NCBI RefSeq assembly: GCF_002979555.1
Contig: NZ_PCOZ01000002.1
Location: 248,001 to 312,000, forward strand
DNA: 64,000 nucleotides
Direction of reading: 5' to 3'
From: Pseudomonas sp. MYb60
Lineage (GTDB): Bacteria; Pseudomonadota; Gammaproteobacteria; Pseudomonadales; Pseudomonadaceae
The position numbers and the translations under genes are program-made. The notes under the pieces are model-generated. The model saw nothing but the letters and a program-made list of their open reading frames with translations, had not been told where the DNA came from and did no database searches. The stretch's first letter is position 1, and each line of letters opens with the position of its first letter. Positions 1 to 64,000 of this stretch are shown here, piece after piece.

Positions 1-410
1 GCAAGGCCACCTACCTGCCGGTGCTCAGCGCCTGGCCACGGACCAAGATGGTGTTCCAGCGCGTGCGGCCCGGCGAAAAGCTGCGGCCCAATCGCTTCCG
101 GATCCTGGAGCCGCGCATCAACCTCGGCCAACAACGCGCGGTGTGGGCACTGAACCTGGTATTGCTGCCCTTGGTAGGCTTCGATGAAACTGGCGGGCGC
201 CTGGGCATGGGCGGAGGATTCTACGACCGTAGCCTCGCCTATCTCGCCCGGCGCCAGAACTGGCGCGCACCGACGCTGCTGGGCCTGGCCCATGAATGTC
301 AGAAGGTCGAACGCCTGACGCAGGCAAGTTGGGATGTGCCGCTGGCTGGCACGGTGACGGACAAAAGATGGTATATCGCAGAGGCACCACTGGAGTCAGC
401 AGTGCCTTGA
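1..410 (+). CDS. ygfA: 5-formyltetrahydrofolate cyclo-ligase, 3' part (5' end outside window)
   Basis: This is the C-terminal part of the enzyme that converts 5-formyl-THF to 5,10-methenyl-THF with ATP, recycling folate in the cytoplasm. The frame is already open at position 3, with no plausible start, so the gene begins upstream of the window. The family signature GMGGGFYDR lies about two thirds of the way through the visible part and forms the nucleotide/folate site. The ending with a short hydrophobic LAGTVTD-like strand also fits the family. In gammaproteobacteria the 6S RNA gene usually lies just upstream, outside this window. A tiny convergent gene follows. Confidence 0.9.
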   Translation, partial: KATYLPVLSAWPRTKMVFQRVRPGEKLRPNRFRILEPRINLGQQRAVWALNLVLLPLVGFDETGGRLGMGGGFYDRSLAYLARRQNWRAPTLLGLAHECQKVERLTQASWDVPLAGTVTDKRWYIAEAPLESAVP

Positions 411-417
411 GGAAGGG

Positions 418-567
418 TCAGCGCTTGAACGGTTGCGGCTGTTGCTGAGTCAACTCGATGGGCGCATCGGTCTTGTTCGACCACAAGCTTTGCGCATACC
501 CGGTGGTCACGACGCCCAGACCAAACAAAATCACCAAAATCCATAGTAAATCCGGTTTACGTTGCAT
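418..567 (-). CDS. small conserved single-pass membrane protein, 49 aa
   Basis: The short frame encodes a basic N-terminus (MQRKPD), one hydrophobic segment at about residues 8-26, and a polar Gln/Pro-rich tail ending in FKR. This fits an inner-membrane or signal-anchored small protein. I recognise it only as a gene that follows ygfA in Pseudomonas; no function is known to me. It runs convergently to ygfA with 7 bp between the stop codons. It is easily missed because of its size; its regular membrane-protein composition is the main support. Confidence 0.6.
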   Translation of the reverse strand: MQRKPDLLWILVILFGLGVVTTGYAQSLWSNKTDAPIELTQQQPQPFKR

Positions 568-761
568 CGATTGCCCCCCTTCAGGCACCTCGTACACGAT
601 GACAACAACGTTCCAAAGTAGTCCGTTGCAGCGGCGTCAAGCTTAAAAGCCGGCATTCTGCGGTAACGTGAACCAACACGCAAACCTTGGCGCCAACCGA
701 CTGTCGGTTTGTCATTAAATTGCCCGACAACTTGCCCAATCCCATTTTCAGGAGCGCAAAA

Positions 762-1211
762 ATGGCCTATTGGCTGATGAAATCCGAGCCCGACGAGCTC
801 TCGATCAAGGGCTTGGAAAAGCTCGGCGAGGCCCGTTGGGACGGGGTACGCAACTATCAGGCGCGCAACTTCCTGCGCGCCATGGCCGAGGGTGACACGT
901 TCTTCTTCTACCACTCCAGTTGCCCGGAGCCGGGGATTGCCGGCATCGGCAAAATCATCAAGGCGGCGTATCCAGACCCCACCGCACTCGATCCGCAAAG
1001 TCACTATTTCGATGCCAAGGCCAGCACGGAAAAAAACCCGTGGAGCGCTATCGACGTGGCCCACGTCGAGACGTTTCCCCGCGTGCTGGGCCTTGGCTAT
1101 CTAAAGCAGCAAGCCGCCCTTGCCGAACTGCCGCTGGTGCAAAAAGGCAGCCGGCTATCGGTAATGCCGGTGACCGCCGAGCAATGGGTGGCGGTCCTCG
1201 GGTTGCGCTGA
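762..1211 (+). CDS. EVE domain-containing protein
   Basis: This 149-aa protein begins MAYWLMKSEPDE, the usual opening of bacterial EVE-domain proteins, which resemble the PUA/YTH fold and are thought to bind modified nucleobases in RNA or DNA. Conserved elements are the WDGVRNYQARN block at about residues 28-38 and the FYHSS strand at about 49-53. The start at 762 is preceded by a good Shine-Dalgarno sequence (CAGGAGC); an in-frame upstream start at 687 would add a non-conserved extension. It probably forms a single-gene unit and converges on the FliL-like gene. Confidence 0.85.
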   Translation: MAYWLMKSEPDELSIKGLEKLGEARWDGVRNYQARNFLRAMAEGDTFFFYHSSCPEPGIAGIGKIIKAAYPDPTALDPQSHYFDAKASTEKNPWSAIDVAHVETFPRVLGLGYLKQQAALAELPLVQKGSRLSVMPVTAEQWVAVLGLR

Positions 1212-1215
1212 GGCG

Positions 1216-1623
1216 TTACTGGATGATGAGGTTGTTGAACAACAGGTCTTCCACCACCGGCTTGCCGGTCTCGTCGTTCATCACTTGCTGAGTCTGCTTC
1301 AGGGCTTCCTGACGCAACTTCTCTTTGCCTTCCACGGTGCTCATGGTCTCGTTGGTCTGTTGGGTAAACAGCGCCACCAATTGGTTGCGGATCAACGCGT
1401 CATTGGCTTTGACCGCGGCGGCGGCTTCGGTGCCGGTCACGCGCAGGGCGATGTCGGCCTTGTAGACCTTGAGCTTGGCCGTGCCATCCAGGCCATAGTT
1501 GCCCACGAACGGCGGGCTCAGGCTGATATAGCTGACTTTCGGCGCCTCGCCCTCTTTGGCTTCTTCGGCCTGGGCTGCCATCGGCAAGGTCAGGGCCAGC
1601 ATCAACAGGATCCACGCTTTCAC
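1216..1623 (-). CDS. FliL-like periplasmic/membrane protein
   Basis: This 135-aa protein starts with a clear signal peptide (MKAWILLMLALTLPMAAQA). A charged linker and a single FliL-like domain follow, with the pattern YISLSPPFVGNYG and a C-terminal VEDLLFNNLIIQ. True FliL stabilises the flagellar stator at the membrane. This gene is not in a flagellar operon and has a cleavable-looking signal instead of the usual N-terminal anchor, so the name reflects family similarity and not a proven flagellar role. It converges on the EVE gene with 4 bp between the stops. Confidence 0.75.
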   Translation of the reverse strand: MKAWILLMLALTLPMAAQAEEAKEGEAPKVSYISLSPPFVGNYGLDGTAKLKVYKADIALRVTGTEAAAAVKANDALIRNQLVALFTQQTNETMSTVEGKEKLRQEALKQTQQVMNDETGKPVVEDLLFNNLIIQ

Positions 1624-1772
1624 AATTCATTCCTCACATTCGGTGGCAGGTAGCATAACGCTAGCCAGGCAGAGCACAAGCTTATGGCGACTTATCAGGC
1701 CCGGGCATGCTCGTTGACCCACCCGGTTACCCTCCTACACTTATCGGCCACGACCCCCAAAGGAATAGTCCG

Positions 1773-2750
1773 ATGAAAGCTGTGCTGTGCAAAGCCTTCG
1801 GCCCCGCCGAAAACCTCGTGCTGGAAGATGTCGAAAGCCCGGCGATCAAGAAGAACGAAATCCTGCTGGACGTGCACGCCGCCGGGGTCAATTTCCCGGA
1901 CACCCTGATCATCGAAGGCAAGTACCAGTTCAAGCCGCCATTTCCGTTCTCGCCGGGTGGCGAGGCGGCGGGTGTGGTCCGTGAAGTCGGGGAAAAGGTC
2001 AGCCACCTCAAGGTCGGCGACCGCGTCATGGCGCTGACCGGCTGGGGCAGCTTTGCCGAACAGGTCGCGGTGCCGGGCTACAACGTACTGCCGATCCCGC
2101 CAAGCATGGACTTCACCACCGCCGCAGCCTTCAGCATGACTTACGGCACCTCGATGCACGCGCTGAAACAACGCGCCCATCTGCAACCCGGCGAAACCCT
2201 GTTGGTGCTTGGCGCCTCGGGCGGCGTGGGCCTGGCCGCCGTGGAAATCGGCAAGGCCATGGGGGCCCGCGTGATCGCCGCGGCGAGCAGCGCCGACAAA
2301 CTCGCCGTGGCCAAGGCCGCAGGCGCCGATGAGTTGATCAACTACAGCGAAACCAGCCTGAAGGATGAGGTCAAGCGCCTCACCGACGGCAACGGCGCCG
2401 ATGTGATCTACGACCCGGTGGGCGGCGACCTGTTTGACCAGGCCATCCGCAGCATCGCCTGGAATGGCCGCCTGCTGGTGGTGGGGTTCGCCAGCGGGCG
2501 CATTCCGGAGCTGCCGGTGAACCTCGCGCTGCTCAAGGGCGCGGCGGTGGTCGGCGTGTTCTGGGGCTCGTTTGCCCAGCGCCAGCCGCAGGATAACGCG
2601 GCGAATTTCCAGCAGTTGTTCGGGTGGTTTGCCGAGGGCCGGTTGAAACCGCTGGTGTCGCAGGTGTATCCACTGGACCAGGCGGCCCAGGCGATCAACG
2701 ATCTGGTGCAGCGCAAGGCTGTCGGTAAAGTGGTCGTCCAGACTCGATAA
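1773..2750 (+). CDS. NADPH:quinone oxidoreductase family (zinc-independent MDR)
   Basis: This 325-aa medium-chain dehydrogenase/reductase of the QOR type reduces quinones or related enones with NADPH in the cytosol. The N-terminal GroES-like domain spans about residues 1-120. The Rossmann domain carries the glycine motif LGASGGVGLAAVEIGKA at about 145-161 and lacks the structural-zinc cysteine cluster of alcohol dehydrogenases. The ATG at 1773 is preceded by AAGGAAT, and the next domain feature begins directly (MKAVLCKAFG), so the longer frame from 1707 is not used. The physiological substrate cannot be told from sequence. Confidence 0.85.
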   Translation: MKAVLCKAFGPAENLVLEDVESPAIKKNEILLDVHAAGVNFPDTLIIEGKYQFKPPFPFSPGGEAAGVVREVGEKVSHLKVGDRVMALTGWGSFAEQVAVPGYNVLPIPPSMDFTTAAAFSMTYGTSMHALKQRAHLQPGETLLVLGASGGVGLAAVEIGKAMGARVIAAASSADKLAVAKAAGADELINYSETSLKDEVKRLTDGNGADVIYDPVGGDLFDQAIRSIAWNGRLLVVGFASGRIPELPVNLALLKGAAVVGVFWGSFAQRQPQDNAANFQQLFGWFAEGRLKPLVSQVYPLDQAAQAINDLVQRKAVGKVVVQTR

Positions 2751-2769
2751 AAAATTTGAAACAGGGTCA

Positions 2770-2800
2770 ATGTGGGAGGGGGCAAGCCCCCTTCCACATT
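2770..2800. repeat. REP element, single
   Basis: A GTGGGAGGGGGC core is followed by its imperfect complement (GCAAGCCCCC TTCCACA), forming a hairpin typical of the fluorescens-group REP family. It lies just after the oxidoreductase stop and may also act as an mRNA 3' stabiliser or terminator. Confidence 0.8.
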
Positions 2801-2874
2801 TTGATCTCCGGTGTTCGTAAGGGAACATTCATTAGCGCTCATTTCTTGTTGTTTGCAGATAAGAGGCAATGCTA

Positions 2875-2890
2875 TTTTCGGTAACGAAAC
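2875..2890. promoter_or_regulatory. candidate GlpR-type operator upstream of glpT
   Basis: An inverted repeat TTTCG-GTAA-CGAAA lies about 48 bp before the glpT start. DeoR-family regulators such as GlpR bind TTTCG/CGAAA-like palindromes and control glycerol-3-phosphate genes in Pseudomonas. The palindrome is seen directly; its assignment to GlpR is inference. Confidence 0.4.
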
Positions 2891-2937
2891 TGTAACATTC
2901 GCATCCGCAGTCAAAACAAGAAATCTGGAGCTCTTGA

Positions 2938-4275
2938 ATGTTTGCTTTCTTTCGTCCTGCCGCACATCAGGCGCCCCTGCCTGAAGAAAAAATAGACAGT
3001 ACCTACCGACGCCTGCGCTGGCAGATCTTCGCCGGTATTTTCTTTGGCTACGCAGGCTACTACCTGCTGCGCAAAAACTTCTCCCTGGCCATGCCCTACC
3101 TGATCGACGAGGGTTACACCCGTGGTGAACTGGGCCTGGCGATGTCGGCCATCGCGATTGCCTACGGCCTGTCCAAGTTCCTCATGGGCCTAGTGTCCGA
3201 CCGCTCCAACCCGCGCTACTTCCTGCCCTTCGGCCTGCTGGTTTCAGCCGGTGTGATGTTCATTTTCGGTTTCGCACCTTGGGCGACGTCCAGCGTGACC
3301 ATGATGTTCATTTTGCTGTTCATCAACGGCTGGGCCCAAGGCATGGGCTGGCCGCCAAGTGGGCGGACCATGGTGCACTGGTGGTCGCAGAAGGAACGCG
3401 GCGGCGTGGTGTCGGTGTGGAACGTGGCGCATAACGTCGGCGGTGGCCTGATCGGCCCGCTGTTCCTGCTGGGCATGGCCTGGTTCAACGACTGGCACGC
3501 AGCGTTCTACGTCCCGGCCACCGTGGCCCTGCTGGTGGCGGCATTTGCCTTCATCACCATGCGCGACACCCCGCAATCGGTGGGCCTGCCGCCTATCGAG
3601 AAGTACAAGAACGACTACCCGGAAGGCTACGACGCCAGCCACGAAGACGAATTCAGCGCCAGGGAAATCTTCGTCAAGTACGTGCTGCGCAACAAGATGC
3701 TGTGGTACATCGCCTTCGCCAACGTGTTCGTCTACCTGTTGCGCTACGGCGTGCTGGACTGGGCACCGACCTACCTGAAAGAAGCCAAGCACTTCACCGT
3801 CGACAAATCGTCGTGGGCGTACTTCTTCTACGAGTGGGCGGGCATTCCAGGCACCCTGCTGTGCGGCTGGATGTCGGACAAGATCTTCCGCGGCAACCGT
3901 GGCCTCACCGGCATTGTGTTCATGGCGCTGGTGACCGTGGCGACCCTGGTGTACTGGCTCAACCCGCCAGGCAACCCGATGGTCGACATGATCGCGCTGG
4001 TGTCCATCGGCTTCCTGATCTACGGCCCGGTCATGCTGATCGGCCTGCAGGCACTGGAACTGGCGCCGAAGAAAGCCGCCGGCACGGCCGCGGGCTTCAC
4101 GGGCCTGTTTGGTTACCTGGGCGGTTCGGTGGCGGCGAGTGCAGCCATGGGCTACACCGTGGACCACTTCGGCTGGGACGGTGGCTTCGTGCTGCTGATC
4201 GGCGCGTGCGTGTTGGCCATCGCGTTCCTGATCCCTACGCTATGGCACACCAACAGCGTCAGTTCGGCGCGTTAA
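2938..4275 (+). CDS. glpT: glycerol-3-phosphate transporter GlpT
   Basis: This 445-aa major facilitator (organophosphate:phosphate antiporter) imports sn-glycerol-3-phosphate into the cytoplasm in exchange for phosphate. About 12 membrane segments are visible. Family landmarks are the YRRLRWQIF...[17 protein letters not shown] block with the substrate-binding arginine, the loop with SDRSNPRYF, and [14 protein letters not shown] in helix 4. The length matches the family (about 450 aa). No glpF, glpK, glpR or glpD adjoins it, so it stands alone here. Its stop overlaps the convergent chaC stop by 3 bp. Confidence 0.95.
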
Positions 4276-4925
4276 CCGCCTGAACAGTCCTTCGCACAAC
4301 GCTTGAGCCGCGCCTCCAGGTTTTTATCTGGCATGGCGTGGCTACGCAGGGCGTTGACGGTCTGCTCGACATAATCGCGCGTAGTGCCGTAGCGCCCGCA
4401 AGCGCTTTCCAGCACGTGGTTCAGGATGGCGTCGGGAAGATTCCCCGCATAACTGGGCAAGTGCCGCTCCAATACAAACCCCAAGGCCTGCACCTGAGTG
4501 CCATCTTCAAGACGGCAACTGAGCCAGTGTGGCCGATACGAGGGGTAAGGCATTTCGCGGCACCACAACGCGTAGAGCGAAGCCTCCAGCTGATCTTCCG
4601 GCAGACGGTAGGCAAACCCGCTGCAGGAGCCACCGCGATCCAGGCCAAAAACCAACCCCGGCAACTCCGGCGTGCCCCGATGCTCGTGGGACCACAGGTA
4701 CAACCCTCGGTGATAGCCGTGGACCCGCGCCCGCACCCGCTGCGTCGAAGAACACTCCGGGCGCCAGATCAATGATCCGTAGGCAAACAGCCAGACCGGC
4801 CCACCCTTGTGCCGACCCATGGTGGCCTGCATCGAGCTCATCAATTGTTCGTGAGTGAGTTGCGGGCCTAGATCGAGCCGCGGAGGGTAAGCCAATTGCA
4901 TAAGATCGGATTCAATAACGGTCAT
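4272..4925 (-). CDS. chaC: gamma-glutamylcyclotransferase, ChaC family
   Basis: This 217-aa cytosolic enzyme cleaves glutathione to 5-oxoproline and Cys-Gly. The signature [12 protein letters not shown] is the substrate-binding YGSL loop at about residues 46-57. The catalytic glutamate is expected in the middle of the domain. The following [26 protein letters not shown] region matches ChaC. I use the ATG at 4925 ([10 protein letters not shown]); the frame is open to 5003, but that extension is Cys/Thr-rich and unlike the family. It is convergent with glpT. Confidence 0.88.
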
Positions 4926-5195
4926 GGCAGATCGCTGAGGTCTCCTGTGTGTCTGCGGGAAACTGGTACAGGTTGCGTGTAACTCTAGCGTAATGGAACA
5001 CACTGCTGCGCCTGAATTAAATACCTTAAAAGCATAAGTAAAAGTATAAGCCTGGCCCCCGTTCGTCAGGATTTACCCTGCCAACCCCGTTACCTTCAGC
5101 CCTGGTTCAGCCTGGGCACGCCGCTCGACGTCAAAATGGCGCGTACACCACGACCCACTTAGCCGCCCGTCAAACCGACTATCGAGGTCGCACCC

Positions 5196-5678
5196 ATGAA
5201 GACATTTCGCCTGCCTGGCCTGTTGTTCCTGGCCCAGGCCACCACAGCGCTGGCAAACGAAGCGCCAGGGGGCACAGAGGACAAAGGCTTCTGGTACGCC
5301 CAGACCAGCGTGTACACCCGGCACTTTTCGCCCGACCCGGCACACAACAACAATCAGGACCTGATCGGCCTGGAGCGCAATGACGCCTCAGGCTGGGTGT
5401 ATGGCGGGGCGACGTTTCGCAATTCATTCAGCCAACGTTCGTACTATGCCTATGCGGGCAAGCGCTACGACATGACGGACTACCCGGTGTACCTGAAGCT
5501 GACCGGCGGGGCGATCCAGGGTTATCGCGGAAAGTACCGCGACAAAATCCCGTTGAATCGCTTCGGCGTGGCGCCGGTAATCATTCCGTCAGTGGGCACC
5601 CATTACGGGCCGGTAGCGGCGGAACTGGTATTGCTGGGGTTCAATGCAGCGATGGTGACGACGGGCGTGCGGTTCTAA
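5196..5678 (+). CDS. PagP-like outer-membrane beta-barrel protein (lipid A palmitoyltransferase-like)
   Basis: This 160-aa precursor has a signal peptide (residues 1-20, ending ATTALA). The mature protein of about 140 aa consists of alternating aromatic beta-strands and ends in a terminal phenylalanine (TTGVRF), as expected for an outer-membrane barrel. Similar Pseudomonas proteins are regarded as divergent PagP enzymes that transfer palmitate from phospholipids to lipid A. His43 (YTRHFSP) and Asn76-Ser77 (RNSFSQ) are candidates for the catalytic positions; the Asp of the enteric Asp-Ser pair appears to be Asn here. Some annotations call this family an sn-glycerol-3-phosphate transporter, which the barrel features do not support. 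It is a single-gene unit. Confidence 0.6.
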   Translation: MKTFRLPGLLFLAQATTALANEAPGGTEDKGFWYAQTSVYTRHFSPDPAHNNNQDLIGLERNDASGWVYGGATFRNSFSQRSYYAYAGKRYDMTDYPVYLKLTGGAIQGYRGKYRDKIPLNRFGVAPVIIPSVGTHYGPVAAELVLLGFNAAMVTTGVRF

Positions 5679-5710
5679 CCCTGACATGGTTCTGAGTGAG
5701 CACAATCCAA

Positions 5711-5740
5711 ATGTGGGAGGGGGCAAGCCCCCTGCCACAC
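5711..5740. repeat. REP element, single
   Basis: A GTGGGAGGGGGC core is followed by GCAAGCCCCC TGCCACAC, the same family as the REP near 2.8 kb. It lies between the convergent PagP-like gene and the reductase gene. Confidence 0.8.
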
Positions 5741-5767
5741 AAGCCCCGCTCCACGATAGGGTCAGTG

Positions 5768-6736
5768 TCAGGGCCGTGGGGCGTAGGCAAACACGTCAGC
5801 ACGCATCTGGTGCGCATCCATGCCAGCGTCCACCAAGGCATCCAGCGTGCCGTAGATCATCGCCGGCGACCCGCTGGCGTAAACATGCACGGCCTTGAGG
5901 TCGCTGATGTCTTCGCACACCGCTTCATGCAGCAGCCCGCAACGGCCTTCCCAGCCACACAGGTCGCTGACGACCTTGTGCAGGAACAGGTTGGGCAGTT
6001 GCTTCCATTGCTCCCAGTGCTCGATGGCGTAGAAATCTTCCGGACGACGCACGCCCCAGTACAGGTGCACCGGATGCTTGAAGCCGGAGGCGCGGCAATG
6101 TTCGATCAGGCTGTGCATCTGCGCCATGCCGGTGCCGGCAGCGATGAGTACCAGCGGCCCCTCGGGCAGCTCGGCCAGGTGGGTGTCGCCAAACGGCAGC
6201 TCGACGCGCGCCATCTGGTTACGCTGCAACTGCTCCAGCAGGCTGCGGGCGCTGTCTTCGCGGGCCAGTACGTGCAGTTCCAACTCGCGCCCGGCGTGGG
6301 GCGCGGACGCCAGGGAAAACGCTGACTTCTCGCCGTTCTCCCGCTCGATCATCAGGTATTGCCCGGCGTGGTAACGCACGGCCTTGCCCGCTGGCGCGCG
6401 TAAACGCACGCGCCACACGTCGCCGCCGACGTCCACACACTCGCTCAATTGGCACGACAACTTGCGCAACGGCAACTCTCCCGGCGCCAACACGCCATCC
6501 CACAGCACTACGCAATCTTCCAGCGGCTCGGCAATGCACGTGTAGAACTCACCGTGGTCACGCACTTCACCGGCTTGCTGCACCCGGCCTTCCACCAACA
6601 GCGCGGCGCACACATGGCAGACCCCGTTGCGGCAGGCCTGAGGGCATTCATAGCCCAGGCGACGCGCCCCTTCAAGGATTCGCTCGCCAGGGACCAGCTC
6701 CAGCACGGCGCCGGACGGTTGCAGGGTTACACGCAT
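5768..6736 (-). CDS. NAD(P)H flavin/ferredoxin-type reductase with N-terminal 2Fe-2S domain
   Basis: This 322-aa electron-transfer protein has three domains in order. A plant-type 2Fe-2S ferredoxin (about residues 1-85) has ligands in ECPQACRNGVCHVC plus a later cysteine in YTCIAEP. An FAD-binding barrel follows (about 95-190, motif YHAGQYLMIE and SAFSLAS). The last domain binds NAD (about 200-320, motif LIAAGTGMAQMHSLIE, and the terminal DVFAY). It is often labelled CDP-6-deoxy-delta-3,4-glucoseen reductase by distant similarity, but no sugar genes are nearby. Its ATG overlaps the ubiD stop (TGATG), so the two are co-translated. A role in supplying reduced flavin for the UbiX/UbiD system is plausible, as fre neighbours ubiD in E. 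coli. Confidence 0.85.
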   Translation of the reverse strand: MRVTLQPSGAVLELVPGERILEGARRLGYECPQACRNGVCHVCAALLVEGRVQQAGEVRDHGEFYTCIAEPLEDCVVLWDGVLAPGELPLRKLSCQLSECVDVGGDVWRVRLRAPAGKAVRYHAGQYLMIERENGEKSAFSLASAPHAGRELELHVLAREDSARSLLEQLQRNQMARVELPFGDTHLAELPEGPLVLIAAGTGMAQMHSLIEHCRASGFKHPVHLYWGVRRPEDFYAIEHWEQWKQLPNLFLHKVVSDLCGWEGRCGLLHEAVCEDISDLKAVHVYASGSPAMIYGTLDALVDAGMDAHQMRADVFAYAPRP

Positions 6737-8202
6737 CAATCTATTCCCAATTCTTTCCAGATCGCATCGACACGTGCGGTGATGGCTTCATCCTTGACGA
6801 TCACCCGGCCCCACTCTCGCGTGGTTTCACCCGGCCATTTGTGCGTGGCGTCCAGGCCCATCTTCGAACCCAGGCCCGACACCGGCGAGGCGAAGTCGAG
6901 GTAGTCGATCGGCGTGTTGTCGATCATCACCGTGTCGCGCTTGGGGTCCATGCGCGTGGTGATGGCCCAGATCACGTCGTTCCAGTCGCGGGCATTGATG
7001 TCGTCGTCGGTGACAATAACGAACTTGGTGTACATGAACTGTCGCAAAAACGACCACACACCCAGCATGACCCGCTTGGCGTGGCCCGGGTACGACTTCT
7101 TCATGGTCACGATGGCCATGCGGTACGAGCAGCCCTCGGGCGGCAGGTAGAAGTCGGTGATTTCCGGGAACTGCTTTTGCAGGATCGGCACGAACACTTC
7201 GTTGAGCGCCACGCCAAGGATCGCCGGCTCATCCGGCGGACGGCCGGTGTAGGTGCTGTGGTAGATCGGTTTGATACGGTGGGTGATGCGCTCGACGGTG
7301 AACACCGGGAAACTGTCGACTTCGTTGTAATAACCGGTGTGGTCGCCGTAAGGACCTTCATCGGCCATTTCACCTGGGTGAATCACGCCTTCGAGGATGA
7401 TCTCGGCGGTGGCCGGCACTTGCAGGTCGTTGCCACGGCACTTCACCAGCTCGGTACGGTTACCGCGCAACAGACCGGCGAAGGCGTATTCGGACAGGCT
7501 GTCGGGCACCGGGGTGACCGCGCCGAGGATGGTCGCCGGGTCTGCGCCCAGTGCCACGGAGACCGGGAACGGCTGGCCGGGGTGTTTTTCGCACCACTCG
7601 CGGTAATCCAGCGCACCGCCACGGTGGCTCAGCCAGCGCATGATCACCTTGTTGCGGCCGATCACTTGCTGGCGGTAGATACCGAGGTTCTGACGGTCCT
7701 TGTTCGGGCCTTTTGTGACGGTCAGGCCCCAGGTGATCAGCGGGCCGACGTCGCCGGGCCAGCAGGTCTGCACCGGAAGCATGGCCAGGTCGACGTCATC
7801 GCCTTCGATGACCACTTCCTGGCACACCGCGTCCTTGACCACTTTTGGCGCCATGGCAATGATCTTGCGGAAGATCGGCAGCTTCGACCACGCATCCTTC
7901 AAGCCCTTCGGCGGCTCGGGCTCCTTGAGGAACGCCAGCAGCTTGCCGATCTCGCGCAGCTCGCTGACCGACTCGGCGCCCATGCCAAACGCCACGCGCT
8001 CAGGCGTGCCGAACAGGTTGCCGAGCACCGGAATGTCATAGCCGGTCGGGTTCTCGAACAGCAGCGCCGGGCCCTTGTTGCGCAAGGTACGGTCGCAAAT
8101 CTCAGTCATTTCCAGTACCGGGGAAATCGGCATCTGGATACGTTTCAACTCTCCGCGCTGCTCAAGTTGCTGCACGAAATCCCGAAGATCCTTGAATTTC
8201 AT
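6736..8202 (-). CDS. ubiD: 4-hydroxy-3-polyprenylbenzoate decarboxylase UbiD
   Basis: This 488-aa cytosolic enzyme decarboxylates 3-polyprenyl-4-hydroxybenzoate in ubiquinone synthesis, using the prenylated FMN made by UbiX. The start [11 protein letters not shown] matches the family; four further upstream residues are possible but not conserved. Landmarks are the N-terminal [19 protein letters not shown] block, the central [16 protein letters not shown] region, the [12 protein letters not shown] cofactor-site loop and the C-terminal THKWPGE. The length equals that of Pseudomonas UbiD. It is followed, with a 1-nt stop/start overlap, by the flavin reductase gene. Confidence 0.96.
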
Positions 8203-8261
8203 TAACCATGCCACCCGTAAAATAGGCGTACATCCTACCTGCTCTGCGTGCCGCTGGCAGC

Positions 8262-10244
8262 TTAATTGGCCGTCAGACCACGTGATTGCAACGAACTGAA
8301 CAGCGGTTCCAGGAACGCTTCGATGTACCGCGCCCCGGCGTCTGAAAGGTGATTATCGTCGGTATACAGCGCGCGCCCGTCGAGTTCGACCCGGCACAGG
8401 CCCGCGGCATCACACAGTTGCGGCGCAGGATCCAGCACCTGCACGCCGTCGTCGGCGGCCGCCAGTTGATCAAACAGCTGGGTGATGAACACCTGGCGCC
8501 TCACATGATGAGCCACGTCAAGCCCCTCACCTTCCACCGAACGGTTCAGCATGGCCAGGCGACTGAGCCGATAAGGCACCACCATCTCCTGCAAGGGCAC
8601 TTCCTTGACCAGCCATACCCGGTGCCCGGCGGCCCGCAAGCCAGCCACGCGCTGGCGCAGGCCTGCGGCAAAGCGCTGCTCGGCAACGGCACGCACATAG
8701 TGGCCGGTGTCAGGATCCTTGAGCGCGGGGCCCAGGTCACCCGATAATTGCCCGTACAGATACAGGCTCCAACGCGCCACCAGCACCACGTCCGTGAATG
8801 ACTGTTGGCTCATGGCCTGTTCGACACGCTGATTGAACCGCGCGCACTGGCTGACATTCTCCAGCCCATCCAACGGCAGGCACCCGGCGAAGCTGGCCTG
8901 GACCAGGCTGATGTGATGGCGGTCGGCACCCGCCTCGAGTGCGGGGATCAAGGCAGCGGCGTGGCTGTCGCCCCACACCAGCGCAGACCTGGCGCTGTCG
9001 CGCGGGCCGAAGTGGCAGAACAACCGGTCATCTTGGGTCTTGCGGTCCGCGATGCATGCCAGCAGCTCCGGGCCCCACTGCTTGGCCTGGGCATAGCGCA
9101 GCGCCTGCTCGGGCAGGCGCCACGGCAAGCCGTCGGTCCAGCGCAACACCTGGCCCGCCAGGCCCAGGCAGAGCATGCCGACGCCGGCGCCCAGCAGGAT
9201 CGCCTTGCGCCCTGCCAACAGGCGCTTCTCACGAAACGGAGCCTCGACGAACCGCCACGAGAGGTAACCCAACAGCAGGGTAGCCAGCAGGACTGCGGCC
9301 CACTCGAAGGCATTCAAGCCATCGATGGCCGCGTAGCTGGAATAGACGAAGACCGGCCAATGCCACAGGTACCACGAGTACGACACCAGCCCCAGCCCCA
9401 CCATCACCCGCGTGCTGAGCAGGCGCCCGACCCAGGTGTGTTGCTGCCCGTTGGCCCAGATCAACCCCACCACCCCCAGCACGGGCAGCAATGCCGCGAT
9501 GCCGGGAAACGGGGTGACTGAATCGAAGCCGAACACTGCAACCAGGATCAGCCCCATGGACACCAGGCTGACGCCCTGGGCCAGGGCCGGCGATGCACGC
9601 CAGGCGGTTTTGGGCATCACTGCCAGCATCGCGCCTGCCAGCAGTTCCCAGGCGCGCATGTGCAAGAGGAAGAAGGCTTTTTGCGGTTGATGGAAGACTG
9701 CCCAGGCACTCATGCCAAACGACACCAGCAACAGCCCGAACAGCACCAGACGCCAGTGTTTCAAACGGCTGGACAGCACGGCCAGAACCAGCGGGAACAG
9801 GATGTAGAACTGCTCCTCCACCGCCAGCGACCAGGTATGCAGCAACGGCTTGATATCGGACGCCGCATCGAAATAACCGTCCTGCCGCGCAAACAGCAGG
9901 TTGGACGTAAACACCACCTGATAACGCGCCGAGCGCCCGAGCTCTTCGTAATCCTTGGGCGCCAGCAGGAACCAGCCCACCGCCAGCGTGGCCGCCATCA
10001 TCACAAACAGCGCCGGCAAGATGCGCCGCGCCCGCCGTGCCCAGAAGTCCACGAAACTGAAACGCCCAGCCTCGCGCTCGCGCCAGATGATCGAGGTGAT
10101 CAGGAAACCTGAAATCACGAAGAACACATCTACGCCGACAAAGCCGCCCGTAACGCCCGGAACCCCGAAATGAAACAGCACCACTGCGATTACTGCGACG
10201 GCTCGCAGGCCGTCAATGTCTCTTCGATACGCAAGCACGGTCAT
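8262..10244 (-). CDS. membrane O-acyltransferase with C-terminal SGNH domain (OafA/YrhL-like)
   Basis: This protein of about 660 aa has an N-terminal acyltransferase-3 domain (about residues 5-350, roughly ten membrane helices, opening [13 protein letters not shown] with the conserved RxxDGLR motif and the [10 protein letters not shown] segment). A periplasmic SGNH hydrolase-like domain follows, with the GDSH block ([10 protein letters not shown]) and the late [10 protein letters not shown] block holding the Asp/His pair. Such proteins acetylate surface polysaccharides such as O-antigen. The start at 10244 ([12 protein letters not shown]) is preferred; an in-frame ATG at 10295 would add 17 residues. 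No glycan cluster is nearby, so the target sugar is unknown. Confidence 0.88.
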
Positions 10245-10350
10245 AGATAGTCTTGTCAGTCTGTCACGGTTAGTAATGAGCGTAGCTGCACTCATCTTTT
10301 TTGTTTGTTAACTGACACTTATGTGGCACGAACCTTCCTTTTTCGCCGCA

Positions 10351-10383
10351 AAAAAAAATGGCGCCTCAAAGGGCGCCATTTTT
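10351..10383 (-). terminator. intrinsic terminator downstream of rho (bidirectional)
   Basis: A 9-bp perfect stem (AATGGCGCC / GGCGCCATT) with a 6-nt loop is flanked by an A-run on one side and T on the other. On the minus strand it ends in a long U-run about 20 nt past the rho stop codon. Confidence 0.85.
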
Positions 10384-10402
10384 CAGGACCATAAGCGTCG
10401 TA

Positions 10403-11662
<1,260 letters not shown>

Positions 11663-11859
11663 ATAGGAATGACGTAATCATTTATGGAGGGGGGGAAATT
11701 AAGCTTTTGGCTTAATGAGGCCGCGCCGCGGAGAAGGCGACAGGATCGCGTACTAATCGAAAAGGAATGCGTCGGCGACGGCTTGCAGGGGGCAGTGGAG
11801 AAACCAGTGCGGGGCCGAATGTACCACCTGACTTTCTGAGCGTCTAGCCCTGTTTCACG
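11663..11859 (-). other. rho 5' leader region with small hairpin
   Basis: About 200 nt without a gene separate the trxA terminator from rho. A perfect 7-bp inverted repeat (ATTAAGC-TTTTG-GCTTAAT) lies at 11698-11716, followed towards rho by a C-rich tract (CCCCCCCTCC on the minus strand). Rho genes are autoregulated through their leaders in other bacteria; a similar role here is inference. I see no strong Shine-Dalgarno sequence immediately before the rho ATG. Confidence 0.4.
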
Positions 11860-11889
11860 AAAAAGCCCCGCTATTTGCGGGGCTTTTTT
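11860..11889 (-). terminator. intrinsic terminator downstream of trxA
   Basis: An 11-bp stem (AAAAGCCCCGC / GCGGGGCTTTT) with a TATTT loop starts right after the trxA stop and ends in a U-run on the minus strand. Confidence 0.9.
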
Positions 11890-11897
11890 GACGACGC

Positions 11898-12227
11898 TTA
11901 GATGTTCGCGTCGAGGAAAGCTTGCAGCTGGGACTTCGACAGCGCGCCCACTTTGGTGGCTTCGACGTTGCCGTTCTTGAACAGCATCAGCGTCGGGATA
12001 CCACGCACGCCGTGCTTGGCCGGGGTTTCCTGGTTGTCGTCGATGTTCAGCTTGGCAATGGTCAGCTTGCCTTCGTAGGTGGTTGCAATGTCGTCCAGAA
12101 CAGGAGCGATCATTTTGCAAGGGCCGCACCATTCAGCCCAGTAGTCAACCAGCACCGGGCCTTGAGCCTTGAGTACTTCGGCCTCAAAGGTCGCGTCGGT
12201 GACGTGCTTGATAAGATCGTTGCTCAT
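11898..12227 (-). CDS. trxA: thioredoxin TrxA
   Basis: This 109-aa cytosolic dithiol reductant is kept reduced by thioredoxin reductase. It has the WCGPCK active site at about residues 33-38, the conserved cis-proline in GIPTLMLF at about 76-83, and the family length. The start MSNDLIKH at 12227 is preferred over the upstream ATG at 12269; a GGAGACATCC sequence precedes it. The trxA-rho order matches other Pseudomonas. Upstream it now borders a FadR-type regulator, where P. aeruginosa has the ppx region. Confidence 0.97.
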
Positions 12228-12348
12228 GGATGTCTCCGGATTGTAAGCAAAAAAAACGTGGCCCATCATAGCCGCCCTTCCCCCGTTCAGGAAGCCGCGT
12301 CTGATTGAGTCTTGCTATGGTGGTGCATGAGTTTGGGTATAGCCCAAC

Positions 12349-13044
12349 TCAGGGCGCCACGGGAGTCACGAAGGCAATGCCGGTGCGCAATGCCGCGTTG
12401 CGTACATGTTCCTGCATGGTTTTCTGCGCCGCCGCACTGGCGCGACGGGCCAGTGCCCGCAGGATCTTGCGATGCTCCTGCCAGGTTTCCATGGCACGCT
12501 CCGGCCGGATGAACGGTAGTTTCTGACTCTCCAGGAAGACCTCGGCGCTGGCGCTCAGGATGCTCACCATCGCCTGGTTGCCGCTGGCCAGCAGGATGCG
12601 CTGGTGAAATTCGAAGTCCAGCCGTGCGGCCGCGTCGAAGTCGCCTGCCTTGAGCACCGCGCGCATGGCCTCGACGTTATCTTCCAGGCGGTCCAGTTCA
12701 TCGACGGTCAGCGTCACGGCTGCCAACCCCGCTGCAAACCCCTCAAGGGCATAGCGCAACTGGAAGATATCCAACGGCGTGGCCTGGGCGGCGAACGGCC
12801 AGGCAAACCCCGGCGCCTCCTCCGCCGCCTGCACAAACACGCCTTTGCCCGGCTGCACGCTGACCACGCCCAAGGCGCTCAGCGACGACAACGCCTCGCG
12901 CAGCGACGCCCGGCTCACCCCCAATTGCAACGCCAGGTCACGTTGGGACGGCAATGCATCGCCCGGCTCGAAGCCTCGTTCCTTGATCAGTTTGCGGATG
13001 GCCTGCAGGGCCGCTTCCGGTACGGCTTGGGCAATGGAATTCAT
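12349..13044 (-). CDS. FadR-subfamily GntR transcriptional regulator (FCD domain)
   Basis: This 231-aa protein has an N-terminal winged helix-turn-helix (about residues 10-75; LPSQRDLALQLGVSRASLREALSSL is the HTH). The C-terminal all-helical FCD ligand domain (about 95-220) has the metal/ligand histidine motif DFEFHQRILLASGN. FCD regulators usually repress divergent metabolic or transport operons and are released by a small acid. It is divergent from the amino-acid ABC transporter at 13300, which is its likely target. The start is the ATG at 13044; the frame is open to 13119, but the added residues do not fit the family. Confidence 0.88.
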   Translation of the reverse strand: MNSIAQAVPEAALQAIRKLIKERGFEPGDALPSQRDLALQLGVSRASLREALSSLSALGVVSVQPGKGVFVQAAEEAPGFAWPFAAQATPLDIFQLRYALEGFAAGLAAVTLTVDELDRLEDNVEAMRAVLKAGDFDAAARLDFEFHQRILLASGNQAMVSILSASAEVFLESQKLPFIRPERAMETWQEHRKILRALARRASAAAQKTMQEHVRNAALRTGIAFVTPVAP

Positions 13045-13063
13045 AAAAAACTCGAGGTTCCAG

Positions 13064-13083
13064 ACAACTGATCGGCTAGTTGT
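13064..13083. promoter_or_regulatory. candidate operator of the FadR-type regulator
   Basis: A perfect inverted repeat ACAACT-N8-AGTTGT lies 20 bp upstream of the regulator's start codon, in the divergent region shared with the ABC transporter. The size and position fit a GntR dimer site for autoregulation. The repeat is seen directly; binding is inferred. Confidence 0.5.
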
Positions 13084-13299
13084 AAAGCTATTCGAAGCTG
13101 CCGGCAAGCCACGCCCCAAAGGGGCTCGCCGGGTTTTGCCGACGCTCGAAAAGGGTGCGAAAAACTCGCCAACTGTTCAGACCAGTAAGACCGCCAGCGC
13201 GCAGTAAACCCGTGGCTTGCGGGCGATCCCAAGGACGATGGCATGGGCTGTGCACTGGGCAAAAACAGAAATTCCCTTCGCCCTTCTCGGAGAGTTGCC

Positions 13300-14085
13300 A
13301 TGACCAAGCGCTACAGCGCCCTGCTCACTGCCCTGTTTGCCAGCCTGATGCTGAGCCAGGCACCCGCCCAGGCCAATGGTCTGGACGACATCGTCGCCCG
13401 TGGCACCCTCAAGGTCGCGGTCCCCCAGGACTTCCCGCCGTTCGGCTCGGTCGGCCCGGACATGAAGCCGCGCGGCCTGGACATCGACACCGCCAAGCTG
13501 CTGGCCGACCAACTCAAGGTCAAGCTGGAGCTGACACCGGTCAACAGCACCAACCGGATCCCGTACCTCACCACCGGCAAGGTCGACCTGGTGATCTCCA
13601 GCCTGGGCAAGAACCCAGAGCGCGAAAAAGTCATCGACTTCTCCAAGGCCTACGCGCCGTTCTACCTGGCGGTGTTCGGCCCGCCTGATGCAGCGATCAC
13701 CGGCCTTGACGACCTCAAGGGCAAGACCATCAGTGTGACCCGTGGCGCCATCGAAGACATCGAGCTCACCGCCGTCGCGCCCAAGGAAGCCACGATCAAG
13801 CGCTTCGAGGACAACAATTCCACCATCGCCGCCTACCTGGCCGGCCAGGTCGACCTGATCGCCAGCGGCAACGTGGTGATGGTGGCGATCAGCGAACGCA
13901 ACCCTAAACGCGTGCCGGCCCTGAAAGTAAAACTCAAGGATTCGCCAGTGTACGTGGGCGTGAACAAGAACGAGCCGGCGCTGCTGGAGAAGGTCAACCA
14001 GATCCTCATCGCGGGCAAGGCTGACGGCAGCCTGGAAAAGAACGCGCTGCAATGGCTCAAAGAACCCCTGCCGGCCGACCTCTGA
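13300..14085 (+). CDS. amino-acid ABC transporter, periplasmic substrate-binding protein
   Basis: This 261-aa precursor has a signal peptide (about residues 1-25, ending PAQA). It belongs to the family-3 solute-binding proteins, with the opening GTLKVAVPQDFPPFGSVG, the signature GLDIDTAKLLADQL at about 64-77, and the lobe-2 start GKTISVTRGAIEDIEL. It delivers a polar amino acid or related compound to the two permeases that follow. The start at 13300 follows a CGGAGAG ribosome-binding site; the frame extending upstream to 13243 is rejected. The substrate is not readable from sequence. Confidence 0.9.
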   Translation: MTKRYSALLTALFASLMLSQAPAQANGLDDIVARGTLKVAVPQDFPPFGSVGPDMKPRGLDIDTAKLLADQLKVKLELTPVNSTNRIPYLTTGKVDLVISSLGKNPEREKVIDFSKAYAPFYLAVFGPPDAAITGLDDLKGKTISVTRGAIEDIELTAVAPKEATIKRFEDNNSTIAAYLAGQVDLIASGNVVMVAISERNPKRVPALKVKLKDSPVYVGVNKNEPALLEKVNQILIAGKADGSLEKNALQWLKEPLPADL

Positions 14086-14100
14086 ACGCGGAGCTGACTC

Positions 14101-14769
14101 ATGGCGTATCAATTTGACTTTGTGCCGGTGCTGGCCAATACCGACCTGCTGTTGCGCGGCGCGCTGTTCACCCTTGAGCTGACGGCCATCGGCGCGATCC
14201 TCGGCGTCGCCCTGGGCACCGTGGGCGCCGTGGTGCGGGCGTGGAAGATCCAGCCGTTCGCCTGGTTCTTCGGGGTGTATGTCGAGTTGATCCGCAACAC
14301 GCCGTTCCTGGTGCAGTTGTTCTTCATCTTCTTCGGCCTGCCGTCCCTGGGGCTGAAGATCACCGAGTGGCAAGCCGCCGTGCTGGCGATGGTGATCAAC
14401 CTGGGGGCCTACTCCACCGAGATCATCCGCGCCGGCATCCAGGCGATCCCGCGCGGGCAACTGGAAGCCGCCGCCGCGCTGGCGATGACGCGCTTCGAAG
14501 CGTTCCGCCACGTGGTGCTGCTGCCGGCGCTGGGCAAGGTGTGGCCGGCCCTGAGCAGCCAGATCATCATCGTGATGCTCGGCTCGGCGGTATGTTCGCA
14601 GATCGCCACCGAGGAGCTGAGCTTTGCCGCCAACTTCATCCAGTCGCGCAACTTCCGCGCATTTGAAACCTACGCCCTGACCACCCTGGTGTACCTGTGC
14701 ATGGCGCTGATGATTCGTCAGTTGCTCAACTGGATCGGCCGACGCTTTGTGATGAGGAATAGCCGATGA
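14101..14769 (+). CDS. amino-acid ABC transporter permease 1 (HisM/GlnP type)
   Basis: This 222-aa inner-membrane permease has about five helices. It carries the His/Glu/Gln-type signature around NTPFLVQLFFIFFGLPSLGL at about 64-83 and the EAA loop IQAIPRGQLEAAAALAMTRFEAFRHVVLP at about 115-143, which contacts the ATPase. It follows the binding-protein gene by 15 bp. Its stop overlaps the next permease start by 4 bp (ATGA), so the two half-channels are translationally coupled. Confidence 0.9.
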   Translation: MAYQFDFVPVLANTDLLLRGALFTLELTAIGAILGVALGTVGAVVRAWKIQPFAWFFGVYVELIRNTPFLVQLFFIFFGLPSLGLKITEWQAAVLAMVINLGAYSTEIIRAGIQAIPRGQLEAAAALAMTRFEAFRHVVLLPALGKVWPALSSQIIIVMLGSAVCSQIATEELSFAANFIQSRNFRAFETYALTTLVYLCMALMIRQLLNWIGRRFVMRNSR

Positions 14770-15416
14770 GTGATTTTTCCTTCTGGGACATCGTGCGCAA
14801 CCTGCTCACCGGCCTGCAGTGGACCTTGCTGCTGTCACTGGTGGCGTTTATCGGCGGCGGCCTGATCGGTTTGCTGGTGATGACGATGCGTATCAGCCAC
14901 AAGGCCTTCCCGCGCAACGTGGCGCGTACCTACATCGAGCTGTTCCAGGGCACGCCGCTGCTGATGCAGCTGTTCCTGGTGTTTTTCGGCATCGCCCTGC
15001 TGGGTGTGGATATCTCGCCGTGGCTGGCCGCGGCAATTGCCCTGACCCTGTTCACCAGCGCCTACCTCGCCGAAATCTGGCGCGGCTGCGTCGACTCCAT
15101 CGCCCATGGGCAATGGGAAGCCTCGGCCAGCCTGGCGCTCAACCCGCTGGAGCAACTGCGTTACGTGATCCTGCCCCAGGCCCTGCGAATTGCCGTGGCG
15201 CCCACCGTGGGCTTCTCGGTGCAGGTGGTCAAGGGCACCGCCGTGACCTCGATCATCGGTTTCACCGAATTGACCAAGACCGGCGGCATGCTCGCCAACG
15301 CCACCTTCGAACCCTTCATGGTCTACGGACTGGTGGCCCTTGGTTACTTTTTGCTCTGCTACCCACTGTCCCTCAGTGCGCGCTACCTGGAAAGGAGACT
15401 GCATGCCTCTGCTTAG
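14766..15416 (+). CDS. amino-acid ABC transporter permease 2
   Basis: This 216-aa inner-membrane permease pairs with the preceding one to form a heterodimeric pore. It contains the family block ELFQGTPLLMQLFLVFFGIALLG at about 58-80 and the EAA loop VDSIAHGQWEASASLALNPLEQLRYVILPQAL at about 110-141. Its start overlaps the first permease by 4 bp and its end overlaps the ATPase gene by 14 bp, which shows a tightly coupled operon. Confidence 0.9.
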   Translation: MSDFSFWDIVRNLLTGLQWTLLLSLVAFIGGGLIGLLVMTMRISHKAFPRNVARTYIELFQGTPLLMQLFLVFFGIALLGVDISPWLAAAIALTLFTSAYLAEIWRGCVDSIAHGQWEASASLALNPLEQLRYVILPQALRIAVAPTVGFSVQVVKGTAVTSIIGFTELTKTGGMLANATFEPFMVYGLVALGYFLLCYPLSLSARYLERRLHASA

Positions 15417-16140
15417 AATTTCCGCCCTGCATAAGTATTACGGCGATCACCATGTGCTCAAGGGCATCGACCTGACTGTCGAAGAAGGCCAGGTGGTGGC
15501 GATCATCGGCCGCAGCGGCTCGGGCAAGTCCACATTGCTGCGCACCCTCAATGGCCTGGAGTCGATCAATGACGGTGTGATCGAAGTCGACGGCGACTAC
15601 CTCGACGCCGCCCGCGCCGACCTGCGCAGCCTGCGGCAGAAAGTCGGCATGGTGTTCCAGCAATTCAACCTGTTCCCGCACCTGACGGTGGGTGAAAACG
15701 TCATGCTTGCGCCGCAAGTGGTGCAGAAGGTGCCCAAGGCCAAGGCCGCGCAATTGGCCCGGCAGATGCTGGAGCGTGTCGGGCTGGGCGAAAAATTCGA
15801 CGCCTTCCCCGATCGCTTGTCTGGCGGCCAGCAGCAACGCGTGGCGATTGCCCGCGCGCTGGCGATGTCGCCCAAGGTCTTGCTGTGCGATGAAATCACC
15901 TCGGCCCTGGACCCGGAGTTGGTCAACGAAGTGCTCAGCGTGGTGCGCCAACTGGCCAAGGACGGCATGACCCTGATCATGGTGACCCACGAAATGCGGT
16001 TTGCCCGGGAAGTGGGCGACAAGCTGGTGTTCATGCACCAAGGCAAGGTGCATGAAGTCGGCGATCCGAAAGTGTTGTTCGCCAGCCCGCGAACTGCCGA
16101 GCTCGCCAACTTCATTGGTTCTACGGAACAGCCGGGCTGA
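15403..16140 (+). CDS. amino-acid ABC transporter ATP-binding protein
   Basis: This 245-aa cytoplasmic ATPase powers the transporter. It has Walker A GRSGSGKST at about 35-43, the Q-loop VFQQFNLFPHLT, the signature LSGGQQQRVAIARAL at about 138-152, Walker B VLLCDEITSALDPE and the switch histidine in MVTHEMRFA. The ATG at 15403 is preceded by AAAGGAG inside the upstream permease gene. The stop runs 20 bp into the convergent fimbrial subunit gene, so the two units overlap tail to tail. Confidence 0.95.
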   Translation: MPLLRISALHKYYGDHHVLKGIDLTVEEGQVVAIIGRSGSGKSTLLRTLNGLESINDGVIEVDGDYLDAARADLRSLRQKVGMVFQQFNLFPHLTVGENVMLAPQVVQKVPKAKAAQLARQMLERVGLGEKFDAFPDRLSGGQQQRVAIARALAMSPKVLLCDEITSALDPELVNEVLSVVRQLAKDGMTLIMVTHEMRFAREVGDKLVFMHQGKVHEVGDPKVLFASPRTAELANFIGSTEQPG

Positions 16141-16651
16141 CCAGTTCGAACTGGCCATGCCCTTCCAGCAGTATCTCCCGACGCACCGAGAGGGCGTCGG
16201 CCGGCAACTGAACCGCTATCTCCACCTGTGCTGCCAATCGATGGCCTGTGATCGGCACACCGCCTGCGCTTGCAGACAGCGTATGACCCGGTAAAAGCTG
16301 CCCGCTGGAGGCTTCGTCGGGCAGCCACGACACCGGCCTGCCGTCGACCTGAGCCTGCCTCAGACTCAAGGTAAAACGTCCCTGTCGACCAAACTGGAAG
16401 CCTTTGGAATCGGCGGCCACCCCGCTGAAACGCAACGCCATCGCCGAGGGGGCCGTACAAAGAACGCTCAGGTGCAGCGTGCGCGGCGTATCCAGCGTCA
16501 CTGTCGCCCTGCCGGATGAAACTTGCGAAGGGCGAATCACGCCGTAGTCGACCCTTGGCTCGCTCAGGGTCATCCGGCAATTCTCAGCCTGAGCCTGGGT
16601 CGCAACCAGAGCCGCCCACAGCAGCCACAGACTCCTGCGTTCAACGAACAT
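16121..16651 (-). CDS. minor fimbrial subunit / DUF1120-like pilin
   Basis: This 176-aa precursor has a signal peptide (MFVERRSLWLLWAALVATQAQA). The mature part starts ENCRMTLSEPRVDYG, like pilin domains whose first strand is bracketed by a cysteine. A second cysteine (VLCTAPSAM) could form the pilin disulphide. It is the last gene of the fimbrial operon, overlapping the end of the usher gene by 11 bp, a position typical for a minor or tip subunit. The start at 16651 gives a good signal peptide; an in-frame start at 16687 would add 12 residues. The family assignment is tentative. Confidence 0.65.
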   Translation of the reverse strand: MFVERRSLWLLWAALVATQAQAENCRMTLSEPRVDYGVIRPSQVSSGRATVTLDTPRTLHLSVLCTAPSAMALRFSGVAADSKGFQFGRQGRFTLSLRQAQVDGRPVSWLPDEASSGQLLPGHTLSASAGGVPITGHRLAAQVEIAVQLPADALSVRREILLEGHGQFELVSPAVP

Positions 16652-19157
16652 GGCAGACCGCCGGAGCGGTTTCGTAGAATTTGTCATCGTCAGGCTCTCG
16701 CTCAGGATTGACGTGCAGCAGGCACGACTTGGAGTCCGGCAATAAGACCCTCAAGGTTTGCGGCCCGTCGATATTGCTCAGGAACACCATGCCTTCACCC
16801 ACCACACTGGTCATAAAGCTGTTGTCCTCGCCAAACACCGCTGCGCCTTGAGGCAAGTGCCGACCCTGTTCGTCCCGGGACTCAAGCAACAGTCGGCGCA
16901 CTTTCACCACATCAAAGTCGGGGATGTTGACCGAGCCACGACCGGCGGCTAGCACCTTGGTACCGTTCTTCAAGTCGACGCGTTTGGGCAGCGATTGGGT
17001 CTGCACTTGCAAATGGTTGTTGCTGTAGGCCTGCAAACCGGGGATCACCGCTTGGCCAGTGAAATCGGTCCAAACCGGCCCTTGGGGCGTCGAAACCTTG
17101 GCCGCGCCAATGTCGCCTACAGAGACAATCCCAAAAGTGTCCTGCACCGCATACGGCGAAAACGTCACTCCGTTTTCATGAGCCACGATGCCGCCTTGCA
17201 GTTGGCCGGAGTAGTTGATGTTCGTCGGATCACGGCTGACGCCCAGACTGACGCGGGTATAGAGCGGTAGGACATCCACACGTGCGCGCACGCTTTGCTC
17301 TCGCTGTTTCACATCCCGCTCAACACCGACCTCGTAGTGCACATAGTCGTTGACCCGCTCACTGAGGGCGGTCCCGGCATCCAACCGGTTACCGCGACGG
17401 CTGACATAAGCGTTCACACGCCGTTCAGCACCCAGCGGCATCGTGACCTGCAGCCTGACAGAAGTGCCCTCGTCCAGCCGCTCGTCGCGGCGGCTACCGC
17501 GAACAGGGTCCAGGCGCCGAGGCTCGGTCCTCCCTACCTGGGCATCGGCAATCAGTGCGACGCCCACACCGTTGAACGTGTTGTTCCATGAGACAAAAAG
17601 GTGGTCGTTGGATTGCCCGTCAAACTGCGAGCCCCGGGTAAAACCGAGAGAGAAGCCACCCAGGGACGGGTCCGCCCAGCTCAAACCTGCCGTGTACTGG
17701 CGCTTGAAACGCGCATCGACGCTGTACCCCCGCGACGCCTGGCCAGCGTCCAGTACCTCCCGGTAGCCGCGACTCTGTGCCGAGGCGCTCAGGTTGATAT
17801 CAAGATTGGCGAATAACGGAGTCCCTATAGACAGTGCGCTACGCGCGCCGCTCACCTCATCTTGAGCATCGCGGGACAGGTTATGACGCACCCCCACGGT
17901 CATCTGATGGAAAAACACGCTGCTCAGGGATCCGCCTGCCGACTGGTACTCATCGGTACTCAGCAGACCGAAACCCAACGACGAGCGCTGACCCAGCCCC
18001 CAGGTGCCGCTGCCCATGGCGACCACAGGGGATTCCTGGTGGTCGATGGCTGTCCCGCGCACTTTACCGAGGGAAAAATAGTACCCCGGCTCCACTGGAG
18101 CCCCACCCCGAAAGGAAGCAGCAGGCACCACAAAACTGCGCGTTGCCCCACGCACGTCAATCACGCTCACGTCGAGGTCGCTGGTGCTGTTCAGCAACGG
18201 TAAGCCGGTCAGTCTGAACGGACCTTCCGGCACCAGGGTGGAATGGATCAGTGCGCCCGATTGACGAACTTCGACCCGCGACTGGCTTTGTGCCAGCCCT
18301 TCAACCACGACATTGCTGTCGCCCGCACCGCTGCGCTGCTGGCCGTCCGGGGAGAACTGCAAGCCGGTCAGCTGTACACCGCCAAAAATCGGGTTGTTGC
18401 TGGAAATCTGCCCCACCTGGAAAGTCGACCGCAACGCCGCGATATCACGCTGGGCATAGGCGTTTACCTGTTCTGTGCGTGTCTTGCCATTGTCGGAAAC
18501 ATAAAACTGACGGCTGCGAACAATCCAGTTTCCCAGGTTGAATCCCGCCTCGGTGTAGGCCGATACGAAGCGACTCGGCCCGCTGCGCGAGTGAGTATCG
18601 AAACCCAATACGTCGTAGTTGAAGATGGCGGCCGCGCCACCCTCGGAGAAACTCCCGCCCTCCCACTCCGGCGCACGCATGGACTGGGTCGGCACCACCA
18701 GCGTGACCTCGTCGCTGCTGGGGCGCAGCCTCACCAGGGTCGCGGGATATTCCCCCACGAAATCATGGCAGGCCTGGTCAGGGGTGATGCCCTCGCGCAA
18801 AAGGCGGGAAGGGGTGACCAGACCGGCCTTTGCCAACAATGCGGGGGTGAAGCATAACTGGCCCTGGTAGTCGAAACGGGCGTCAACCAACCCCAACGGC
18901 GTGCCATTGACCCGTAGCCCGACAACGTGGACACCTTCACGAAAGCGTGCTGCGCTGCGAAAGTATTCGGACACCTGCGGATCAATCCCAAGGGCGGTCA
19001 GCGCGGCCAGATCAAAACCTTCCCCCAGCCCAACCGCTGCACTGGTACCTGGCAGACTCCACAGCGTTGCAAGGCCCAGCAGAATTCTGGAACGGGCCTG
19101 GGAAACATTGCTTGGTACGCTATTGGCCGAGCGACGGGGTTGCCTGATCTTTTTCAT
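16641..19157 (-). CDS. outer-membrane fimbrial usher (FimD/PapC family)
   Basis: This protein of about 838 aa secretes and assembles pilin subunits across the outer membrane. A long signal region (about residues 1-42) is followed by the N-terminal chaperone-binding domain. The beta-barrel has typical motifs such as FNYDVLGFDTHS, SAYTEAGFNLGNWIVRSRQFY and the inner plug (SDLDVSVIDVRGATRSFVVP). A C-terminal domain ends with two cysteines (SCLLHV, AVCHVR). The length is usual for ushers. ATG 19157 (MKKIRQ) is chosen; ATG 19175 overlapping the chaperone stop is an alternative. Neither has a clear Shine-Dalgarno sequence, which suggests coupling to the chaperone gene. Confidence 0.9.
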   Translation of the reverse strand: MKKIRQPRRSANSVPSNVSQARSRILLGLATLWSLPGTSAAVGLGEGFDLAALTALGIDPQVSEYFRSAARFREGVHVVGLRVNGTPLGLVDARFDYQGQLCFTPALLAKAGLVTPSRLLREGITPDQACHDFVGEYPATLVRLRPSSDEVTLVVPTQSMRAPEWEGGSFSEGGAAAIFNYDVLGFDTHSRSGPSRFVSAYTEAGFNLGNWIVRSRQFYVSDNGKTRTEQVNAYAQRDIAALRSTFQVGQISSNNPIFGGVQLTGLQFSPDGQQRSGAGDSNVVVEGLAQSQSRVEVRQSGALIHSTLVPEGPFRLTGLPLLNSTSDLDVSVIDVRGATRSFVVPAASFRGGAPVEPGYYFSLGKVRGTAIDHQESPVVAMGSGTWGLGQRSSLGFGLLSTDEYQSAGGSLSSVFFHQMTVGVRHNLSRDAQDEVSGARSALSIGTPLFANLDINLSASAQSRGYREVLDAGQASRGYSVDARFKRQYTAGLSWADPSLGGFSLGFTRGSQFDGQSNDHLFVSWNNTFNGVGVALIADAQVGRTEPRRLDPVRGSRRDERLDEGTSVRLQVTMPLGAERRVNAYVSRRGNRLDAGTALSERVNDYVHYEVGVERDVKQREQSVRARVDVLPLYTRVSLGVSRDPTNINYSGQLQGGIVAHENGVTFSPYAVQDTFGIVSVGDIGAAKVSTPQGPVWTDFTGQAVIPGLQAYSNNHLQVQTQSLPKRVDLKNGTKVLAAGRGSVNIPDFDVVKVRRLLLESRDEQGRHLPQGAAVFGEDNSFMTSVVGEGMVFLSNIDGPQTLRVLLPDSKSCLLHVNPEREPDDDKFYETAPAVCHVR

Positions 19158-19164
19158 AGGCCAG

Positions 19165-19848
19165 TCAATCCGCATCAGCCGTAACCGGCGCGCGATAACT
19201 GTCCACCGTAAACCCGTAGACGGTGGCCGGTTGAATCCCCACAGCCACTACTCCCGTTACTGGGCCTGCCGACACCAGCGTCAGCGCTTCACCCGGCAGA
19301 ACGTAGGTCCGTGGCAAAGTTGCCACGCCTGCCTGCGGATGCAGCTCTACTTCCATCCCCAGCCGCACGACATAGGCGCTGTCGTTATGGACCCTCAACT
19401 GGCCCCCTACACGCGTCCATGTCAGCAACTGCCAGGGAGCGTCATGTCTGGGCAAGCCTTTGGGGTGCAGGATCACTGGCAGACTCTGGCGCAGGGTAAT
19501 ACCAATGGTCGCACCGCCGGGTGCACGTGCTTCTGGAATACCTTCAAAGGAAACACGCTTAAGGCGCTGGGTCTTGAGCGGTGCCTTCGTGGTACTGATG
19601 AAACGGACAAGTTGGGTGTCGCCCGCTTCGACCCGCGTAATCGGGGGCGTTACGATCAACAATGGCTCCAGGTCTTCCGGTATGTCTTGAATGACCGAGT
19701 GCAGTAACGCAGGGCCCGAGTCGGTGTTTTTAACATTAAGTGTCGTCTCACCCTCTTCTTCATTCAGAATGACAACGGTTGTCTCGGGCTGCATTCCGTC
19801 CGCCACGGCCATGCCACAAAAAAAAAGACACGCGCTTATATACCGCAT
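19165..19848 (-). CDS. periplasmic fimbrial chaperone (PapD-like)
   Basis: This 227-aa precursor has a signal peptide (MRYISACLFFCGMAVADG). Two Ig-like domains follow: domain 1 contains LNVKNTDSGPALLHSVIQD and the TPPITRVEAGDTQLVRFI segment, where the conserved Arg and the alternating hydrophobic G1 strand receive the pilin. Domain 2 begins near SLPVILHPKGLP. It protects pilins and hands them to the usher. The ATG at 19848 has a GAGG ribosome site 7 nt upstream. It lies between the major subunit and the usher, the classic chaperone-usher order. Confidence 0.88.
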   Translation of the reverse strand: MRYISACLFFCGMAVADGMQPETTVVILNEEEGETTLNVKNTDSGPALLHSVIQDIPEDLEPLLIVTPPITRVEAGDTQLVRFISTTKAPLKTQRLKRVSFEGIPEARAPGGATIGITLRQSLPVILHPKGLPRHDAPWQLLTWTRVGGQLRVHNDSAYVVRLGMEVELHPQAGVATLPRTYVLPGEALTLVSAGPVTGVVAVGIQPATVYGFTVDSYRAPVTADAD

Positions 19849-19985
19849 CAGCGACCTCAGGATTACTGTTGGAACATTCACCGACTTACCCCAGCCAAAC
19901 ATAAAAAAAATGCAGGTTTAAAAAGCCGACATTCAACAAAGCCAGCTAAGTGACAGTGCATTCATGCCGACTATTAACGACGTAC

Positions 19986-20633
19986 TTAGATGTAATCCAC
20001 TGACAGACTGGTGCGACCATCCAACGTTACATCGCGGGTCAGGTCCAAATCCTGCGTGCGGTTGATAACGGCTTTTACTTCAAGCGTGCCTGTAAGACTG
20101 GTGATGGATGCCGGTACCGCAGTGGTACCGCTACGCCAGGAATATTGGGCAGGTGATTGTGCGACTTTACCGTCACTGTGCTGCCAGGCCGACGCCGGAC
20201 TGGTCCGCATGATTGGGTTCAGGACACCGCTGCTCGCACTCAGATTCTTGAGGGTCACGGAGTACCCGCCGGTACGCCTGCCATTGGCGAGCCCTAAGCC
20301 GTAGTTCTGTGCCTCGGTGAACCCGGCACCGAGGATGCCTGGCACCTTACTGGCAGATTGAAGGTCACTCAGCGACACTCGGAACTGCGCAGCCCGACCG
20401 CAATTGATGGTCAAACTGACCGGTTTCGCTACAAGCGGCGTGAACTGCGTCGGGGACAAGCTTGAGGCGGCAATCGTCTGGTAGTCGACAAGGCCATTAC
20501 CGGTGAGGCTAAGGTTGCAAGCCACAGGTTTGATAGTTCCTCGTACAATCAGTTCGGCAACATTAGTTGCATGAGCTCCGACACTGACGATCAGACAAAG
20601 GGCACCGACTGTAACACCAAACATTTTTCTCAT
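19986..20633 (-). CDS. fimbrial major subunit-like protein, DUF1120 family
   Basis: This 215-aa precursor has a signal peptide (ending VGAHA). The mature protein has the pilin-like start ELIVRGTIKPVACNLSLTGNG and a second cysteine in SLTINCGRAAQF, and ends in a beta-strand LDGRTSLSVDYI. DUF1120 proteins occur as subunits of chaperone-usher operons in Pseudomonas and enterics. It is the first and probably most highly expressed gene of this operon, separated from the chaperone gene by 137 bp. The ATG at 20633 follows an ACAGG site. Its base composition looks less GC-rich than the flanking core genes. Confidence 0.78.
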   Translation of the reverse strand: MRKMFGVTVGALCLIVSVGAHATNVAELIVRGTIKPVACNLSLTGNGLVDYQTIAASSLSPTQFTPLVAKPVSLTINCGRAAQFRVSLSDLQSASKVPGILGAGFTEAQNYGLGLANGRRTGGYSVTLKNLSASSGVLNPIMRTSPASAWQHSDGKVAQSPAQYSWRSGTTAVPASITSLTGTLEVKAVINRTQDLDLTRDVTLDGRTSLSVDYI

Positions 20634-21077
20634 AATCAACCTGTCATGTGGAATGAGCAGGTGTATTTATGATGGCCAGGAATTGCGACCATAAATAAAT
20701 AACACCACGGCGAGATTGCCGGATGACAGTCTGCGGTTTAGGCACAGGATCAATGAATCAGAGAACACGCCAACCATTGTGAGAGGCGTTGATATAAAAA
20801 GTGGGCAACCGTTAACTATCGAGTAGGCTGAACTACAACGCGCCTAAGCCAATAGCCTCTGCCGTGTAGGCAAAATCAAAAACAGGACGATCAATACAAC
20901 ACGTTAATACGTCCTACAAATATAAAACCTCATGCTTTGCAAACTCAAAAAAACGCCCTACATTTCCGACAAATATTCCCGGCAGACACCCGCAGGAAAA
21001 TTACCCAAGCAGTACGCGTTGGCACCAAAGGTCGATCGTGGCACGATGGTCGGGTTATCGACCGAGACCCCCAAACC
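20634..21077. other. AT-richer intergenic region between the fimbrial operon and ppx
   Basis: About 440 bp without a gene separate the divergent fimbrial subunit and ppx. It is visibly richer in A+T than its surroundings. A perfect 8-bp inverted repeat (TATTTATG ... CATAAATA, 18-nt spacer, 20664-20697) lies about 31 bp before the fimbrial start and could be an operator. AT-rich TATAAA-like stretches near 20802 and 20921 could be promoter elements for ppx, but I cannot assign them firmly. An open frame running into ppx from 20937 looks non-coding. Confidence 0.45.
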
Positions 21078-22580
21078 ATGCCGCAATCCCAAGCCAAGAA
21101 TCTGTCCCTGATCGCCGCCATCGACCTGGGCTCCAACAGCTTTCACATGGTCGTGGCCAAGGCCCAGAACGGTGAGATCCGCATCCTTGAGCGGCTCGGC
21201 GAGAAAGTACAATTGGCTGCCGGGATCGACGACGAGCGCAAGCTCAACGAAGAATCCATGCAGCGCGGGCTTGATTGCCTCAAGCGTTTTGCCCAATTGA
21301 TCAACGGCATGCCCCTGGGCGCCGTGCGGATCGTCGGCACCAACGCCCTGCGCGAAGCGCGCAACCGTGGCGAGTTCATCCGCCGCGCCGAGGAGATCCT
21401 CGGGCACCCGGTAGAAGTCATCTCCGGCCGTGAAGAAGCGCGCCTGATCTACCTGGGCGTGTCCCACACCCTGGCCGACACCCCCGGCAAACGCCTGGTG
21501 GCGGACATCGGCGGCGGCAGTACCGAATTCATCATCGGGCAGCGATTCGAGCCATTGTTGCGTGAAAGCCTGCAAATGGGCTGTGTCAGCTTTACCCAGC
21601 GCTATTTCAAGGACGGCAAGATCACCCCGGCGCGCTACGCCCAGGCCTACACGGCCGCGCGGCTGGAGATCATGAGCATCGAGCATGCCCTGCATCGCCT
21701 GACCTGGGATGAAGCCATCGGCTCGTCCGGCACCATCCGCGCCATCGGCCTGGCCCTCAAGGCCGGCGGCCATGGCACCGGCGAGGTCAACGCCGAGGGC
21801 CTGGCGTGGCTCAAGCGCAAGCTGTTCAAGCTGGGTGACGCCGAGAAGATCGATTTCGACGGCATCAAGCCCGATCGCCGGGCGATTTTCCCGGCAGGCC
21901 TGGCGATTCTCGAAGCGATCTTCGACGCACTCGAACTGCAACGCATGGACCACTGTGACGGCGCCCTGCGCGAAGGCGTGCTCTACGACCTGCTGGGTCG
22001 CCATCACCACGAAGACGTGCGTGAGCGCACCCTCAGCTCGCTGATGGAGCGTTATCACGTCGACCTGGAACAAGCTGCCCGCGTGGAGCGCAAGGCCCTG
22101 CACGCCTTCGACCAAGTGGCCGAGGACTGGGACCTCGAAGATGGCGTCTGGCGTGAACTGCTGGGCTGGGCGGCCAAGGTGCATGAAGTGGGCCTGGACA
22201 TCGCCCACTATCATTACCACAAGCACGGCGCCTACCTGATCGAGCACTCGGACCTGGCCGGTTTCTCCCGCGAAGACCAGCAAATGCTCGCCCTGCTGGT
22301 CCGCGGCCATCGCCGCAACATCCCCAAGGACAAGTTTGCCGAGTTCGGTGACGACGGCATCAAGCTGATTCGCCTGTGTGTGCTGCTGCGCTTTGCGATC
22401 CTGTTCCACCACATCCGTGGTACCCAGGAAATGCCCCAGGTCAAACTGCGTGCCGATGGCGACAGCCTGGAAGTGATGTTCCCGAAAGGCTGGCTGGACG
22501 AGAACCAACTGACCCAGGCGGACTTCGCCCTGGAAGCGGAGTGGCTGACGCGGGTAGGGTTCACCCTCAACGTGCGCTGA
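21078..22580 (+). CDS. ppx: exopolyphosphatase Ppx
   Basis: This 500-aa cytosolic enzyme removes terminal phosphates from polyphosphate. It belongs to the ASKHA fold: phosphate-1 motif [14 protein letters not shown] at about 13-26, [13 protein letters not shown] at about 143-155, and the GSSGTIRA motif. A C-terminal HD-like domain covers about 310-500 ([23 protein letters not shown]). The start [10 protein letters not shown] at 21078 fits the family, whereas the frame open from 20937 adds basic, unrelated residues. It is convergent with ppk across a REPIN. Confidence 0.95.
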
Positions 22581-22595
22581 CCCGGCACAACCCAA

Positions 22596-22687
22596 TGTGG
22601 GAGGGGGCTTGCCCCCGATGGCAGTGGATCAGTCAAAGTTTCCAGTGACTGGCACACCGCTATCGGGGGCAAGCCCCCTCCCACATT
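22596..22687. repeat. REPIN (two inverted REPs) between ppx and ppk
   Basis: Two REP units face each other: TGTGGGAGGGGGCTTGCCCC at the left and GGGGCAAGCCCCCTCCCACA at the right, with about 50 bp between. The arms are near-perfect complements, forming the REPIN structure known from fluorescens-group genomes, mobilised in trans by a RAYT transposase not present here. It lies between convergent stops and may also end both transcripts. Confidence 0.9.
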
Positions 22688-22706
22688 TTCAGACCTGTGT
22701 TGACGG

Positions 22707-24926
22707 TCAGTTCACGGTCAGGATCGGGCTACCCAACCTCTCCAGCAACGTCGCCTGCGCGCTGCGCGGGTTCTGGTTGCCGGTTGGCGTGTTGCGCACG
22801 TAGCGCCCGTCCGACTGCAGGCTCCAGCTGTGGGTGTTGTCGGTGAGGTAGCTTTCCAGCTCCTTTTTGACCCGCATGATCAGCTTCTTGCCTTCCACCG
22901 GGAAGCAAGTCTCCACGCGCTTGTCGAGGTTGCGCTCCATCCAGTCGGCACTGGAGAGGAACATCTGCTCTTCGCCACCATTGAGGAAGTAGAACACCCG
23001 CGTGTGCTCCAGGAAGCGGCCGATGATCGAACGCACATGGATGTTGTGCGACACCCCGACAATCCCCGGACGCAGGCAGCACATGCCACGCACCACCAGG
23101 TCGATACGCACGCCGGACTGGCTGGCCTTGTACAGCGCGCGGATGATTTTCGGATCGGTCAGCGAGTTGAACTTGGCAATGATGTGCGCCGGTTTGCCAT
23201 CGAGGGCGAACTGGGTCTCGCGGGCAATCATGTCGAGCATGCCCTTCTTCAGGGTGAACGGCGCGTGCAGCAGTTTCTTCATGCGCAGCGTCTTGCCCAT
23301 GCCGATCAACTGGCTGAACAATTTGCCGACGTCTTCACACAGGGCGTCGTCGGAGGTCAGCAGGCTGTAGTCGGTGTAAAGCTTGGCGTTGCCAGCGTGA
23401 TAGTTGCCGGTACCGAGGTGGGCGTAGCGCACGATCTCCCCGGCCTCGCGGCGCAGGATCAGCATCATCTTGGCGTGGGTCTTGAAGCCCACCACGCCGT
23501 AGATCACCACCGCGCCGGCCGCTTGCAGGCGGCTGGCCAGTTGCAGGTTGGACTCTTCGTCGAAGCGCGCACGCAGCTCGATCACCGCCGTCACTTCCTT
23601 GCCGTTACGCGCAGCGTCCACCAGGGCATCGACGATTTCCGAGTTGGCGCCGGAACGGTACAGGGTCTGGCGCACCGCCAATACATGCGGGTCCTTGGCG
23701 GCCTGCCGCAGCAGGTCGACCACCGGCGTGAACGACTCGAACGGGTGCAGCAGCAGGATGTCCTGCTTGCTCACGACGCTGAAGATGTTCTCGCTGTTTT
23801 GCAGCAGTTTCGGGATCTGCGGGGTGAACGGCTTGTACTGCAGCTCCGGATGACTGTCCAGGCCGGTGATGCTGAACAGGCGCGTCAGGTTCACGGGGCC
23901 ATTGACCTGGTACAACTCGGACTCGGCCAGGTTGAACTGCTTGAGCAGGTAGTCCGACAGGTGTTTCGGGCAGGTATCAGCGACTTCCAGGCGCACTGCA
24001 TCGCCGTAGCGCCGCGAGAACAGCTCGCCGCGCAGGGCACGGGCCAAGTCTTCGACGTCTTCGGAGTCCAGCGCCAGGTCGGCGTTTCGGGTCAGGCGGA
24101 ACTGGTAGCAGCCCTTCACCTTCATGCCCTGGAACAGGTCGTCCGCATGAGCATGAATCATCGAGGAGAGGAATACATAGTTGTCGCCAGCCCCCCCCAC
24201 CTCTTCGGGTACCTTGATGATCCGTGGCAGCAAGCGCGGTGCCGGGATGATCGCCAGGCCCGAGTCGCGACCGAAGGCATCGATGCCCTCCAGCTCGACG
24301 ATGAAGTTCAGGCTCTTGTTGACCAGCAACGGGAACGGGTGCGTCGGGTCGAGACCTATCGGGGTGATGATTGGCGAGATCTCGTCACGGAAGTAACGGC
24401 GCACCCAGGTCTTGATCTTGGTGGTCCATTGACGGCGACGGATGAAGCGGACCTGATGTTTTTCCAGTTCCGGCAACAGGATGTCGTTGAGGATCGCGTA
24501 CTGGCGGTCCACATGGCCGTGTACCAGCTCGCTGATGCGCGCCAGGGCCTGGTGCGGTTGCAGGCCGTCAGCACCGGCTTGCTCGCGGGCGAAGGTAATC
24601 TGCTTCTTCAGGCCGGCCACGCGGATTTCGAAGAACTCGTCCAGGTTGCTGGAGAAGATCAGCAGGAATTTGAGCCGCTCCAGCAAGGGGTAGGACTCAT
24701 CCAATGCCTGCTCAAGCACGCGGATGTTGAATTGCAGTTGTGACAACTCGCGATGGATATACAGGCTGCTGTCATCCAGGTTGGTCACCACCACCGGGGC
24801 CGCCACGGGCACTTCGGCCACGACCGCAGGCGCGGCGGGCTCATGCTCCGGCGGCGTCTCGGTCACCTGTTCAACCACCGGGTGAGCGTCTTTTACGGCA
24901 ACTTCTGTGAGTCCTTCGGTATTCAT
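22707..24926 (-). CDS. ppk: polyphosphate kinase Ppk1
   Basis: This 739-aa enzyme makes polyphosphate from ATP. After a Pro/Val/Glu-rich N-terminal extension of about 48 aa come the PPK N domain ([19 protein letters not shown]), the middle domain, and the C1/C2 catalytic domains. These hold the autophosphorylated histidine region ([15 protein letters not shown], about residue 460) and the second histidine region near [16 protein letters not shown]. The extension makes it longer than E. coli Ppk (688 aa), as is usual in Pseudomonas. It is convergent with ppx, so synthesis and degradation genes are paired. Confidence 0.96.
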
Positions 24927-24944
24927 CGAGTGTTCCTGTGAGGG

Positions 24945-25979
<1,035 letters not shown>

Positions 25980-26165
25980 TCACGGGCGAGCGTTGCAGTT
26001 ATAAGCGGCCATTATGACGAAGGTATTACAGTTGTGCTTATGGATGCGACCTGTAGCCGCATTCGTCGTTTATGTAGGAATTGTTCACTTCGTGACACAT
26101 CTCGATACTTTCATGAATGTTCATGAAGGCGTAGGCTGCGCGTTCATTTCGCCAGCACCCAGACC

Positions 26166-26807
26166 ATGCTTCAACAATTTCTGCATGACTTCGGCTACTT
26201 TGCCCTCTTCCTAGGCACCTTCTTTGAAGGCGAGACGATTCTGGTTCTCGCAGGCTTCCTGGCGTTCCGTGGCTACATGGATATCAACCTGGTGGTGGTC
26301 GTTGCCTTTTTTGGCAGCTACGCCGGCGACCAGTTGTGGTACTACATGGGTCGCAAGCACGGGCGCAAGCTGTTGGCGCGCAAGCCGCGCTGGCAACTGA
26401 TGGGCGACAAGGCCCTGGGACATATCCGCAAGCATCCGGACATCTGGGTGCTGAGCTTCCGCTTCGTCTACGGACTGCGCACGGTCATGCCGGTGGCGAT
26501 CGGTCTTTCAGGCTATCCGCCACTGCGTTACCTGATCCTCAACGGCATAGGCGCAGCGATCTGGGCCGCCGCCCTGGGTGCGGCGGCGTATCACTTCGGC
26601 GCCGTGCTCGAAGGCATGCTCGGCAGCGTCAAGAAATACGAGTTGTGGGTGCTGGGCGCATTGCTGGTACTGGGCTTCGGCCTGTGGCTACGCCGCCGGT
26701 TCAAGAATGCACGCATCGCCCGCGAGGCCTGCGCCGAGGCCGAGGCCAAGGCCCGACTCGCTGCCGAGCCGGTGCCGGTCGAAACGCCTAAGACACCAGT
26801 CGAGTAG
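26166..26807 (+). CDS. DedA family inner-membrane protein
   Basis: This 213-aa VTT/DedA protein belongs to a family now linked to lipid-carrier (undecaprenyl phosphate) and phospholipid flipping. Family motifs are the ETILVLAGFLAFRG re-entrant loop at about 22-35, GDQLWYYMGRKHG at about 54-66, and the FRFVYGLRTVMPVAIGLSGY block at about 98-117 holding the essential Arg. A charged Ala/Glu-rich tail follows the last helix. Its end overlaps the convergent desaturase gene by 20 bp. Confidence 0.88.
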   Translation: MLQQFLHDFGYFALFLGTFFEGETILVLAGFLAFRGYMDINLVVVVAFFGSYAGDQLWYYMGRKHGRKLLARKPRWQLMGDKALGHIRKHPDIWVLSFRFVYGLRTVMPVAIGLSGYPPLRYLILNGIGAAIWAAALGAAAYHFGAVLEGMLGSVKKYELWVLGALLVLGFGLWLRRRFKNARIAREACAEAEAKARLAAEPVPVETPKTPVE

Positions 26808-28023
26808 AGCGGCCTCTGCAGCAATAGAGGCCGATCACGCTGATCAGGCTGTAACTCAACAGCCCCAGCCAGGCCAGTTGGCTGGTCGGCCACAGCCCGA
26901 CCAGCGGCGCCAGCGCTATCAACGGCACATTCAGCGCCAGGCGCAACAACTCGGCTTTCATTGCCCACGGACGGTTCTCCAGCACCACGCCCAGGCTAAA
27001 CAACCCCAACGCCATCGACCCCCAGCCCAGGATCAACGCTGACGTAGGCATCCCTTCGCCGACGTTCATCAAATAGCTGCCAAACCCTACATAAGCTGCA
27101 AATTGCAACGCGACATAGCGTTGCTGGCGCACGTCCAGCGGCACCTCGAACTTTCGGAACTGGCTCAAATCGTGTTTGGCCAACGGGTAGTTGGCCTTGA
27201 CGTCCGCAGGCCGCCAGCCGGTGCGCATGAACCAGATGCGCAACTTGTCCCACCAACGCTCGGTACGCCGCGCATCACTCCACAACTGGGCATAAAACTG
27301 CAGGTTGGCCCACAGTGGATTCCAACTGGCCAGGGGGGTGGTCACGCCGAAGATCACCGGCTCGTTGTCGTCTTCTTCCTGGAATGTGCCGAACAGGCGG
27401 TCCCAAAGAATGAACACCCCGCCGTAATTGCGATCCATGTAGAGAGCGTTCTGTGCATGGTGGGCCCGATGATTGGACGGCGTGACGAAGAACCACTCGT
27501 ACCAGCCGAGCTTGGGCACGTGGCGCGTATGCACCCAGAATTGGTACAGCAGGTTGAGGGACGCCACACTGATGAACACCACCAGCGGCACGCCGACCAC
27601 GGCCAGCGGCAGGTAGAAGATCCAGCTCAGCAAGAAGCCGGTACTGGTCTGGCGCAGGGCGGTGCTGAGGTTGTAGTCCTCGCTCTGGTGATGCACCGAG
27701 TGGGCAGCCCAGAGGATATTGCGCTCGTGGCCCATGCGATGCAGCCAGTAGTAGCAGAAGTCGTAGAACACGAAGGCAAATACCCAGGTCCAGACGTTCT
27801 GGGCAGGCACGTCGAACAACGCCAGGTGCTTGAGGGCGAAGGCGTAGGTGAGGATTCCCACGCCTTTGGTCAACAGGCCCGTGGTGGTGGACAGCACGCC
27901 GGTGCTGAGGCTGTTGATGGCATCCGCCACCCGGTAGTTGCGCTCGCCACGCCAGCGGTCGGCGAGCAGTTCCACCACGATCAAGGCGATGAAAAACGGT
28001 ACCGCGTAAGGCACGAAGTCCAT
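26788..28023 (-). CDS. sterol desaturase / fatty-acid hydroxylase superfamily protein
   Basis: This 411-aa integral membrane protein has the di-iron histidine boxes HRMGH, HSVHH and HRAHH spread over about residues 118-225, within the YYWLHRMGHERNILWAAHSVHHQSEDYN-type arrangement. Such enzymes hydroxylate or desaturate lipids with O2. About eight membrane helices are visible, including a C-terminal block of four beyond the catalytic part that is not in every relative. The start MDFVPYAVPFF at 28023 follows a weak site; the frame is open to 28110. The substrate is unknown; bacteria of this type lack sterols. Confidence 0.85.
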   Translation of the reverse strand: MDFVPYAVPFFIALIVVELLADRWRGERNYRVADAINSLSTGVLSTTTGLLTKGVGILTYAFALKHLALFDVPAQNVWTWVFAFVFYDFCYYWLHRMGHERNILWAAHSVHHQSEDYNLSTALRQTSTGFLLSWIFYLPLAVVGVPLVVFISVASLNLLYQFWVHTRHVPKLGWYEWFFVTPSNHRAHHAQNALYMDRNYGGVFILWDRLFGTFQEEDDNEPVIFGVTTPLASWNPLWANLQFYAQLWSDARRTERWWDKLRIWFMRTGWRPADVKANYPLAKHDLSQFRKFEVPLDVRQQRYVALQFAAYVGFGSYLMNVGEGMPTSALILGWGSMALGLFSLGVVLENRPWAMKAELLRLALNVPLIALAPLVGLWPTSQLAWLGLLSYSLISVIGLYCCRGRSTRLVS

Positions 28024-28139
28024 GGTCTGGTCCGGTTTGTTTTTGTTACATCTAGAGTAGGTGTAGCGGCGCCCTGCCCCATTGGCAACAGGTGACAAAT
28101 TAGTAGACATTTAACGCCAAGAATCCAGGAGAAATGCCC

Positions 28140-28805
28140 ATGAGCAAAAAAGTTGCAGTGATCCTTTCCGGCTGTGGCGTGTACGACGGCGCAGAGATTC
28201 ACGAAAGCGTGATCACCCTGCTGCGCCTGGACCAGCGCGGCGCTCAGGTTCAATGCTTTGCCCCTGACGTGGCGCAGATGCATGTCATCAACCACCTCAC
28301 CGGCGAGGAGATGCCCGAGTCGCGCAATGTGCTGGTGGAGTCGGCACGCATCGCCCGGGGCGAGGTGAAGGACCTGCGCGAGGCCAACGCCGAAGACTTC
28401 GATGCGCTGATCGTGCCTGGCGGGTTTGGGGCGGCGAAGAACCTGTCCAACTTTGCCGTGGAAGGGGCTGGCTGCAGCGTCAATCCACAGGTATTGGCGT
28501 TGGCCGAGGCTTTTGCCGAAGCGGGCAAGCCCGTTGGACTGATCTGTATCTCACCGGCCCTGGCCGCCAAGATCTACGGCCCGGGCGTGACCTGCACCAT
28601 CGGCAACTGCGCCGACACCGCAGCGGCCCTGGACAAGATGGGCGCTACCCATCAGGAATGCACGGTGGAAGACATCGTCGAAGACAAGGCGCGCAAGTTG
28701 GTGAGCACACCCGCTTACATGCTGGGCAAGAACATCAGCGAGGTTGCTTCGGGGATCAACAAGTTGGTGGACCGGGTGCTGGAACTCACACACGAGAACG
28801 ACTGA
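28140..28805 (+). CDS. elbB: isoprenoid biosynthesis glyoxalase ElbB
   Basis: This 221-aa member of the DJ-1/PfpI superfamily is a relative of E. coli ElbB, which has weak glyoxalase activity and was tied to isoprenoid metabolism. It shows AVILSGCGVYDGAEIHESVI at about 5-24, the DALIVPGGFGAAKNLSNFA loop at about 85-103, and the nucleophile-elbow cysteine in GLICISPALAAK at about 136-147. The ATG at 28140 is 8 nt after AGGAG; the ATG at 28134 would be only 2 nt away and is rejected. It is probably monocistronic. Confidence 0.92.
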   Translation: MSKKVAVILSGCGVYDGAEIHESVITLLRLDQRGAQVQCFAPDVAQMHVINHLTGEEMPESRNVLVESARIARGEVKDLREANAEDFDALIVPGGFGAAKNLSNFAVEGAGCSVNPQVLALAEAFAEAGKPVGLICISPALAAKIYGPGVTCTIGNCADTAAALDKMGATHQECTVEDIVEDKARKLVSTPAYMLGKNISEVASGINKLVDRVLELTHEND

Positions 28806-28829
28806 TCAGCCAACCCCACACTAAACAGG

Positions 28830-29285
28830 TCAGGATTGGCGCATCAACCGGGTCAGGATGCGATCCAGCGCATTGGCAAACGCCTGCTTGTCCTTCTCGC
28901 CATGGGGCGGTGGTCCACCGCCCATCTGGCCTTGCTCACGCAAATCGGTGAACAGGTTGCGCACTGCCAGGCGTTCACTCATGTTCGCCGGGCTGAACTC
29001 TTTGCCCCGCGGATCAAGCGCCGTCACACCCTTTTTTACCAGCCGATCGGCCAGTGGCACGTCGCTGCAGATCACCAGCTCACCGGGCACCGCATGCTCG
29101 ACCAGATAATCATCCGCCGCATCCGGGCCGCTGGGCACCACGATCAGCTTCACGCAGGAAAAGCTCGGCTTGATCTGACTCTGGCCAGCCACCAGCACCA
29201 CGTCGAACTGACGCTTGAGGGCGAACTTCACCACCTGGTCCTTGGCCGCGCGGGGGCAGGCATCGGCATCGATCCAGACGCGCAT
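28830..29285 (-). CDS. YaiI/YqxD family protein (DUF188)
   Basis: This 151-aa protein has a PIN-like/DUF188 fold, with the N-terminal acidic motif VWIDADACP at about 3-11, GPDAADDYLVEH at about 57-68, and the VICSDVPLADRLVKKG block. It resembles a nuclease or phosphatase core, but no activity is established. The ATG at 29285 is only 1 bp after the stop of the iron-permease gene, so it is probably co-transcribed with it. The frame that continues to 29369 lies wholly within the permease gene and is not used. Confidence 0.85.
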   Translation of the reverse strand: MRVWIDADACPRAAKDQVVKFALKRQFDVVLVAGQSQIKPSFSCVKLIVVPSGPDAADDYLVEHAVPGELVICSDVPLADRLVKKGVTALDPRGKEFSPANMSERLAVRNLFTDLREQGQMGGGPPPHGEKDKQAFANALDRILTRLMRQS

Positions 29286-29286
29286 G

Positions 29287-31182
29287 TCAGGCCGCCACTC
29301 GACGCTTTTCGGCCAAGCGGCTGCGGCCATACAAAACCACAATCGCCAGGATGGCCACGGCCTGCGCACTCAGCGAATACGCGTCGGCATGGATGCCCAA
29401 CCAGTCGAAGTCAAAGAACGCCACCGGCCGTGTGCCGAAAATGCCGGCTTCCTGCAACGCCTTCACGCCATGCCCGGCAAATACCACCGACAGTGCACAC
29501 AGCAACGCCGCGTTGATGCCAAAGAACAACGCCAACGGCAGCTTCGCCGAACCGCGCAGAATGATCCACGCCAAGCCCATCAGCAGCACCAGCGCCGTGG
29601 CGCCCCCTGCCAGCACGGCGTTGTGCCCGGCAGGTCCGGCTTGCAGCCACAGGGTTTCATAAAACAGGATCACTTCGAACAACTCGCGATACACCGAAAA
29701 GAACGCCAGCATCGCAAACCCGAAGCGCCCGCCGCCGCCTACCAGGCTGCTCTTGATGTAGTCCTGCCAGGCGGCTGCATGCCGGCGGTCGTGCATCCAC
29801 ACCCCCAGCCACAGCACCATCACACTGGCAAACAATGCCGTGCAACCTTCAAGTAGCTCGCGCTGGGCACCGCTGACGTCAATCACGTAAGCCGCCAGTG
29901 CCCAGGTCGCCAAGCCGGCTACCAACGCCAGGCCCCAACCGACGTTGACGCTGCGCACCGCCGACTGCTGGCCGGTATTCCGCAGGAACGCCAGGATCGC
30001 CGCCAGCACCAGAATGGCTTCCAGGCCTTCACGCAGCAGGATCAGCAAACCCGAGATGTAACTCAACGACCAGCTCAGGCCATCGCTGCCGAGCAAGCCT
30101 GCCGACTCCGTCAACTTGCCCTTGGCCACGTCCAGGCGTTGCTGCACCTGCTCGACCGGCAAGCCGTCCTGCAACGACTGCCGGTAGGCCATCAGGGCCT
30201 TCTCGGTGTCTTTGCGCACGTTGGCGTCGACGTTATCCAGGGAGCTTTCCACCAGCTCGAAGCCTTCCAGGTACGCCGCCACCGACAGGTCATAGGCCTG
30301 TTCGTGATCGCCGTTACGGTATGCCGCGAGGCTCTTGTCCAGGGTGGTTGCCGTATACTCAAGCAACTGCGCCGGACCACGCTTGACCTGCGGCGGCTGT
30401 GCCCGCTGGGCGCGGAAGGTGGCCGCAGCAGCCGGGCCATTGGCCGCCAGCACTTCGGCAGGGGTCTGACGGGCCAGGTCGGCGAGGTTGAAGGGTTGCT
30501 CGCTCGGTGCCGCAGCAGGGTCAGCGGTGAAACCGGCAATGTAGGTGGCCAGGTCCCAGCGTTGGCGGTCGTCCAATTGATCGGCAAACGACGGCATATC
30601 GGTGCCTTCGACACCCAGGCCCAGGGTGTTGTAGATCGCGTAGAGGCTCAAGTGGTCGAGGCGTGACGCATCCCGCAGGTTGGCGGGCGGCGGCGTCAGG
30701 CCCACGCCGGCCGGGCCGTCACCGGCGCCCGTTGCGCCATGGCAGACCGAGCAGTGCTGGGCGTACAGCGGCGCGCCGCGGGTTGGGTCGGGCGTGATGA
30801 CCGGGGCCTGGCTGACTTCATAGGCTACGGCCAGTTGAGCTCCCAACTGACGGGCCTGGCGGGCTACCGCTGCGCCGTCCTGATGCGCGGCTACAGCCGC
30901 TGACAGTTCGTCGACGCCTGTCACCAAAGCCGCGTGCTCAGGCCTCTGCGGCAGGTCAGCGACCAAGCCTTGCAACACGCCGAGAAATTCCAGTTGTTCG
31001 CGGTATTCCGATTCGTCGATAACCTTGCCCGCCGCCACCGTGGCAGGGTAGTCAGCGCCAATGTAGTCCAGCAAATGCAGGGCCTGCGGGGCACCCTCGG
31101 CAGTCGCGGCCAACAGGTTGAAGCTGCACGACATCAACGCCGGCAACACCAGCCAGGCGAGAAAACGAAAGGGGGCAGTCAT
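29287..31182 (-). CDS. FTR1-family iron permease with N-terminal cytochrome c domain
   Basis: This 631-aa protein has a signal sequence (about residues 1-26), then a periplasmic region with one haem c site CSVCH at 144-148 and a methionine ligand candidate in GTDMPSFADQ. A helical Glu-rich stretch (about 250-370) follows. The FTR1 permease domain comes last, with the iron motifs REGLE (LLILLREGLEAILVL) and the second YRELFEVILF motif, over seven membrane helices. FTR1 imports iron in concert with its oxidation; here an electron carrier is fused to the transporter. The periplasmic part resembles FtrC/EfeO-like partners. No Fur box was recognised upstream. Confidence 0.88.
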   Translation of the reverse strand: MTAPFRFLAWLVLPALMSCSFNLLAATAEGAPQALHLLDYIGADYPATVAAGKVIDESEYREQLEFLGVLQGLVADLPQRPEHAALVTGVDELSAAVAAHQDGAAVARQARQLGAQLAVAYEVSQAPVITPDPTRGAPLYAQHCSVCHGATGAGDGPAGVGLTPPPANLRDASRLDHLSLYAIYNTLGLGVEGTDMPSFADQLDDRQRWDLATYIAGFTADPAAAPSEQPFNLADLARQTPAEVLAANGPAAAATFRAQRAQPPQVKRGPAQLLEYTATTLDKSLAAYRNGDHEQAYDLSVAAYLEGFELVESSLDNVDANVRKDTEKALMAYRQSLQDGLPVEQVQQRLDVAKGKLTESAGLLGSDGLSWSLSYISGLLILLREGLEAILVLAAILAFLRNTGQQSAVRSVNVGWGLALVAGLATWALAAYVIDVSGAQRELLEGCTALFASVMVLWLGVWMHDRRHAAAWQDYIKSSLVGGGGRFGFAMLAFFSVYRELFEVILFYETLWLQAGPAGHNAVLAGGATALVLLMGLAWIILRGSAKLPLALFFGINAALLCALSVVFAGHGVKALQEAGIFGTRPVAFFDFDWLGIHADAYSLSAQAVAILAIVVLYGRSRLAEKRRVAA

Positions 31183-31330
31183 GGATGAATCTCAAGGGAA
31201 ATACGAAGTTACATATTGTTGAGGTTTAAGCCGTTTGACTCAAGGTGTAAGTGCTTTGGCGTGACCGAGTGCAAGGCGTTTCGGGTTTGAGTAGTGGCAT
31301 TTTTGTCGATTACATCACAGCAAAAAGCCA

Positions 31331-31358
31331 TTGTTTTGCCAGTAATGGCGCTTATAAT
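31331..31358 (+). promoter_or_regulatory. sigma-70 promoter of the lipoprotein operon
   Basis: TTGTTT at 31331-31336 and a perfect TATAAT at 31353-31358 are separated by 16 bp, about 90 bp before the first gene of the four-gene envelope operon. A near-consensus -10 box in this GC-rich genome is notable. Confidence 0.65.
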
Positions 31359-31449
31359 GCCGCGCCCTGTCAGTGCGAAAGGGAATTTCAATCCTCGTTT
31401 TCATGAGGAATGACTACATAGGTTGAACACTTTCAGGGAAGAAGTTTGC

Positions 31450-32847
31450 ATGGCATTTCGCGCCTTAACTCCGCTCGCGCTCGCCGCGGTGACCTTGTTA
31501 TCCGGTTGTTCGATGTTCCGCAGCTACGATAGCGAGCTGCAAGCCACCAACCAGCAATTGGTCACGGGCAACGTCGACGCAGCCCTGACACTGCTGGAAA
31601 AAAACAACACCGGCGACGACAAGGACCTGCTCTATTTCTTCGAAAAGGGCGAATTGCTGCGCGCCAAGGGTGACCTCACCGGCAGCCAGACCGCCTGGCG
31701 CAGCGCCGACCTGCAAGTCTACAAGTGGGAAGAGTCGGTCAAATTCGACAGCGAAAAGTACCTCTCCCAGTTCGGCAGCTTCCTGGTCAACGACAAGGTG
31801 CGCCGCTACGAAGGCTATGACTACGAAAAAGTCATGCTTACCACCCAGATGGCACTGAACCTGCTGGCCTTGAACGACTTCGACGGCGCCCGCACCGAAA
31901 TCAAGAAGACCCACGAACGCGAAGCCGTGATCGCCGACCTGCGGGACAAGGAATACCTCAAGCGCGAGGACGAAGCCCAGCGCGAAGGGGTGACCACCCA
32001 GATGAAAGACTTGCGCGGCTATCCGGTTGAAGCCCTGGACGCGCCGGAAGTGGTCGGCCTGAAAAACAGCTACCAGAGTGCGTTCAGCCATTACCTGGCA
32101 GGTTTCGTCTACGAAGCCCTCGGCGAAAAAGACCTGGCCGCGCCTGGTTACCGCAAGGCCGCCGAACTGCGCCCCAACACCCCATTGCTGGAACAGGCCC
32201 TGTTGAACCTGGACATATCCAAGGTCGGCGCCGATGAAAGCGAAGTGCTGATTGTGGTCCAGAGCGGCCTGGCCCCGGCCCGCGACTCGATCCGCCTGCC
32301 ACTGCCGATCCCGATCAACGGCAACCTGGTGATCACCCCGCTGTCGTTTCCGGTAATCAAGGCCGACAATTCCACCGCCACCTTCGCGCAGATCGGCGTC
32401 GACGGTCAGCAGCAGAACCTCACGGCCCTCAACAGCACCAGTGCGATGTCCCGTCGCGCCCTGCGCGACGACATGCCGGGCATCATCCTGCGCACCACCG
32501 TGCGTGCGGTCACCCGTGGGGTTGCGCAGAACAACCTGAACAAGACCAGCCCCATGGCCGGTTTGGTGCTGGGCATCGCCTCGGCCGTCACCGAAGGCGC
32601 CGACACCCGCACCTGGCGCACCCTGCCGGACATGACACAGGTCACCCGCTTGCGCCTCAAGCAGGGCGAGCACCAGGTCAGCCTGCCCAATGCCCTGGGC
32701 GGCACGCTGGTGACGGTGAAGGCCGACCAACGCTACCAGGTGATCACCCTGCGTGTTGTGGGTAATCAGGTGTTCGCAGGCGGCCTTGCCGCTCACGTCG
32801 TGCCGAGCACGCCACCCCAGGCCATCGCCACCCTCAAACAACCTTAA
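31450..32847 (+). CDS. COG3014-family lipoprotein
   Basis: This 465-aa lipoprotein precursor has a signal peptide ending in the lipobox LLSGC (Cys at residue 20). TPR-like helical repeats cover about residues 30-270 (NVDAALTLLEKNNTGDDKDLLYFFEKGELL, later SHYLAGFVYEALGEKDLAAPGYRKAAELRP), followed by a beta-rich C-terminal half. The function is unknown. It heads an operon with YcfL-, LpoB- and CsgG-like genes, pointing to an envelope complex. The ATG at 31450 is preceded by AGGGAAG; the in-frame start at 31423 would spoil the signal peptide. Confidence 0.8.
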   Translation: MAFRALTPLALAAVTLLSGCSMFRSYDSELQATNQQLVTGNVDAALTLLEKNNTGDDKDLLYFFEKGELLRAKGDLTGSQTAWRSADLQVYKWEESVKFDSEKYLSQFGSFLVNDKVRRYEGYDYEKVMLTTQMALNLLALNDFDGARTEIKKTHEREAVIADLRDKEYLKREDEAQREGVTTQMKDLRGYPVEALDAPEVVGLKNSYQSAFSHYLAGFVYEALGEKDLAAPGYRKAAELRPNTPLLEQALLNLDISKVGADESEVLIVVQSGLAPARDSIRLPLPIPINGNLVITPLSFPVIKADNSTATFAQIGVDGQQQNLTALNSTSAMSRRALRDDMPGIILRTTVRAVTRGVAQNNLNKTSPMAGLVLGIASAVTEGADTRTWRTLPDMTQVTRLRLKQGEHQVSLPNALGGTLVTVKADQRYQVITLRVVGNQVFAGGLAAHVVPSTPPQAIATLKQP

Positions 32848-32857
32848 GGAGCACGCT

Positions 32858-33229
32858 ATGCGTCATTTCATCCTCGGCGCCCTGGCGCTCATCTTCCTCG
32901 CCGGCTGCGCCACCCCGCCGCCACCGGAGCCCGGCAGCGCCGCGAGCAAAGTCGTGGTGATGGGCAAGTTCAAGGGCATCGCTGTCGGCGCCATTCGCGT
33001 GGCGCGCGAGAACGGCTTCCTCACCGCCAAGGTGCAGTTGAGCAACATCACCAGCAGCAACCAGGTCATGTATTACCGCTTCGCCTGGCTGGGCGCCGAT
33101 GGCTTCCCGGTGGGCGACGAAGACACCTGGAAGGTGCTGAACCTGTATGCCAACCAGGCGACCTTCCTCCCGGCCATCGCCAACCTGCCTCAGGCGGCGG
33201 ACTTCCGCCTTGAAGTGAAAACGCCTTGA
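32858..33229 (+). CDS. YcfL-like (DUF1425) lipoprotein
   Basis: This 123-aa lipoprotein precursor has the lipobox LAGC at about residue 17 and a Pro-rich spacer. A small beta-sandwich domain follows, with the pattern TAKVQLSNITSSNQVMYYRFAWLGADGFPV typical of DUF1425. In E. coli ycfL lies beside lpoB, and the same pairing occurs here. AAGGA precedes the ATG by 10 nt, and the gene follows the COG3014 gene after 10 bp. The precise role is unknown. Confidence 0.82.
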   Translation: MRHFILGALALIFLAGCATPPPPEPGSAASKVVVMGKFKGIAVGAIRVARENGFLTAKVQLSNITSSNQVMYYRFAWLGADGFPVGDEDTWKVLNLYANQATFLPAIANLPQAADFRLEVKTP

Positions 33230-33263
33230 AGCCCACCCCCTTCAGTTGTTGAGAGATTTCCCC

Positions 33264-33851
33264 ATGTTTGCACGCTTTTCGATTCTCGCCGTGGTTGCCG
33301 TCCTGGCCAGCGGTTGCGCCAATACCTCGCCAGTACTCGGCAGCAAGAACATCAGCTACGGCGATACCAAGGCCGTGGAAACGGTCACCAACGAGTTCGG
33401 TTCCACCGACCTGCAGATGATCGCCGAAAGCATGACCCGCTCCCTGGCCCAGTCCGGGATCCTGCAGGGGCGCCCGGTGGTGCAGGTGTATGACGTGAAG
33501 AACAAGACCAGCGAGTACATCGACACCCGCGAGATCACCACGTCGATCAAGACACAGTTGATGAAGACCGGCACCGCGCGCTTCGCCAGCGACAACACCG
33601 ACATGCAGAGCCAGGTCGACCAGCTCAAGCTGCAGAACCAGAGCGGCCTGTACAAGAAGTCCACTGTCAGCAAGACCGGCAACATGGTGGCCGCCAAGTA
33701 CCGCCTGGAAGGCTCCATCAGCTCCATCGTCAAGCGCAGCTCGGACTACAAGGACGTGTTCTACAAGTTCAGCCTGCAACTGATCGACGTCGAGAGCGGC
33801 CTGGCCGAATGGATGGACGAAAAAGAAATCCGCAAGACCACGGAGCGCTAA
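33264..33851 (+). CDS. lpoB: LpoB-like lipoprotein (penicillin-binding protein activator family)
   Basis: This 195-aa lipoprotein precursor has the lipobox LASGC (Cys about 18) and the LpoB domain (about 40-190): STDLQMIAESMTRSLAQSG, VQVYDVKNKTSEYIDTREITTSI, and YRLEGSISSIVKRSSDYKDVFYKFSLQLIDVESG. LpoB in enterics reaches through the peptidoglycan to activate PBP1b. Pseudomonas uses a different activator (LpoP) for PBP1b, so the symbol denotes family membership only. ATG 33264 is preferred to 33246. It lies in the same operon as the YcfL-like gene, 34 bp downstream. Confidence 0.82.
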   Translation: MFARFSILAVVAVLASGCANTSPVLGSKNISYGDTKAVETVTNEFGSTDLQMIAESMTRSLAQSGILQGRPVVQVYDVKNKTSEYIDTREITTSIKTQLMKTGTARFASDNTDMQSQVDQLKLQNQSGLYKKSTVSKTGNMVAAKYRLEGSISSIVKRSSDYKDVFYKFSLQLIDVESGLAEWMDEKEIRKTTER

Positions 33852-33854
33852 TCA

Positions 33855-34595
33855 ATGCGTGCATGGATCGGCATGATCGGCCTGCTGTGCGCCTTTGGCG
33901 CCTCGGCCGCCCCGAAAATCGCGGTGACCGACCTGGCCTATGAGGCCCGGGTCGAGGAATACATCCACCAGGTTTCGGCCAGCAACAACTTCCAGGCCAG
34001 CGCCTACCACGCCAGCGGCGCGTCGAACTACAGCGAGTACGAAAGCCGTACCAGCTACATCGAACAGACCGAACTGCGTAAATTCAGCGGTGATATCAAG
34101 GGCGAGATCCTCAAGTCCCGTCAGTTCCAGCTGGTGCAGGGCACGCCCTACACGGCAGACGCCAAGGGTGACGTGTACGACGTGATCAAGCGCATCAAGG
34201 CTGGCAACTTCAAGGGCGCGGACTATGTGCTGTTCGGTACGCTGTCGGATATCGACTTCACCCAGGACATCAATGCGCTGGACCACACCAACAGCTACTC
34301 GGCGGTGCTGGGCCTGACACTGGTGGCGGATTTCAGCTTGATCAACACCCGCACCTACGAAATCACTTCGGCGTTTACCGCCATGGGCGAAGGCCAGGAC
34401 ACCAAGCTGGTAAACAACCGCGACGTTCGCGTAAGCCTGAACCGCCCACGGGTGGTGAAGGAAGTGTCGAAAGCGCTGGGTGAGGATGTGGCGCGGCAGT
34501 TGGCAGAGCAGTTGGGTGGCGGCTATCAAGAGCCAGGCGCACCTGCGTTGCGCAACAACCTGCCAAGGGATGAAGCACCGAAGATCTTGCGCTGA
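33855..34595 (+). CDS. CsgG/LpoB-like periplasmic protein
   Basis: This 246-aa precursor has a signal peptide (about residues 1-19, ending ASAA) and, unlike its neighbours, no lipobox. The domain begins PKIAVTDLAYEARVEEYIHQ and continues with KSRQFQLVQGTPYTAD, NFKGADYVLFGTLSDIDF and LVADFSLINTRTYEITSAF, the CsgG/LpoB alpha-beta pattern. It starts 3 bp after the LpoB-like stop. It may be a soluble partner of the lipoproteins encoded before it. The biological role is unknown. Confidence 0.75.
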   Translation: MRAWIGMIGLLCAFGASAAPKIAVTDLAYEARVEEYIHQVSASNNFQASAYHASGASNYSEYESRTSYIEQTELRKFSGDIKGEILKSRQFQLVQGTPYTADAKGDVYDVIKRIKAGNFKGADYVLFGTLSDIDFTQDINALDHTNSYSAVLGLTLVADFSLINTRTYEITSAFTAMGEGQDTKLVNNRDVRVSLNRPRVVKEVSKALGEDVARQLAEQLGGGYQEPGAPALRNNLPRDEAPKILR

Positions 34596-34624
34596 CGCTC
34601 GTTAGATCAAGCAACACAAAACCA

Positions 34625-34653
34625 ATGTGGGAGGGGGCTTGCCCCTCCCACAC
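34625..34653. repeat. REP element, single
   Basis: TGTGGGAGGGGGCTTGCCCC is followed directly by TCCCACA, a short REP hairpin of the same family as those near 2.8 and 5.7 kb. It sits at the convergent end of the lipoprotein operon and the exporter gene. Confidence 0.8.
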
Positions 34654-34673
34654 GTTTAACCCCGTTTCGTCAG

Positions 34674-35306
34674 TTATGCCGTCGCGCGATGCAGGCTGGC
34701 GAGGAAACCCGCCGCGCCGACGAACAACCCCGCAAACGTCCGATTCATCCGCTTCTGCTGCTTAGGCGTGCGAAGCAGCCGCAATACCTTCGACGCCAGC
34801 CCTGTATACCCCGCCATCACGATCATATCGACGACGATCATCGTCGCTCCCAGGATCACATACTGGATCAGCAACGGCGCCTGTGGGTTCACGAACTGCG
34901 GCAGCACCGCCAGCATGAACACCAGAGCCTTGGGGTTGCTGGCATTGACCAAAAAGCCACGGAACATCATCGCCATCGGCTTGCCGATCGGGCGTACGGT
35001 CGCGTCATCGGTCATGTCCATGGGCAAAGCGCGCCACTGTTTCACGGCCAGGTACACCAGGTACGCCACGCCAAACCATTTGATCGCATAAAACGCGGTG
35101 GACGATGCCGCCAGAATGGCGCCCAAGCCACCCGCAACCACGGCGATCTGCATTGCCAGGCCCAGTTGCAGGCCGATGGCGTTCCAGTAGCCGCGGACAA
35201 AACCGTACTGCAGGCCGCTGGACATCGAGGCGATGGCACCGGCACCGGGGGAAAGGGAGATGATCCAACTGGCCAGGAAAAAGGCCAGCCATGTATCGAG
35301 CGCCAT
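34674..35306 (-). CDS. LysE/RhtB family amino-acid exporter
   Basis: This 210-aa inner-membrane protein has six helices. The family start LAFFLASWIISLSPGAGAIASMSSGLQYG (about 6-34) holds the conserved SPGPG-like motif. The middle segment FRGFLVNASNPKALVFMLAVLPQF (about 115-138) is the second conserved block. RhtB proteins export homoserine, threonine and related compounds. It is a single-gene unit; the actual substrate is not known. Confidence 0.88.
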   Translation of the reverse strand: MALDTWLAFFLASWIISLSPGAGAIASMSSGLQYGFVRGYWNAIGLQLGLAMQIAVVAGGLGAILAASSTAFYAIKWFGVAYLVYLAVKQWRALPMDMTDDATVRPIGKPMAMMFRGFLVNASNPKALVFMLAVLPQFVNPQAPLLIQYVILGATMIVVDMIVMAGYTGLASKVLRLLRTPKQQKRMNRTFAGLFVGAAGFLASLHRATA

Positions 35307-35378
35307 TACACACCTCGTTTCAAATTCGTCGTGAGCGATAAGCTAACTCCGACCAACGAGGCCTGGCTATAGAATTTT

Positions 35379-35933
35379 TTAGACGGGCGTAATCCAGCGT
35401 CGCACTGAGCGTTGGAAGAACAGGCTGTTGGGAACCTGCACCATCGCGCTGTCGGTACCGGCTTCGGCCACTTCGATCAGCGTGGTGTACAGCAGGTTGA
35501 TCGCCACGACTCGCCCCTTCACGCCCGGCTTGTCGACGGTGTCCACCAGTTCGACCACATCGCCGATACGAAACGGCCCAACGGTGAAGATCAAGATCGC
35601 GCACAGCAGGTTCGACAGCACCGACCACATGGCAAAGAACGCCACGGCCGCAACCGCGACAAACCCTGACAACGCTGTCCACAGCACAGTGGCAGACACG
35701 CCCAGGCGTCCGAGCACAAAGATCAGCGCACTGCCCATGATCAACCAGCGCAAGCCACCGCGCAGCGGCATCAACAGTTGCGGCGGCAGCGGGTAGCGCT
35801 CACCCAGGCGCGTCAGGCCCTTGGCGACAAAGCGTTGGGCGAGATAGCCGGCCAGCAGGATCAGCAGGATCTGCACGCCAATCCAGAGGGGCTCGATCCA
35901 CTGCGCCGGCAACGGCAGTTGCAGGGCTTCCAT
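35379..35933 (-). CDS. small mechanosensitive channel, MscS family
   Basis: This 184-aa protein has two to three N-terminal helices, the pore-lining glycine/alanine-rich helix around VLWTALSGFVAVAAVAFFAMWSVLSN, and the MscS beta domain with FRIGDVVELVDTVDKPGVKGRVVAINLLYTTL at about 123-154. It is much shorter than E. coli MscS (286 aa), because the C-terminal vestibule is cut down. It releases solutes on osmotic downshock. Its ATG overlaps the ABC-F stop by 1 nt (TGATG), so it is probably translated together with that gene. Confidence 0.85.
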   Translation of the reverse strand: MEALQLPLPAQWIEPLWIGVQILLILLAGYLAQRFVAKGLTRLGERYPLPPQLLMPLRGGLRWLIMGSALIFVLGRLGVSATVLWTALSGFVAVAAVAFFAMWSVLSNLLCAILIFTVGPFRIGDVVELVDTVDKPGVKGRVVAINLLYTTLIEVAEAGTDSAMVQVPNSLFFQRSVRRWITPV

Positions 35934-37843
35934 CAGGACAGCGCCTCCAGCTCTGCCTGCAGGGACTCGAGCAATTCGAGGGCTTCCATCCAGGTTTCCT
36001 CCAATTGCCCTTCACGCACCTTGAGCCTGGCCTGCTCGGCCAGCAAGTCACGCAATTCATCCTTGCGCGCCGCTTCGTACACGGCGCTGTCGCCCAGGCT
36101 GGCTTCGATCTTGGCCAGGCGCTCGTGCACCTTGCCCAATTCGGCTTCCAGCTTGTCGGCTTCACGCTTGTGCGGCGCCAGTTGTTGGCGAAGTGCTGCG
36201 GCAGCCTGGCGCTGGGCTTTCTTGTCGGTCTTGTCGGGATTGACCGGCGTGTTGCTGATCGGCGCGTTGCGCAGGCGATAGTCCGTCAGCCAGCGCGCGT
36301 AGTCGTCCAGGTCGCCGTCGAACTCTTCGACTTTGCCGTCAGCCACCAGCAGGAAGTTGTCGGTGGTGCTCTTGAGCAAGTGCCGGTCGTGAGACACCAC
36401 CAGTACCGCACCGCTGAATTCCTGCAGGGCCATGGTCAGCGCCAGGCGCATTTCCAGGTCCAGGTGGTTGGTAGGTTCGTCGAGCAGCAGCAGGTTCGGG
36501 CGATCCCAGGCGATCAACGCCAGGGCCAGACGGGCTTTTTCACCGCCGGAGAAATTCAGCACCGGCTCGTCGATGCGCGCGCCACGGAAGTCGAAACCGC
36601 CAAGGAAGTCGCGCAGGGTTTGCTCGCGCTCAGTCGGCGCCAGGCGCTGCAAGTGCAGCAATGGGCTGGCCTTCGAGTCTAGAGAGTCCAACTGATGCTG
36701 GGCAAAATAGCCCACCACCGTGTTCTCGCCTCGGGTCAGGCGGCCGGCCAGGGGCGAAAGCTCACCCGACAGGTTTTTGATCAGCGTCGACTTGCCCGCG
36801 CCGTTGGGGCCGAGCAAACCGATGCGCGCGCCCGGCGTGAGCTGCAGCTTGACCTTCTCAAGGATGGTTTTGTCGCCATAACCCAAGCGCGCATCCGAAA
36901 GGTCCAGCAACGGGCTGGAGATTTTCACCGACTCGCGGAATACGAAGTCGAACGGCGAATCGACGTGGGCCGCCGACAGCTCTTCCATGCGCTCCAGCGC
37001 CTTGATCCGGCTTTGGGCCTGGCGAGCCTTGGTGGCCTGGGCCTTGAACCGGGCAATGTAGCTTTCCATGTGCGCACGTTGCGCCTGCTGCTTCTCGTAG
37101 GCCTGTTGCTGCTGGGCCAGGCGCTCGGCACGGGCGCGCTCGAACGCGGTGTAGCCGCCACGGTAGAGGGTGATTTTCTTCTGTTCGACGTGGGCGATGT
37201 TGTCGACCACGGCGTCGAGGAAGTCCCGGTCGTGGGAGATCAGCAGCAAGGTGCCCTGGTAGCTCTTGAGGAAGTCTTCCAGCCACAGGATCGCATCGAG
37301 GTCCAAGTGGTTGGTCGGTTCGTCGAGCAGCAACAGGTCCGACGGGCACATCAGCGCCTGTGCCAGGTTCAGGCGCATGCGCCAGCCGCCGGAGAAGTCA
37401 GCGACCGGGCGGTCCATCTGTTCGTTGGTAAAGCCAAGGCCAGCGAGCATCTTGCGGGCGCGGGCGTCGGCGGTGTAGCCGTCGGCGCTGTCGAGTTCGG
37501 CGTGCAGGCGCGCCTGGGCAGCGCCATCCTGGGCGTTCTCGGCCTCGGCGAGGTCGCGCTGCACCTGACGCAGGCGCAGGTCGCCGTCGAGCACGTAGTC
37601 GATCGCAATGCGGTCCAGGGTGTCGATTTCCTGGCGCATGTGGGCGATGCGCCAGTCGGCCGGCAGCAGGCAGTCCCCGGAATCCGGGGTCAGCTCACCC
37701 AGCAACAGGGCAAACAACGTGGATTTGCCGGCACCGTTGGCACCGATCAGGCCGGCTTTGTGACCGGCGTGCAGCGTCAGCTCGGCGTCTTCAAGAAGAC
37801 GCTGCGGGCCACGCTGTAATGTTAGGCTTTGAAGTCGGATCAT
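35933..37843 (-). CDS. ABC-F family ATPase (YheS/Uup-like)
   Basis: This 636-aa soluble protein has two ABC domains and no membrane segments. Walker A is GANGAGKST (about 33-41) and GPNGAGKST (about 345-353); the signatures are FSGGWRMRLNLAQAL and FSGGEKARLALALI. A linker rich in Arg/Lys/Gln lies between the domains, and a coiled-coil C-terminal extension covers about 540-636. ABC-F proteins act on ribosomes and resolve stalled translation. I use the ATG at 37843 (MIRLQSLTLQRG); the frame that continues upstream to 38011 has unrelated basic residues. It ends in a stop/start overlap with the MscS gene. Confidence 0.93.
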   Translation of the reverse strand: MIRLQSLTLQRGPQRLLEDAELTLHAGHKAGLIGANGAGKSTLFALLLGELTPDSGDCLLPADWRIAHMRQEIDTLDRIAIDYVLDGDLRLRQVQRDLAEAENAQDGAAQARLHAELDSADGYTADARARKMLAGLGFTNEQMDRPVADFSGGWRMRLNLAQALMCPSDLLLLDEPTNHLDLDAILWLEDFLKSYQGTLLLISHDRDFLDAVVDNIAHVEQKKITLYRGGYTAFERARAERLAQQQQAYEKQQAQRAHMESYIARFKAQATKARQAQSRIKALERMEELSAAHVDSPFDFVFRESVKISSPLLDLSDARLGYGDKTILEKVKLQLTPGARIGLLGPNGAGKSTLIKNLSGELSPLAGRLTRGENTVVGYFAQHQLDSLDSKASPLLHLQRLAPTEREQTLRDFLGGFDFRGARIDEPVLNFSGGEKARLALALIAWDRPNLLLLDEPTNHLDLEMRLALTMALQEFSGAVLVVSHDRHLLKSTTDNFLLVADGKVEEFDGDLDDYARWLTDYRLRNAPISNTPVNPDKTDKKAQRQAAAALRQQLAPHKREADKLEAELGKVHERLAKIEASLGDSAVYEAARKDELRDLLAEQARLKVREGQLEETWMEALELLESLQAELEALS

Positions 37844-37893
37844 AATGGCGGCGGAGTCTACCAGCTTCGTTGCCCGCTGGCTTGGGTGTGAAT

Positions 37894-38361
37894 ATGTGCG
37901 CTGACCTGTGGAGCTTTGCCCTCTCGCTCTACGCCCGTCCGGGCGTCGAAGCCGACTGTCTGCGCTTGCAGGAACAAGGGGCGGACGTGTGCCTGTTGCT
38001 CTGCGGTGCATGGCTGGAGCAGCGGGGCGTGGTGCTGAAACTTGAGCGTGTGCAGGCGCTGCGACAGATCGCCAGGCCTTGGCAGACGCAAGTCGTGGAG
38101 CCGTTGCGACAGGTGCGCACGCAATGGCGCGCCATGGCGCAGCAGGATGCGCAATTGAGAGTGTTGCGGGAGCGGCTCAAGGCCTTGGAGCTGGATGCCG
38201 AACGAGCCTTGCTGACGCGCCTGGATGCACTGGTGCAGGCGTGGCCGACGGGGGAAGCGACCGATCAACAACCGTGGCTGGAAGGACTGGCGGCTGAGGA
38301 TGCCGCCAACCTTGACCACGACGCGCTGCATCGGCTGCGCGTCGTGGCCACCGGCACTTAG
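37894..38361 (+). CDS. TIGR02444 family protein
   Basis: This 155-aa cytosolic protein opens CADLWSFALSLYARPGVEADCLRLQEQGADVCLLL, the family signature. The rest is helical with many Arg/Glu/Leu. The function is unknown; it is a conserved gene in gammaproteobacteria and here is divergent from the ABC-F gene. The start at 37894 is preferred to 37870, which would add eight non-conserved residues. The end overlaps algP's 3' end by 4 bp. Confidence 0.82.
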   Translation: MCADLWSFALSLYARPGVEADCLRLQEQGADVCLLLCGAWLEQRGVVLKLERVQALRQIARPWQTQVVEPLRQVRTQWRAMAQQDAQLRVLRERLKALELDAERALLTRLDALVQAWPTGEATDQQPWLEGLAAEDAANLDHDALHRLRVVATGT

Positions 38362-39443
38362 GAAGCGCTGGTTGGGGTGGTGCCTGGCGCTACGGGTGCA
38401 GGCGCGCTGCTGGCCGGGGCGGCTGGAGCGGTCGACGCTGCCGGCGTTGCGGCTGGCTTGGCCGGTGCTGGCTTTGCAGCAGCTGGCTTGGCGGCCGGTT
38501 TTGCTGCAGCAGGTTTGGCAGCTGGTTTAGCGGCGGGTTTTGCAGCAGCAGGTTTGGCAGTTGGCTTGGCGGCTGGTTTCGCAGCAGCAGGTTTGGCAGC
38601 TGGCTTGGCGGCTGGTTTCGCAGCAGCGGTCCTGGCAGCTGGCTTGGCCGCGGGTTTTGCAGCAGCCGTTCTAGCAGCTGGCTTGGCCGCTGGTTTTGCA
38701 GCAGCCGTTCTAGCAGCTGGTTTGGCCGCGGGTTTTGCAGCAGCCGTTTTGGCAGCTGGCTTGGCCGCGGGTTTCGCAGCAGCCGTTTTGGCAGCTGGCT
38801 TGGCCGCTGGTTTTGCAGCAGCCGTTTTGGCAGCTGGCTTGGCCGCCGGTTTTGCAGCAGCCGTTTTAGCAGCTGGCTTGGCCGCTGGTTTTGCAGCAGC
38901 CGTTTTGGCAGTTGGCTTGGCCGCTGGTTTTGCAGCAGCCGTTTTGGCAGCTGGCTTGGCCGCTGGTTTTGCAGCAGCCGTTTTAGCAGCTGGCTTGGCC
39001 GCTGGTTTTGCAGCAGCGGTTTTAGCAACCGCCTTTGCAGGGGTACGAGCACCCAGCACTTTAGCCACGGCTTCTTTCACACGGCCAACACCCTGGGCCA
39101 GCTTCAAGCTTTCCTGGGCGTCTTTTTTGAGTTGGGAAATGTAGGCGCGGGTTTCAGCCTGGCGATCCTTGAGAGCGTCCAGCAAGTCCTCAAGTTCTTT
39201 CACAGCGTCTTTCGCTTTGGCTTGTGCCTTGGCCTTGCCGGCAGTGGCGGCGTCTTGCAGTTTGGTGCGGGATTTGTGCAGCTTCTCTTGCGCTTTACCG
39301 CGTTGTTTCTCCAGCTTGGCGAGCAGCTTTTCTGCATCGGCCAACGCTTGGGAACAGGCGCTTTCCAGGTGTTCGAGCAAGCTGCCCGAAAGTTGTTGGA
39401 GTAAATGCAACGGGGTATTAACAGGCTTCTGTTTGGCCGACAT
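38358..39443 (-). CDS. algP: histone H1-like alginate regulatory protein AlgP (AlgR3)
   Basis: This 361-aa DNA-associated protein has an N-terminal helical, coiled-coil-like part (about 1-130; SGSLLEHLESACSQALADAEKLLAKLEKQ). From residue 141 on it has a lysine/alanine/proline-rich tail of 13-residue repeats of the KTAAAKPAAKPAA type, followed by an Ala/Pro-rich end. AlgP is a histone-like activator first described for alginate genes in P. aeruginosa. It keeps its usual place near algQ. The repeat array at 38517-39023 is prone to slippage. The gene is convergent with the TIGR02444 gene. Confidence 0.93.
   Translation of the reverse strand: MSAKQKPVNTPLHLLQQLSGSLLEHLESACSQALADAEKLLAKLEKQRGKAQEKLHKSRTKLQDAATAGKAKAQAKAKDAVKELEDLLDALKDRQAETRAYISQLKKDAQESLKLAQGVGRVKEAVAKVLGARTPAKAVAKTAAAKPAAKPAAKTAAAKPAAKPAAKTAAAKPAAKPTAKTAAAKPAAKPAAKTAAAKPAAKPAAKTAAAKPAAKPAAKTAAAKPAAKPAAKTAAAKPAAKPAARTAAAKPAAKPAARTAAAKPAAKPAARTAAAKPAAKPAAKPAAAKPAAKPTAKPAAAKPAAKPAAKPAAAKPAAKPAAAKPAPAKPAATPAASTAPAAPASSAPAPVAPGTTPTSAS
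38517..39023 (-). repeat. tandem array of thirteen 39-bp repeats in algP
   Basis: Thirteen consecutive 39-bp units encode residues 141-309 of AlgP. In reading order, units 1-7 begin KTAAAKPAAKP (unit 3 ends PTA), units 8-10 begin RTAAAKP, and units 11-13 begin KPAAAKP (unit 11 ends PTA). Neighbouring units are nearly identical at the DNA level, which indicates recent duplication or conversion. Confidence 0.9.
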
Positions 39444-39635
39444 GGTTTACCTCCTGGCTGACGTGGGTGCGGCTCATACTAGCCCTCTGCTCTTACCGCC
39501 GCTAGGGCATGTTGACAGTATCGATTGCCTGGCGTTGCAACGTACGAAAATTCTTATTGATATAACGAAAACACGCGGCACTTTTTGGCCTCGCGCACTG
39601 GCATAATCCTTCGCACTTTCGGCAGGAGAATGCCC

Positions 39636-40301
39636 ATGTCGCGTTACCTTTTTCTTGTGCTGGGCCTTGCGATTTCCATGGCGAACGCGAGCGAGCAATC
39701 GTCGCCAAAAACCACTGCGCAAGACCAGCATGACCTCGCCTACAGCCTCGGTGCCAGCCTTGGTGAACGCCTGCGCCAAGAAGTGCCCGACCTGCAGATC
39801 CAGGCCTTGATCGACGGCCTAAAACAGTCCTATCAGGGCAAGCGATTGGCACTCGACAACGCACGTATCGAACAGATTCTTGCGCAGCATGAAGCCAACT
39901 CGCAGGCACCCGACAGCGAGAAATCCCTGGCCGCCGAACAGGCATTTCTCGCCCAGGAAAAAACACTCAAGGGTGTGCGCGAACTGGCCGACGGAATCCT
40001 GCTCACCGAACTCTCCCCCGGCACAGGCAAGAAGCCGTCAGCCAACGATCAGGTGCAGGTGAAATACGTGGGACGGCTACCCGACGGCACCGTGTTCGAC
40101 CAAAGCACACAACCCCAATGGTTCCGCCTGAACAGCGTGATCAGCGGTTGGAGCAGCGCCTTGCAACAGATGCCGGTGGGTGCGAAATGGCGCCTGGTGA
40201 TCCCATCGGCGCAGGCCTATGGTACTGAGGGCGCAGGTGAGCTGATCCCACCCTACACACCGCTGGTGTTCGAGATCGAATTGCTCGATACCCGACCATG
40301 A
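39636..40301 (+). CDS. FKBP-type peptidyl-prolyl cis-trans isomerase
   Basis: This 221-aa precursor has a signal peptide (about residues 1-20, ending SMANA), then the helical FKBP N-terminal dimerisation domain (about 30-110). The FKBP catalytic domain follows (about 125-218): VKYVGRLPDGTVFDQS, WSSALQQMPVGAKWRLVIPSAQAYG and the end PLVFEIELLD. It probably folds proteins in the periplasm. The ATG at 39636 lies 7 nt after AGGAG; the ATG at 39630 is too close. It lies between algP and algQ, as in P. aeruginosa. A terminator follows. Confidence 0.92.
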   Translation: MSRYLFLVLGLAISMANASEQSSPKTTAQDQHDLAYSLGASLGERLRQEVPDLQIQALIDGLKQSYQGKRLALDNARIEQILAQHEANSQAPDSEKSLAAEQAFLAQEKTLKGVRELADGILLTELSPGTGKKPSANDQVQVKYVGRLPDGTVFDQSTQPQWFRLNSVISGWSSALQQMPVGAKWRLVIPSAQAYGTEGAGELIPPYTPLVFEIELLDTRP

Positions 40302-40306
40302 CCGCA

Positions 40307-40338
40307 TAAAAAAACGGCGCGCCATGCGCACCGTTTTT
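40307..40338 (+). terminator. intrinsic terminator between the FKBP gene and algQ (bidirectional)
   Basis: AAAAACGG and CCGTTTTT arms with an inner GCGC/GCGC pairing lie just after the FKBP stop. The A-run on one side and the T-run on the other allow use from either strand, serving the convergent algQ as well. Confidence 0.75.
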
Positions 40339-40354
40339 ATACCGCTCCCGGGCT

Positions 40355-40813
40355 TCACGCCTGGGTCGCAGGTTCTTCCTTGTGAGCGTTGTGCAGCACT
40401 TCGATCAGGCAGTCTTCCAGTTCGAAGCGCTCGTGGAGCAACCCGCCCAGCTTCTTGAATTCTTCAGCGACGCACTTACCGGCATCACACAGGTCGTTGA
40501 ACGCCAGCAGCTTCTCGGTAATGACATCGATGCGCGGGTAGATCGTCTCGGCCAAGTCCAGGCCACGCTGATCGTCGAAGGCTTCTGCCTCCTTGGTCAG
40601 TTGCTCATAGACACCAAAATGGCCGGCCGACACGTAGTCGACCAATGAGCCGCAGAACTCCTGCAACGGCTTGCGGTTTTCAGCGAGCGCCTCGGGTTTA
40701 TCGCCGAGAGCGTCAAAGTCCCGAACCAGTTCGTGACGTGCCTTCAACCAGCTGTCGATCAGCTTGTGCACACCACCCCAGCGTTCCTGAGCATTCTGAC
40801 AACTTTCCAGCAT
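40355..40813 (-). CDS. algQ: anti-sigma-70 factor AlgQ (Rsd family)
   Basis: This 152-aa helical protein of the Rsd/AlgQ family binds region 4 of the housekeeping sigma factor and shifts RNA polymerase towards alternative sigmas. Family landmarks are [21 protein letters not shown] (about 10-30), the core [23 protein letters not shown] (about 50-72) and [17 protein letters not shown] near the end. The length matches the family. In P. aeruginosa AlgQ regulates alginate, neuraminidase and siderophore genes. It is downstream of dsbB on the same strand, separated by about 210 bp. Confidence 0.96.
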
Positions 40814-40923
40814 GATGATCTCTCTTCCCTATAGGGGCGCTGCCGCCGAGTGCCCGCGCAACACTTCAAGGATAAAAGCGCCAGCGGGACAAGGCCGCAT
40901 CTGACAAACGGTTTCATTAACGC

Positions 40924-40947
40924 GTGCGGGCCAGATTATGCCCGCAC
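40924..40947. other. 7-bp perfect hairpin between dsbB and algQ
   Basis: GTGCGGG and CCCGCAC flank a 10-nt loop in the 210-bp gap. No T-run follows on either strand, so it is not a clear intrinsic terminator; it might stabilise a 3' end or be part of the algQ control region. Confidence 0.35.
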
Positions 40948-41023
40948 GACTATGGCTTCAAGGTACGCAGGAGAGAAAGTTCATACAAGTGTTTAATCCC
41001 CCCCGACACACTACGACCCATTT

Positions 41024-41545
41024 TCAGCGCCTGGCCGAGCGTAAACGATGGCCCGGCAACAGCGGTGAAAACTGCATGCCCCCCAGTATCAACATACCCA
41101 GAAAGAACAACAGGCTCCACTCGGGGAGGCTCAAGTCAAACAGTGTCCAGTTGATTTCCACGCAGTCGACGGTGCCTTTGACCGTCGATTGCAGCGCCTG
41201 CCACAGCGACAGGTTGTCGATCATGGAGTGCAGGCTCGGCCAGCAATCGGCCGCTTGATCCAGTGCAGCTTTCTGCAGCAACACTTGACGCGCGGCGGTA
41301 ACGGCGCCAAACAACGCACATCCCATGCTAGCCAGCCAATACAGGTTGAAAATGGGCCGCTTGGGGTTGTGAAGAGCGGCGACCAGATTGATCAAGGTGA
41401 AGGCCGCCAGGAATATCCGTTGCATCTGGCACAGGAAACAGGGGCGCAACGACGCTCCAAACTCAAGGTAAAAGGATGCACCCAGGGTCAGCGCACCGGC
41501 CATGAACGCGATGAAACACAAAGAACGTGAAGGGGCCAAAGACAT
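41024..41545 (-). CDS. dsbB: disulfide bond formation protein B (DsbB/DsbH)
   Basis: This 173-aa inner-membrane quinone reductase re-oxidises DsbA. It has four membrane helices, the first periplasmic cysteine pair in RPCFLCQMQR (Cys36 and Cys39), and the second pair in the large loop (ADCWPS and GTVDC). A C-terminal short tail is present. The P. aeruginosa genes here are dsbB/dsbH between hemY and algQ, and the position agrees. It starts 238 bp after the hemY stop and is probably transcribed separately. Confidence 0.93.
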   Translation of the reverse strand: MSLAPSRSLCFIAFMAGALTLGASFYLEFGASLRPCFLCQMQRIFLAAFTLINLVAALHNPKRPIFNLYWLASMGCALFGAVTAARQVLLQKAALDQAADCWPSLHSMIDNLSLWQALQSTVKGTVDCVEINWTLFDLSLPEWSLLFFLGMLILGGMQFSPLLPGHRLRSARR

Positions 41546-41782
41546 GCTTTATCCGCATCGCGAAAGATAGGTCGCTACGGTAGAGGAAAGGACTGAACGC
41601 TTTCAATACACGCCAAGGCAGACAATTCCGAGGGCACTTGCAGACTTCCCGTCAGAACATGGAAGACCTCAAGCCTTTCGACGTAGGACTGCGCCTAAGA
41701 AGCCGTTAGGCCCGGCAAACACACGACTTCGACGGGTTGGCTCTCGGATACATCTGCGCCAACCCTCGGCTTATTTCCTACG

Positions 41783-43024
41783 TCAAACCCTGGCGGGAGC
41801 CGGCAGCGGCGAAGCCAGCAGGCGGTTGTCCAGCAACCCCAGGCCTTCTTGGAACAACTGATTGCTGCGCTCGGTATCACCCAGTTGGGCCAGCAGTCGC
41901 GCCAACTCGGCGCAAGCCTCAGGGTTGCGCTGCACCTGAAGGCTGCTTTCCAGGTAGTCCCGCGCCTTGCCCCACAGGCTGTTTTGCAGGCTCAGACGGC
42001 CCAGGGTCAGCAACAGGCTCGCATCGCCGGGATGGTCCTTGAGCCAGCCTTCGGCAAACTTCAATTGCCGTGCAGGGTCGCTGCCACGCAGCAGGCCATA
42101 AAGACGGACCAGGTGACTGTCGTAACTGCGCTTGATGGCGCCACGCAGTGCCTCTTCAGCCTGGACGTCGGCGCCCAGCTGGCGCAACTGCTCGGCATAG
42201 GCCAGCACCAACTGCGGCTCCTGGCGCTGGGCAGAGGTGAGTTGCTGCCAGGCACGCTCCAGCGACTGCAGGCCCGCCTCGCCTTGCTCTTCGCGTTGGG
42301 CCGCCAGGCTCAGGTTTTCACCCCAGGCGCGACGCTCCAGCTCGGCCAGTTCGCTGGCAGGCAGAACCTTGTCCTTGCGCAACTCCGGCAGCAGGCGGAT
42401 CACCGCCGACCAGTCGCCGCGTTGCTGATGCAAGCGCTGCAACTGACGCAGAACCTGGGCGTTGTGCGGATGACGCTCATGCATCGCCTGCAACGTCGTC
42501 AACGCACCCTCCGTGTCGCCACGATCCTGCTGCAGTTGCGCGTGACTCAAGGCCACCGCCAACTCGGCCTGGGGCTGACGCTCCAGGGCACGTTCCAGCA
42601 AGCCGTCAGACTCTTCGTAACGGCCCAACTCGTTGGCGGCACGGGCCGCTCCGAGGTAATAGAGCAAAGGTTGGCGCTCGGCTTCAGCGGCTCGGTGCAG
42701 GTGGCGCTCAGCGCTGGCCCAGCGGCCCTCGGCGAGGTCCATCTGGCCCTGCTCGATGGCGATCTGCACGCGGCGGCTGCGGTTGCGTCGCGACCAAGGA
42801 TTGACCACCCCACCGGAGGTGGTAAGCAGGCCCAGCAGCACGCGCACGAGGTAGATCGCCAGGCCAATGACAAATACCGCCACCACGGTGGCCCACAGGC
42901 TCGACTCGTAATGCAGCACATGCGGATAGGTAATCAGCACATAGCCGGTGTGTTTCGAGATGCCCACGGCGAGTGCCAGGGCGATCGCGATCGCCAGCAC
43001 CAGGATCACATAGAAACGTTTCAT
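41783..43024 (-). CDS. hemY: heme biosynthesis protein HemY
   Basis: This 413-aa inner-membrane protein has two N-terminal helices (about 3-20 and 38-62) and a cytoplasmic TPR-rich region (AERHLHRAAEAERQPLLYYLGAARAANELGRYEES and later repeats). It is not the protoporphyrinogen oxidase also called HemY in Gram-positives. In gammaproteobacteria it is encoded with hemX and hemD and has an undefined part in late haem synthesis. It follows hemX by 5 bp. Confidence 0.92.
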   Translation of the reverse strand: MKRFYVILVLAIAIALALAVGISKHTGYVLITYPHVLHYESSLWATVVAVFVIGLAIYLVRVLLGLLTTSGGVVNPWSRRNRSRRVQIAIEQGQMDLAEGRWASAERHLHRAAEAERQPLLYYLGAARAANELGRYEESDGLLERALERQPQAELAVALSHAQLQQDRGDTEGALTTLQAMHERHPHNAQVLRQLQRLHQQRGDWSAVIRLLPELRKDKVLPASELAELERRAWGENLSLAAQREEQGEAGLQSLERAWQQLTSAQRQEPQLVLAYAEQLRQLGADVQAEEALRGAIKRSYDSHLVRLYGLLRGSDPARQLKFAEGWLKDHPGDASLLLTLGRLSLQNSLWGKARDYLESSLQVQRNPEACAELARLLAQLGDTERSNQLFQEGLGLLDNRLLASPLPAPARV

Positions 43025-43029
43025 CGGCT

Positions 43030-44142
43030 CTACTCCTGCTTCGCCGGCGCGGCCGCGGCCTTGGCTTCATCGGCAGACAAGTGACGACGCTCCAGATAAG
43101 CCTGCACTGCAGCCAGGCTCGCGGCCAGGTCCGGCGTCACCACCGACACGGCCTTGGGCTCAAGTTCGGCGATACGCGCCAGCATGGCCTTGCTCTGCGG
43201 GTTGTCCTGGTTGAAGTTGTCCTGCAGCACGCTGCGCGCCTCGCCCAACGAGCGGCTGTACACCGCCGACTCGCCATTGAGCGCCGCCCACTGCGCTTGC
43301 TCCAGGGCCAGGCTCAACGCCAGGCGTACCTGGTTCAGGCCTTGGCCGGCGAGCAACGGACGAATGTTGTCGTCGGGGTTGAAGTCAATGCGGAAATAAC
43401 GGGAAATCTGCTCCCACCACTGGCGCCAGCGGCTATCGGTATCGGTGGTCGGGCGACCTTCGGAACCCGGCTCGGTGAGCTGGTATTCCGGCGCGATGGC
43501 CGACAGTTGCACGACTTGATCACGCAACGCTGCCAATTGCAGATACAGCCCGGTGCGATCCGGTTGCTCGGTACTGCGCAACGCGGCGAGGCTCTTGGCC
43601 AATTGCTCGCGGGCAGCGTAGGAACCTGGATCGCTCTGCTCGCGCAGGATCTCGTCGGCGCCCTGCACCAACGCTTGGGCGCTGTTGATATCCTGCAGGG
43701 CAGACAGGCGCAGGCTCGCCAGGCGGATCAAATGCTCGGCCTCGGCCAAACGCCAGTCCTTGCGGCTTGAGCCCAGTACCGTTTCCAGGCGCTGGCTCAA
43801 ACGCTGCTGATCACCTTGTAACTGCGCGACCAACCGACGGCGCTCTTCGAGTTCATCCGCCCCCGGCAGTTGCGCCAGGCGTGCAGCCAGTTGCTGCTGG
43901 CTCTGCTTGAGGGACTGGGATTGATCGTCGAGGGTCTGTACCTGCCCCAACTGTTGCTGGCTGCTGGCTTGCAGGGCACGAACCTGCCAAATCCCCCACC
44001 CCCCGGCGGCAACACCGGCGGCGCCCAGCAGCAGCGCGACGATTGCCAGGCCATTGCCACGGCGCGGCGCAGGGACAGGCGACTCAACCGGCGCATCAAT
44101 GGCGGGTTGGACTTCTTCTTTAGGCAAGGCTGTTTCGCTCAC
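43030..44142 (-). CDS. hemX: HemX (uroporphyrinogen-III C-methyltransferase-like membrane protein)
   Basis: This 370-aa protein has a short acidic/proline N-terminus, one membrane helix (about 29-50, NGLAIVALLLGAAGVAAGGWG), then a long coiled-coil periplasmic domain (about 55-150) and a helical remainder. It is named for sequence similarity, but it lacks the SUMT catalytic fold. It lies between hemD and hemY in a haem operon. The function is unproven; a scaffold role for haem enzymes is possible. Confidence 0.9.
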   Translation of the reverse strand: MSETALPKEEVQPAIDAPVESPVPAPRRGNGLAIVALLLGAAGVAAGGWGIWQVRALQASSQQQLGQVQTLDDQSQSLKQSQQQLAARLAQLPGADELEERRRLVAQLQGDQQRLSQRLETVLGSSRKDWRLAEAEHLIRLASLRLSALQDINSAQALVQGADEILREQSDPGSYAAREQLAKSLAALRSTEQPDRTGLYLQLAALRDQVVQLSAIAPEYQLTEPGSEGRPTTDTDSRWRQWWEQISRYFRIDFNPDDNIRPLLAGQGLNQVRLALSLALEQAQWAALNGESAVYSRSLGEARSVLQDNFNQDNPQSKAMLARIAELEPKAVSVVTPDLAASLAAVQAYLERRHLSADEAKAAAAPAKQE

Positions 44143-44160
44143 GTATCCGTCCTTTGCGTA

Positions 44161-44919
44161 TCAGAGAGTGGCGGCGTCATGACTGCGCAACGCCACTAAC
44201 AAAGCCGCGGCACTCGCACCGCGACAATCCACAACTTTTTCTGCGCCAGCGTCCCGCGCCATCTCCAGGACTCGCGGGCTGGGCACGAACAACGGCAACT
44301 GTGCCATCCGGGGCCAATCGGGGCCGGCCAGGGCGTGCAGGTGCAACAAACCCTGCCCACTGCTGACCACCAGGCCGTTCAAGCGTTCCAACTGGATGCG
44401 CCGGGCCAGTTCACCCACGGCATAGGCCGGGAGGAAACGACGATACAGTTCCAGGTAGTCGACACTAGCACCTTGCTCGCGCAAACGCTGCGCCAGCAAC
44501 TCTCGCCCGCCCTCCCCGCGAAGGATCAAGACCCGGGCACCAGGCCGTGCGACAGCCTCGCGCAAGGCCGCCAACTCAAGCAAGGCTTCGCTGTCGTCAC
44601 CGGTTTTGGGGTAGTGCACGTCCAGGCCGTGGTCAGCCAGCACCTGTGCAGTGGCTGCGCCCACGCTGAACCAGGGCAGTTGCGGCCAAGGCTGATCCAA
44701 CAGCTGTACAGCAAGGCGCGCGGCGGGCTTGCTCACGACGATCACCGCGCAATAGCGGCCCAAGTCACGAAACACCGCCTGTTGTTCGCCCGTGAGCGCC
44801 AACGGTGCGGTTTCCAGCAAAGGCAGGCTGCTGCTGAAAATGCCCGCGTCGGACAACGCTGCCGCCAGGGCCGTCGACTCCTCGGCAGGCCGCGTCAGCA
44901 GCACTCGCCATGGGGTCAC
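44161..44919 (-). CDS. hemD: uroporphyrinogen-III synthase HemD
   Basis: This 252-aa cytosolic enzyme closes hydroxymethylbilane to uroporphyrinogen III with inversion of ring D. It has the two-domain HemD fold, which is weakly conserved, with [20 protein letters not shown] at the start and the conserved [18 protein letters not shown] and [14 protein letters not shown] motifs. It starts inside the hemC end with an ATGA overlap, so the two are translationally coupled. hemX follows after 18 bp. Confidence 0.94.
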
Positions 44920-45857
44920 TGCGGCCCGGCCTCGCCGTAGACTTTTTGCAGGATGGCGCCGGCGCCCTTGTCCAGCAGCGCTTCGGCCACCTGAATGCCC
45001 AGCGCCGTGGCATCACCCTGCGGGCCACGCACGTCGGCGGTCAGCAAGGTGCCGCCATCCGGATCGCCCACCAGGCCACGCAGCCACAGGTTGTCACCTT
45101 CAAGCACGGCGTAGCAGGCGATCGGTACCTGGCAGCCGCCGTTGAGGTGTTTGTTCAGGGCGCGCTCGGCGGTGACGCGAACCTCGGTATCGTGGTGATC
45201 AAGCGGTTTGAGCAGGGCGTGGATCTCGCTGTCGGCGGTACGGCATTCGATGCCCACGGCGCCCTGCCCGCCAGCCGGCAAGCTGTCCTCGACACTGATG
45301 GCCGAGGTGATGCGGTCTTCGAAACCGAGGCGGATCAGGCCGGCTGCCGCCAGGATGATCGCGTCGTATTCACCGGCGTCGAGCTTGGCCAGGCGGGTGT
45401 TGACGTTGCCGCGCAGAAAGCGGATCTGCAAGTCCGGGCGGCGCGTCAGCAATTGGGCCTGACGCCGTAGGCTCGACGTGCCGACGATGCTGCCCAGGGG
45501 CAAATCATCCAGGGATGCATAAGTATTGGAAACGAAGGCGTCGCGCGGGTCTTCGCGCTCACAGATACAAAAAAGGCCCAGGCCTTCAGGGAAGTCCATG
45601 GGCACATCCTTCATCGAATGCACGGCAATGTCGGCTTCGTTTTCCAGCAGCGCCGTTTCCAATTCCTTGACGAACAGGCCCTTGCCGCCGATTTTCGACA
45701 GCGGCGAGTCCAGCAGCTTGTCGCCGCGACTGACCATCGGGACCAGGGACACCGTGAGGCCGGGATGGGCCTGCTCGAGGCGTGCTTTGACGTATTCGGC
45801 CTGCCACAAGGCCAGGGCGCTTTTACGGGTGGCGATGCGGATTTCGCGAGAGGACAT
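44916..45857 (-). CDS. hemC: porphobilinogen deaminase (hydroxymethylbilane synthase) HemC
   Basis: This 313-aa enzyme polymerises four porphobilinogens. It begins [20 protein letters not shown]. Other landmarks are the [12 protein letters not shown] motif at about 129-140, active-site Asp in VHSMKDVPM at about 80-88, and the dipyrromethane cofactor cysteine in [10 protein letters not shown] at about 237-246. It starts 126 bp after algR's end. The hemC-hemD-hemX-hemY order with algR upstream matches P. aeruginosa. Confidence 0.97.
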
Positions 45858-45983
45858 GGATCAATCCGTACTGAATAGATACGGCAGATAATAACAGCTC
45901 AGGCAAATACGCTTTGATTTGAATCAGCAAGTGCGGGGCCTTCCTGGCTACGCCGCACCGGGATCAGGACTGCCGCCCTCGGG

Positions 45984-46730
45984 CTAAAGCTGCTGCATCA
46001 TCTTGCGCACACCGGCGACATGGCGTCGGCTGACGATCAGCGCGTCGCCATTGAGCCCTTTCAGGAACAGCTGAAAGTGTCCCAGAGGCGTGCGCTGCAA
46101 ACGCTCTATGCGCTCGCGGGCTACCAGCGCGTTGCGGTGGATACGCACGAAGCGCTCGCCGAATTCATCCTCGAGGGCCTTGAGTGGCTCGTCGAGCAAC
46201 ACCTCACCGCCCTCATGGCGCAGGGTCACGTATTTGTGATCGGCAATGAAGTAGACCACTTGATTCAAGGGGATCAACTCGATGCCTTTGCGCGTACGCG
46301 CACTGATATGGCTGCGTGGTCCATTGCCACTCTGGGCAGCGGGCTGCGTGAGCGCGGCGAGTTGGGCGCGATTGGGGCGCTCGGCTTTTTTCAGCGCCTT
46401 GAGCAGCGCTTCGGCCGTCACCGGCTTGACGACAAAACTGACGCCGCTGGCTTCCAGCGTCTGCGAGGGAAACTCTTCCTGGGCCGCGCACAACACCACC
46501 GCAGGCGGCGATTCACGCTCGCTCAAGCGGGCAGCAACCTGCAGGCCATCAAGCCCTGACATGTGGATATCAAGCAGCACCACATCCGGCTTGAGGCTGT
46601 CGATCAGCGTCAACGCCTCCTCACCGTTGGTGGCGCTCGGTTCAAGGACTGTATAACCCTCGAGCTCACTGACCAGACGGCTCAGTCGCTCGCGGGCTTG
46701 GGGTTCGTCATCAACGATCAGGACATTCAT
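45984..46730 (-). CDS. algR: LytTR-type response regulator AlgR
   Basis: This 248-aa DNA-binding regulator has a receiver domain with the phospho-acceptor Asp54 (VVLLDIHMSG), acidic pocket residues near VDDE and a conserved Lys in VVKPVT. The C-terminal LytTR domain (about 140-245) contains IELIPLNQVVYFIADHKYVTL and FVRIHRNALVA. AlgR controls alginate, twitching, cyanide and surface-sensing genes in P. aeruginosa. Its usual kinase AlgZ (FimS) should precede it, but only a remnant is left. The ATG at 46730 gives the standard 248 aa; the frame open to 46763 is rejected. Confidence 0.95.
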   Translation of the reverse strand: MNVLIVDDEPQARERLSRLVSELEGYTVLEPSATNGEEALTLIDSLKPDVVLLDIHMSGLDGLQVAARLSERESPPAVVLCAAQEEFPSQTLEASGVSFVVKPVTAEALLKALKKAERPNRAQLAALTQPAAQSGNGPRSHISARTRKGIELIPLNQVVYFIADHKYVTLRHEGGEVLLDEPLKALEDEFGERFVRIHRNALVARERIERLQRTPLGHFQLFLKGLNGDALIVSRRHVAGVRKMMQQL

Positions 46731-46954
46731 ATTGCACTGGATTCCTGCGTGAGTCTCGCACAAGGATAGCGTAGACAGGTGCGGTGACTTGCGTCACTGC
46801 GATCCACGCTAAGACTAGCGCGAGCGGCAAAAAGTGCCGTGGAAGCGGCACCCATATTTACCCGGACCTGTTCAAGAGCGCCCAAGACCTGCTGCCTTTG
46901 GGCATCGTCATAGGGTTTGCTGATACACAATCCGAATACCCCCCGTTTAAATGG
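46727..46954 (-). pseudogene. algZ: C-terminal remnant of algZ/fimS (AlgR partner kinase)
   Basis: A 228-nt open stretch with no proper start (an in-frame TAA lies just upstream at 46955-46957) encodes a run resembling the end of a LytS-type HATPase: ISKPYDDAQRQ like the ISNPYD strand, ALEQVRVNM like the ALxNIRERL helix, ALFAARASLSVDRSD, and a final strand TCLRYPCAR. It ends in TGA inside the algR start codon region (ATGA overlap), as a coupled kinase gene would. About 290 N-terminal codons (membrane helices and the His box) are absent, and the middle has lost the glycine box. I infer that algZ was deleted and decayed. Confidence 0.65.
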
Positions 46955-47231
46955 TTAGTCTGGGCTCTGACCGCATCACCCGACTTTGGTGCATTCACAC
47001 ACTATCAGTCCAACTGTAGACGCTCACTGGAACGACATTGCTCAATCGTCAAATATCGTTTCAATATGCCCCTGTCTCCAGTCTCGTCCGGGACGCGGTC
47101 GACGGCAAGGCACTTAGCCACCTTTGCACAAATAAAAATGCCGACGACCCACAGCACCGCCTCCAACGGCAACCCTGTTATTATCGCGGGCACACTTCCA
47201 TGCCTCTATTAAGCAGATCACGAGCGAATCC
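46955..47231. other. gap between the algZ remnant and argH
   Basis: About 275 bp without a gene. No frame on either strand shows a kinase His box or other recognisable motif. An AT-rich stretch (CTGTTATTATCG near 47174-47185), about 50 bp before argH, could be the argH -10 region, but no good -35 box pairs with it. This is the place where the front of algZ would have been. Confidence 0.4.
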
Positions 47232-48626
47232 ATGAGCACCGACAAGACCAACCAGTCCTGGGGCGGCCGCTTCAGTGAACCCGTCGACGCCTTCGTCGCC
47301 CGCTTCACCGCCTCCGTCACCTTTGACCAGCGCCTGTACCGCCACGACATCATGGGCTCAATCGCCCACGCGACGATGCTGGCCAAGGTCGGCGTGCTGA
47401 CTGACGCCGAGCGCGACGCCATCATCGACGGCCTGCACACCATTCAGGGCGAGATCGAAGCCGGCACGTTCGACTGGCGCGTCGACCTGGAAGACGTGCA
47501 CATGAACATCGAGGCCCGCCTCACCGACCGTATCGGTGTGACCGGCAAGAAACTGCACACCGGCCGTAGCCGTAACGACCAGGTCGCGACCGATATCCGC
47601 CTGTGGATACGTGATGAAATCGACCTGATCCTGTCCGAGATCACCCGCCTGCAAAAAGGTTTGCTGGAACAGGCCGAGCGTGAATCAGACACCATCATGC
47701 CCGGCTTCACCCACCTGCAGACCGCGCAGCCGGTGACTTTCGGCCACCACCTGCTGGCCTGGTTCGAAATGCTCAGCCGCGACTACGAGCGTCTCGTGGA
47801 CTGCCGCAAGCGCGCCAACCGCATGCCCTTGGGCAGCGCCGCGCTGGCCGGCACCACCTACCCGATCGACCGCGAATACACCGCACAACTGCTGGGCTTC
47901 GACGCCGTGGGCGGCAACTCGCTGGATGGCGTGTCCGACCGGGACTTCGCCATCGAATTCTGCGCCGCGGCCAGCATCGCGATGATGCACCTGTCGCGTT
48001 TCTCCGAAGAGCTGGTGCTGTGGACCAGCGCGCAATTCCAGTTCATCGACCTGCCAGACCGTTTCTGCACCGGCAGCTCGATCATGCCGCAAAAGAAAAA
48101 CCCTGACGTGCCGGAACTGGTGCGGGGCAAGAGCGGCCGCGTATTCGGCGCGCTGATGGGCCTGCTGACCCTGATGAAAGGCCAACCGCTGGCCTATAAC
48201 AAGGACAACCAGGAAGACAAGGAACCGCTGTTCGACGCCGCCGACACCCTGCGCGACTCGCTGCGTGCCTTTGCCGACATGATCCCGGCGATCAAGCCCA
48301 AGCACGCGATCATGCGTGAAGCGGCGCTGCGCGGGTTCTCCACCGCGACCGACCTGGCGGACTACCTGGTGCGCCGTGGCCTGCCGTTCCGTGACTGCCA
48401 CGAAATCGTCGGCCACGCCGTGAAATACGGCGTGGACACTGGCAAGGACCTGGCGGAAATGAGCCTGGAAGAGCTGCGCCAGTTCAGCGACCAGATCGAG
48501 CAGGACGTGTTCGCCGTGCTGACGCTGGAAGGCTCGGTCAATGCCCGTAACCACGTGGGCGGCACTGCGCCGGCGCAGGTCAAGGCAGCCGTTGCACGCG
48601 GCCAGGCACTGTTGGCAAGCCGCTAA
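47232..48626 (+). CDS. argH: argininosuccinate lyase ArgH
   Basis: This 464-aa cytosolic enzyme makes arginine and fumarate in the last step of arginine synthesis. It has [20 protein letters not shown] at the start, [13 protein letters not shown] at about 112-124, the family catalytic region [21 protein letters not shown] at about 280-300 with Ser/Lys, and [15 protein letters not shown]. The length is standard. The TGT/CGAGCG sequence before the ATG offers only a weak ribosome site. It is divergent from algR and is followed by a REPIN. Confidence 0.97.
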
Positions 48627-48632
48627 AACGCA

Positions 48633-48712
48633 TCGCGGGCAAACCCGCTTTCACATTCGACTGCATTCCAGGGTTGGAACTCGGTCAAGTGTGGGAGCGG
48701 ACTTGCCCGCGA
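48633..48712. repeat. REPIN of a second type (GTGGGAGCGG family)
   Basis: TCGCGGGCAAACCCGCTTTC and, in inverted orientation, GTGGGAGCGGACTTGCCCGC lie about 37 bp apart after argH. The core (GTGGGAGCGG...GCCCGCGA) differs from the GGGGGC type of the other REPs in the window, so two REP families coexist here. Confidence 0.8.
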
Positions 48713-48737
48713 AAGCCTCACCACAGACACCAACGCT

Positions 48738-49397
48738 CTATTTTTTTGCCGCAATCATCGCCATGAACGCCGGCATCGCCGCCTCCCGGTCAGCCGCCAC
48801 TTTTTGCGCGTTGGGCATTGCGTGCAGCTTCTCCAGCAACGCCTTGGCCGCTGGCAACCCATCCAGCAAATCCACGCCAAACAGCTTCTCGCCCACCCCG
48901 CAGGCCAGGTTCACGCTGTACATGAAGTACAGGTCGGCAATCGTAAAACTCTCCCCTGCCACATACGGCGCAAACTTCCCGTGTCGCCCCAACGCGGCCA
49001 TCCCCAGCAACAGATCAGCCTTGGACTTTTCCTTGATCGCCTCGGGTAGCGACATGCCAAAAAACGCCTCGGCATAACACGCCCGCGCCGGCAACTCGAT
49101 GTACAGCTCGATTTCCCGGCACAGCGCCAGCACCTGGGCGCGCTGGTAGGGATCCGCCGGCAATAGCGCGAGACCTTCCTGGGTTTGCTCGATGTACTCA
49201 AGGATCACGCTGGTCTCATTGATGAAACCCTGTTTGACGCCGAGCACCGGCACCTTGCCTCGGGGACTCACGGCCAGGGCTTCGGGCGTCTGGCCCGCGT
49301 AGAAAGGCACTTCTTCAAAGGGCAGGCCCTTCTCCAGCAACGCCAGCTTGACCATGTTGTAGTAGTTGCTGACTGAAAAACCGTAGAGCTTGAGCAT
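48738..49397 (-). CDS. glutathione S-transferase family protein
   Basis: This 219-aa protein has the N-terminal thioredoxin-like GSH domain (KLYGFSVSNYYNMVKLALLEKGLPFEEV) with the GSH-contact pair ETSVILEYIEQ (about 63-73), a cis-proline in GKVPVL, and a C-terminal helical domain with FTIADLYFMYSV. The catalytic residue is probably Ser or Tyr near residues 9-13. It detoxifies electrophiles or acts as a lignin/peroxide GST; the substrate is not known. It is a single gene, transcribed opposite to argH and the next gene. Confidence 0.88.
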   Translation of the reverse strand: MLKLYGFSVSNYYNMVKLALLEKGLPFEEVPFYAGQTPEALAVSPRGKVPVLGVKQGFINETSVILEYIEQTQEGLALLPADPYQRAQVLALCREIELYIELPARACYAEAFFGMSLPEAIKEKSKADLLLGMAALGRHGKFAPYVAGESFTIADLYFMYSVNLACGVGEKLFGVDLLDGLPAAKALLEKLHAMPNAQKVAADREAAMPAFMAMIAAKK

Positions 49398-49523
49398 GGC
49401 AGATTCCTCCAGGCCGAGTGAGGGGTTGGCTGCAGGATTTATAGATCCCTGCGCGCGTTCTGACCAGCAGCATCAGCCGGCTGAATGGGGGTAGACTGGC
49501 GACCTTTCCTTGAGGAGCCTGCC

Positions 49524-49808
49524 ATGAGCGAGCCGACCGATATCGACAACGACGAAGAAGAATTCGCCGAGACCACACTGATCGACGCCATCGAAAACCA
49601 GATCGAAAGCGATAACCCGCCGGCCGCCAAGGCCACGTTCAACAAGTTGACCCTGGTCGGCTATGAGCGTGAAGAAATCCTGCAATTGATGGCCCACGTG
49701 CTGGCCGTCGAGATCGATGCACTGCTGGAAGAAGACCGCGCGTTCAATACCGAATGGTATGAAACTGCACTGCGCGCGTTGCCGACACTGCCGCCCGAAA
49801 AACAATAA
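49524..49808 (+). CDS. conserved Pseudomonas small acidic protein, 94 aa
   Basis: The protein starts MSEPTDIDNDEEEFAETTLIDAI and is strongly acidic and helical throughout (about 20-90: NPPAAKATFNKLTLVGYEREEILQLMAHVLAVEIDALLEED). No known catalytic motif is present. I recognise it as a conserved hypothetical of the genus near cyaA. TTGAGGAG precedes the ATG by a good distance. It is followed by another small conserved gene after 96 bp. Confidence 0.72.
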   Translation: MSEPTDIDNDEEEFAETTLIDAIENQIESDNPPAAKATFNKLTLVGYEREEILQLMAHVLAVEIDALLEEDRAFNTEWYETALRALPTLPPEKQ

Positions 49809-49904
49809 TTTCAACACGCGGCAACACACTGGACAGTTCGGCAAAGTGCGTTCACCTTATGGCCTGCTAGCCTCTAATAAATTCTTAGAAAGTCTGGAGT
49901 CCTT

Positions 49905-50159
49905 ATGTCGTATACCCCTGAGTTGGTTGCCGAACTGGAAATCCTTGTACTCTTCCCATTAGACAGCACCAAGGAAGGTCTGAAAGTCCACCAGACCGCC
50001 GCCCCCACTGCCATTGCCGCCGCCAAGCGCCTCCACGCCAAAGGCCTTATCGACCAGCCGGACGGGGGCTACCTGACGAGCCTGGGGCGCGATGCTGCCG
50101 AGCAGGCGCAAACCCTGCTGACCATTCTGACCACTGCCAGTACCAAAGAAGCTGCCTGA
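49905..50159 (+). CDS. TIGR02647 family protein, 84 aa
   Basis: This small protein opens YTPELVAELEILVLFPLDSTKEGLKVHQTA, the typical TIGR02647 pattern, with a winged-helix-like layout: helices followed by KRLHAKGLIDQPDGGYLTSLGRDAAEQA, which looks like the wing and end helix of an HTH fold. A role in transcription is possible but unproven. The ATG is preceded by CTGGAGTC. It lies upstream of cyaA on the same strand but about 170 bp away. Confidence 0.8.
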   Translation: MSYTPELVAELEILVLFPLDSTKEGLKVHQTAAPTAIAAAKRLHAKGLIDQPDGGYLTSLGRDAAEQAQTLLTILTTASTKEAA

Positions 50160-50327
50160 CACCTGATACCGCCCATGGGATCCGCGATCTGCGGATTCCG
50201 AGGGCGCTGCCGTGGGCCGCACAAAATTTTGGCGCCAAAAACCATTTCCCGCTAAACCTCCCAGGCGACTGGCTGTAAACTCCTACATGGCCGCCCGCGT
50301 CGGGCCCTGCGAGCCACTGAGTCCGAC

Positions 50328-53168
50328 ATGACCCGCACCCATGAAATCCGCCCTGACCTGGACGAAGGCATCGACCGCAAGGTGCTGGCCCAGCTGCGTG
50401 CACGTTTCATGGCACTGAACGAAGGCCGCATGGCCCGGGCCGTCGAAGGGCTGACCCCACGCCAACAGACGGTGCTGAGCCTGTTGCCGCTGTTTTTTCA
50501 CGTCAATCATCCGCTGTTGCCCGGCTATGTTTCCGGCAGCACACCCGCCGGGTTGTCGAACTTCGAACCCGATGCGCAGGCCCTGACCGAAGCCCAGCGC
50601 CTGACCCGTTCGTTCTCCTACAAGACACGCCACGGCAACCCACCCCGGCCGATCCATGGCCTGTTCCTGATGGGTAGCCTCGGCACCCTGGCCCAAGCCG
50701 ACCAAAGCGACATGGACGTGTGGGTCTGCCACGCGCCGGACCTCGGTGAATCCGAGTTGGCCGAGCTGCGCAAGAAGTGCCACCTGCTGGAAACCTGGGC
50801 CTTGACCATGGGCGCCGAAGCCCACTTCTTCCTCATCGACCCCACGCGCTTTGTACTCGGCGAACGCGACACCCAGCTCAGCTCCGACGACTGCGGCACC
50901 ACCCAGCACTACCTGCTGCTGGACGAGTTCTACCGCACCGCCATCTGGCTAGCCGGACGTACGCCGATCTGGTGGCTGGTGCCGGTGTATGAAGAAAAGC
51001 GCTATGCCGAGTTCACCCACACGCTGATTTCAAAGCGTTTCATCCGCGCCGACGAAACCCTCGACCTTGGCCATCTGGCACACATTCCTCCGGGGGAGTT
51101 CATCGGCGCCGGGCTGTGGCAACTGTTCAAGGGCATCGAGTCGCCCTACAAGTCGGTGCTCAAGCTGCTGCTCACCGAGGTCTACGCCAGCGAGCACCCG
51201 AACGTGCATTGCCTGAGCCTGCGCTTCAAGCGCGCTGTGTTCGCCAACCAGATGGACCTGGACGAGCTGGACCCGTACATCGTGGTCTACCGGCGTATCG
51301 AGGAATACCTCACGGCGCGCAACGAGCCGGACCGCCTGGAACTGGTGCGGCGCGCGCTGTACCTGAAGGTCAACCGCAAACTCAGCGCCGGTCAGCGCAC
51401 CACCAGTTGGCAACGCCTGTTGTTGGAGCGCCTGGCCCACGAGTGGGGCTGGGACCATCGCCAACTGGCCCTGCTGGACAGCCGCAGCCAGTGGAAAGTC
51501 CGCCAGGTGGCCACCGAACGCCGCGCGCTGGTCAATGAGCTCAACTACAGCTACCGCTTCCTGACCCAGTTCGCCCGCACCGAGCAGACCGCCAGCCTGA
51601 TCAACAAGCGCGACCTCAATGTGCTGGGCCGGCGCCTGTACGCAGCGTTTGAACGCAAGGCCGGCAAGGTCGAGTTCATCAACCCCGGCATCGCCCCGGA
51701 TTTGGCCGAGGACACCCTGACCCTGGTGCAAGCGCCCAACCGCAAGGAGCCCGGCCAGCACTATTGGGGGCTGTACAACGGCAGCCTTACCGCGCTGGAA
51801 TCCGAACACTTCGCGCCGATCAAACGCAGCCGTGACCTGCTGGAAATGCTCACCTGGTGTCATCGCAACGGCGTGATCGACAGCAGCACCCGCCTGGCCC
51901 TGCACCCCGGCGACAGCGACATGACCGAATTCGAGCTGTTCAACCTGCTGGGCAGCCTGCAGCAGACCATTGCCCTGCCCCTGGCCAGCGTCGATGAAGA
52001 GCGCCTGCTGCGCTCGGCGGTGCCCGAGGACGTGCTGCTGCTGGTCAACGTCGGCGTCGACCCGCTCAAGCACCATCGCGACCTGAATATCCTGATGACC
52101 ACCGAGCGCACCGATTCCCTGAGTTATGCCGGTGTGCGCGACAACCTGGTGCTGACCCTCGACCAGGTCACCCTCAACAGCTGGAACGAGGTGCTGGTCA
52201 GCCGCTATGACGGTCCCCATGCCCTGCTCGATTGCCTGCGTGACTACCTCAACCAGCTACCGCCCAATCACCTGCCCCGGCTGCGGGTGCGCTGCTTCTG
52301 TCACAACCGCGCGCAATTCATTGCCCAGCGTGTAGAGGAGATCTTCGATACCGCGCAGAACCTGCTGCTCGGCCAGTCCAATCACCGCTACCTGCTGCAG
52401 GTGCAACAGCACTACCACGTGATGGAACTGACCCTAGGCCAGGCCACCCATGTGCCCTTGATGACCCAGGATGCGCTGCTCGCCTACCTCTGCGAAGAAC
52501 TGGCCAGCTACAGCCCGTTGCACCTGGACGCCATGGCCCTGGAAGGTCACGACCTGGCACTGCTGCTGCCCATGGGCATGGCCGATTGCGTGCAGGTGTT
52601 CTATCGGGTCAACGAGGGTTTCGCCGACGTCTATGTGCTGGATGAATTCAACGCACTGTGGCAACAACGCCTACCGTTCCATGACGAACAGAGCCTGCTG
52701 GTGCCGTTGCAGCGCTTTTTCCAGTCGATCATTTATCGCCGCGACGCGCTGTCGCCGGTCGACCCGCAGCTGACACCGGGCGGGCTGCAAATCCTTTACT
52801 ACCAACTGTTGCCCTCAGGCCACAACCGCGCACGCACAATTGAACCGCGGCCAGCCCCGCAGCACCCGGCGAACAAAGGGTTTTATGACGTGCAGGCGAT
52901 TATCGGCAAAGGCGCACCGGGCCAGGTGAGCGTGACCCTGTACTGCAATCAGCGGGAGTTTTCCGAACTGGAGTTTGGCGACCAACTCTTTGCGGTGGTC
53001 GCCCGGCAGATCGTCGGCCAGCGCCAGGAAACCGAACGCTACCGCTGCTACATCACCGACCTGGACCTGTCCGGCCTGCTCGGTGATGTACAAAGCCCGA
53101 GCAACCTGTACCTGCGCTACAAGGCTGAGCTGGAACTGTCGCTCAACGAGGCGTTGAGCCAGATTTAA
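50328..53168 (+). CDS. cyaA: class I adenylate cyclase CyaA
   Basis: This 946-aa cytosolic enzyme makes cAMP for the Vfr/Crp system. It has the N-terminal catalytic region with the nucleotidyl-transferase-like LMGSLGTLAQADQSDMDVWVC block (about 108-128) carrying the Gly-Ser and Asp-x-Asp residues, the long helical middle, and the C-terminal regulatory domain (about 560-946). The length is usual for Pseudomonas CyaA. The ATG at 50328 starts MTRTHEIRPDLDEGIDRK. Its stop overlaps the rnk stop by 4 bp (convergent). Confidence 0.96.
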   Translation: MTRTHEIRPDLDEGIDRKVLAQLRARFMALNEGRMARAVEGLTPRQQTVLSLLPLFFHVNHPLLPGYVSGSTPAGLSNFEPDAQALTEAQRLTRSFSYKTRHGNPPRPIHGLFLMGSLGTLAQADQSDMDVWVCHAPDLGESELAELRKKCHLLETWALTMGAEAHFFLIDPTRFVLGERDTQLSSDDCGTTQHYLLLDEFYRTAIWLAGRTPIWWLVPVYEEKRYAEFTHTLISKRFIRADETLDLGHLAHIPPGEFIGAGLWQLFKGIESPYKSVLKLLLTEVYASEHPNVHCLSLRFKRAVFANQMDLDELDPYIVVYRRIEEYLTARNEPDRLELVRRALYLKVNRKLSAGQRTTSWQRLLLERLAHEWGWDHRQLALLDSRSQWKVRQVATERRALVNELNYSYRFLTQFARTEQTASLINKRDLNVLGRRLYAAFERKAGKVEFINPGIAPDLAEDTLTLVQAPNRKEPGQHYWGLYNGSLTALESEHFAPIKRSRDLLEMLTWCHRNGVIDSSTRLALHPGDSDMTEFELFNLLGSLQQTIALPLASVDEERLLRSAVPEDVLLLVNVGVDPLKHHRDLNILMTTERTDSLSYAGVRDNLVLTLDQVTLNSWNEVLVSRYDGPHALLDCLRDYLNQLPPNHLPRLRVRCFCHNRAQFIAQRVEEIFDTAQNLLLGQSNHRYLLQVQQHYHVMELTLGQATHVPLMTQDALLAYLCEELASYSPLHLDAMALEGHDLALLLPMGMADCVQVFYRVNEGFADVYVLDEFNALWQQRLPFHDEQSLLVPLQRFFQSIIYRRDALSPVDPQLTPGGLQILYYQLLPSGHNRARTIEPRPAPQHPANKGFYDVQAIIGKGAPGQVSVTLYCNQREFSELEFGDQLFAVVARQIVGQRQETERYRCYITDLDLSGLLGDVQSPSNLYLRYKAELELSLNEALSQI

Positions 53169-53578
53169 AGCGGGAAGGGACCGCCGTCCTTCGGCTGCTC
53201 GTCAACACTGAGCAACTCCAGTTTGAGCGTCTTTCCACCCGGCGCCGGCCAGTCGATGTGCTGGCCTACCTGCAAGCCGAGCAAGGCACTGCCGACTGGC
53301 GCCAGGATAGAGATCTTGCCTTCGTCGGCATTCGCGTCCTTGGGATAGACCAGGGTGAGGTGGTAGTCCTTGCCGCTGCCTTGCTCACGGCAATGCACGT
53401 TGGAATTCATGGTCACGACACCCGCAGGTACTTCATCGTGGCCAACCACGTCTTCGGCGCGGTCGAGTTCGGCTTGCAACGCTTCGACACCGGGGGAGTC
53501 GTCGCCCAGGCGGTCGATCAGTTGCTCCAGACGCTGCACGTCAAGACGGGTGAGGATGATGGACGGTGCGGTGGTCAT
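53165..53578 (-). CDS. rnk: nucleoside diphosphate kinase regulator Rnk
   Basis: This 137-aa protein has an N-terminal coiled-coil (about 12-50; LDVQRLEQLIDRLGDDSPGVEALQAELDRAE) that mimics GreA and contacts RNA polymerase's secondary channel. The C-terminal FKBP-like domain follows (DYHLTLVYPKDANADEGKISILAPVGSALLGLQVGQHIDW). Rnk influences nucleoside diphosphate kinase levels and alginate. The start at 53578 (MTTAPSIILTRLD) is used; the frame open to 53608 overlaps the terminator tail. Confidence 0.92.
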   Translation of the reverse strand: MTTAPSIILTRLDVQRLEQLIDRLGDDSPGVEALQAELDRAEDVVGHDEVPAGVVTMNSNVHCREQGSGKDYHLTLVYPKDANADEGKISILAPVGSALLGLQVGQHIDWPAPGGKTLKLELLSVDEQPKDGGPFPL

Positions 53579-53611
53579 GATTCGGGCAGACTCCTTTTTT
53601 CTGCACAAAAA

Positions 53612-53642
53612 AGCAAAACCCCGCCAGAAAAAGGCGGGGTTC
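53612..53642 (-). terminator. intrinsic terminator between DUF1289 gene and rnk
   Basis: On the minus strand AACCCCGCC, a TTTTTCT loop and GGCGGGGTT are followed by a T-rich tail. It lies about 70 bp after the DUF1289 stop codon and before rnk, ending the cyaY-DUF1289 transcript. Confidence 0.85.
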
Positions 53643-53709
53643 TCACGGGCCTCGATGAGTTGAGGCGTAGCCGGACACTACCACAGCGTCACAAATAAAC
53701 AAGACGACC

Positions 53710-53928
53710 TCAGGCGCCGGCTCGACGTCGCTCGGCCTGGGCGCAGATCACCCGGCGCCGGGCATCGTCGGCAGAGCGCCATTCGCGGATGTCTTCGACG
53801 TGGCGAAAGCAGCCGAGGCAGACTTTTTGCTCGTCCAGGCGACACAAGCTGATACAAGGTGACGGCACCGCCGGGCTGACATTGCTGAACAGCGGCTTGG
53901 GTGGGCGTACAACTGCAGGCTCGGTCAC
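53710..53928 (-). CDS. DUF1289 domain protein
   Basis: This 72-aa protein has four cysteines in the DUF1289 pattern SPCISLCRLDEQKVCLGCFRH, which suggests a small metal-binding site, and a helical end. It starts 2 bp after the cyaY stop, so the two are an operon. No role is established; the cysteines and CyaY neighbour make iron-sulfur or metal handling plausible. Confidence 0.85.
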   Translation of the reverse strand: MTEPAVVRPPKPLFSNVSPAVPSPCISLCRLDEQKVCLGCFRHVEDIREWRSADDARRRVICAQAERRRAGA

Positions 53929-53930
53929 TG

Positions 53931-54263
53931 TCAGATCTCGTCGAAATCCAGCGTTTCGCCGGTGTATTCTTCGACCAGGCGCGCGAGCATCTCGCCCAAC
54001 AGTTCTTCACTCTTGTCGCACTGCCATTTGCCGCTTTCTTCGTCGTAGTCGAAGTGAACACCACCGGAACGCGCCGCCAGCCAGAGCTGACGCAGCGGCT
54101 CCTGGCGACTGAAGATCAACTGCTGACCGCTCTCGAACTTGACGGTCAGCACGCCGGCCGAGTTTTCCAGGTCCACGTCCAGGCCGCTGTCGTCGAAAAT
54201 ATCTTCCAGCGCCTGCTGGGTCGCATCCACCAGGTCGTGAAAACGGGCTTCGGTCAAACTCAT
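53931..54263 (-). CDS. cyaY: iron donor protein CyaY (frataxin homolog)
   Basis: This 110-aa protein opens with MSLTEARFHDLVDATQQALEDIFDD, an acidic helix used for iron binding. It continues with the beta-sheet VDLENSAGVLTVKFESGQQLIFSRQEPLRQLWLAARSGGVHF and ends in a helix, all typical of CyaY. It regulates and may supply iron to the Isc machinery. It is divergent from the lptM-lysA operon. Confidence 0.95.
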   Translation of the reverse strand: MSLTEARFHDLVDATQQALEDIFDDSGLDVDLENSAGVLTVKFESGQQLIFSRQEPLRQLWLAARSGGVHFDYDEESGKWQCDKSEELLGEMLARLVEEYTGETLDFDEI

Positions 54264-54461
54264 TGTGGCAACCTCAAAAATGTCTGGTTTTGCTCAAGCG
54301 CCGCACGATACGGGCGAGCCCCGCCGATTGCAAAGGATACCGATTCCATCGCGATTGGCGGTACGAAAAATCCCCGGCCAGCGTAGCCCGCTTCGCAACC
54401 CTCTCGGCAAACCCCCGCCGGACGGGTATTTCAGCGCATAGGCAAGCTGGCGGGTGGTCGG

Positions 54462-54467
54462 TATACT
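54462..54467 (+). promoter_or_regulatory. candidate -10 box for the lptM-lysA operon
   Basis: TATACT (within CGGTATACTC) lies about 35 bp before the lptM start, facing the operon. No convincing -35 match is visible 16-18 bp upstream, so it is a weak call. Confidence 0.35.
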
Positions 54468-54501
54468 CGGGCGCAATTAATGCATATTCAAGGATTTCGC
54501 C

Positions 54502-54669
54502 ATGAAGCGCCTGATCTCTTCCCTTGCTGCGCTCGTCGCGGTCGCTTGCCTCGTTAGTGCCTGTGGTCAAAAAGGCCCGCTGTACCTGCCCGATGACAGC
54601 AAAGACCCGAATGAGCAGGCGCAATCGTCGCAAAAACCTGCAAAAGCGCATAAGCACGACACCTACTAA
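54502..54669 (+). CDS. lptM: LPS translocon maturation chaperone LptM (LppL/YifL lipoprotein)
   Basis: This 55-aa lipoprotein has the signal [20 protein letters not shown] with the lipobox VSAC at residue 21, then [11 protein letters not shown], the LptM signature, and a Lys/His tail. LptM helps LptD oxidise and assemble in the outer membrane. The gene is short and easily missed but conserved before lysA. It is followed by lysA after 9 bp, and CAAGGA precedes the ATG. Confidence 0.93.
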
Positions 54670-54678
54670 GGGAATTTC

Positions 54679-55926
54679 ATGGACGCTTTTAACTACCGGG
54701 ACGGCGAGCTGTTCGCGGAAGGCGTGGCGCTGTCCGCGATTGCCGAACGTTTCGGCACCCCGACCTACGTGTATTCCCGTGCTCACATCGAGGCCCAGTA
54801 CCGCAGCTTCGCCGATGCGCTGGAAGGCACGCCGAGCCTGGTGTGCTACGCGGTCAAGGCCAACTCCAACCTGGGTGTATTGAATGTCCTGGCGCGCCTC
54901 GGTGCCGGTTTTGACATCGTCTCCCGTGGCGAGCTGGAACGCGTACTGGCCGCCGGTGGCCAGGCTGACAAGATTGTATTTTCCGGCGTCGGCAAGAGCC
55001 GCGACGACATGCGCCGCGCCCTCGAAGTCGGCGTGCATTGCTTCAACGTCGAATCCACCGACGAGCTGGAGCGCCTGCAGGTGGTGGCCGCCGAGATGGG
55101 TGTTCGCGCGCCGATCTCCCTGCGCGTCAACCCGGACGTCGATGCGGGCACTCACCCGTACATTTCCACCGGTCTCAAAGAGAACAAGTTCGGCATCGCC
55201 ATTGCCGACGCCGAGGACGTGTACATCCGCGCCGCCCAACTGCCGAACCTGGAAGTGCTGGGTGTCGACTGCCATATCGGCTCGCAACTGACCACGCTGC
55301 CACCATTCCTCGATGCCCTCGACCGCCTGCTGGCATTGGTCGACCGCTTGGGCGAGTGTGGCATCTACCTGCACCACATCGACCTCGGTGGTGGCGTGGG
55401 CGTGCGGTATCGCGATGAAGAGCCACCGGCGATCGCCGACTACATCAAGGCCGTGCGCGAGCGCATCGAAGGCCGTGGCCTGGCGCTGCTGTTCGAGCCG
55501 GGCCGCTATATCGTCGCCAATGCCGGCGTGCTGCTGACTCAGGTTGAATACCTCAAGCACACCGAGCACAAGGATTTCGCCATCGTCGACGCGGCGATGA
55601 ACGACCTGATCCGCCCGGCGCTGTACCAGGCCTGGATGAATGTTACCGCGGTGACGCCTCGCGACAGCGAAGCCCGCGCCTATGACATCGTCGGCCCGAT
55701 CTGCGAAACCGGCGACTTCCTGGCCAAGGATCGTCAGCTGGCCCTGGAAGAAGGCGACCTGCTGGCCGTGCATTCGGCCGGTGCCTATGGGTTTGTCATG
55801 AGTTCCAACTACAACACCCGCGGCCGTACCGCCGAGGTGCTGGTGGACGGTGATCAAGCGTTTGAAGTGCGTCGCCGCGAGACGGTAGCCGAGTTGTATG
55901 CTGGCGAAAGCCTGCTGCCGGAGTAA
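54679..55926 (+). CDS. lysA: diaminopimelate decarboxylase LysA
   Basis: This 415-aa PLP enzyme makes lysine from meso-diaminopimelate. The PLP lysine is in VCYAVKANSNLGVL (about 55-68), the phosphate-binding glycines are in HHIDLGGGVGVRY (about 233-245), and EPGRYIVANAG and ICETGDFLAKDR form the rest of the active site. The length matches the family. It is preceded by lptM and followed, after 3 bp, by dapF; the enzyme follows DapF in the pathway. Confidence 0.97.
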   Translation: MDAFNYRDGELFAEGVALSAIAERFGTPTYVYSRAHIEAQYRSFADALEGTPSLVCYAVKANSNLGVLNVLARLGAGFDIVSRGELERVLAAGGQADKIVFSGVGKSRDDMRRALEVGVHCFNVESTDELERLQVVAAEMGVRAPISLRVNPDVDAGTHPYISTGLKENKFGIAIADAEDVYIRAAQLPNLEVLGVDCHIGSQLTTLPPFLDALDRLLALVDRLGECGIYLHHIDLGGGVGVRYRDEEPPAIADYIKAVRERIEGRGLALLFEPGRYIVANAGVLLTQVEYLKHTEHKDFAIVDAAMNDLIRPALYQAWMNVTAVTPRDSEARAYDIVGPICETGDFLAKDRQLALEEGDLLAVHSAGAYGFVMSSNYNTRGRTAEVLVDGDQAFEVRRRETVAELYAGESLLPE

Positions 55927-55929
55927 GCC

Positions 55930-56760
55930 ATGCTGCTGCGTTTTACCAAAATGCACGGGCTGGGCAATGATTTCATGGTTCTCGACCTGGTCAGCCAGCA
56001 CGCGCACATCCTGCCCAAGCACGCCAAACAGTGGGGCGACCGGCATACCGGGATTGGTTTCGACCAGTTGCTGCTCGTCGAAGCGCCAAGCAATCCGGAG
56101 GTGGATTTCCGCTACCGGATCTTCAACTCCGACGGCTCCGAAGTCGAACAGTGCGGCAACGGTGCGCGCTGCTTCGCCCGCTTCGTGCTGGACAAGCGCC
56201 TGACCGCCAAGCGCCAGATTCGTGTCGAGACCAAGAGCGGCGTGATCGAACTGGACATCCGCAGCGACGGCCAGATCAGCGTCAACATGGGCGCGCCACG
56301 TCTGGTGCCAGCGGACATTCCGTTCCAGGCCACCGAGCAGGCGACCCGCTATGCGGTTGACGTCGACGGCACGATTGTCGACCTGGCGGCCGTGTCCATG
56401 GGCAACCCCCATGCCGTGCTGCGGGTCAACGACATCAACAATGCGCCCGTGCATGAGCTGGGGCCGAAGATCGAACACCATCCGCGTTTCCCCGCACGGG
56501 TCAACGTAGGGTTCCTGCAGGTGATCGACCGTACCCGCGCACAACTGCGCGTCTGGGAACGCGGCGCCGGTGAAACCCAGGCGTGCGGCACCGGTGCCTG
56601 CGCCGCTGCCGTGGCCGCGATCAGCCAGGGGTGGATGGATTCGCCACTGTTGATCGACCTGCCCGGCGGACGCTTGTCCATCGAGTGGGCAGGCCCGGGC
56701 CACCCGGTAATGATGACCGGGCCGGCTTCGCGCGTATACGAAGGACAGGTCCGTCTATGA
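55930..56760 (+). CDS. dapF: diaminopimelate epimerase DapF
   Basis: This 276-aa enzyme interconverts LL- and meso-diaminopimelate using two cysteines, one in [13 protein letters not shown] (about 71-83) and one in [13 protein letters not shown] (about 216-228). It starts [18 protein letters not shown], the family opening, with the standard length. The gene is 3 bp after lysA, and its product feeds LysA as well as peptidoglycan synthesis. Confidence 0.97.
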
Positions 56761-56773
56761 GTGAGCCAATCCA

Positions 56774-57490
56774 ATGACCGATAAGCCTCAAGTACCCGCA
56801 CACGCATCCCCGAGCGACAGTCTGGAGGCCGCTGCCGTCGCGGCGTACCTTGAGGCTAATCCGGACTTCTTCGTCGAGCACGAGGAACTGCTGCCGGCGT
56901 TGCGCATCCCTCACCAGCGTGGCGACACCGTGTCGCTGGTGGAGCGGCAGATGAAGATTCTTCGCGAGCGCAACATCGAGATGCGCCACAAGCTCTCGCA
57001 CCTGATGGACGTGGCCCGTGACAACGACCGTCTGTTCGAGAAGACCCGCCGCCTGATCCTTGCCCTGCTCGACGCCACCAGCCTGGAAGAAACCGTGATC
57101 GCCGTGGAAGACAGCCTGCGGCAGGACTTCCAGGTGCCCTTTGTCAGCCTGATCCTGTTCAGCGACAACCCGATGCCCGTGGGTCGCTGGGTCAGCGGCG
57201 CCGACGCTCACACTGCCATCGGCGGCTTGCTGTCCGAAGGCAAGAGCGTCAGCGGCACGTTGCGCGAGCATGAGCTGGACTTCCTCTTCGGGGCAGAACA
57301 ACGCAAGCAGATCGGCTCTACCGCCGTGGTCGCCCTCAACCATCAGGGCTTGCATGGCGTGCTGGCCATTGCCAGTCGTGACCCCGGGCACTACAAGAGT
57401 TCGGTAGGGACACTCTTCCTGACCTACATCGCTGAAGTGCTGAGCCGCGAGTTGCCGCGCTTCACCACCGCCCTGCGCGCGGTGCGCTAG
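56774..57490 (+). CDS. DUF484 family protein (GAF-like)
   Basis: This 238-aa cytosolic protein has an N-terminal helix with the conserved [19 protein letters not shown] (about 17-35), then a coiled-coil linker ([22 protein letters not shown]), and a GAF-like domain (about 85-235) ending in an LSRELPRF helix. DUF484 members lie between dapF and xerC in most gammaproteobacteria, with unknown function. It starts 13 bp after the dapF stop. Confidence 0.88.
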
Positions 57491-57492
57491 TC

Positions 57493-58392
57493 ATGGAACG
57501 GCAACTGGACGCTTATTGCGCACACCTGCGCAACGAGCGACAGGTGTCGCCCCATACCCTGGAAGCCTATCGGCGGGACCTGAACAAGGTCCTGGCGTAC
57601 TGCGAAAAAAACCACATCGGCAGCTGGAAGGCCCTGGATATCCAGAGCCTGCGCAGCCTCGTCGCGCGCCTGCACCAGGCGGGGCAATCTTCACGCAGCC
57701 TGTCGCGCCTGCTCTCGGCGGTGCGCGGCTTGTATCACTACCTGAACCGGGAAGGCCTGTGCGATCACGACCCGGCCAACGGCCTGTCCCCGCCCAAGGG
57801 CGAACGGCGCCTGCCCAAGACCCTCGACACCGATCGCGCCCTGCAATTGCTGGATGGCGCGGTCGAGGATGATTTCCTGGCCCATCGCGACCAGGCGATC
57901 CTGGAACTGTTTTATTCCTCGGGCTTGCGCCTGTCAGAGCTGACCAGCCTGAACCTCGATCAACTGGACCTCGCCGATGGCCTGGTGCAAGTGCTCGGCA
58001 AAGGCAGCAAGACCCGCGTGTTGCCGGTGGGCCGTAAAGCCCGCGAAGCCTTGCAACTGTGGCTGCCGCTGCGCCTGCTGACCAACCCGGCGGACGACGC
58101 GGTGTTTGTCAGCCAGCAAGGGCGGCGCCTGGGACCCAGGGCGATACAGGTGCGGGTCAAGGCAGCGGGCGAGCGTGAGCTGGGGCAGAACCTGCATCCG
58201 CATATGCTGCGCCACTCCTTCGCCAGCCACCTGCTCGAGTCCTCCCAGGACCTGCGCGCGGTGCAGGAACTGCTCGGCCACTCCGACATCAAGACCACGC
58301 AGATCTACACCCATCTGGACTTCCAACACCTGGCAACGGTGTATGACAGCGCCCATCCACGGGCCAAACGCATCAAGGGCGGCGACTCATGA
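57493..58392 (+). CDS. xerC: site-specific tyrosine recombinase XerC
   Basis: This 299-aa recombinase acts with XerD on dif to resolve chromosome dimers. It has the N-terminal SAM-like core-binding domain (about 1-90) and the catalytic domain with the Arg in SGLRLSEL (about 143), Lys in [21 protein letters not shown] (about 236-248), and the final His/Trp-type region [18 protein letters not shown] holding the nucleophile Tyr. The start at 57493 is 2 bp after the DUF484 stop. The C-terminus overlaps the HAD gene by 4 bp (ATGA). Confidence 0.96.
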
Positions 58393-59084
58393 GCATCAAG
58401 CTGATCACCTTCGACCTGGACGACACACTCTGGGACAACGTACCCGTCATCATCAGCGCCGAAGCGTCGATGCGCGACTGGCTGGCCACCCATGCCTCCA
58501 AGGTCGGCGAATTGCCGCTGGAGCATTTCGCCAGCCTGCGCCAGCAAGTGCTGGAGCGTCATCCCGAGCTCAAGCATCGCATCAGCCTGTTGCGCCACCG
58601 GGTGCTGGCCCTGGCATTTGAAGAGGCCGGTTATCCACAGCCCGAAGCCACGCAAATGGCTGACGTGTGCTTTGAGGCATTCATTCACGCACGTCACCAG
58701 CTCACACCGTTTCCGGAAGCCGAGCCCATGTTGCAGACCTTGCGCGAGCACTTCCTGTTGGGGGTGATCACCAATGGCAATGCGGATGTCCAGCGTGTCG
58801 GCCTGGCGCACTACTTCCACTTCGCCCTGCGCGCCGAAGATATCGGCATTGCGAAGCCGGATGCGCGGTTGTTTCAAGAAGCGTTGCAGCGCGGCGGGGT
58901 CGATGCCAGTGCGGCGGTGCATGTGGGCGATCATCCGGGGGATGACATTGCCGGTGCGCAGCAGGCGGGGCTTCGAGCGGTGTGGTTTAACCCGACGGGC
59001 AAGGTGTGGGATGCGGATAAGCGTCCGGATGCCGAGATTCGAAGCCTGACGGAGTTGCCGAATTTGCTTCGCAACTGGCAGTGA
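58389..59084 (+). CDS. HAD-family hydrolase
   Basis: This 231-aa protein has the HAD motif [13 protein letters not shown] (nucleophile Asp about residue 9), motif [10 protein letters not shown] (Thr/Asn about 130), and motif [16 protein letters not shown] and [17 protein letters not shown] (Lys about 155, Asp about 180-184). It is probably a small-molecule phosphatase. It overlaps xerC by 4 bp and ends the operon that begins at lptM. Confidence 0.92.
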
Positions 59085-59112
59085 CACGGTATAAACAATA
59101 CTGAGAATCAAA

Positions 59113-59142
59113 ATGTGGGAGGGGGCTTGCACCCTCTCACAT
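59113..59142. repeat. REP element, single, partly diverged
   Basis: TGTGGGAGGGGGCTTGC is followed by ACCCTCTCACA; the right arm differs at several sites from the consensus complement. It lies just after the HAD gene at the convergence with sutA. Confidence 0.75.
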
Positions 59143-59180
59143 CAGGATCGCCACAAGGTTTAAGTAAATCACCAGGCATG

Positions 59181-59209
59181 AAAAAGCCCGCAGCGACGGC
59201 GGGCTTTTT
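59181..59209. terminator. bidirectional intrinsic terminator
   Basis: AAAAAGCCCGC and GCGGGCTTTTT arms with a short loop sit between the convergent xerC operon and sutA. Both orientations carry an A/T tail, so it can serve both transcripts. Confidence 0.85.
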
Positions 59210-59229
59210 CCTACAAGCAGGTACTGACC

Positions 59230-59565
59230 TCAGATAGGTCGGCTGCCGTACTTGTTGTCCGGCTTCTTCGGTGGATCCGCCACCACGTTGGCCTCGACTT
59301 CCTGCACTTTGCCGCCTTTGGCGAGGAATTCTTCCATCGCTCGGGCCAGGGCATCGCGCTCTTTGTTCTTGGCTTCAACGCTCGGCAGTTCGTCTACCGA
59401 AACGGCAGCCTTGGCCTTGCCTTTGGCCTTGGGAGCAGCGGCGTCGTCGCCACCGTCGTCGGCCTCATCAGCGCCGTCATCAACGGCTGCTGCATCAAGG
59501 CTGTCTTCGGTCTCGTCGTCATCACCTACTTCGAGTTCGTCGTTTTCCAGATCATCGTCGCTCAT
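59230..59565 (-). CDS. sutA: SutA-like RNA polymerase-binding regulator
   Basis: This 111-aa protein has a very acidic N-terminal tail (about 1-42, mostly D/E), an Ala/Lys linker, a helix (about 55-85; VDELPSVEAKNKERDALARAMEEFLAKGGKVQEVE) and a polar C-terminus ending KYGSRPI. In P. aeruginosa SutA binds RNA polymerase and adjusts transcription during slow growth. It lies between the xerC operon and amtB, as expected. Promoter control is not visible, but the upstream gap has strong hairpins. Confidence 0.88.
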   Translation of the reverse strand: MSDDDLENDELEVGDDDETEDSLDAAAVDDGADEADDGGDDAAAPKAKGKAKAAVSVDELPSVEAKNKERDALARAMEEFLAKGGKVQEVEANVVADPPKKPDNKYGSRPI

Positions 59566-59911
59566 GTTCTACCTCATGACTTGCGAAAAGCAGATTAGTT
59601 ATAGCCCAGCTTCATCCCCTGTCGAGGCCGCTGGAAAAAAATCACATCCACCAGATAACCAGTGGCTTATGCCCCATCACCGTGCACGATGGCGAGGACT
59701 TCACGAGCACCGCCAAGATCGCGGTGCTCGCCCGGATAAATACAGTTATGTGCCCATCGGCGCGCATTCTAGCGCGCTCTGGGAAAAAACAAAGTGCCGA
59801 ATACGCCTACATGCCTGTAAGACATTCGCAGGCTGAAAAGTACCGTGTGCGGCCCATCACAAACTGGGCGCAAAAACCGGTACAGCGCTCAATGACTGAC
59901 AAACGCCAGAC
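59566..59911. other. hairpin-rich gap between sutA and the amtB terminator
   Basis: About 345 bp without a gene. A 10-bp perfect hairpin (CGAGCACCGC / GCGGTGCTCG, 7-nt loop) is at 59704-59730, and a 6-bp GC-only hairpin (GCGCGC / GCGCGC) is at 59760-59777. A run of A (GAAAAAAATC near 59637) is also present. The gap could hold a long sutA leader or a small RNA. No protein-like frame is convincing. Confidence 0.45.
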
Positions 59912-59945
59912 AAAAAAATGCCCGGCAAGCCGGGCATTTTTTTTC
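59912..59945 (-). terminator. intrinsic terminator downstream of amtB
   Basis: A long perfect stem (AAAAAAATGCCCGG / CCGGGCATTTTTTT) with a 4-nt loop (CAAG) lies just after the amtB stop, with U-runs on either strand. Confidence 0.92.
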
Positions 59946-59951
59946 GCGTAC

Positions 59952-61289
59952 TTACAAGTTGTAGCCGCGTTCGTTGTGTTGTGCCAGGTCGAGGCCGACC
60001 GCCTCTTCTTCTTCGGTGACTCGCAGGCCAATGACCATGTCCAGCACCTTGAGGATGACGTAGGTCACGATACCCGTGTAGATCACGGTGAAGCCGACGC
60101 CTTTGCACTGGATCCAGACTTGCGCAGCCACGTCAGTCACGGTGCCGAAGCCACCCAGGGCCGGTGCAGCGAACACACCGGTGAGGATCGCACCGACGAT
60201 ACCGCCGATACCGTGCACGCCGAATGCGTCCAGGGAGTCGTCATAGCCCAGCTTGCGCTTGAGGCTGGTGGCGCAGAAGAAGCAGATCACACCGGCTACC
60301 AGGCCGATCACCAGCGCGCCCATCGGGCCTACGGTGCCAGCGGCCGGGGTGATTGCCACCAGGCCAGCAACCACACCCGAGGCAATGCCCAGTGCGCTTG
60401 GTTTGCCGTGAGTGATCCACTCGGCGAACATCCAGCCCAGCGCCGCAGCAGCTGTAGCGATCTGGGTGACCAGCATCGCCATGCCCGCAGTGCCGTTGGC
60501 GGCAGCAGCGGAACCGGCGTTGAAGCCGAACCAGCCGATCCACAGCATCGCCGCGCCGATCAGGGTGTAACCCAGATTGTGCGGGGCCATCGGGGTGGTC
60601 GGGAAGCCTTTACGCTTGCCGAGCACGATGCACGCCACCAGGCCAGCCACACCGGCGTTGATGTGCACCACGGTGCCGCCAGCGAAGTCCAGCACGCCCC
60701 AGTCCCACATCAGGCCACCGTTGCCGCTCCAGACCATGTGCGCGATCGGTGCATAGACCAGGGTGAACCAGATGGCCATGAAGATCAGCATCGCGGAGAA
60801 CTTCATGCGCTCGGCGAAGGCACCGACGATCAGCGCCGGGGTGATGATGGCGAACGTCATCTGGAAGGTGATGAACACGGCTTCCGGGAACAGCGCCGCT
60901 GAGCCAGTGATGCTGTCCGGGGTGACACCGGCCAGGAACGCCTTGCCCATGCCGCCGAAGAAGGAGTTGAAGTTGACGACACCCTGTTCCATGCCGGTGG
61001 TATCGAACGCGATGCTGTAGCCGTAGACGACCCACAGGATGCTGATCAGGCCAGTGATGGCAAAGCACTGCATCATCACCGACAGAATATTTTTGGAGCG
61101 AACCATGCCGCCGTAGAAAAGCGCCAGGCCCGGGATGGTCATGAACAGCACCAGTGCGGTGGCGGTCAGCATCCAGGCGGTGTCGCCGGAGTTGAGGACT
61201 GGAGCAGCCACTTCGTCTGCCGCCATGGCCAGGCTTGGCATTACGATGGACAACAGGGCTCCTAGCCCTGCGAATTTACGCAGAGTCAT
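59952..61289 (-). CDS. amtB: ammonium transporter AmtB
   Basis: This 445-aa inner-membrane trimer subunit takes up ammonium. It has a signal-like N-terminus (MTLRKFAGLGALLSIVMPSLAMAA), then 11 helices with FYGGMVRSKNILSVMMQ, the pore-lining twin His region (HINAGVAG and DAFGVHGIGGIVGAI), and FNAGSAAAANGTAGMAMLVT. GlnK binding closes it when nitrogen is plentiful. The start at 61289 is used; the frame extending to 61403 continues into the intergenic region. glnK lies 34 bp upstream in the same operon. Confidence 0.96.
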   Translation of the reverse strand: MTLRKFAGLGALLSIVMPSLAMAADEVAAPVLNSGDTAWMLTATALVLFMTIPGLALFYGGMVRSKNILSVMMQCFAITGLISILWVVYGYSIAFDTTGMEQGVVNFNSFFGGMGKAFLAGVTPDSITGSAALFPEAVFITFQMTFAIITPALIVGAFAERMKFSAMLIFMAIWFTLVYAPIAHMVWSGNGGLMWDWGVLDFAGGTVVHINAGVAGLVACIVLGKRKGFPTTPMAPHNLGYTLIGAAMLWIGWFGFNAGSAAAANGTAGMAMLVTQIATAAAALGWMFAEWITHGKPSALGIASGVVAGLVAITPAAGTVGPMGALVIGLVAGVICFFCATSLKRKLGYDDSLDAFGVHGIGGIVGAILTGVFAAPALGGFGTVTDVAAQVWIQCKGVGFTVIYTGIVTYVILKVLDMVIGLRVTEEEEAVGLDLAQHNERGYNL

Positions 61290-61323
61290 ATTGTTTTCTC
61301 CTGGGGCGTTGGGGTTTGGCGGC

Positions 61324-62085
<762 letters not shown>

Positions 62086-62349
62086 ATGCTCGCGCCCAAA
62101 GATCTCCTCGATGCCCTGAGCGGCCACGCCTCTCGCCTGTTCAGCGGCGACACACCGTTGCCCCGCAATGAAATCGAAAGCCAATTCAAGGCATTGCTGC
62201 AAAGCGGTTTCAGCAAACTCGACCTGGTGAGCCGGGAAGAGTTTGATAGCCAGATGGTCGTACTGGCCCGCACCCGTGCGCGGCTGGAGAGCCTGGAAGC
62301 CAAAGTCGCGGAACTGGAAGCGCGGTTGACGCCTGCGTCGGCTGAATAA
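62086..62349 (+). CDS. ubiK: ubiquinone biosynthesis accessory factor UbiK (BMFP family)
   Basis: This 87-aa protein has the N-terminal MLAPKDLLDALSGHASRLF segment, then a short linker and a coiled coil (about 52-82; SREEFDSQMVVLARTRARLESLEAKVAELEARL), the BMFP pattern. UbiK partners with UbiJ for aerobic ubiquinone synthesis and can fuse membranes as a trimer. It is divergent from glnK and lies 129 bp before yifB on the same strand. Confidence 0.92.
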   Translation: MLAPKDLLDALSGHASRLFSGDTPLPRNEIESQFKALLQSGFSKLDLVSREEFDSQMVVLARTRARLESLEAKVAELEARLTPASAE

Positions 62350-62478
62350 ACGCGGTCTCACATTTGCTCAGCGTTGCTCTCTGGATACGTTCTGTAAAAC
62401 GTCCGAGGCACGCTCCTCCCCACCTCGTCTACCCTTGAAAAACCGCAGGATGCGGCCTCTACTTTTCAAGGAACGAGC

Positions 62479-63975
62479 ATGTCCCTCGCCATTGTCCATA
62501 GCCGCGCCCAGGTCGGCGTCGAAGCGCCTGCCGTCACCGTCGAAGTGCATATGGCCAATGGTTTGCCGTCCCTGACGCTGGTCGGCTTGCCGGAAACGGC
62601 GGTCAAGGAAAGCAAGGACCGGGTGCGCAGCGCCATTCTCAACTCCTCGCTGCAATACCCATCCCGACGCATCACCCTCAACCTCGCGCCCGCCGACCTG
62701 CCCAAGGACGGCGGGCGTTTTGACCTGGCGATTGCGCTAGGGATCCTCGCGGCCAGCGTGCAAGTGCCCGCGTTGATGCTCGACGAGGTGGAGTGCCTGG
62801 GGGAACTGGCGCTGTCCGGTGAAGTGCGGGCAGTGAAAGGCGTATTACCGGCAGCCCTGGCGGCACGCAAAGCCGGGCGCACCGTGATAGTGCCGCGGGC
62901 GAATGCCGAAGAAGCCTGCCTGGCATCAGGCTTGAAGGTGTTCGCAGTGGACCACTTGCTGCAGGTGGTGGCGCACTTGAATGGGCATCAGCCCATCGAG
63001 CCGTACAAATCCGATGGCCTGCTGTACCTCAACAAGCCTTACCCGGACTTGAGCGAAGTACAGGGTCAGCTCGCCGCCAAGCGCGCACTGCTGATTGCAG
63101 CAGCGGGGGCGCATAACCTGCTGTTCAGCGGGCCACCCGGTACGGGCAAGACCTTGCTCGCCAGTCGCCTGCCGGGTTTGTTGCCACCGCTGAGTGAGCA
63201 GGAAGCGTTGGAAGTGGCGGCCATCCAGTCGGTGGTCAGCCTGGCGCCGCTGAGCCATTGGCCGCACCGTCCGTTCCGCCAGCCGCACCATTCTGCATCC
63301 GGCCCGGCATTGGTCGGCGGCGGGTCAAAGCCGCAGCCAGGGGAAATCACCCTCGCCCACCATGGCGTGCTGTTCCTGGACGAACTGCCGGAGTTCGATC
63401 GCAAGGTCCTGGAAGTCCTGCGCGAACCCCTGGAATCGGGGCAAATCGTCATTTCCCGCGCCCGCGACCGCGTGAGTTTCCCGGCCCGCTTCCAACTGGT
63501 GGCCGCCATGAACCCCTGCCCCTGCGGCTACCTGGGCGACCCTACCGGCCGCTGTCGTTGCACCCCGGAACAGATCCAGCGCTACCGCAACAAGCTCTCG
63601 GGGCCATTGCTTGACCGTATCGACCTGCACCTGACCGTCGCGCGGGAAACAACTGCGCTGAACCCGATCCAACAGCCAGGCGATAACACAGCCAAGGCTT
63701 CGGCCGAGGTTGCCGAGGCCCGAGAGCGACAATTACGGCGCCAGGGTTGTGCGAATGCCTTCCTCGATCTGCCCGGCCTACGCACGCACTGCGCGTTGAC
63801 GAAAGTCGATGAAGGCTGGCTGGAGACCGCCTGCGAGCGGCTGACACTGTCGCTGAGGGCGGCGCATCGTTTATTGAAAGTAGCGCGCACCCTGGCCGAC
63901 CTGGAGCAGATAAATGACATCACCCGTGAGCATCTGAAGGAGGCCTTGCAATATCGCCCGGCCTCCATCAACTGA
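62479..63975 (+). CDS. yifB: YifB-family magnesium chelatase-like AAA+ ATPase
   Basis: This 498-aa protein of the ComM/YifB family has an N-terminal Lon-protease-like S16 domain (about 1-160), the AAA+ core with Walker A FSGPPGTGKTLLA (about 212-224) and Walker B VLFLDELPEF (about 296-305), the sensor region with AMNPCPCGYLGD and the Cys cluster, and a C-terminal helical domain. ComM helicases promote branch migration of DNA in transformation. ComM-like function is likely but not proven in Pseudomonas. The stop lies 25 bp before the window's end. Confidence 0.95.
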   Translation: MSLAIVHSRAQVGVEAPAVTVEVHMANGLPSLTLVGLPETAVKESKDRVRSAILNSSLQYPSRRITLNLAPADLPKDGGRFDLAIALGILAASVQVPALMLDEVECLGELALSGEVRAVKGVLPAALAARKAGRTVIVPRANAEEACLASGLKVFAVDHLLQVVAHLNGHQPIEPYKSDGLLYLNKPYPDLSEVQGQLAAKRALLIAAAGAHNLLFSGPPGTGKTLLASRLPGLLPPLSEQEALEVAAIQSVVSLAPLSHWPHRPFRQPHHSASGPALVGGGSKPQPGEITLAHHGVLFLDELPEFDRKVLEVLREPLESGQIVISRARDRVSFPARFQLVAAMNPCPCGYLGDPTGRCRCTPEQIQRYRNKLSGPLLDRIDLHLTVARETTALNPIQQPGDNTAKASAEVAEARERQLRRQGCANAFLDLPGLRTHCALTKVDEGWLETACERLTLSLRAAHRLLKVARTLADLEQINDITREHLKEALQYRPASIN

Positions 63976-64000
63976 GCCTCAGCGGAAGCGATCTACCTCA

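Follow-up and report, generated by a model that had tools for sequence, protein, structure and literature searches.

What becomes of a response regulator when the gene for its partner kinase is lost, and why does a fragment of that gene persist next to it? Both questions are raised by the argH-algR region of Pseudomonas sp. MYb60, contained in the 64-kb stretch of DNA analysed here (hereafter, the window). AlgR has been studied intensively, and the usual means of telling its phosphorylated form from the unphosphorylated one are Asp54 mutants. An initial annotation of this DNA, made from the sequence alone, proposed that algZ (fimS), the gene for the kinase partner of AlgR, had been lost from between adjoining argH and algR genes, leaving only a C-terminal remnant. 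The coordinates of the two genes (Table 1) bear this arrangement out: argH is intact, the gap is exactly 501 bp, and the deduced AlgR matches PF00072 and PF04397, both above the cut-off, as a full-length regulator composed of REC plus LytTR. The stop codon of the remnant also overlaps the start of algR as ATGA (46727-46730), as had been annotated.

We then searched the whole genome with the intact AlgZ from an algZ-bearing locus, L068. The search returned a single significant place, located precisely in this gap (E 8.6e-24), with 47% identity over the aligned AlgZ residues; the next-best places had E values of 0.107 and 0.513. Likewise, the LytS-type kinase domain PF06580 had no match in the genome, an assembly of 46 contigs rated as 100% complete, and the intact AlgZ from L068 scored 86 bits against this family. 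No unlinked algZ was thus found in the 46 contigs by either search and, with a gap of only 501 bp and no AlgZ-like kinase elsewhere in the genome, MYb60 does not contain an AlgZR two-component system with both genes intact. A MucA-type anti-sigma domain is present in the genome.

Table 1. Features of the argH-algR region; positions are those of the 64-kb window.
Feature	Position	Strand	Remarks
algR, response regulator of 248 aa, REC + LytTR	45984..46730	(-)	Full length
Open frame, last 75 codons of the algZ remnant	46727..46954	(-)	
CAGGAATCC, conserved, just before algR	46739..46747	(-)	Possible ribosome-binding region
GTCTACGCTATCC, conserved block, algR leader	46764..46776	(-)	
TCTTA, predicted AlgU-dependent algR promoter, -10 element	46810..46814	(-)	17 nt from the -35 element
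GCACTT, predicted AlgU-dependent algR promoter, -35 element	46832..46837	(-)	P. aeruginosa promoter, PMC4064291
Decayed 3' part of algZ	46730..47083	(-)	Alignment to AlgZ 243-360, 4 in-frame stops
CGTCTACAG, element inside former algZ	47014..47022	(-)	
GAGACTGG	47078..47085	(-)	Putative, approximate 5' edge of the deletion
argH, divergent neighbour of algR	47232..48626	(+)	Intact

The loss of algZ is not a peculiarity of MYb60, but belongs to large groups and recurs; the initial annotation, which noted it in one strain, was therefore correct as to the loss and too narrow as to its extent. Among 398 Pseudomonas genomes drawn evenly, including that of the window, PF06580 is present in 119 (111 out of 385 when considering good-quality genomes) and absent from 279, with AlgR found in 395. 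Among the named AlgR relatives, which are the best 80 of 536 confirmed, the argH-algR gap spans 448-628 bp in 71 and more than 900 bp, with algZ inside, in nine; three of the 71 algZ-less loci come from complete chromosomes (L061, L101 and L106). We also fetched loci from 80 of the 276 PF06580-negative genomes having AlgR, favouring distant ones, and in all 80 algR was beside argH, at 286-627 bp. The gap was of 1157-1482 bp in 69 of the 70 PF06580-positive loci fetched. The exception, L007, is a second LytS-type kinase locus of genome G379, without argH, whose regulator shares only 28% identity with AlgR; this genome contains another PF06580 match.

From a total of 231 loci (230 fetched plus that of the window), we dropped L007 as well as L189 and L227, which were identical to others. 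The resulting 228 rows comprise 77 that are algZ-bearing and 151 that are algZ-less, the latter divided into 93 with the sequence G[C/A]ACTT-N17-TCTNA before algR, to which the window belongs, and 58 without it. Parsimony on a codon tree of argH plus LytTR yielded eight changes between presence and absence of algZ, a rough number given the poor resolution of this tree, in which two deep groups are mixed. These two argH plus LytTR groups, observed among algZ-less rows from L111-L190, may point to the argH-algR region having been transferred or recombined. We claim that algZ was lost more than once, mainly because the deletion structures differ, and we do not claim an exact number of losses.

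The initial annotation confined the remnant to a stretch of 228 nt, coincident with the open frame of 75 codons in Table 1. This frame indeed ends in ...RASLSVDRSDASHRTCLRYPCARLTQESSAI, matching the C-terminus of the intact AlgZ from relatives (...RASLSVDRRDGRHFTCLRYPCARLTQESSAI); compared with Pfam, it retrieved no family up to E 1. The remnant is, however, longer. Besides the whole-genome match, which runs to 47083, a second AlgZ-like piece in a different frame (RYLTIEQCRSSERLQLD, in the ORF at 47005-47193) resembles by eye RYLSIEQYRLGNRLQLD of the L068 AlgZ, and the remnant therefore reaches beyond 46954. The motif GAGACTGG directly precedes the algZ start codon in L068 and appears in 21 of the 77 algZ-bearing rows; its copy in the window probably lies near the 5' edge of the deletion. 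The element CGTCTACAG is contained in all 151 algZ-less rows and in 50 of the 77 algZ-bearing ones, and is perhaps a second algR promoter. A search for known structured RNAs gave a single Rfam match, far below the gathering score, which we took as chance.

The position of the remnant suggests why it would be kept. In P. aeruginosa, algR has an AlgU-dependent promoter, GCACTT-N17-TCTGA, situated 73 bp before the ATG (PMC4064291), and the algR promoter lies within the 3' end of algZ, which was the reason for using a special algZ mutant (PMC8787478). The window contains GCACTT-N17-TCTTA at 46837-46810, a predicted promoter at a P. aeruginosa-like distance from algR, with its boxes falling within the last 37 codons of the remnant. 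The pattern GCACTT-N17-TCTKA occurs once in the 64-kb window, against 0.02 occurrences expected, and two out of 100 shuffles had one. In the 93 algZ-less rows that contain it, G[C/A]ACTT-N17-TCTNA also precedes algR, with the spacing reported from P. aeruginosa.

Conservation is strongest towards the end of the remnant. In the 71 distinct algZ-less sequences from the named loci and the window, the 37 terminal codons are invariant at most sites and the 18 terminal ones at nearly all, whereas every codon position shows drift in codons -75 to -38. Sites at which minor bases exceed 5% number 9, 6 and 9 at codon positions 1, 2 and 3 (36 sites each) in the 93-row group, compared to 8, 7 and 22 in the 77 algZ-bearing rows, which is the usual coding pattern. 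Additionally, the third bases of intact algZ have a mean entropy of 0.92, which drops to 0.17-0.26 in approximately the last 18 codons, indicating that there is a DNA-level message at this end even where the AlgZ protein is made.

The 58-row group, found among L111-L185, retains a core of this DNA. CAGGAATCCAG is present in all 58 rows, and the -10 region plus GTCTAC are kept in most of them, by eye; a TGAATCTT-type sequence replaces the AlgU -35 in 58 out of 58, around 100 bp before algR. For comparison, TGAATCTT occurs in five of the 77 algZ-bearing rows, at another place, and GCACTTTT is absent from four of these 77. The reading as an AlgU promoter is weaker in the 58-row group, because its members are devoid of the GCACTT box. 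The last 37 codons of the old AlgZ frame are uninterrupted in only 12 of the 58 rows, and 10 retain the overlap phase; in 48, what used to be the AlgZ tail frame continues into algR, which makes a longer AlgR start conceivable there. The lack of a third-position excess in the 93 rows, together with a DNA core that survives frame breaks in the 58, leads us to conclude that the remnant is most likely, as judged from these alignments, the promoter and leader of algR. Its description as a mere leftover of the kinase gene was hence only half of the story: it is the decayed end of algZ, but it coincides with a predicted AlgU promoter, and loss of the kinase did not end the conservation of its DNA.

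How did AlgR itself fare? The initial annotation described it as complete, with Asp54 present, which is accurate as far as it goes; however, the protein from the window has Ala82 and Ser58 where Thr and Pro are usual, as well as His56 and Phe99, the counterparts in algZ-bearing rows being Thr at 82 and Tyr at 99. Pro58 is found in 77/77 algZ-bearing rows, 92/93 of the window's own group and 54/58 of the other algZ-less group; His56 and Ser58 flank Asp54 in the window (codons 54-58, at 46557-46571). In alignments with receivers of solved structure, residue 82 falls on their conserved Ser/Thr. One review defines pseudo-receivers by the loss of any of five active-site residues (the acidic pair, the Asp, T/S and K), with the T coupled to an aromatic residue three positions before the K (PMC12632262). 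Residue 99 of AlgR is this aromatic position, three before Lys102, and with Ala82 the AlgR from the window has the composition of a pseudo-receiver.

Across the 228 rows, Asp54 and Asp8 are universal and Lys102 occurs in 226, and a different picture emerges at the neighbouring positions. All 77 algZ-bearing rows have H84 and T82, versus 2 and 91, respectively, of the 151 algZ-less rows. Likewise, the T/S82 plus Y/F99 pair is intact in 77/77 algZ-bearing rows versus 46/151 algZ-less rows (36/93 and 10/58), and a signature of nine residues (F80 T82 A83 H84 F92 G98 Y99 V101 R105) is complete in 76/77 versus 0/151. The two algZ-less groups also differ in the residue affected. The 93-row group loses mostly residue 82, with Ala82 in the window and in 26/26 of the named rows L031-L056. 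The 58-row group loses mostly residue 99: 45 of its rows combine T82 with H99, residue 82 is T in 55 and S in two, and all five active-site residues are retained in 57.

This variation centres on one face of the protein. Residues 82-115 have a mean entropy of 0.294 in the algZ-bearing rows, versus 1.144 and 0.770 in the 93 and 58 rows; the LytTR domain has 0.193, 0.108 and 0.151. Using Nei-Gojobori counts with bootstrap over rows, dN/dS for residues 80-112 was 0.056 (0.045-0.066) in the 77 algZ-bearing rows, 0.196 (0.170-0.219) in the 93 rows and 0.161 (0.132-0.191) in the 58 rows, i.e. 2.9 to 3.5 times higher without algZ. In the same order, the values were 0.079, 0.109 and 0.084 for REC residues 1-79; 0.047, 0.023 and 0.042 for LytTR; and 0.107, 0.049 and 0.053 for argH. 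The rise at residues 80-112, which is seen neither in LytTR nor in argH, indicates that the switch face evolves faster and that the DNA-binding domain stays constrained. With dN/dS well below 1, this face is still constrained or is being reshaped.

The two loci with the strongest AlgZ remnants, L152 and L059, retain seven of the nine signature residues as well as T82 and Y/F99. This would be in keeping with AlgR decaying after the kinase was lost, an order of events that the loci with the next-strongest remnants (L085, L106 and L088) do not bear out, since they do not keep the T82/Y-F99 pair. Well-supported independent pairs number only three; H84 goes with algZ in the three (p 0.25), and the average for T82 is 0.9 of three. 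Separately, an apparently REC-less AlgR in G389 was discarded, because the short match reflects a broken frame, with similarity continuing on both sides of it. In this single-contig genome (L235, G389:C1:6191600-6195200) the algR frame is broken between the REC and LytTR halves, possibly by a sequencing error or else by a real split.

We also looked at genes under AlgR control. In P. aeruginosa, the operon for minor pilins and PilY1 needs FimS-AlgR (PMC5979040) and maximal binding of AlgR at fimU requires phosphorylation (PMC8787478), whereas phosphorylation of AlgR may be dispensable for alginate production (PMC4064291). PilY1 (PF05567) was found in 115/119 algZ-bearing and 112/279 algZ-less genomes, counts that ignore shared descent, and in none of the 69 genomes with AlgR nearest to that of the window, its own included. 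For the alginate marker AlgL (PF05426) the figures were 94/119 and 268/279, with absences partly by inference and shared descent again ignored. This pattern fits with the different need of phosphorylation of these targets.

The explanation that we favour, and consider probable, is that algZ was lost except for its 3' end, which likely holds an AlgU-dependent promoter and leader of algR, and that the Ala82 AlgR acts free of a kinase partner, as predicted from the change in its phosphate-responsive face. Deletions would have stopped at the point where the algR promoter would otherwise have gone; it would then be mainly the amount of AlgR, governed by envelope stress, MucA and AlgU, that determines its activity, and not AlgZ signalling. 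Targets of phosphorylated AlgR, such as the fimU-pilY1 operon, would have lost their input and often the genes too, and control of alginate may have continued despite the loss of algZ. We give about even chances to a broader proposal, of a natural experiment done repeatedly: several lineages would have cut algZ down to its buried promoter, and AlgR would then have broken the Thr82-Tyr99 phospho-switch, at residues differing among lineages, to become a regulator dosed by AlgU, as phospho-dependent pilus targets faded and alginate targets stayed. Against our favoured explanation, the universal Asp54 and nearly universal Lys102 would be odd were phosphorylation useless, residue 82 is mostly kept in the 58-row group, 112/279 algZ-less genomes keep PilY1, and the rows share descent, with those three well-supported independent pairs only.

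Some of these observations would be expected if AlgR were still phosphorylated at Asp54 by another histidine kinase or by a small phosphodonor, e.g. acetyl phosphate. Besides the constancy of Asp8, Asp54 and Lys102, the 46 algZ-less rows with an intact 82/99 pair and the complete active sites of 57/58 second-group rows speak for such a donor; against it are Ala82 in the window and its 26 named relatives, the variation in algZ-less rows of switch-face residues that are fixed in algZ-bearing ones, and the absence from the genome of LytS-type kinases, the family that was surveyed. We regard it as possible, although with well below even odds. The earlier suggestion that AlgR acts unphosphorylated or is served by another donor thus gains from the changed switch face, on incomplete evidence and with Asp54 universal. 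It is unlikely that the changes in AlgR are lineage effects unrelated to kinase loss, such as a general relaxation or a faster evolution of some clades. The algZ-less rows do belong mostly to few clades in a poorly resolved tree, and the rows with the strongest remnants are split, two keeping T82 plus Y/F99 and three not; but in the same genomes dN/dS of LytTR and argH is equal or lower, and the pair was broken mainly at residue 82 in one algZ-less group and at residue 99 in the other.

With regard to the remnant, it appears very unlikely that it is retained because it is translated, into a small protein or as a leader that couples translation to algR through the ATGA. The last 37 codons are open and end in the overlap in all 93 rows of the window's type; nevertheless, their codon positions 1 and 3 have equal numbers of variable sites, the codons upstream of these have drifted at all positions, and most members of the 58-row group have the frame interrupted, out of phase or continued into algR. 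The codon-position pattern and these interrupted frames were also the reasons for rejecting a conserved peptide. Finally, the genome being in 46 contigs could bring to mind an assembly error, or else a deletion private to MYb60, but the chances of this are negligible given that the arrangement is shared by 71 of the best 80 named loci, three of them in complete chromosomes, and by the 80 fetched PF06580-negative loci.

Several elements of this picture are already known: the AlgU promoter of algR, its place in algZ, the absence of algZ from P. putida KT2440 and the activity of unphosphorylated AlgR in P. aeruginosa. As far as our literature searches show, the new elements are the extent and recurrence of the loss, the promoter kept as a remnant and the decay of the switch face; we found no printed account of recurrent algZ loss, of a promoter remnant or of AlgR switch decay in these searches, which did not cover older papers on the algR promoter. 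Since nature removed the kinase, apparently more than once, the AlgR residues that serve the kinase and the switch can be read apart from those for DNA control. Our results also indicate that a promoter buried in coding sequence can decide what survives gene loss, and have a bearing on the annotation of pseudogenes beside live genes.

The closest known system is AlgZ(FimS)-AlgR of P. aeruginosa, described with the same gene order, AlgR architecture and type of AlgU promoter (PMC4064291, PMC5979040); P. syringae also has a FimS/AlgR pair (PMC2222644). In contrast to P. aeruginosa, the kinase gene is reduced in the window to its 3' end, and AlgR is devoid of Thr82 and of other residues that are fixed in algZ-bearing genomes. 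The algR promoter of P. aeruginosa is likewise in the 3' end of algZ (PMC8787478), but here it outlives its host gene. P. putida KT2440 also has an AlgR (PP_0185) without algZ, listed as 'nd'; the table entries of that source give the absence alone, with nothing on the locus, a remnant or AlgR evolution (PMC12112638). Nonphosphorylated AlgR is active at some P. aeruginosa promoters (PMC10134789), in the presence of a kinase that is gone here. As in pseudo-receivers (PMC12632262) and other atypical response regulators, including HP1043 and ChxR, one active-site residue, the T, is missing from the AlgR of the window; unlike them, it retains Asp54, the acidic pair and Lys102, and its genus contains orthologues with both an intact site and a kinase.
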